From Branchiostoma lanceolatum (lineage: Eukaryota > Chordata > Leptocardii > Amphioxiformes > Branchiostomatidae), in assembly GCF_035083965.1 (NCBI RefSeq), contig NC_089726.1, positions 10,669,501 through 10,733,500 on the forward strand: a stretch of DNA of 64,000 bases, in the 5' to 3' direction. How positions within the stretch are numbered: the first letter of the stretch is position 1; each line of letters opens with the position of its first letter. The position numbers were made by a program, and so were the translations under genes. Below are positions 1 through 64,000 of the stretch, in pieces. Under the pieces are notes generated by a model that was not told the origin of the DNA, did not search any database, and saw only the letters and a list, made by a program, of their open reading frames with translations.

Positions 1-197
1 CCTCTCCTTCAAACAGTACTCTATTCATTATGTTCTGATCTTTTCTGACTCTTAATTCAGTCTCGTCTCACTTTGAATGTCTTGCGTGCCTGAACTAAAT
101 CAACTCACTGGATGGCGTCTTTCCAAAAGAAATCAACAACATCGTGTTTTCACTATTGTCAAAATGGTTTAGAGACATCTCCTTTCCCCTCTCGCAG

Positions 198-1373
198 ACG
201 ACAGACCTGGTCCCACCCACTACAACCTGCCGGAGCGGCCGCCTCACGCTAAGAGTGCGCCCCGATACTCCATGGGCCAGAGAGTCTACCCTCCCGACAG
301 TACGTACGGATAAACACGTTTGTGGCACATGTATGGTCTACGGCTTCATTTAAACCTAGGTGCACTTTGCAGAATCTGAAATGTTTCAAACTCGTTATTA
401 TTTTGAAGTGGTAAAAGGGTTAAATCGACGGCTCAGAAGACCTAGTTGTGTCGTTTTTCAAGATGATATTTTGTCGTTCTGTTTAAAAGCCCGACCGTCT
501 CGTTTTATATTTATCGGAGATATAATTATCAAGTGTTTATAAACCTTTGTATCATGCTATCGTGGTGATATGAGTAAACGTGTGCTTCTTCCAGAGAAAG
601 TCGGTCCCGGACCAGCGGCCTATTCTCCGCGAGTCCCAACCGGAGGAGCTCCGAAGTACAGCATGGGAGGGAGGAAGAAAGCCGCTAAAAGTAAGTCTGC
701 ACACGTTGGAAGATTACTGGTGTTCGGGTTCTAGTTTCTTAGAGAAATCCCTTTTTAGGTTCGGGAAAATGAATGAAGAAATGTCGCCTACTTAAGCCGA
801 AAAGCCTTTGAGGTCACTCATATTGGCTCATCTCTGTTAATGAGGTTGGCAACAACACAAGCTTTTTCAGCGCCAAAACGCCAGTCTCTATTCTAGCTGA
901 GCCTGTTATATTTACAGACAATCAAACCAGTGTCTGTGCAGACTGTGATATCTGACACGAGAAACCACACGCTCACGCTATCCTCGCGTGTCTGGCGGGC
1001 GACAAGAGAACTTCGTTGTCTTTTGTCCAACTTTTTCGGAAACACGCGAGTTGTGTCGATCCTCTGGAGAGCTGTGGTTTATGAGTCCATGCCATTGACT
1101 GTCGGCTGGCTCTGAAAGTGTAAATTATACTCCATTTTTGGCCCAAACATGTCGTCTTTCGCCGCCCACTAAAGTTTAAGGCTAATTACTCACCAATTAC
1201 ATCAATTTTCCCTCACAGAGGAGTTGACCCCGGGACCAGACAATTACACGGTGAGGAAAGGGCAGGCCGCAAGAGGGACGACTCTGGGCCCCAAAGTCAC
1301 GCTCAAGGGCCGCCCCAGCCCCTGGATCTACTCGGGGTTCTCCAACATGGCAAGGGTGCAGCCGGACTGCTGA
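198..1373 (+). CDS. ODF3/CIMAP-like SHIPPO-repeat protein, 3' part
   Basis: Three terminal coding exons, 198-299, 595-690 and 1219-1373 (TGA at 1371), join in one frame; donors at 300 and 691 and acceptors before 198, 595 and 1219 fit GT-AG rules. Each exon carries a Pro-Gly-Pro repeat: RPGPTHYNLP, VGPGPAAYSP and ELTPGPDNYT. The first two are followed by APRYSMG or APKYSMG, typical of the SHIPPO repeats of outer dense fibre protein 3 and CIMAP proteins. Known family members bind microtubules in sperm flagella or cilia. The start codon and earlier exons lie left of the window. The protein ends ARVQPDC. A polyadenylation signal (AATAAA) lies at 1433-1438. Which ODF3 paralogue this is cannot be told from the C-terminal part alone. 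Confidence 0.85.
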
Positions 1374-1432
1374 ACTATGCTGCAATATTTGCAAATGAAT
1401 TTGTCCTTGACACGATTCCGACCAAAAATGTA

Positions 1433-1438
1433 AATAAA
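1433..1438 (+). terminator. poly(A) signal of the ODF3-like gene
   Basis: AATAAA sits 60 bases after the stop codon. Further AATAAA copies near 1460 and 1530 lie in the duplicated 3' UTR, so several cleavage sites are possible. Confidence 0.5.
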
Positions 1439-1459
1439 GAACTAAGACGAAATCAAAGT

Positions 1460-1955
1460 TGTAAATAAAGAACTACAAGTTCTTGGAAGTTGTGATTTGA
1501 AATAAGGACTCAAGGGACAAAAGTCGTGGTTGAAATAAAATTTGCTACTACTTGGTATAAATTGGCATTGTTATTCATGAGCATGAGAAGGAGAGAAAGG
1601 AAGAGGAAGACAAACAGGTCACACGGACAGGTATAGAAGGGCACAGGAAATGGGGAATCTGTGGACTTGCTCTGGGTTTTCAAACATGGTAAGGGTGCAG
1701 CCTGACAAATGTCACCAACAAATATAAACCAAAACGAGTTCTGAATTTAAAAAAAATACAAGTTGTGATTTGAAATAAAGACTTTAGGGATAAAAGTTCT
1801 GGTTGAAATAAATCGCTACTACTTCTTCATAGGAGAACTGGGCAGTCGGAAAAGAAAGAAAGGGAGGGTTAGAAAGTGGCTGAAAATACAACACAGGGGG
1901 TGAGACAAACATGTCACAAGGACAGGCACAGAAGTACACAGGAAATCCGGAGACA
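1460..1955 (+). repeat. tandem decayed copies of the ODF3 terminal exon and 3' UTR
   Basis: Bases 1660-1712 repeat the end of the last ODF3 exon (CAAACATGGTAAGGGTGCAG against CCAACATGGCAAGGGTGCAG in the real exon). The UTR around 1489-1555 recurs at 1763-1830, and 1605-1650 recurs at 1900-1945. Offsets are 275-340 bases. The copies lack an intact reading frame and diverge clearly, so they are relics, not exons. Confidence 0.7.
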
Positions 1956-2528
1956 TAGTATATTTGAAATCCATGCCGATACAGGATCTATCTACTCAGA
2001 AAGCGGGAATCTGTTGTTTTCTTCCAAACAAAACAGGCATCTAGACATTATGACATGACGTCAGGTTCCAAATATGAAGAGCTCCCCTGTAGGGCTTTGC
2101 ACCAATGACGTCAACTGAAATGTCATCTTCAAAGGATGTTATGGTCAGCTACAATGACGTGTTAAATAAGGTGGAAACCTGTAGTACTTATCCATTTAGC
2201 AACGTTATAATTTGCATAAAGAAACACGTATGCCAGTAGATTGTTTTTGCGGATTCGTCGAAGTAGTCGTCACGCACCTAAGTTCTTATCTTCTTGGCTA
2301 TTGATTTGTGTACACACACTGGGCCTAGCTATAGTGACAACTGCATGCGCAAGGTCCTGGACCAATGAGGACAGCGCCCTCTAGTGGACAGAGAAGCACT
2401 GCATCTTACTCTGAACTGACGGATCGAGAGGGAAATGAGGGATCAAACCAAGGCATAGATGGACTCAGCAGAAAGGAACAACTGACAAAATAATCGGAGA
2501 AAGTCATCCATAAAACTTTTTTTCTTCT
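1956..2528. other. spacer between convergent ODF3-like gene and ARIH2
   Basis: No exon, RNA gene or recognisable mobile element seen. Short open frames here have no family resemblance. Confidence 0.5.
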
Positions 2529-5191
2529 TTTATTTGAAACTCTGCCATACTGTGGACTACAGGGCAACATCGAAATCATTTTTTTACGTTACAAAAATGC
2601 TTCTGTCAAGCATACAGATTCGTCTTTATCTTACATAATATAACGCACATGGGATAACCATATTGCTGATGAAAATACTTGTAGTGGTACTTAAATTATG
2701 GCCTACACTACTTGCCAACCAACATACTCAATATCTTCTCCCTATTCTAGAGCAGCTCTCCAGTCCAAAATCTATATCATTCTCAATGAATTGAAGACTG
2801 GGGCAAGCCAACTACCTCTGAAACTGATTTTAAGTATGTAGTTACACCTTAAAGTAGTGCAGACAAAAACATGGGACATTTGTATCTCACAGATACTCCA
2901 TGTATAAAACTTACAACTCTCCTGGCAAAACAGTGAAAGCTGGGGATGTGTCTTGAGACAAGCCTTGCACAGAATAACTGGAGAACAATGGCAACTTCAA
3001 ATATCATAACACAACAAACACCTATTGCAGTGTCTTCTCACATTATTCCTTCTCCCAGATACTGACATTACCGGCGGTATTTAGAGGGTGCGGATAGACA
3101 TAGTTCAATGTAAGCACTGTTACAGTAGTGATCCGAAGCTCCAAGACAATTTTTGATACAAAGCCAAACACCGGAGAAACGTTTTGTTTCATAAGGTTAC
3201 AATGGCACCATTACTCATTAAAATAATTCCAATTCACAGAGAGCAATACATAGCACATTAGGCTGCAGCTTTTAGTGTGTTTTTAAAACATACGAGAAAC
3301 TTTGCAATTCACCAGAGCATAACCACACAGTAGAGCTCTGGTTTAGAACTTGTGTTTCAATGTGTATGTGAGAACACATTATACTACAATTTCCTTCCAG
3401 ATACTAGCTTTCAGTTGAGCCATTCTTCACCATTGTGTCATATGATATGCTTTATGATTTCCATGGCACACATCACAGAATGTCTACTATGTACTTCCAA
3501 GCAAAGCGATGTGCAACAAATTGGGAACAGTTCATATCATAGTTGTCAATCAAAGGAAGTAGACCAGAATAGAATTGAGGGGTTAAATACATGTACATGT
3601 AACATAAGAATGAGCTATTGGGAAGACAACTCCTTGTCAAGGCCAAAAATTTCCATTTGAATTCCCGACAATGATGCAGAGAGGAGGCACTATGAGATAG
3701 AAACTAAAACAGACACAAAGCATAGGAAGAGCACTGTAATTTACAACAACCAAGACCTACATGTAGGATTGTTGCTATGTTCCTTGTGTAAGCTTAAGCT
3801 TTTGTTGCTGTGTATTTATCATTTGAGGAACACCTTTCCTTGCTTCTACTTTTATGATGATCAGCCAATCCTGGACTCAAGAAGAATAATATTCTTTTTC
3901 GTTTCTTGTAAATGATGCATTAAGCTCATTTTAACAACCCAAAAGTTCCACTAACTGAAATCTTTGGTATACTACTGTACTTAGTAGGAGTTTGACAAAA
4001 GAACTTACATGTCTGTGACCACCTGGAAGTTGATGCAAGCTACAAAATAGATGTCATTTTCAGCTTTGTAAATGCTTTTTTATCTTGAAATCCAGCAAAC
4101 ATGCCGCTTACTGTGCTTTACAGAAAGGCAATGGCCCTGAGGTGTTGCCCAAATGCAGCAATTCCTGTTACGTTCATATTTTCGTACTGTATCAAACCGG
4201 GCAACAAAGTTTCTTATCATCTGCCGACATACACAGGCTGCTCTTTCCCTCTATGGATATAGAAAATTATTCATACACATGTATAGTGTACATTGTGTAT
4301 GGAGACAAACTACGGTGGGTACATACGAACAGTTTTGCTGTGTCAGAATTGTGCTTGTACAGGACAGATCCACCATTTTCAAACTGGCAGCAGGTATTGT
4401 GAACTTTTTCTTTCTTTAGCTTTTCCCACACCTAACTATTTCTTCTTGTTGAGTGCAAAGATTTTCTGTTGGTGGTTTCTGAAGACAAATCCCAGAGTTC
4501 TTGAGAAGAAGATGATTTCATTTCAGACTTGAGAATGTATGATATCAAATTTGAACTTATTAGAACATGAAGTCAACTTGTAGAGAAGACCATGCTCCAC
4601 TGAACTGGCCGACTCGTGTAGAATTTTGAAATAGAGATTTCTCGTTAACAGTTCATTTTCTCTTCTGGGTCAAACATGACTATACTACTCTTAGGCCTGC
4701 ATTGCAACAAAGAGACAAGGAAGCCAGGTAATTAACAACAAAACCTTCCACCGAGGGCATTATGCATTACTCTACGTACCATTTAGTTTCTCATCGTCTT
4801 AAACGTAGGGCATGATTTTCACATCTGTGTACTGTGGACACTTAGTCTATTTCATTCCTATCCTTTCTAGCTGGAAGGCAGCAGTAGGAGCTAACATGTA
4901 CAGTTAGCAGCAGTGTGGGCCGAGTTATCAACATGTCAGAGTGAATCCTAAAGGTCGATGGCATACGCAGACATCCCAGGCCAGAAAAATTAGGCTCTGC
5001 CAAATGTGCCACCATCTATGACCTGGGATAGAATTGAACTTGGAACCCTAGATTTAATCTGACCAGGGGTCAGAGAGGTTCGAGTGTAGGACAGGGGAGG
5101 TGTGGCACACCCCTGTGCTGGAGGTGATGTTGTAGAAGAGGTGGATATGGTGATGAGGATGGTAGGAGGTTTAACAGAGGAAGGCCAGCTC
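2529..5191 (-). other. ARIH2: probable ARIH2 3' UTR
   Basis: No coding exon is visible downstream of the ARIH2 stop at 5192-5194 until the ODF3-like gene. The first convincing minus-strand AATAAA is at 2534-2529, which would give a 3' UTR of about 2.6 kb. The stretch is AT-rich and lacks long reading frames. Transcript ends are not proven by sequence alone. Confidence 0.4.
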
Positions 5192-8100
5192 TCAGCTCTC
5201 GGAGAAGTCCCTCAGCAGAGTCAGTCGGCGCTTCTCTGTGATATCCATCTGGTTTTCTAAGTCCTACAGGAATACAGAAAACTTCAAAATTACATGGAAA
5301 TAATTGCGATTTCTTGCAAAACTTTACCTAACAGTGGGTGCTATTGTACACCAGTTCTTCAACTCACACACAGCTATATATACCTGCATCTCTTTTAAAA
5401 AGTACATGTGGTCAGATTTTTGCCAAAGGGAAACTTCAAATTTACTTAGTACTCATGAAAAACTGCTCACCCCTCTGTCCGTCTGCTCGGCACGTTCGAT
5501 CTTCCAGGACAGGTTCTCAATCTCGGCCTCCAACTGAGCCTGCTGGTACTCGAACTGGGAAGGGAATGTTGGACAACAAAAGCAACAACTTAGCTTCTCA
5601 AACAGGAAAAAAAATGTGCCTGCTTTTGTATACTTTTAGAATCGTTTAAGCATTATCAGGTATGATTTCCAGCAACACAGTACAGAGTTCAAGATATTAC
5701 CGTATGTGTTATGTGTACTCCAATATGTACAAATACATGTTCAAACAGTAGGGACTGGAAACATATTTCAGGAAGACATTAGGAGATATGATCCTACCAG
5801 CTTCTTGCGAGGGCCTCCATCCTGGTAGTATGCATAAGGGTAGGTGTACTCTAGGGTGTAACGGCACTGTGCAGAAAAGATAACAAAATTAGTATATTTC
5901 TATAACTGTAGGACTGATGTTCTATGGGTTAAAGATAAAAAATTCATTTTTATTGCCTATTTATTCATTGCTGTTTTAGCCAGGGAGGCCCATCTCAATG
6001 GCATGGCACTGCCTTTACGTGGGGATTTATCTTATTACAGTCAAACCTGCCCAAGGCGACCACCCGGGGGACCGAGCAAAATCGGTCGCGATGGACAGGT
6101 GGTCGCCATGAAGAGGATTCCAATCATAACATGTTTCCAGCTCGAGGTGTTCAAATACCGTGTACCACGTAGATGGATGGAAAATTATGTGATTTTAGAC
6201 AGCAGGTTCAATTCTCATTGACAGAAAGATCCTACAAAAATTACATTTTCTGTAATCGTTGTAATATTTGTATACCGTTACATCGTGAACAAATGTTCGT
6301 CGTAATTTTGACTAAAAACAATGTCTGCCTCGATGACCTTGCAGCGCCCTCCCGCATTCACACGTTACGTTAAAGTAAGAGTACACACACACACGCGCGT
6401 ATAAAATCTAGGTTTTAAGGCCTGAGACAAATCCCTAGAAAATCCCAGCCTTCTTTTGGGAGCCGACCGCTGGATTAAAGCGGCAAAAAGTTTTCGATCT
6501 GACAACTGAAGGATGAGAACGGAAAGTTGTGATACCGCCGCCGAGCACGCAACCGCATCGAAAGGTAACAGTGGAGCAGAACGCACAGCGTCGGCGATTA
6601 CAAGCAAGCAGCGCCCAATAAAGGTTTGTGAGAGTCATGAAAATAACAAGAATATAAGAATATTAATTTTCATCAATAAAGAGAGTATTCTAGATATTCA
6701 TACACAGAAGCGTCGTGTTTTAGAAAAGTCAGCGTTATGCTGCGCTGAAACAAGATGGCGTCGCGGACCAAGAAACAACATGTCTCGGCCAACGTTTTGC
6801 CCTCCACTGCGGAGTCATTTTCCGGCGGAATTTAGTAAGGCAGAGACACATTTTTGTTGAAAATACAAGAAATTGATAGTAATTTCAGTGAAATCTGACT
6901 TTTTGACGCCATGCACTACGTGATCGTTTTGAAAATTGAGTTCAAACCGAACCGAGCTTGCGGTAAACTATAAGATAACGATGGGCACAACAACATCGAT
7001 ATCTAAGTACATTCACAATCCTTTGTATTTACAATGTTTATAGTGGGAACGTTTCATTAAAATACTTTGTGGAGGAATCAATGCTTTTGATATATTCTTG
7101 TCCGTCAAGGTCTTAAGAAAATTTCCGCGAAATCCGACAGCAAAATTCGATGTCACCACACGCCGGAAAAATGTGGTCGCCATGAGCAGGGATTGTGCTC
7201 TGTGCGGTCCTAATTCATGGCGGTCGCGTTGGACGGGTGGTCGCCTTGGGCAGGCAGCTTAATGCTTGTGCCTATGGGGAAAAATTTCGGGACCGAGAAA
7301 AAGCGGTCGCCATGACCAGGTGGTCGCGTTGAAAAGGTGGTCGCCTAGGCAGGTTTGACTGTACTCTTATGGTAGTGTCCTAATGTGGGAAAGTCACCAT
7401 TCACTGAAGAGAAGACCTTACTTTTTAAGTTTCATTTTCACAGATGCGATTTTCACCTTACAACATCAAAGAGTTGTTGCCCTTTCAAGTTTTCTTTTCA
7501 AATGGACATTTTTTTTTAAGAAGATAGAACAAAGGAAAACCTGAGTACATCACCATTATGTCCCTGTATTTGTGTCTATGATCCCGATGAAAAATAAATG
7601 AATAGAAAAAGCCCAAAGGCTGCCGACCTTGTGTAGGAGATTGGCTGCGTCCAGCAGGTACTGCCAGTCGATCCAGGTGCCCATGTTGTTCATGACCTTC
7701 TCCTTGATGCGGTGCTGGATCCGCTGGAACGTCTGCTCCTCCAGCTTCAGGCTCTTCTGGTGGTTCTCCCACTAGGGCGCAACAGGACAAGCAACTTGAT
7801 TGGTTCGTTTGAAAATTGAATTGCTAGCTCAATTTCATTGGTCTGAGCAATGTGATTGGCTCATTTGCACTGTAAGTTCAATTCTATTGGTTTCTTTCTA
7901 AAATATGGCCAATAACATTGGTTTGGCTCTTCTGGTGGTTCTCAAACTACAGCACAACAGAAGAAGCATCTTGATTGGTTCATTTAATTTGCCAGCTCAA
8001 TTTCAATGGTCCCTCTCCAAGCAATGTTGCACTAAAAGTTTAATTTACTGGTCCCTCTCTGAATGAGATGTATTGGTTCATCTGCACTAAAAGCTCAATA

Positions 8101-11100
8101 ACATTGGTCCCTTTCTGAAATAGGGCTAACAACATTGGTTTTGCTCAACAGTTATCTACTTTCATTCGTCAATTTCAGGGAGACGGCCAACTCCAATCGT
8201 CCAACTGCATTCAACTTTCATTGCAAAGTTCTCGAGGACAACCATCTTCAATAGAACAATGACAAGTCACTTCAAATGTAAAACAACCATTGCAAAACAA
8301 AACATTCTAGAAAGTACTTTATAAGCTGAGACTGGACAGAATACTGGAGGATATCAGAAGCAAATCTATTTATTCTGATAAAACCATAGGTACGTCATGG
8401 ACAATGCATACCCGTTCAAAGTAGAAGAGGTACTTCTTGAGAGCTTCCCTTGCCTGTGCCTGAGCGCTCTCATTGGCAATATTAGGGTTCTCCTTGTACC
8501 GGCTACACTCATAGTACTCACTACCGTGGGTCTTCCAATCTGTGGGGCAAACACCCAAATGAAATTGTTGTGGTGTGAAAGTCATTGGTAAACACAATCA
8601 TATTCAGTGGCTTATTGTTTAGGGATTTTGCATTTTTGCAAGTTTGTTTTTATAAAAAAAGCAATTGCACTAAGATACTCCCTCTAGGCATTAAACACAA
8701 CAGAATGAGCGTAGTCTGCATTAAAAAAATCGACTAAAAGAAAAGCTAAGGAACATCTATGTCACAAACAAGGTTCGTGTTTGAAGTATGAAATTAATCT
8801 AGGATAAACCATACAACAGTAACCTACCCTAGATGTATGTGCACCAAATATGAAGTACATGATGTACAGCAATACTAGCCATTACCACTAATCATTACAG
8901 TGAAAAGTTTTACATCTTCCACACCAAAACCCTCCAAGCATTTCTGAAATATTTTAAAAGAAGGATGAAACTATCACAGGAAGAATTGCAGGACAAAGAA
9001 TGAGAGTCGTACCTCCAAGACACATCCAGCAGAAATCTGTAAACACAAACGGTACAACATTAGGTACAACATGTATCAGATTCTACACATTCTGATTCAA
9101 TGCAATCATTTCATGGCATGATCACACACTTTGTAAAGTAAAAAGGCCATCACACAAAATCATTTCTCTGGTAATGACTACAATGTTTCCTGTATCCCAA
9201 ATGTTTTCCGAACAAAGATAAAGTAGTAGAAAGTAGGACAGAGAACTTTTTTCACAAGGTGAGACATATGCACTAATGTATTGCACAAGGCTTTATTCTT
9301 CTACCTTGTTATGTTCCTTGATACTGTAAAATATGGGTTATTTCATTAATATACAGGTGTCAATCCATTTGATGCATTTTTGTAACACAGGAATTTTACC
9401 TACCGTACCGGCATTGATAACATTGCTGGAAGACAAAGAATCATTACTCACCATGCTTGCATTTGAAACATTGCTGCAGAAGAAAGTGAAAAACATGCAA
9501 TAAATGTTTCACACACAGCCAACATGCTGTCAAGTACATGCACACAATATTGAGTTATCAGCAACATGCACAAGAATGTCACCTGAAATATACACATGTT
9601 CATGTTTGTCTGAAACAGTCACATACATCTGTGTTGTTCAGATGAATATTACCAAGTTGATAAGCTTATAATACAATGTATATCAATAGATACTGGCATT
9701 CTAAAAATTGTGACAGAAATAAAACTGTATATACATGTACATACTTGGAATCTATTTGAAGTGTGACACTGAGCCGTAAACATCTTCTTCTTTTGACTAC
9801 TGCAAGCATGTACATTCAATGACAATTTTCCATTTTCTATTTTTCTTACATTTCATGATGCAAGTGCTCAACGACAAGGTTAACGTACCATATGGTTGCA
9901 GCCTCCATTTTTCTCTATACAAATGTTACACTTCGGGCACTGTAGAAAGACATACCAAGCAAAGGAGGTCAGTTTGACATTTATAATTCAGTGTAATGAT
10001 AAACTGGCAACTAAAGCAAGCAACCAATAAAGTTTTCAATGGCGCCTTATACCAATTAACAGGTTTATTGTTCTGTATATGGATACAATTTTGTGTGCTC
10101 CATACAGGTTTAATTTTTTTATCATAAGCAATAATCTTATTTCACTAATTAATGATCCTACCACCAAGTGGCTTTGTTCTGTCTATAAACTGCCGTTTCC
10201 ATCAACATTAGCAGCAGCAGTCACGTCTGCAAATACCAGAGTTACATTTTGTATCAATCCAGAATTGAGGTGTTTGTTTTTCTCTAGAACTGTAGTAGAG
10301 AGGAACTCATTGACACCTACATGTAAGTACTGTATCCTCAATAGATTTAACTCACATCTTTAGTATGTGCACTGATGTAGTTGGCTGTCTCGGAGTCATC
10401 TGCACACTTCCGCAGCCAGCTCTCTATTGTGGGGCAGTCTGCTGGTACATGGTAGTCTTTCAAACACCTAAAACTGGGAGGTGTGGAAACAAGGAGGGAT
10501 GAAACAAATTCACTTCCAAAGTTTTAGTTACAACTGTATGTTGGCTTGTAATAATGTGGTAAACAACTCAACTAAAAGTATGCATGTTATGAACAGTTTT
10601 ATTTGTCAGCATCACAGCAACCTAAGGAGATTATTTGGTGTGTTTAGTAGGCTTAAAATATCAATATCTAGACCTTACATTAAATGTACTTCAGACTCAA
10701 AAATCCATTTAAGAAGATATTTCTTAGAAACTCTTTAAGCATTACCTTTATCAGTGGTACTCATCAATTGACACCATTGTAATTTCCTACGATTATCTAT
10801 GTTATTGATATTGTTGACTTACATTACAATGCATTTATGTGATGATATTGCTGTTTTAGTGTATAGTGTATGATGCTTATTGCTGTTATTGTTTTAAATG
10901 TTAGAGAATAGACCCAGGATTACTTGAAAAAACGCTCAAAATGACCATACCTCTCCTGGTTAAACAAATAAAGTGAACTGAACTGAAGTACACCTACCAG
11001 CAGCATGTCTTGCACTTCTTACACTGTACTTTTCTGCCCAGCGGCTGTGGTGCCATGAACAGGACATCACAGTCTGGGCCTGGGCACCATCGCAGCTGGT

Positions 11101-13924
11101 AGTGGCCCTATCATGGGGAGGAAACATCAGGAAAAACTGACTAAAAACAGTATCAAGATGTGCAGATTAAGGAAACTTCAGGTTACAGTCCTGAAAAAAT
11201 TAGGGTCAGAATACGGCGATTTCTTTTTTTCTTCTTCTTTTTTTCTTTTCAACAAATACAGTTTACCCGACTGACCCTAGCAAAGACCTGCCTACTGTTG
11301 GAAAACGATTCTACTAAGTTTTTCATCACTCAGATGTCTTATTGTCCCATGTCAGTAGGCTTTTGCAAGGGTCAATCGGGCAACCGGAAGCACATTTTTC
11401 CTAGGCCTTACACAGTTACAACTTCATATTCTATTTTGTCTTTTTCTGTACCAAATCATTGTTCAAGCTATTCCAGGATATTGTAGGACATATTATTTGC
11501 TATACAACTTTTTAAAGATGAAGTCTAATAGACAAACATTACCTTTAGTCATATCTTGGTAAGTTGTCTATAGATAGTGACGAATAAGTGAGAATATGGC
11601 TATGACAGACACTTTAGTCCATATGGTGAACTCACCTTGATATAGTCATTGAAGGCAAACTGTTGATATCTCCTAAGGATAACTGGGTCATTTTTTACTA
11701 TAGAGAGGGCAAATTCTTCTGTTGTGATGAGCCTACAGTCACTCCACATGCACTCCACTCCTGGGGACATATAAGGAAGTGCTGCTGTTAATGTTGTATA
11801 AGAAATCTAGTGTATCAGAGGAGTGTCCAAATAACTAGGAAGCCATTATGTACATATCTATAATTATTACGTATGTTCGTCTCATCAACGCTTCAAAGTC
11901 ACAGTATTTCCCTTCCATATACTTCCCATTGAACTTCATGCTTCCAAAAGCGGTAAAATTTTCCTTATTCAAAAGACTTCTATACCTTCATTTTGTTTTC
12001 TCTAGCACATCATTATAGTGTTCAATGCAACTGCAAACAATTTTGAGGCAACCACTGAACTGAAGTACAAACAAAGACTTTTTTTAAACACAGTGATGGC
12101 TGTAGAGTACACCTACCTGTGGCCACGCCATCCTCTACCTGCACCTGGAAGTACCTCTGCCAGCAGTCTGTACAGAACTTGTGGTTGCAGGCGAGACTCA
12201 GGAGGTCCTTCTCCTCCTGGGCCTGCAGACACACAGGGCACTGCTTAGGGGGCGGCTCCACCTGCTGATAAACACAAGTATTGCAAGTGATCAAGTTGCT
12301 GCATCCAGGAAGGTTAGTATGGAGTAAAACTTGCCACATTCCACCAGCTACCCATCTACATTAACAATTCCCATTGAACCAGATTAACCATATACATGTA
12401 CAGTATTTATTGCCTTTAAACAACTAAGAAGCTTAATAACAACAGAACAACAATAACATTGAAATAAGAAGAAATTTAAAAAGAAGAGAAAAAGAACTCC
12501 TTTGTGTACTTACTTTTGCTCTACTTGGAGGAGGTAGTATTCTGCAATCTACCATTAACTGTACAGAGTCTTCCCTAAACCTGGACACAAATAAGGGTAA
12601 GTCAAAAACTAAAGTACAATGTATGAATGAAAACACAAGACAAGTCTTTGTTTGAAACCATTACTATCTTGAAATTTCAGGAAAAACACATCACAGTGTG
12701 AAGACAGCCCAATCTTAACTTATGCAATCACCTTTTACAGAGGATCTTCATTTGTCAGAATGCATAAAACGTGCTTAAAATGAAGGAAATCAAAGTTCCT
12801 AGGTCAGAGCTGTGAATACTGACCTTTCCATAACATCACTTAACACCCACTGGTGTGCTTGCAGCAGTACTTTACCTATGGTGTGGGACACCTGTGGGGA
12901 GAACTATACAGCGGTTACAAAGTGGAATGCAGTGACAGTTACATGAGTTCGATGCATGACATACCACACAATCGGCACACATATTCCTGCTTATCTTTAT
13001 ACAAGTATAAGGAACATACATGTATTCACAATGTTGGGGAGTGGGTGTATAGTGCATGGTTAGCTTTCTGATTCATAGTTCCCAGTGAATAGCCAATTTT
13101 AAAGAACTAAATGCTACTTCATTACTTTTTCTAAAAGGAGGTCACGCAGAAGTTCAGAAAAATCTACTGCCTTTTCATTTCTTTACAGACAGACTACCTG
13201 TACCCTTGAATTCCCTAATCGTTTTTGAACCCTCCAGGTGCCTTCTTTCCACAATGTGCATGTAGTTCTTTACTACTCAGGCTTTACCACCTAACACATG
13301 AAAGGAAGCGAATGTTGATTACCTGTATTGTCTGAGTTAATTCTGTTACTTTCTCATCAAGAAACTGACAGGCCTCCTCTTTATTAAATAGAAAGTATTC
13401 GAAGGCCTCTGGGTCAAAAATCTGCCCCCTGTCATCCTGAAAGTAGAAGGGTACAAACACCAAATAGTGTTATTATCAAAAATGATCTACAGTATAAATA
13501 AATTACTAAGCATGATTATACTTAACACTTACTTCACAGCTCTTAAGTTGTACTTATGCGTATACAACTTACTACACGAAAGCTTAACATATGTTTGTCA
13601 TTTTCTTTAATATGTTAACAGCATGGAAACTTCACTGATCTGTTGCCATGTTTAACTGTCTTCTTGCTGTGGGAGGACAGGTAGACGTTCAATTGTGTTT
13701 TTATTATAACAGACATTTGCAGAGACAGGTTGAAGCACTGTTAGTAATTCCCTAATTTGTTACAAGACAGTCTGACTGACTCTGACCTGTTCCATGTCAT
13801 CAGGGCCGTAGTTGTAGTAATCATTAATGTCCTCATCACTGTAGTCCTGGTAGCTGCTGTCGCTTAAGCCCTCGTCGTCTGGGTCTGACCCTTGGCTCGC
13901 CATGTCTGCATCCGCCTCAGACAT
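5192..13924 (-). CDS. ARIH2: Ariadne-2 RBR E3 ubiquitin ligase (ARIH2), complete
   Basis: Sixteen coding exons (high to low): 13924-13787, 13436-13323, 12891-12824, 12580-12514, 12261-12117, 11760-11636, 11107-10998, 10473-10356, 9939-9889, one of 9473-9452 or 9425-9404, 9036-9013, 8539-8412, 7771-7628, 5866-5798, 5554-5471, 5263-5192. They give 492 aa; human ARIH2 is 493 aa. Order: acidic N terminus ([14 protein letters not shown]), RING1 from about residue 137 ([19 protein letters not shown]), IBR ([26 protein letters not shown]), RING2 (residues 296-325) with catalytic Cys309 in GGCNHM, then the Ariadne domain ([39 protein letters not shown]). The family accepts ubiquitin from E2 on the RING2 cysteine and works with neddylated cullin-5 complexes in cytoplasm and nucleus. 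The orthology call is strong: the Ariadne-domain residues match ARIH2, not ARIH1. Confidence 0.96.
6036..7363. mobile_element. non-autonomous DNA element with TACAGTCAAACC inverted ends
   Basis: The left end (TACAGTCAAACCTGCCCAAG) and the right end (reverse complement TACAGTCAAACCTGCCTAGG) form terminal inverted repeats inside the ARIH2 intron between exons 13 and 14. Subterminal GGTGGTCGCC motifs repeat several times in both halves. A possible 7-bp target duplication is ATCTTAT on the left and CTCTTAT on the right (one mismatch). No transposase frame is recognised. Superfamily not assigned. Confidence 0.7.
7751..8170. repeat. diverged tandem repeats rich in ATTGG, spanning the ARIH2 exon 13 acceptor
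   Basis: The block GCTCTTCTGGTGGTTCTC at the start of exon 13 (7751) recurs at 7926, followed in both cases by similar intron sequence with CTTGATTGGTTC. Later units keep ATTGGTCCCTYTCTGAA-like cores. The copy at 7926 carries a TAG acceptor-like site and the first codons of exon 13 but soon leaves the frame. Confidence 0.6.
9404..9473 (-). other. ARIH2: mutually exclusive ARIH2 microexon pair 10a/10b
   Basis: Exon 10a (9473-9452) encodes QCFKCKH plus one base; exon 10b (9425-9404) encodes QCYQCRY plus one base. Both are exactly 22 nt, start in the same phase after TCTGCAG or TTCCAG acceptors, and end in GTGAG or GTAGGT donors. Either joins exon 9 (ending CNHM) to exon 11 (starting with the two bases that complete Asp, then FCWMCLG). 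The intron between them is 26 nt, too short for ordinary splicing, and including both or neither shifts the frame. Version 10a is closer to vertebrate ARIH2. Both keep the two zinc-ligand cysteines. Confidence 0.88.
10481..10983 (+). repeat. possible degenerate retroelement 3' end in ARIH2 intron
   Basis: An 85-codon open frame without family match runs to 10738 and is followed by AT-rich sequence ending in TCTCCTGGTTAAACAAATAA, which resembles 3' ends of CR1-like LINEs. No reverse-transcriptase motif is present. The assignment is weak. Confidence 0.3.
11258..11400. mobile_element. short MITE-like inverted-repeat element
   Basis: CCCGACTGACCCTAGCAAAG near 11267 is mirrored by CTTTTGCAAGGGTCAATCGG near 11359, giving an element of about 140 bp in an ARIH2 intron. 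A related GGGTTTTGCAAGGGTCGG segment occurs at 49160-49180 in an RTK intron, so the family is dispersed. Confidence 0.5.
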
Positions 13925-15039
13925 CTTCCCAGCAATTCCTGCAGTCAGACATAACTCCTTTTTTACTCTCCTGATTTTCATTGCAACTAGTGCAAACTTT
14001 GTAATCAGATGCACCTGTAGTACTCATAACTTATAAGGTAAAAATTAATTTACTTTGTTCCAACGTTATAAGCAGAATGATGATGTTGGATGAAAATCTT
14101 TTAAATCATATTTGAGGTTGATATATTGGAGAGATATAGATGAAGAGACCATGCAAAAGATTTATTGGTGGAATTTCTAATATCAATGCCACAATTTTCA
14201 ATCCCAGACAAATCAGTAATGTGTTTTTATTTACCAGTAATGCACTTAATTTTCCATAAGAGTTTTAATACTACATCCAGGAAAAGCTGTATTGTAGACA
14301 CTATACTCAACAATTTGTTCGTATTCACGCAACTCTAATTCACAATATTCACACAATTCTATCATTCAAAAGTACTCATCTGGGAAATGCCCACAAAATA
14401 ATACATCAAGCTGAGATTGCAAAGGACCAGGGACAAAAACTATTGCTGAACTGTGATAATTATCAGCAAAACTACTTTCAGAAAACCGGGAAGTCAGTGA
14501 CATAAAGCAAATTAGCATGGAAAACAAATTAGTTCCCGTTAATGAGCACATCCTGTGAGCAAACAGCCGGCTTCGTGACTTACGGATCAAGGAGAAACAC
14601 GCTAACCATCTATCTCCCCATCTTTCTGACGTATTCACCCAGAGTTAAGGCCTTAAGAAAACAACGCAACCGGCACATATATTATAACATATTTTCATAC
14701 AGAAATATGGCGTTCCGTTAAAAATGTGAAAAGTCTTAATTTTCATGCAACGAAGAATTTGCTATAGATTTAAATCAGGATAGTCCACATCTGGCAGGTG
14801 CAATTAAGCAAGACGCCCCAAAATTTGGCCAAACCTCTTTGCAAGATAGCGAAAATATTTACGTGCAGGGATCACCATAGCTCGTGCGAGTATGTCATCG
14901 TGTCGGGCCAGAGTGCCAAAAATTCATGGTGCAATGACTCGCAGAAATCAAAATACTTTTTCACAACAAAACAACCATAGAAATAAGACAGAAGCCCTTC
15001 CAATGTCACCTTCTGTACCTGAACAAAGTATTAGGTTAC

Positions 15040-15146
15040 CTGTCCACACACTGTGTCGAAGTTTGGGAGAGTTTCGGAGCAGTTACGGCGACTGTCTGCG
15101 CTGCAGAGAAACTGTTGTGTTCCCCCCACTGCTACCTGTCCGCCAT
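15040..15146 (-). other. ARIH2: 5' non-coding leader exon of ARIH2 (predicted)
   Basis: On the minus strand a donor (GACAG followed by GTAACC) ends a candidate leader exon at 15040. The first coding exon has a good acceptor (CTGACTGCAG) ending at 13939, 14 bases before the ATG. The leader contains a tiny upstream frame, ATG GCG GAC AGG TAG (15146-15132), if transcription starts far enough upstream; the same bases resemble a YY1 site. Confidence 0.5.
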
Positions 15147-15147
15147 A

Positions 15148-15163
15148 ACCGGAAATGACGTCA
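15148..15163. promoter_or_regulatory. overlapping ETS and CRE motifs, shared ARIH2/NPAT promoter
   Basis: ACCGGAAAT (ETS consensus) runs directly into the palindromic CRE TGACGTCA at 15156-15163. The site lies between the divergent ARIH2 leader and the NPAT start, 390 bases upstream of the NPAT ATG. Another partial element, AATTGTAGTT at 15432-15441, resembles the ZNF143/THAP11 motif. No TATA box is seen. Confidence 0.55.
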
Positions 15164-15552
15164 TGCTCCCGACGAATAAAGTCGTAAAATCTCACTTCAA
15201 AAGATAAAACAAAACATAAGATTACGAATTTCAGCCGTAATGTTAAGAAATAATGTTATGTGTATGTTGATAATTGCTGTGCTGTTGGTTAGTCCATGCT
15301 AACATTGAAAAAAATCCCTTTTGGAAATGAAATGTCGTAATAAATCACTTCCTGCCGTTGTGCGGCAGGTTACCTGAGGTCAACCTCCCAGTGGCGGGAT
15401 AGTGCGCCCTCTTGCAGCTTGGCTTGGTAGAAATTGTAGTTCCAGCTGATTATGTGGCTCCATTTTAGCGATAAATGCGATTTTTGTGGCATCTGAGCGC
15501 TTGTGTGTACCGTCTAGATGTACATCCTATCGTACTACAGTGACAGAGCGAC
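15164..15552 (+). promoter_or_regulatory. divergent intergenic promoter and NPAT 5' leader
   Basis: This roughly 390-base stretch separates the ARIH2 leader from the NPAT ATG. It holds ETS-like CACTTCCTG near 15346 and no reading frame of note. The NPAT transcription start is not identifiable. Confidence 0.4.
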
Positions 15553-18500
15553 ATGATTTTGTCATCTGATGTCGCAAGGCTTGTCCTTGGTGAGTTTGTT
15601 TCAACAACAAATATTTTCCGTCAAGTGGAAAACTCGGTTTTGCAGGGGGAAAGTAAGAGTTTTGTTTTTGACAAACTCGATTAGTTCTGTAACGTCTTTT
15701 TTTGAGGCTAACATTCTTCGCTAGACGTTGTATACTAACTGTGATTCGTGTGTTGATTCAAGGGCCTCGATCCAAATCCACCCTCGCAAATTATGCCTGT
15801 AATTTTTATGGGAGGGAGGGGTGGGGTGGTAAAGTTATTACGTTACGTTATGGTCATGATAATAGTTGTGCCCCACGTTCTGCCTCTACGTGATGTGTGA
15901 CGTACATATTCATCATTGCAGTCTTACAGGGGGATTCTAGGAATTTGAAGGGTACCTTCTGTCATCCCCTCCCCATAATCGATAAGCTTGAGACTATTGA
16001 CAGGATGATTCTGCCAACAGTGGAAAAATTCACTGTTGACAGGATCCTCCTGTTCATTCCTGCAGTATGGAAAAAACCTGCTATTTTAGTTTTCAGATTT
16101 CTCAGGTTCACATGATAGTTACTGTGTGACACGTTATAATCTGTGAAACAATTGTAGTAAATCTGTTCTGAAGATCATGCCTTTACTTTGGATAGGTTAC
16201 CTGTCGGATGAGGGGTTGGTGAGGAGTAAGCAGGTGTTCCTGGAGGAAAGTCCTCACCTGACAGAGATACGACAGACAGCAGCGCAGGGACAGCGGGTTT
16301 ATATACAGGTGTGAGGACACCCATGCAGTAGTTCTACCTGTGTGCACAGTGTCATGTGGCTAGGATTGAGAAAGATATCCTTATAGTAACAAAATAGACA
16401 GTCATTAAAGGAGTGAGTATGAAAGGGAAATATTTACCTTCTAATGTTAGGTTTATGAAAATTAGATATCCAGGTAAACAATTTATAAAGACAATCGGAT
16501 AAAATTTGGGGATAGCATTATGGCTAAGTGTTTCTTGAAACCTTTTTTTTTACTCCATGTTTTATTCTATATCATAGCCTGTTCTCGGGAAGGACTTGAA
16601 GGGTATTTTGGAGGAGTATGCCGCCATCAGGACACAAGGTAGGACAAGGAAATGTCAAAAAGTGGCAGCAAGAAAAATACTATATTTATAGAAACATTAT
16701 CTGGCACAGTTGAGGCTATTCTTGATTATGATATACAGATGGATGCATTCTGAACGTTATTTCAGAAAGATTGCATACCTGTTTTTAAACTTAAAAGAAC
16801 CTGATACTGTGTATGCATCTCAGTGATGGTTAGGTCACCTACATGTACTAGCCAATTTTTTTTTTTAGCTGCGAATCTAAAACCAACCCCACTCAAAATC
16901 ATGCCTGTTTCCTCAGTGTTTAATACATGATGAAGAATAAAGTTGCAGTGTTGCTCGATTTGTTTACTTTAATATATGTGATGTGTTTTCAGATGAACTG
17001 CAGCAGGGTAACAATGTGCTGGGTCTGCTGTGGAAGAAACTGGACACTGTTGTGTCACAGATAAGGTAAGCATGTTCTGCTTCTTTCTTCATATCATATT
17101 CCTCCATGTAATACAATATAGGCATTTCTGTTAGTGTGCCAGGCCATAGATAATGTAATATCAGCTTTTGCTCTGTTAAGTTGAGTCTCCTCAGCCAAGA
17201 AGAAATCACAACAACAGCAAACTTTATCATTTTTATTTCAGACATTACAAGGGCCCTCATGGTGCCATTGCTGGTCAGTCATCCAGTTTCCATGGCAGTT
17301 CACACCCTAAACAGTCCTCCAGCCAATCACGTAAGACCTGAGATATCATCTGTTTATTTACTCAAGGCTGCATATGTAACCTTTACCATTTAATAATGCA
17401 ATATCTCAACTTTTGAAAGCTCAAATGAAAAGTGGTCTTAATAATTTCATCAATATTGAAAACTTTCTGATCTTTTGTAATGTGGTGGTTTGACGTGATG
17501 ATGATAACAACATGTTTTATAACGTTTGTTGTACCAGTAGTCCAGTTGCTTCCAGTCTCTTCCTCATTATCTCAAACCTGTGCATTCCAGACCGCACCTT
17601 TAACCTGATGACCAACATGCGGAGGAACCACCTGCAGAGGGGACAGGTGCAGGCTACACCTGTAGTTATAGCACCTGCACCACAGCCTTCACCCATGACA
17701 ACAGTGGTGGTGAACAGGGAAGGACAGCAGCAGCTGGTGACATCTGCCCCTGGCTCAGGACAGGGACATCCTGCATCTGTGCAAACACCTTCTTGTACAG
17801 GTGATTTAAAGCTGCTGTTGTAGCTGCTGCATCAGTTATTGGTTTAACAAAATTTTAGCACAATACACCAGATTTACAGACACACCTAGTGGCTGGTTAT
17901 ACCGGTATTACATAAAACAACAAGATCTATTGATATTATATCTAACTCCAAGTGTTGTTATGTTGTCTTAAGAAGGTAGGGAGGGATGTGAATAAGGCAT
18001 AAAAATGTTTTATATTGTTCTAATGTTATGTTACTGGCAACACTAGATGAAGTTAGTGTATTTTCCATTTCTAATCAAATAAGTCTCAATTGAGGAATGC
18101 CTTCAGCTTTTTTATTTTTAGTGTGTCCTGTTCTTCATAACTTGCCTCTTCGATGTGACTGCCTGCTGCCAATGTTTTAATGTTGATTGGTGATCCTGCA
18201 TAAAATGGTCTAATATACATTTTCTTATTCAATGTTATGTCTTTATAGCTGCAGTACCTGTTGCAACTCCAACACCTGTTGCAACTCCAACACCTGTTGC
18301 AACTCCAACACCTGTTGCAACTCCAACACCAGTGCCTGTTACAGCTACAGCACCTATTACAACTGTAGCGCCTGTTACAACTCCTGTCAAGAACTTTCTA
18401 CAGAATCAGGAAGGTTCAGAGAAGGACTTTTCACATGCCAGGTCTCCCAAAAGGAAAAGGTTTGTTCTTTCAACTCCTGTCAACCTTTGTGTAGGAAATG

Positions 18501-21500
18501 TATTTGATTTCATAAAAAATGAAAACCTGTATTTTGGATTTATGTTGATGACAAATACCTCATTTACTTTGTCATTTACAATTGATGTAGTTGCATGTAC
18601 TGCATGTGTTTGTGTTAATCATGACTGTGTTTTGTCTTTTCTATAGAGCTGCTCCGAAGCGCCTGACAGCTGTACCAGAGCTGCAGAAGCCGGTGGAATA
18701 CCTACTGAGTAGTGATGACCTGCTGGCCAAGCTGGCACACACCATTGGGAGAGTCCACTTTGGCCAAGATGGTACAAACTCAGATTTCTCTGAAAGTTGA
18801 ACAATGGTTGCAAAGTATGGAGACCTGTCTTTTATGCCTGTTATCTGGTATGTGCAACTTGCATGAAAGTTGCATTGTTTTAGTTCTTTGAGGATTTTGC
18901 TCCCTGTTTCTACTTTGATTCTTGACGTACAGTGTAATCAAGCAGCAGTCCATTGGAAGTCTTTGTGTTGAAAAGACTTTTGCAACATTTGTTTTCTTCT
19001 AGATCAAGGTTTGCGACAGTTGCCTTAGGGTATAGAGAGCAAATGAAGGCCAGAATTGATAGAATGTACTCTGCATACTATGTTTTAAGATATGACTTCC
19101 ACTGCAGGAACACTTTTTTCTAGAAATGCTTGCAAATTGTTTTGTGTTCACTCTATTTGTATGTATGTCTCAATGGGTCAATGTACCTGAAATTAAGAAA
19201 TGAATTCATTTCAGGTGAAGAACAGGGACAGGAAACAACAAAGACCGACAGTGTTTCTGTCCCCACCACCCCCTCAGCACCCCTGGACCATGGGGACGCA
19301 GAGGTGGGACCCTTACCCCTCCCTGCCGGCGAGATCTCCAACATCCTGGACGAGTTCAGTGACCTTTTTGACATGCTTGGAAACATTGGTATGCTACCTT
19401 GTACGCACAGTATGCATAGTACTCAAAAGTTTTATCCTGTACCAAAGAGAAATGATATTTAATCGTTGTTTGTTTTATTTGATGGAGTTTTCCTCCATTT
19501 CCAGTAGTTCTAGTAGTTGAGTAGTAGTCGTGTTAACAAAGTTGCTGCCAACATTTTCAGAGACTCCAGTCAGCGGTTCAAGAGGCACACAAGAACGTAG
19601 GACGGACAGGTCGAACACTGCCACTCCCATCAGCCTCACTGATGCCTTAGACTGGTCAGACATTGGCATGCCAGAAGAACAGCTTCCGTCATCGTCTGCT
19701 GAAACAAACGCAAACATTCGCAGCACTACAGAACAAGGGAACAGTAGCACTCTGCAAAATGTATGTACCACAACGTCATCAGTTATACTCGTGAGCAGTA
19801 CTGCACCTACGACCAGTACTGGTGCAAGTGTGCTTGGCAGTGTTGTGTTGCAGCCCCCCACAGCGCCTGTGTCCTGTACCCCAGCAGTAGTGAACAGTAC
19901 AACTACAGGTGTACAGAACATCCAGCCACAGCCTGCACAGCTTACAACTACAGGTGATTGACCTTATTTCTGATTTCAAAGCAGTTAACATTCAATTCAG
20001 TTGCTAAAGGGCAACTTGGGAATAAATGGAATTACATGTAAAATTCTATGGTATTAAATCAAGTACAGTGAGAAAGATGGCATCCTTTTATATAAAAAAT
20101 AATGTTGGTGACGGTCCCCCTCTTGTGCCTAGTGGCAAATAGGGTAGCATGTTTCCTAGTGTTGCTAGCCCCAAAACCTTTAGTCACCACAGTTTTGTCT
20201 AGAAGTGTATTTCATGTGTTTTGTCTATTCTTTCTTCCCTTCTGCAGTCCCAGTCTTGTTGCAGACCCAGCCCTTGGCAACAGTGGCCCCACCTCAGGTC
20301 ATCGCTGTTCCAAGAGGAATGGCAGTCATACAGCAGAACTCGACATCTATCCCCTCTTCTGTTGTATCCTCCAACAGTAGCATGGCTTGTATTTCATTGG
20401 TTGGTGGAACGGTAGGCCTGCCAGTGCTGCAGTTAGCCTCTAATCAGCAAGGGGTCGCCGCAACAAGAAGCAACATGGTTTTTACCACAAACACACAAAC
20501 TGTGCCTGCCACTCAGCCCAACAGGCAAAGTCGACTAAATGTGGTTCCGAAACCAGTCCCAGGAAAGAAGCCACTTCCAAAGACAACCATTTCCTCTAAA
20601 CTGCCGGCACCCTCCCCTGCAAAATACGCCACAAAACAGCTGACAGTAAGAGAACAGGATGCCAAGCCTCTTCAGGGCATAGTTTTGCCCAGTCCCGGAA
20701 AGCAAACAAGCCCAGGAAAGTCGTCCAACCAGGCAAGCCTGAGTGGCCGGGTGAAAACCGCCCATGTCCGTATCCTTGACTTTGGTGGGAGTGACGAGGC
20801 AGAGTCAGGCTCTCCTTCCTCGTCCTCACAACAGGCTCCGGGGAACCAGGGCAGGGTTCACTGGCTGAAACAGGCCTCCCAGCCCAAACGTCCCAAACAA
20901 GCAAAATCAACAGCAGTTACAGGGAGGAGGAAGCTGAGAAATCCAGCCCAGGCAGTCCCCCAGGCACCCCAGCAGACAGCCCCTCCAGCTATTGCAGCTG
21001 TAGATGTAGTGGAGAGGCAGCTTGTGTTTGTAGAACAGCAAACTTCAGGTAGTTCAAGTCAAGTTGCCGTCCATAGTGCTGTGAACCAACCTCTAGTCAG
21101 TAAGGCAATAATCTCCCAATCTGGGCAAGGTCAGGTCCCGGTCAGTAGTGTTGAGGTTGTGAGCAAGAACGTGCCTGTCTTAAGTGAAAAACAGAGTGTG
21201 AGAAGAGCCGAATGTGTGGTGGAAAACTTGGACATTGCTGCGTCTGTTGAGATCAGTCAGAGTCGTGGAGCTAACGGCAGAAGCAGGGTACAGGAAACTG
21301 ATGAGGCCTTCATTCCAGCAGGGTGCAGCCCGCCTAAGGACAACAGAACAACAGGAGTTCAACTGCCAAGGTCAACAGGCATTAGATCAGCACAAGCAAG
21401 AGAAAACACAAAGGACAGAAGTAGAAAACAGAAGGAGAATGTACAGAAAGAGAGCAAGGTATTGAGCAGGCAAAAACACAGGAAAGACATGTGCTTGAAA

Positions 21501-23278
21501 GCTGAGATGTTTGAAGGTGTGAACCCGGACAGCCCATCAACTAGTAGAACTTTAGCAGCAGAAACTCTAGTGAGCCTTGCTACTGCAATCACACTACACT
21601 CAGGCACTGCAGATGATGCATCGGACGACCATGATAATGGAAAACCCACAGCAAGTGGATTACAGAGAGTAGGGAACGCTACCTCTGCAGACACCTTACA
21701 TACAGGCACTGCAGGGGATACTACAGACAGCCAGAAAACTGGTACAGCTACATGTCTATCAGCAAATATCTCACATACAGGCACAGAGGGCAGTGCAGCA
21801 GATAAGAGTAAAAGTGTACTTCCTACATCTGTAGAAAAAGAGACAAGAACTGAGGGGCTAGAACCCAAAGAGCAGCATCAGAAAAGAGATGTCATTGTGA
21901 ACAATGCAAAGTCTCCGGTAGCCCAGGAGAATACACCAGCATCAGGGAACAGCTCAGTTAGTCAGGAGGAAAATAACACTGCTGGCCTCCAAAGATCACA
22001 GCACCATGGTGTCCCTGGGACAGCTGGCGTAGACAGAACTACCAGAAATACCACAGCTAACAGCACTGAAAAGATCAGTTCCACAGATGAAGCGCGTAGT
22101 GCTGTCACTGGAAATAAAAATGTTGAAATAAGGGCAAGTAGTGTTGATGGTAAGACATGTACAAGCGTATGTGAGAGAGGGACAGAGATGGTCACAAACA
22201 GTGAAAACTCAGAAAAGACACAGAAAAAGAGAAGTACAGGGAAGCATGTTACCTTTTTGGAAGAAGGAAATGCAGACAGAGGCTCTGATGATACTTTGCA
22301 GTCTCCATTAGATAGACCAGAGGCTCAGAATAGTGAGATGCAGAGCATGATTGCCAGTCAAAAAGCCCAGGGTCCTGTCAATGACTCTTCAAAGACACTG
22401 TCACAACAATCAGGAAAAGGAAAGGAGGAAAGAGCAGAGGGAAACCCACAAGAGATTTCTGTTCCAAAGCCACAAGAAGTTACTCCTGGCCGAATGACAC
22501 TGCAATCCAGAGAAAATTCAGACAATGGTACAACGGAAAGAATAGGTGTTTTTGATGAAAGAGTAGAAGAAGGGAATGAGAGAGCAGAAGGAAAGAGGGA
22601 TGTGAGCAAATCGAACCCTGTGATTGTTGAGATAAGAGGAGAGAAGAGAGGAAGAAGTGACACTGATGCTAAGGTGGGTACCAGACTACCAGTACTGATA
22701 AAGCAAGAATGCAAGTAGTGTTTGCAAGTCAAGGAAACCTTTCCAAGCAGTCTTGCATATTTTAAAAGAAAATTGCTGTAGTAAAAACATCATATTTCTG
22801 TTGACTGTTGTCACTTATCAATTCTTTTTTTATTATTTTCTCCTTAATAGCCTGGCAAGAGACCAAAGACAAACAAACAGGTACAGTTGCTACAGCATTG
22901 TGCTCTCTTTTCTTCAATTGTTCTTAAAGTTGAATTGAAATTGTTGAAAACATTTTCTCTAACAATTGCTAACAATGTTGTTGATAGTCTGGTTAGGTAT
23001 AGGTTGTGAGTGCTTAAAGTGTTATTGTAAGTGTAGGTAATGCTAATGTATTAATAGGCTTGGTAATGTAATGTGTTTGTAATTATTATGACTCCAGGAA
23101 GACTAGTGTAGTATATGTATATACTCACTAATTGAGATCTGTCAAATAAACAAACCATTGCGGCATCACTCTCTCATTTCCATTTCAGAGATCAAGAGGT
23201 GGCAAGCACGGGAGGCTGAAATTTCCTGCCAACTTGGATGTGGACAGTTTTCTGTCCAAAATCCACAACGGGAGCTGA
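15553..23278 (+). CDS. NPAT: NPAT, histone-gene transcription coactivator with LisH domain, complete
   Basis: Thirteen coding exons: 15553-15589, 16196-16308, 16578-16638, 16993-17065, 17242-17330, 17591-17800, 18249-18459, 18647-18771, 19215-19388, 19561-19953, 20248-22673, 22851-22880, 23189-23278; total 1343 aa (human NPAT about 1427). Residues 1-35 (SSDVARLVLGYLSDEGLVRS) are the LisH domain and match the NPAT N terminus closely. The middle is Ser/Thr/Gln-rich and disordered. An acidic segment ILDEFSDLFDML (exon 9) and a basic stretch (KRGRS, PGKRPKTNKQ, RSRGG) precede the C-terminal motif FPANLDVDSFLSKIH. Known NPAT is a cyclin E-CDK2 substrate at histone locus bodies that drives replication-dependent histone transcription. 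Exon 11 alone encodes 808 residues. Divergent to ARIH2. Confidence 0.93.
18257..18328 (+). repeat. NPAT: four 18-nt repeats in NPAT exon 7
   Basis: The unit CCTGTTGCAACTCCAACA occurs four times without interruption and encodes PVATPT four times, followed by degenerate PVTATAPITT-type units. It keeps frame and may vary in copy number. Confidence 0.9.
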
Positions 23279-24160
23279 GAGATTTGCAGTTGAAGCAGGC
23301 CCTACAGGACATATGACAATTTGTGTCGGTGACTGAATAATGTGTGATCAGAGAATCTAAAGAAAACTGTTACAGGGCATGACATCTTACAATTCTATGG
23401 CTACTAGTACTACTTATAGACAAATGACGAAGTTACAGTAGGCGCTGATAGGTTTTAGAGTAGAAACATGAGCATTTTGCTCAACAATGCCAAATTCCTG
23501 CCTTTGCTGCTTGCCAAATCCCTGGCATCTATGCAACTTTCATATGATCTGTTCCAAAGTTGTTTTGACTGAAATATTATGTTTTCTGTCTTGAATGTGT
23601 TAGATAAGAGTTTTTTAGCTCGCTAGAAATCCAGCTCTAGAAATGTGTTGTTCCTCAGGGGAAATTGTTCCGAAATTATTTTGTGTAATCAATTTAAGAT
23701 TATTATGGTAGTTATCTGTTTAAAATCCTGCTGTTGATTTGATGTGATGTGAAGCAAGTCAATAGCAATAAAAATAATAGTCCTCTGAGTTGTTTGAGCA
23801 GAAGCTATGAAAATGTTGTAGTGACAGATGAATGTCTATTTTTTTCAACAAGATTTTTTTTATCAACAGCAACTCACACATTATTTATTTATGTTTTTCA
23901 TGTCAAACAATATGAAATCAAAGATCAAGTTATTTGTGAGTTAATATAATGTGTTGCCTGCATTTTGTGTACTGTTTGTTTCAGATGATTCTTTGAAGTT
24001 GAAATTTTCATCAATGTTTTGAAGTGAGATGTGTTTGGTTTGTGTGCTCCCAACTTGATATTACATATACAGTTTGTCTCCACACCGTTTGTACGTGTAC
24101 TATTGCCTTGGTAAGGCTTTTCTAGATCTGTTTGAAATAAAGGAGACATTAACTTTCCTT
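23279..24160 (+). other. NPAT: NPAT 3' UTR
   Basis: AT-rich sequence without coding signal follows the stop codon. An AATAAA at 24136-24141 is the likeliest polyadenylation signal; a second AATAAA lies near 24227. Confidence 0.5.
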
Positions 24161-24534
24161 ACATTTTTGGAAGATAATGTTTATTGTCCTTTGGTATCCA
24201 ATTCATTACCAACTGTTCTTGCCTTATAATAAACAATTTCTAAGCTTGCAATTGGTTCTGACTAATGATTTATTTGGTTGGCTGGTTACAAGGTGTTGAT
24301 TTTATTGTGCCATTTACCTTCTGAGGTTATAGTCTCATTGGTTTAACATTCTGAGATAAATATAGCTTTAAGCTTTATAAAATTCCATACACATCAGACT
24401 TGTAAGATGCTGTATTGACAATGCATGGCTTTCACCTGAGATCTGTCACATTCATGCCCTTTGGTTCAGTCTTTACCTCACACAGAGATCTGTCGTAGGC
24501 TACCATAAGAATAAACTATAAGTATATATATGTA

Positions 24535-24720
24535 AAAACCCAAAGGGGCGAATATGCCGCTCCCGGGATTCGAGCCCGCGCCGATCTCGATCCGCACGGC
24601 TTGGGAACCCAACACGCTAACCACTAGGCTTAAAGGTCCGAACCAGTTAGACTGATCAGTTAGTGGAGGTTGATCCCCACTGTTACATACATGTATATAT
24701 AATGTATTCAGCTGGAGGTG
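24535..24720 (-). mobile_element. tRNA-derived SINE copy 1
   Basis: Read on the minus strand, an A-box-like TAGTGGTTAGCGTG (24626-24612) and a B box within GGGCTCGAATCCCGGG (about 24577-24562) have the order and spacing of a tRNA-like Pol III promoter. Preceding bases CAGTCTAACTGGTTCGGACC recur in a second copy near 25210. AT-rich sequence follows on the 3' side. Confidence 0.6.
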
Positions 24721-25061
24721 ACGGTCTTGAACCGCTAGACCACTATGATCCTGTTGCCGGCACCTGCTGAATTTGTATGATAAATAAATGAACAAATAAA
24801 ACTCACATGAACGTTATCTACAGAAGATATAGATCATCCATAGAAACAATAAATCAATCCAGCAAATATGATGTATAAGATCTTTGGCCTTAATATCTAC
24901 AAATTCATCACAACATTTTAGAGGAACAGGCAGTAACATCGATATAATCTTTGGAATGCCAGCAAAACTACAACCATGGTTTATAAACAGTACTGCTACA
25001 TACCCTGAATCAGTATTTCCAAAATAATGCACAGGCATTAGAAATGGAATGTCATTAGATT

Positions 25062-25270
25062 TTGTGGCTTTCACCCACAAGGCCTGGGTTCGATTCCCGA
25101 CATGGGAACCACTGAAACGTTCGAGGCGAGTAGTACAGTCTCCTGTTTCCCATGAATCGAACTCGGTCCGCTAGCTCACAAATCCAACGTTTTAACATAA
25201 AGCTAAAATGTCCGGACCAGTTAGACTGGTCAGTAAGTGGGCTTGAAACAGCACATTGTTACAGCTGTAT
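25062..25270 (-). mobile_element. tRNA-derived SINE copy 2 (degraded)
   Basis: CAGTCTAACTGGTCCGGACA near 25228-25209 matches the copy at 24640. A B-box-like GAGTTCGATTC follows at about 25165-25155. On the opposite strand GGGTTCGATTCCCG near 25086 is another B-box-like site, so two fragments may be nested. Lies just beyond the RTK 3' end. Confidence 0.45.
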
Positions 25271-25379
25271 ACATTGCGTGGTGGTTACTGTTCTCTGCTA
25301 TTGTTGCCACTGTCCACACTCCTATTGTAGACATATTGCATTATAGTGACACAGAGAACACGAAGGCCAACGAAACTTT

Positions 25380-53063
<27,684 letters not shown>

Positions 53064-53102
53064 ATACGTGAGGCGCGTCTCTCTGGTCTCAGAGTCGGGA
53101 CT

Positions 53103-53150
53103 GATTGGCGAGTCGGAATAATCCGTAAGGAGTCAGACTAGTGGGCGGAG
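53103..53150 (-). promoter_or_regulatory. CCAAT and GC boxes upstream of the RTK
   Basis: Reading the minus strand toward the ATG, a GC box (CTCCGCCCAC, 53150-53141) is followed by a CCAAT box (GCCAATC, about 53109-53103). No TATA box is seen. Placement 40-145 bases before the first ATG suits a core promoter; this is motif-based inference. Confidence 0.4.
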
Positions 53151-54060
53151 TCATCTCACCGAGTAACGACGTCTCAGACTTGAGTACTGTTACTACGGCA
53201 ACAACATGTACAGGAGCTGCAGTGGAAATAAACCTTGCGAAAAGCAAAAATCTAAATAGAGTAGCAAACGAATGTGCCAGACAGAATGCACATGGCTTAC
53301 TAAAAAGTAAAATATTGAAAACGTATGAACGTCTGACTTTCGGTTTACATCTCATTCAGATTACCATATCATGTCAAGTCACTTATAGGAGGCCGTTTAA
53401 GCTCATAGGAAAATACCGTCACTATATATGTAACCGTTGTGTATTGATATCAAGTAATAACTGTCACATATATTTTTTTGCAAATTTTGCTTTACTCTTT
53501 CTTGCAAATGTCGGGAACATAGAAAAGGTTCATCATAGTTCCACAGGTATTTCAAATCACGGCAGACTCGCGAGCAATACTGCCAATCGGGATCTAATAA
53601 CATGAAATAGATTAGTTTCTAAGAATAGACACACACAAGGTCACACATACACTGTATCTAATACAGTTGCTGCGATACAAACTTGTGTCACGGAAGTCTA
53701 TTTTCTCATGCAGAGGTGACTTTATAAGGAAATTCATGCAGATCGGGATGCTTGGCTACTACCGGCGATTCGTCCTTAATCATATTGTCACGGTGCGGCA
53801 GTGACTGCGGTCGTGTATGGACCGGACACGGTGATTCATTTAGTTTCTCCGCGCTAGCTAGTTGTAAATGAGTTATCTTTTCCCCCCACAAATCCATGTC
53901 TATAAATGTTTTCATTCAGAAGAAGGATAGGGTGTTTGCCAATACTTCAAAATTATCAAATACATTGAACACTAAGGATATCACATATTTTTGATACTTT
54001 ATAAACATAGATAGATATCTCAAAAACTCAATATTTTGAAACTATGTGATATCTGAAATG
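53151..54060. other. spacer upstream of RTK
   Basis: No exon, RNA or clear repeat found. A 154-codon plus-strand frame (53141-53605) starts within the RTK promoter but shows no family resemblance. Confidence 0.4.
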
Positions 54061-54065
54061 CACGT

Positions 54066-54066
54066 T

Positions 54067-54097
<31 letters not shown>

Positions 54098-54362
54098 GCA
54101 CGCGCGCATACACAATGTGATATCTGAAATACACTTCACACACACGCACGCACGCGCGCATACACACACATGCACACGTACACACACACACACACACACA
54201 TGCACGCAAAAACATGAACGCACACATATACACACACACGCACACACACCGTGACACACACACGCACACACACACACACACACACATAAACACACTCGCA
54301 TGCACGCACGCACACATAAACACACTCGCATGCACGCACGCACACGCACTTTCATACACACA
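54066..54362. repeat. CA/CACG-rich low-complexity tract with internal minisatellite
   Basis: Nearly 300 bases of alternating purine and pyrimidine. A 30-base unit containing CACATAAACACACTCGCATG is present twice (about 54283 and 54312). Confidence 0.9.
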
Positions 54363-54693
54363 TTGCCAATCCTGATCTTGAAGTCTGGGAACCTAAACAC
54401 GACAAATTGAACAAAACACTTTGTTGACCGATATGCCTACAGTGATTTTATTTGACATGAAAGCTTCTTCTGATCGTGCTCAGACTAATATACTTACTCA
54501 TAAATTTCTGCTCATTTCTTATTCAGTATTTTGTACTGGGTTGATTTTGTGGTTCATGCTTTACGTTTATTTATTCACTGTGATGTTAATGTTTATCAGT
54601 TGTGATCATTTATTTTATTTTATGTTGTACATTGTACATTGCAATAGCCAATTTCTGGCAGAGAGCAAATAAAGTTCATAAACTGAGAAAAAA

Positions 54694-54875
54694 ACTAATA
54701 CAAGGGTTAATGACCCGCCTATTCTTTGGTGTATATGGTGTCATGGTGCCTGTTCATTTGAATAAATTCACCGAGTGAGCTTCGCAGACTCGGTCGTTCA
54801 TCCGGTTGTTATAGGAAGCGACAATGCCTATGACACCGTATAGACCTCAGGGCGGGTCATTGACCCTATACTAAT
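54694..54875. mobile_element. 170-bp MITE with ACTAAT target duplication
   Basis: Inverted ends share GGGT(T/C)AATGACCCGCC (54703 and reverse complement at 54866) plus a GGTGTCAT segment. Identical ACTAAT copies flank it at 54694-54699 and 54870-54875. No protein. Confidence 0.72.
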
Positions 54876-55534
54876 CCCTGTGCTCTGTGTCACTATATCA
54901 TGTACTGCACACGCAGCCCACACGGAGTATGTCGTGTTAGCACATCCATTGAACAAAACATAGCGCTGTATCAAACATGCGAACACCGAGGGACAAAAAA
55001 TCTTTCTTCGAGATTCGGACACGAGTATGCCTATGTTCAGTTTTCACTTTTCGTCATTGTTCATCTATATACCTGGTGATGTCATAAGTTATGCTTGATT
55101 ATCAGTAAAACAGACATGATTTGGCTTTTGTATGGAATCTAAAATCAATAGATGAAACTAGAGATATTGCCCTGAATTCGTGAATAGTTTCATTAGGTTT
55201 GGCAGTAACTTAGGCTCTTTAAACAAAACCCACAAGACTTTTATCTGGCCAAAGTTTCGCTTCATCATCTGCTTTCATATGCCCTGATCCTGTTGCAGAA
55301 ACATCATTTTCCCTTGAACTACAACTGAACTACAACAAAAATATTGTTAACATCAATGAAAACGTCGAATTTTCATTCATCGTACCGCTCAGTGAAGAGT
55401 CAAGTCAGGAAAACATGTTTAAGCCAAGATTTCTAGCTACCTACTCACTCCCGCCCCCTCACCACTCCCTCACCGCTACTTCCCTGCATCACCCACGCCC
55501 ATCGCAGTCGGTTTAGCTAGCCTCTACCGGGCTC
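54876..55534. other. spacer downstream of SLC22 gene
   Basis: Probably includes the end of the SLC22 3' UTR. No convincing poly(A) signal, exon or repeat can be singled out. Confidence 0.35.
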
Positions 55535-55779
55535 CAGAGGTGGCTGGAAAGAGTAGAAATCTAATTGGCCAAATAGACAGATAACATGCCAGAGGAGTTA
55601 GCCGGCCGGGAGTACAGTTTGTTATTCTTTACGTTTCTTATCAAAACTCCTAGCCCCCGACCGAAACCTCTGCTTTGATAGTAACGGTTTGCCACCTCAG
55701 GAGGCGAACTGTACTCCCCGGCCGGCTAACTCTGGCATGTTATCTGTTTGGCCAATTTCTACTCTTTCAGCCACCTCTG
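55535..55779. repeat. inverted repeat in SLC22 3' UTR
   Basis: Arms 55535-55620 and 55708-55779 share GATAACATGCCAGAG and GTTAGCCGGCCGG in opposite orientation, separated by 87 bases. The nearer arm ends about 20 bases from the SLC22 stop codon (55803-55801), so the transcript could form a long stem directly after the coding region. Confidence 0.8.
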
Positions 55780-55800
55780 AAGATGAGGCTATGCCTAGCC

Positions 55801-58800
55801 TCAGTTATCCTCCAGTTCGCCAATGGTTTGTGTCATCTTCCTTCCCTTGGTCTCCGGCAGTAGGAGGGCCGCCAGCCCGGCTAGAATGGACAGCGCACCA
55901 AACAGCGCCAGGGGAACGTGGATACTACTCACTCGCTCCTGAGCAGAAGGAAGGAAGGAAGGAGGGCAGGAGAAGTGAAGGAGGTGTTAGAACAAGTCGT
56001 TCAAAAGTTGAACGTGTACTACCATTTCGTGTGGAAAAAAGATGTTGAAATGTAACGGTATCAGATTTTCTGGGTGGCCGTAAAAGATAAGGCAAAGCAA
56101 AGCACAAACCTCCTGCCTTACATATTTCGATGATTAGGCATCTGATATCTGTGCACGTGTGTCACGTTCCACTCACATAATATCAGTTTCCTGGACACGC
56201 TAATCAAATTGTCGGACGCAGAGTTATCAAAATAGCTGCATTACACAGCGGGCGTCTTGGCATCTTGCTACTCACCAGATACATGGCAAAGGGAGCGATG
56301 ATGCCGCCAACCCTGGACGAGAAAGATGACACTCCTACCCCAACGTTCCTGCAAAGCCAGAGTTTCACATCTCGGCAATTGATAAACAAAAATGTGTTCT
56401 CGACGCGGACGTTAACATATAGTAATAAGACCTGATAAGCTTGCTTATTTGTTTTTGTTCTTCATCGTAAAACATTGAGCATATAGTAAGCGGAGTATTC
56501 TTCTCGAAACTGGGATTCGACACAGTAAATTTGCTATTTTGTACCAATGAAAAACTGAGATGACAACCTTTACAACAACCTGGCAACAATATAACAAGAT
56601 CGTGTTCTTAATTGCACTGATTGACAAAGCGAACCTTTACTAGACGGTGCGAGAACATGTACTAAAGACTCCTTTAGTCTTACAACGGATTTAGGTCGAT
56701 TAACAACGGTAACCATTCAAATGATCCTGAAGTTCCTCACCTGACCACCGTAGGAAACAGTTCTGTAGCATACAGGAACACAATAGCGTAGGAAGCAGCA
56801 ATGCCAAACTTCCCCAGCATGGCAAGGGTCACCACCAGGGGCGAGAGGTCAACTCCATTAGCTGAAAGGGCACTGGCATGATTAAGAACAAATCACAACA
56901 TGATCGCATCAACTTTATTTACTGTCAAATATTTCTTAAGGTTTTGCATGCTTAATCGGCGATTCGTCAGTTTGAATAGAGAAATTCTAATGGCGTGAAA
57001 TCACGGCATGGACTCAAAGCAATGCAACTATTGATGTTAAAAGCCATCTACGAAAATTGTCTGTGCGCGGATATTGACGTAAGCTAAGCAGTACTGTGCG
57101 CCTCATTTTCTTGTTTACATACTCTGTAGAGATTTGTTAAGGCATCGTGTAAGGTTCCTTGTCCCCCAGGGCGAATCAATGCACAGGCTAAAAGGTCTAT
57201 GTTTATCAAGAAGTCCTCATGCCTTCCAAGAAGTTGTTATGTGTTCTAAAAATCAATACAACAGCTCGAGGTTGATTTTCCGATTCAGACTCTGATAATT
57301 GGAAATTTGGACAGATCTGATCAATGTGTGCTTCTCACCTACATGCTGCCCCGGATAATCTTCTGCGTGATTAACTATATTTTCAAAACGGCGATGATCA
57401 AAGGACGACGGATGTTATAGATTTCAGGCTCCGTGTTCTGAATTAATCAGCTATTGGGACGCGAGAGTGATGCTTTAGATAGACGACAGTAGGCAGGCAC
57501 GCGGTGCGACAGCAGCTGGTTATATTACACCGAACGACCGAACACGTAACCTTTGCACATCTAGCTGCAAGCGTTCTTTAAAGCTATCCAGCGAAGATGC
57601 TCCTGTCAATTAGACTTACCGTGAATTAGAATCCTCCTTACTTAGTCTAAAAGTCTTACCTATGGATAATCCTTTTTATTTATTGCTTTGGCTGACATGT
57701 GGTATATATATAGACAGGTATATAGGTATTAAGATATACATATATATATATATATATATTGGGAGAGAGTATATTCCTTATAAGGTAGGGCAGTTAGGTG
57801 GTTCCAAAATGAGCCAGTAAATTTGATTTCTTTATGGAAACATTTATTTTTGTCGCCTGTACCTGATGTGGGTATAGCTATCGTCAGTGCACACGACACA
57901 CCGCCTACCACGTGAAATATGCACAAAGGTAAGCGTCGCCCCCATCTGAAATGAAAAGACGAAAGTCAGCATCTACCAACTAATACAGTCTGACTATTTA
58001 CATCGTATCTTTTCTTTACCTGTGGTGTATAATAACTGCATCTACTCGCAGAGACATCTCGCAGTTCTTCCTACCAGTCCCCCATGACCTTTCACCGGAG
58101 CCGTGTTCCCGTCCGCACGGTCATGTGACTAAAGTCAACTGGGTGAGCCATCCAAAGAAAGGTCGCAGTTTCTTTACATTTCCAAAGAAAATTTGCAGTT
58201 TCTTTACATTGGAGCAAAGGTTCTAACTTTTAATCATGCTATCTACCAGTGCCATCCTCTCATGCCAAGCTCTCCACTTGTATGTAGCCCTGGTTTATCG
58301 GCCTGCGATCTGTCCCTCTCGCTGCGTCAGGGCTGGCAAGCCCTCGCCAGCCAATCACGTCGCCGCCAACGGCAAAGAAGTAACGTGATTGGCTGGTAGC
58401 TAAATCCCCCTCGAACTACAAGATGGGGTGTATCCGATTGGCTGACGGCTGACCAGCGGGAAATATGAATCTCAGGCTGGTGCGCCAAGCTCGTTGCCTG
58501 AAACATACAAGCGGCGGGCCTGGCACGAGAGGAGGACTAGCACAGGTGACTTTTTAAAGCTGGACATGGAGCCGACATTTGCCCTACCTGTGTACGACAA
58601 AACTGGAGATGATGTAGGCTGGAATCTCCACAGCGCCGCTGATGAAGAAGTTGACGTACTTGTCACCAGCAAGGATGTCCGTGTTGAGAGACAAACCATA
58701 ATAGACCAGGGAATTTACCCACCTGCAGGGAAGAGAATGAAACGAACATATAGGAATAAAGATGTAACGTTGGGTAACATAAATTCGGGATTTTTCCGAT

Positions 58801-61800
58801 AATGGTTAACTGAAATCAATCTAGCAGAACAATAAACCATCCTTTTTTTCTATTATTCTGTCAGTATCATGTACTATCTTTGCACTAATCATATATATGG
58901 TAGATTTTGTCTCTAGTCGTGCTGACACCATAATATTTCAACTTGAAACTACCGTCCGCCGCACGCACAATGACGGTGCTGTCGGACAGGGGTGAACATT
59001 AATTCGGGAGAGAAGATTCGTCTTGAATATCTTACAGCTGATTACATTTTATACAGCAGCTATTCGTTCCATCCTTGGCTTGAGGAGAGTGCTATGGATA
59101 CAGACGTGTCCAAGTAAAAAAAATACACGAAAAAACGGTCGTACCGCACACATCAGGCCTCAGGGAACAACCCGTGTGTTGAGTCGGTAGAACGCTACTC
59201 AAAGTTCACCCCCACCGTCATGGAAATTTGTACATTATTCATCGGGGCGTTAGCTGGATGCCGTAGAAATGGTAATACTACTATGTCCATGTGTTTCTGC
59301 TTGTGCTAAGAGCAAACTTTGAGGAAAATATCGCCATCAGTCCACTATCACACACAACATTTGGACAAAAAAGTGTTCCTCACAAACGTTTGTCGTCTGC
59401 CGAATAGCAGGATTCTGGGTAACGAATATGGCGGCGGGAAAATTCACCGTAGTGCCGTAGCCATTGGTTGTAGCAACAAAGAGGCGTTTTGATGATTAAT
59501 CACACTTAGAGTCCAGTTGTAGGTTAGCAAAAGAGATTCTAATAAGTTGTATTGTAAATAATTGTGTTGAGAAGTTTTGTGACATTTGTCTTATAAACCA
59601 GCGAACAACTATGTAGTATAGTTCTCCCACGAAGCCCTCAGACTGTGACAATAAGGGACGGAGAGTTTTTGACGTAGCCAACTTCTAATGCATGGTTATC
59701 GAAGCTTTTCAGACAGTGTTCTGAATACGTTAGTCTGTCAAGTTAGCATTTCTAGCGGTATTACTGATGTTGCATCTAGCACATATCCCTAAATACCCCG
59801 TTTTCGAAAAATCCCGAATTTAAGTACCCCACGAATTTATGTTACCCAACGTTACATGCAAGTCATCAACCTGACAGATTCATTCAGTCAGCAGGTAGCA
59901 AGTGAGGGACGCTCATCGGGAGGGACGTTCTTCTGGAATCATTACAATAGGAAATATGACACAGATATTGCAAATTGCAATGAAAAAATGATCTTAGTCC
60001 ATTATACTTTTCTGCCACCCTTTCTACTTCCTCGCTCCCTCCTTCCTTCCTTCCTTCCTTCCTTCCTTCCTTCCTTCCTTCCTTCCTTCCTTCCTTCCTT
60101 CCTTCCTTCCTTCCTTCCTTCCTTCCTTCCTTCCTTCCTTCCTTCCTTCCTTCCTTCCTTCCTTCCTTCCTTCCTTCCTTCCTTCCTTCCTTCCTTCCTT
60201 CCTTCCTTCCTTCCTTCCTTCCTTCCTTCCTTCCTTCCTTCCTTCCTTCCTTCCTCCCTCCCTCCCTTCCTCCCTCCCTCCCTATCTCCCTCCCTCCCTC
60301 CCTCCCTCCTTCCATGTATCTATGATTTACCGGACGTTCATGTTGCATTACTGTTATAACATTGTTGCATACATACCACACAAACATCATAATGAGTGTG
60401 AATTTCCGCAGTCTCGGCGTTCGGAATAAGTCTAGAATATTCTTCCTCTCTGTCGAGGCGCCTGACGAGCCACTCATGTGTAAATCCTTCTCGTCTGTGC
60501 TACCTGGGATAATAGGTGTGACATCAGGACCTTGGGGTCCTGGAGGATCAAATTCGGTTTTTCCCGTACCACCCCCGCTAACAAGCATGGGGCTGGGCAC
60601 GGCTTTGTTGTTGAACCTGGCCACCTTCTGAAGGATCTCTTCCGCTTCGCTGATTCTGCCTCTCGAAACAAGCCACCTGGATGATTCCGGAATAACCCTG
60701 TCAAACAAATCAATAAAAAAACTCTCAGCTGATGTTGGAGACCTGGTGCATACGTTTGACATAGTGGTATGGTAAAAATATATCGGGTTTTGCAGTCAAA
60801 CATTGTTTATTTACTTGTTTGTTTGTTTGTTTGATTGTTTATTTATCCAGGGGGTACATATCGCCTGTAATGGCGTTTTTCAATGTGCCCGGGGGGGGGG
60901 GGGCAATCCCCACATTGTTCAAACTTAAATACATAAGATAACAAAAATAACAACTGTAATCAAATAATAGTACAAGGTAAACTTAACTAAATGCTTCGAA
61001 ATACTAACTTATTACAACTGATTTCAAATAACAAAATGAATAAAACAATAACATAACATAACATAACATAACATAACATAACATAACATAGAAAAACAAG
61101 GGAATAACGTCAGAAAAGAAAGGACTAGAACGGAATTTGCATATCAATGTTTGGCAGAGAGGCAGTGGACATCATATAGTTGTTTAAAATGTGGAAGTGA
61201 TCTGGCTGATTTGAGATGTTGTGGAAGTGTGTTCCAAAGTGCAGCCCCAGAGGACGAGAAGGCTCGTCTTCTGTATTCCAAATGTGTCATTGGCAACTGA
61301 GGGCCGCCTTGTGCCCTTAGGCGGGTGTTATGTTATCAGTTAACCATAATGGTGCAATCCGTATGCAAGTAATGGAAACTAGAACTGTTTCGGCATGATT
61401 CAATGTACACATGATTAGTCCAAATTGCATCGGTTATATGCTAACCTACACATATCATCTGAAAGTATCTGCCTTATTGGCAATATTAGGGCAATTGTAT
61501 TCTTAGGAGTCGAGCCACATAAAGACAAGTTACAGGATAACTAAGGTTAAGACCTGAGGTCTGTATAGCTATGACAGAACGTTATAATCACGGTGGTCAA
61601 ATTCAGGCTTAGGAACTCCGGATATTGTTAAACAGCATAAGTATGACAAAAGCTGTGCCGTGTACTTAGAGGGCAGTTCATAGCATATCTAGATCTGGAA
61701 TAAGGCGTGATAGTTGAATGCGAAGTGATCATTCTGTTTGGAGGATTGTCACCTAACCGTTCGCCAACACGTTAGCACAAGTCGTCATTATCAGTGTGGG

Positions 61801-63670
61801 GTCCGTGACAGATCCTCCAGGCCCAGTTGCACAGTACAGTGGAAGGTTGCCTTGGGGTAGCTGGCAAACGGTTACCGCAGTGATCGTTCAAAATGGTGAC
61901 CTGATGTCTCGCATTCAATTGGTTCAATTACATGACTTTACTACACCTTAGCACCTGTGACTGCAAGTATGAAGATGTGCATCATTGCACACGTGCCTGA
62001 TAGTATAATTGGAAGTAGGTCAAAATGAATCGTCCTTGAAGCATCCTCGTTTTCTACGTTTTAATCTGTGAACGGTAAGAAAACTAAGAGATCACCAGAC
62101 TACTAAAACAGTAGAAAAGAGATAAGAACCTCGAGCTCTGTGACGTTTTCAAATACTGGGCTAGAACAAACCAAATTGAACATCGCAAACCGTCGCAAAT
62201 TGGCGAAATTTCAAAAAAATTCGCAATTGACAAATTGGCGCAACTGGACGCAAAGCAGTGAACATCCTTTTATCACTGCAAAACTCGTTTTAATGAATTT
62301 TCAACTTACTTATTGCACATTGGTTTTTGATTCAGTGGCAACGCTGCAATTTCCAATACAGTTATCTTAACTGAGAATGTGACATTGGCTCATTGCTGGG
62401 CTTCATACGCATGAGTCGAATTTCGGTTTGACCGTAACTTGAAAAAACTGGCACAAATTGGCGCAGTCCGGTGAGATACCCGCTTAACAACAAAAAAAGC
62501 AACTAGTCAAAAACAACGAACATACCACCAGTACGGTAGGGCGATGACGTTGAAGAGAGAGATAAGAAGTTGTAGATGTCGCCAGTTCGGGAGGAGGTAG
62601 GCCAGCAGGGCGAGGCTCATGATGCCCGAGGCCCAGAACAGAGTGGTCAGCACTCCGGCAAAGCTGCGCCGGGCGGGGGAGAACATCTCGGTGGCCATCA
62701 CGTAGGACACGATATCAACCCCCTGCGCAGGGAGAAGGTCATAAAGAACGAGCGTAGTCTCGCACAGACTCATTGGGTTTCTAGAAAAATATCACGATTA
62801 GCCATATAAGGCTGAATAATTCTTCAAAGGAGATAACCGACCAAGGAGTTAGGTGTTTGCAACCCCTGTGTTTGCCAGCAACTCGAAGAGTCTGGTATTG
62901 ACTAAGGACCGGGTTCCGAAATTGGGGAAGATGGAGGGACTAGCAAGCAAATTCTATCATTGATACTCCCGAAACATATGCGAGGGACTCTTTTAGATGA
63001 ACATCGATATGCAGCACCCCCCATCATTCCTGATAATTTACAACGGCCTTAAGGATGCTCGAAAGAGTTCAATATCTCATTTCAAGCTGGATGTTTCAAA
63101 GTCGTCAGTACGCATCTTAGAATTCTTGTCTCAACACCAAATTTTAGAGCTGCTTTTTCTGACCGACGTTATGTTGTCTGTTGCTCTCACCTTGAGAACT
63201 TTGTGTTCCTTTCCCAGCTGATCAGACTTACAGCCAGCACGACGTTTCCCGTTCCATCTCTCGGAGTACCGGCACAGACCTTACATGTATGTATTATTTC
63301 GTTTCGTAGGCCAGCTGTCAAATGTGTTCATATTCGTCACATTGGACGCTGACGCTGATAAACTATTGGCATGACCTACAGTATGACCGGTGTCTCAAGA
63401 TTGCACGTATATGTATATCACCAACTTCAAAGCCTGTACCTGTTCTAGAGCTCCGGTGATGAACCTCAGGATAGTGAAGGAGTAGTAGTCCTGCGCAAAC
63501 GCTGCGCCCACTCCGAAAACGATCTGCAGCCAGATGGACACGAGCCAGATCCGAAGGCGTCCGAAGTGGTCCGACAGCTGCCCGAACACCAACGAGCCGA
63601 CCATGACTCCCGCCATGAAGACGGACTCAGACGTCTCCACCAGTGCTGACTTATTGCACACCAGGTCCCA
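55801..63670 (-). CDS. SLC22-family organic-ion transporter, 3' eight exons
   Basis: Exons 63670-63440, 62722-62526, 60697-60377, 58722-58588, 57945-57863, 56861-56741, 56348-56276 and 55938-55801 join in frame to 432 codons plus stop; the first opens with WDLVCNKSALVE after a CACAG acceptor. Signatures: WDLVC and the MFS motif GQLSDHFGRLR after helix 2, PESSRWL after helix 6, DLFRTPRLRK before helix 7, YYGLSLNT in helix 7, RWGRR between helices 8 and 9, ATELFPTVVRN after helix 10, and the C-terminal LPETKGRK. These are diagnostic of SLC22 (OCT/OCTN/OAT) plasma-membrane carriers of organic cations, carnitine or anions. The N terminus with helix 1 and the large outer loop lies past the right edge. 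The loop after PESSRWL is Gly/Pro-rich and longer than in human OCTs. Substrate cannot be predicted. Confidence 0.93.
57497..57605 (-). repeat. dispersed repeat family, copy C
   Basis: Shares GCACGCGGTGCGACAGCAGC, CTTTGCACATCTAGCTGCAA and TTTAAAGCTATCCAGCGAAG with the right half of copy A. Lies in an SLC22 intron. Confidence 0.65.
57736..57760. repeat. (TA)n microsatellite
   Basis: Short TA run inside an SLC22 intron. Confidence 0.85.
58762..59857. mobile_element. 1.1-kb TIR element in SLC22 intron
   Basis: The left end has TAACGTTGGGTAACATAAAT then TTCGGGATTTTTC; the right end is the inverted counterpart (CGAAAAATCCCGAATT, then ATTTATGTTACCCAACGTTA) with a roughly 20-base insertion. No transposase frame is visible. 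The target duplication is unclear (ATG/CATG flanks at most). It lies about 40 bases from the acceptor of SLC22 exon 58722-58588. Confidence 0.72.
60034..60308. repeat. (CCTT)n/(CCCT)n microsatellite
   Basis: More than 50 CCTT units, nearly uninterrupted, then CCCT-type units. It is AAGG-rich on the SLC22 transcribed sense strand, and lies in the intron after exon 60697-60377. Confidence 0.97.
60890..60903. repeat. G homopolymer
   Basis: A run of about 12 G residues, close to a GTTT repeat at 60812-60840. Confidence 0.9.
61045..61090. repeat. (ATAAC)n microsatellite
   Basis: About nine ATAAC units in an SLC22 intron. Confidence 0.92.
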
Positions 63671-63819
63671 CTGTGATGTACAAACAAGCCGCATCCGTAA
63701 TTGTGACGACCAAAGTACATTGACTGGATTAGCTTTAGCTTATCACTTTCGTCTACCATGCATGTTTAAACTATGTACTGTATATATTTCACTGTATATG
63801 TCACTTCCATGTTAGTTAG

Positions 63820-63890
63820 GTTTATGTTAGACGACCTGTATCTAGCCCCTCGGGGCACGAATGTACAATAAGGTCTTCATTCGATTCGAT
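63820..63890 (+). mobile_element. LINE 3' tail, second copy
   Basis: TTAGACGACCTGTATCTAGC then CCCTCGGGGCACGAATGTAC matches the 3' end of the LINE fragment at 31541-31615. No coding part is recognised upstream of it here. Confidence 0.6.
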
Positions 63891-64000
63891 TGATCAAACG
63901 TATTATGCTTTGCGGAAACGTAAACACGGTTCTCAACACACGAGAAGATAAACACCGAAGCCAAATAAACGACCGATTCAACCAAAGTAGCACAGTAGAA

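Follow-up and report, generated by a model that had tools for sequence, protein, structure and literature searches.

Predicted mutually exclusive 22-nt microexons within the catalytic RING2 domain of ARIH2 in Branchiostoma lanceolatum

In Branchiostoma lanceolatum, the part of the ARIH2 gene that encodes the catalytic RING2 (Rcat) domain appears to contain two mutually exclusive microexons (A and B) produced by tandem duplication, a reading to which we assign a probability of about three in four on the basis of sequence analysis. The window, i.e., the whole stretch of DNA that was analyzed, comprises 64,000 nt of assembly GCF_035083965.1 (contig NC_089726.1, positions 10,669,501-10,733,500 of the forward strand), and all positions given below refer to this window. 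The gene lies on the minus strand and its assembled model consists of the following elements, taken from the spliced model unless another basis is given:

5190..13924, minus strand: complete ARIH2 coding region in 16 exons (5190 is the model's cut)
13924-13787, 13436-13323, 12891-12824, 12580-12514 and 12261-12117, minus strand: exons 1-5
11760-11636, 11107-10998 and 10467-10356, minus strand: exons 6-8
9939-9889, minus strand: exon 9 (51 nt), with the catalytic cysteine inside and ending in ...GGCNHM (alignment to human ARIH2 and ARIH1)
9474..9888, minus strand: intron 5' of exon 10A (415 nt), with three yTnAy branch-point candidates of consensus form, 13, 27 and 56 nt from its 3' end
9473-9452, minus strand: microexon 10A (A; 22 nt), encoding QCFKCKH plus the first base of an Asp codon
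9451-9426, minus strand: spacer between A and B (26 nt, GT...AG), which includes the 10A donor as well as the pyrimidine tract and acceptor of 10B
9425-9404, minus strand: microexon 10B (B; 22 nt), encoding QCYQCRY plus the first base of the same split Asp codon
9037..9403, minus strand: intron 3' of exon 10B (367 nt)
9036-9013, minus strand: exon 11, a 24-nt microexon encoding the remainder of the Asp codon, FCWMCLG and the first base of the next codon
8539-8412, minus strand: exon 12 (128 nt), encoding the end of RING2 and what follows
7771-7628, 5866-5798 and 5554-5471, minus strand: exons 13-15
from 5263, minus strand: last exon, with the stop codon TGA at 5194-5192

The best PDB match of the 490-aa model is human ARIH2 (7od1_A; residues 6-489 aligned to 3-492, E 2.7e-200), and the second best is ARIH1 (E about 1e-86). 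As the alignment is full-length and ARIH2 outranks the other RBR ligases, the gene is a predicted ARIH2 orthologue with the same RING2 context, as had been proposed in a previous sequence-only reading of this DNA. The splice borders of the model are GT at all 15 donors and AG at all 15 acceptors, and the introns other than the A-B spacer range from 207 to 1761 nt. The coding sequence of RING2 is split into exons of 51, 22 and 24 nt, followed by the exon of 128 nt. Exon 5 has a tandem acceptor CAGCAG (12262-12267, minus strand), with a possible one-residue variant just before RING1.

Elsewhere in the window, the minus strand carries (i) an open frame matching reverse transcriptase (26482-27417; RVT_1, E 1.2e-13), which is a piece of a retroelement, (ii) two exon-like open frames with kinase-domain matches (34358-34693, PK_Tyr_Ser-Thr, E 5.5e-09; and 36343-36690, E 7.9e-05, just below the cut-off), and (iii) two exon-like open frames with transporter matches (63398-63739, MFS_1, E 6.8e-09; and 60300-60795, Sugar_tr, E 0.00068, below the cut-off). 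Near the transporter-like frames lies a long simple repeat (within 59793-60426), reading SFLPSFLP on the plus strand. An 844-aa open frame on the plus strand (20184-22718, stop to stop), without a Pfam match at E 0.001, is probably one large exon of a neighboring gene.

Microexon A has the sequence CAATGTTTCAAATGCAAGCATG (9473-9452, minus strand) and microexon B the sequence CAATGTTATCAATGCCGGTACG (9425-9404, minus strand), each with AG before and GT after it. Their coordinates, lengths, phase and peptides agree with the earlier description of two equal-phase 22-nt exons placed directly after GGCNHM. The two copies are identical at 15 of 22 nt (7 differ), and the BLOSUM score of their peptides is 31, compared with a self score of 47 (0.66). 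When same-length AG..GT stretches were collected from the introns flanking the 14 internal exons (38 candidates; two exons had none), B was the sole positive scorer (0.66 relative to the self score), and no other candidate exceeded -0.08. Dinucleotide shuffles of the two neighboring intron stretches, with approximately three AG-N22-GT stretches per shuffle, contained a candidate equal to B in 0 of 4000 cases. The whole window holds 473 AG-N22-GT stretches on both strands, and the stop-free pattern.C..C.. is found in three of them, namely A, B and one unrelated stretch. A pattern common to A and B (and derived from these two copies) has two matches in the window, whereas two or more matches were found in 0 of 100 whole-window shuffles.

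The duplication proposed earlier is thus well borne out by the candidate and shuffling tests. The same results, including those of the whole-window shuffles, argue against a chance likeness of intron sequence to exon A, which we consider extremely improbable and in whose favor no point was found. At the 48-nt offset, ungapped identity is higher in the exon (15/22) than upstream (11/26) or downstream (13/26) of it; the Tandem Repeats Finder output for 9000-9950 (two other rows) does not include the 48-nt duplication, which indicates that the flanks of the copies have drifted. No further copy of the microexon and no other exon duplication in ARIH2 came to light: none of the other 37 candidates scored positively and the shared-pattern search returned the two copies only. 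A and B are neighbors of similar length and the same phase that are, to judge from their sequences, homologous, the features by which mutually exclusive exons are recognized.

Five spliced products were modeled: with A only, with B only, with A and B, with neither, and with the retained 70-nt block composed of A, spacer and B (9404-9473, minus strand). A alone and B alone each give a protein of 490 aa. Since 22 nt leaves one base over after seven codons, the inclusion of both microexons or of neither shifts the frame, as the sequence-only reading had claimed: A joined to B (44 nt) leads to a stop after 338 aa, and skipping of both to a stop after 368 aa. The frame logic of the pair is therefore sound; what the earlier account lacked is the 70-nt product, which is phase-neutral, contains an in-frame TAA TGA and stops after 319 aa. 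Among the five modeled products, the full-length enzyme is obtained from A alone or B alone only. The productive exclusivity predicted from these models follows from the frame, because A-B joining, even if it happened, would result in a truncated protein. In XBP1 mRNA, a 26-base intron is cut out by IRE1 without the spliceosome (PMC5435141). A comparable excision of the 26-nt spacer was rejected as a route to the enzyme; it would join A to B and lead to truncation.

In the proposed mechanism, exon 9 would continue in frame into either 10A or 10B, and the chosen microexon into exon 11. The spacer would be too short for an ordinary intron, as its 26 nt have to accommodate both the donor of 10A and the U2/U2AF site of 10B; recognition of the 3' splice site of 10B would then mask the donor of 10A, and vice versa. 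A minimum donor-to-branch-point distance of about 50 nt has been proposed (PMC7969005), and in a survey of human mutually exclusive exons, 57 clusters (9%) showed potential steric interference, with donor and branch point less than 50 nt apart (PMC5740500). In ARIH2, the spacer measures no more than 26 nt in total, and its two TnAy branch-point-like adenines, the only ones in these 26 nt, are located 8 and 11 nt from the donor of A. Even with a branch point for B located 5' of A, only 26 nt would be available for the step from A to B.

Steric exclusivity of A and B is very likely on these distances, because a spliceosomal intron of 26 nt would be exceptional. Among 22 human short introns (37-65 nt) that were screened, splicing was supported for 15 (PMC4463651), introns of approximately 25 bp are spliced in some ciliates (PMC5014332), and human RNA-seq predicts very short introns, far below 50 nt (PMC5435141). 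The earlier claim that the gap blocks A-B joining thus agrees with the limit of approximately 50 nt, but its absolute form is weakened by such predicted introns and by the excision of 26 bases from XBP1 mRNA, and joining of A to B is better described as very unlikely rather than impossible. With 22 nt each, A and B are within the length definitions of microexons (27-30 nt or less; PMC7954323, PMC11463390). Exon definition is physically hindered for microexons (PMC11463390), so both should need intron definition, and the choice between them would probably be made by intron definition upstream and downstream. The predicted products are ARIH2-A with QCFKCKH and ARIH2-B with QCYQCRY, the splicing of B being inferred. 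RNA secondary structure was rejected as a mechanism of exclusivity, as far as region-scale pairing is concerned: the fold of the stretch 9360-9560 is not more stable than that of shuffled sequences (z 0.95; at least equal folding in 169 of 200). The window contains no structured RNA families at the gathering threshold.

The donors of A and B score 8.8 and 6.8, within the range of the 14 other scored donors of the gene (4.1-10.9). For the acceptors, a model with 20 upstream columns gave 5.7 for A and -0.6 for B, which places B below all 14 others (0.2 to 13.1) and at rank 129 of 547 AGs. With a 15-column model of the acceptor core, devised after the 20-column result was known, the scores were 6.8 for A and 8.3 for B (others 4.5-10.6), so that B stands above 8 of the 14 others, and A and B rank 29 and 16 of 548 AGs. 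The pyrimidine tract of B is short, going with the 26-nt spacer. Three consensus yTnAy candidates precede A (listed above). There is none within 60 nt upstream of B, where the only two TnAy, TAAT and TGAT, stand 18 and 15 nt before B; the branch point of B might alternatively lie upstream of A. The donor and core acceptor of B look usable on these scores. The label of good splice sites given to the pair earlier suits both donors and both acceptor cores, but not the acceptor of B over 20 columns. The AG of A, unlike that of B, is directly preceded by TGC, which would fit a UGC-dependent regulator of A and is a weak lead.

The differences between A and B are confined to four codons (F/Y, K/Q, K/R and H/Y). 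All of these changes are nonsynonymous and none is silent, and a clean signature of purifying selection is accordingly absent from the pair. In a drift simulation with seven random substitutions (200,000 runs each from A and from B), both cysteines were kept and no stop arose in 8.8% of the runs from A and 7.1% of those from B, while the similarity of A and B was reached in 1.3 and 1.4%, respectively. Placed in the RING2 context, B fits no worse than A in each of the three RING2/IBR profiles of Pfam that passed the cut-off: IBR_1 (58.3 bits with B vs. 55.9 with A), IBR_2 (41.1 vs. 39.6) and IBR (29.9 vs. 29.4). Below the cut-off were zf-RING_2 (10.2 bits with B vs. 14.9 with A) and zf-C3HC4 (10.4 bits with A; B had no match). 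As a control, 60 simulated drift variants, all already keeping both cysteines, were scored: the IBR_1 score of B was matched by 2 of them (3/61 counting B), that of A by 9 (10/61 counting B), and the IBR_2 score of B by 14 (15/61 counting B). The evidence from the drift and profile tests for the retention of B as coding sequence is moderate, not overwhelming.

These results bear on the possibility that B is a relic, i.e., a duplicated microexon seldom if ever spliced, with A being constitutive. The peptide of A is nearly that of human ARIH2 (6 of 7 residues, vs. 3 of 7 for B), B has non-consensus branch-point candidates along with its short tract, and the exclusively nonsynonymous codon changes described above also speak for a relic. 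Yet after seven substitutions B keeps the frame, AG, GT and both cysteines and has acquired no stop, and it outscores A in three IBR/RING2 profiles, which makes a relic rather unlikely. Another explanation is that the pair serves mainly for productive/unproductive control, the 70-nt block (from the acceptor of A to the donor of B) being a poison exon that sets the dosage of ARIH2 via mRNA decay, and not the protein version. The block has the properties needed, being phase-neutral and cut by its TAA TGA before the remaining RING2 and everything after it, and an exon of 70 nt should be easier to define than one of 22 nt, given the constraint on microexons (PMC11463390). A poison exon would have no need for the coding quality of B, a good donor of A or a good core acceptor of B, all of which are present, and we regard this explanation as improbable. 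The 70-nt block could nevertheless be recognized as one poison exon beside the two productive choices of a mutually exclusive pair, which is the reading that we prefer.

By alignment, the A/B segment corresponds to residues 314-320 of human ARIH2 (chain 7od1_A; QCSKCKH), the catalytic cysteine being residue 310 in the same numbering, and the residues that differ between A and B are found at +6, +7, +9 and +10 relative to this cysteine. The RING2 cysteines are kept in both isoforms; the two conserved cysteines of the segment presumably bind the first RING2 zinc, as in RBR structures. It had been proposed that both variants retain two cysteines and differ in the neighboring residues close to the active cysteine, and the alignment confirms it. 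In ARIH1, RING2 residues grip the tail of ubiquitin and the Ariadne domain masks RING2 until activation (PMC7904520), while contacts with the E2 and Gfi1 have been assigned to the Rcat of TRIAD1 (PMC3940038). The changes between A and B could touch contacts with the ubiquitin tail, the E2, Gfi1 or the Ariadne domain. The exchange of A for B, we infer, most likely tunes how RING2 contacts the autoinhibiting Ariadne domain, the ubiquitin tail or the E2, and is less likely to act as an on/off switch.

A more far-reaching and tentative proposal is that ARIH2 in this lineage may be a regulated two-state enzyme, in which the choice of microexon by competing, overlapping splice sites in the 26-nt spacer swaps the RING2 surface 6-10 residues past the catalytic cysteine. 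If this were true, the two ligases would differ in E2 use, ubiquitin discharge or locking of the Ariadne domain on CUL5 complexes, and the gene would represent an extreme form of sterically enforced splicing, invisible to surveys with a minimum exon length. The mutually exclusive pair itself, if real, would mean that exon duplication can work at the scale of 7 residues inside the active domain of an enzyme, exclusivity being inherent in the spacing and the frame, and it would be a natural swap experiment on the RING2 of a cullin-activated E3 ligase.

The literature search found no alternative RING2 segment in the accessible text of published ARIH2/RBR work, and a phrase search for mutually exclusive microexons returned no report. 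Judged by titles, the amphioxus literature on mutually exclusive exons contains nothing on ARIH2, and the Ariadne/Branchiostoma/RBR literature nothing on paired RING2 exons among the matches listed. In its accessible excerpt, PMC12578292 has the length of the ARIH2 3'-UTR as its ARIH2 subject. A search for relatives gave 26 pattern matches in GTDB contigs and one in IMG/VR, none of which is a relative. The survey of human mutually exclusive exons excluded those shorter than 10 aa (PMC5740500), so that a pair of 7 aa each would have escaped detection. Microexons have been termed cassette exons (PMC7821500), and mutually exclusive microexons fall between two fields, namely surveys of mutually exclusive exons, at least one of which, genome-wide, was length-limited (PMC5740500), and cassette-centered microexon work.

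The predicted pair may be compared with several known systems. Microexons of the SRRM4/PRPF40A type are typically cassettes, on which microexon work centers. Like these neuronal, SRRM4/PRPF40A-dependent microexons, those of ARIH2 are not longer than 30 nt, with hindered exon definition (PMC11463390). Neural inclusion of SRRM4/eMIC-type microexons depends on an eMIC factor and a UGC motif; of the ARIH2 pair, A has TGC before its AG and B does not. The neuronal ones are typically included or skipped, whereas in ARIH2 skipping truncates the protein and one homologous microexon would replace the other. The gene aligns with human ARIH2 over the full length and has its RING2 context in common with ARIH2/TRIAD1 and other RBR E3 ligases. 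With frame-shifting mutually exclusive exons it shares the consequence that, at 22 nt, both or neither shifts the frame. In alpha-tropomyosin, mutually exclusive exons are sterically enforced by a branch point close to the upstream donor. The same principle applies to exons 4a and 4b of OGDH, two homologous exons whose splicing from the first to the second is hindered by a branch point too near the donor of the first (PMC7969005). The branch points of OGDH are 25-41 nt from the donor, whereas the ARIH2 candidates, which are predicted and not mapped, are at 8 and 11 nt; intron 4a of OGDH measures 118-131 nt in birds and mammals (PMC7969005), compared with a whole spacer of 26 nt and exons of 22 nt in ARIH2.
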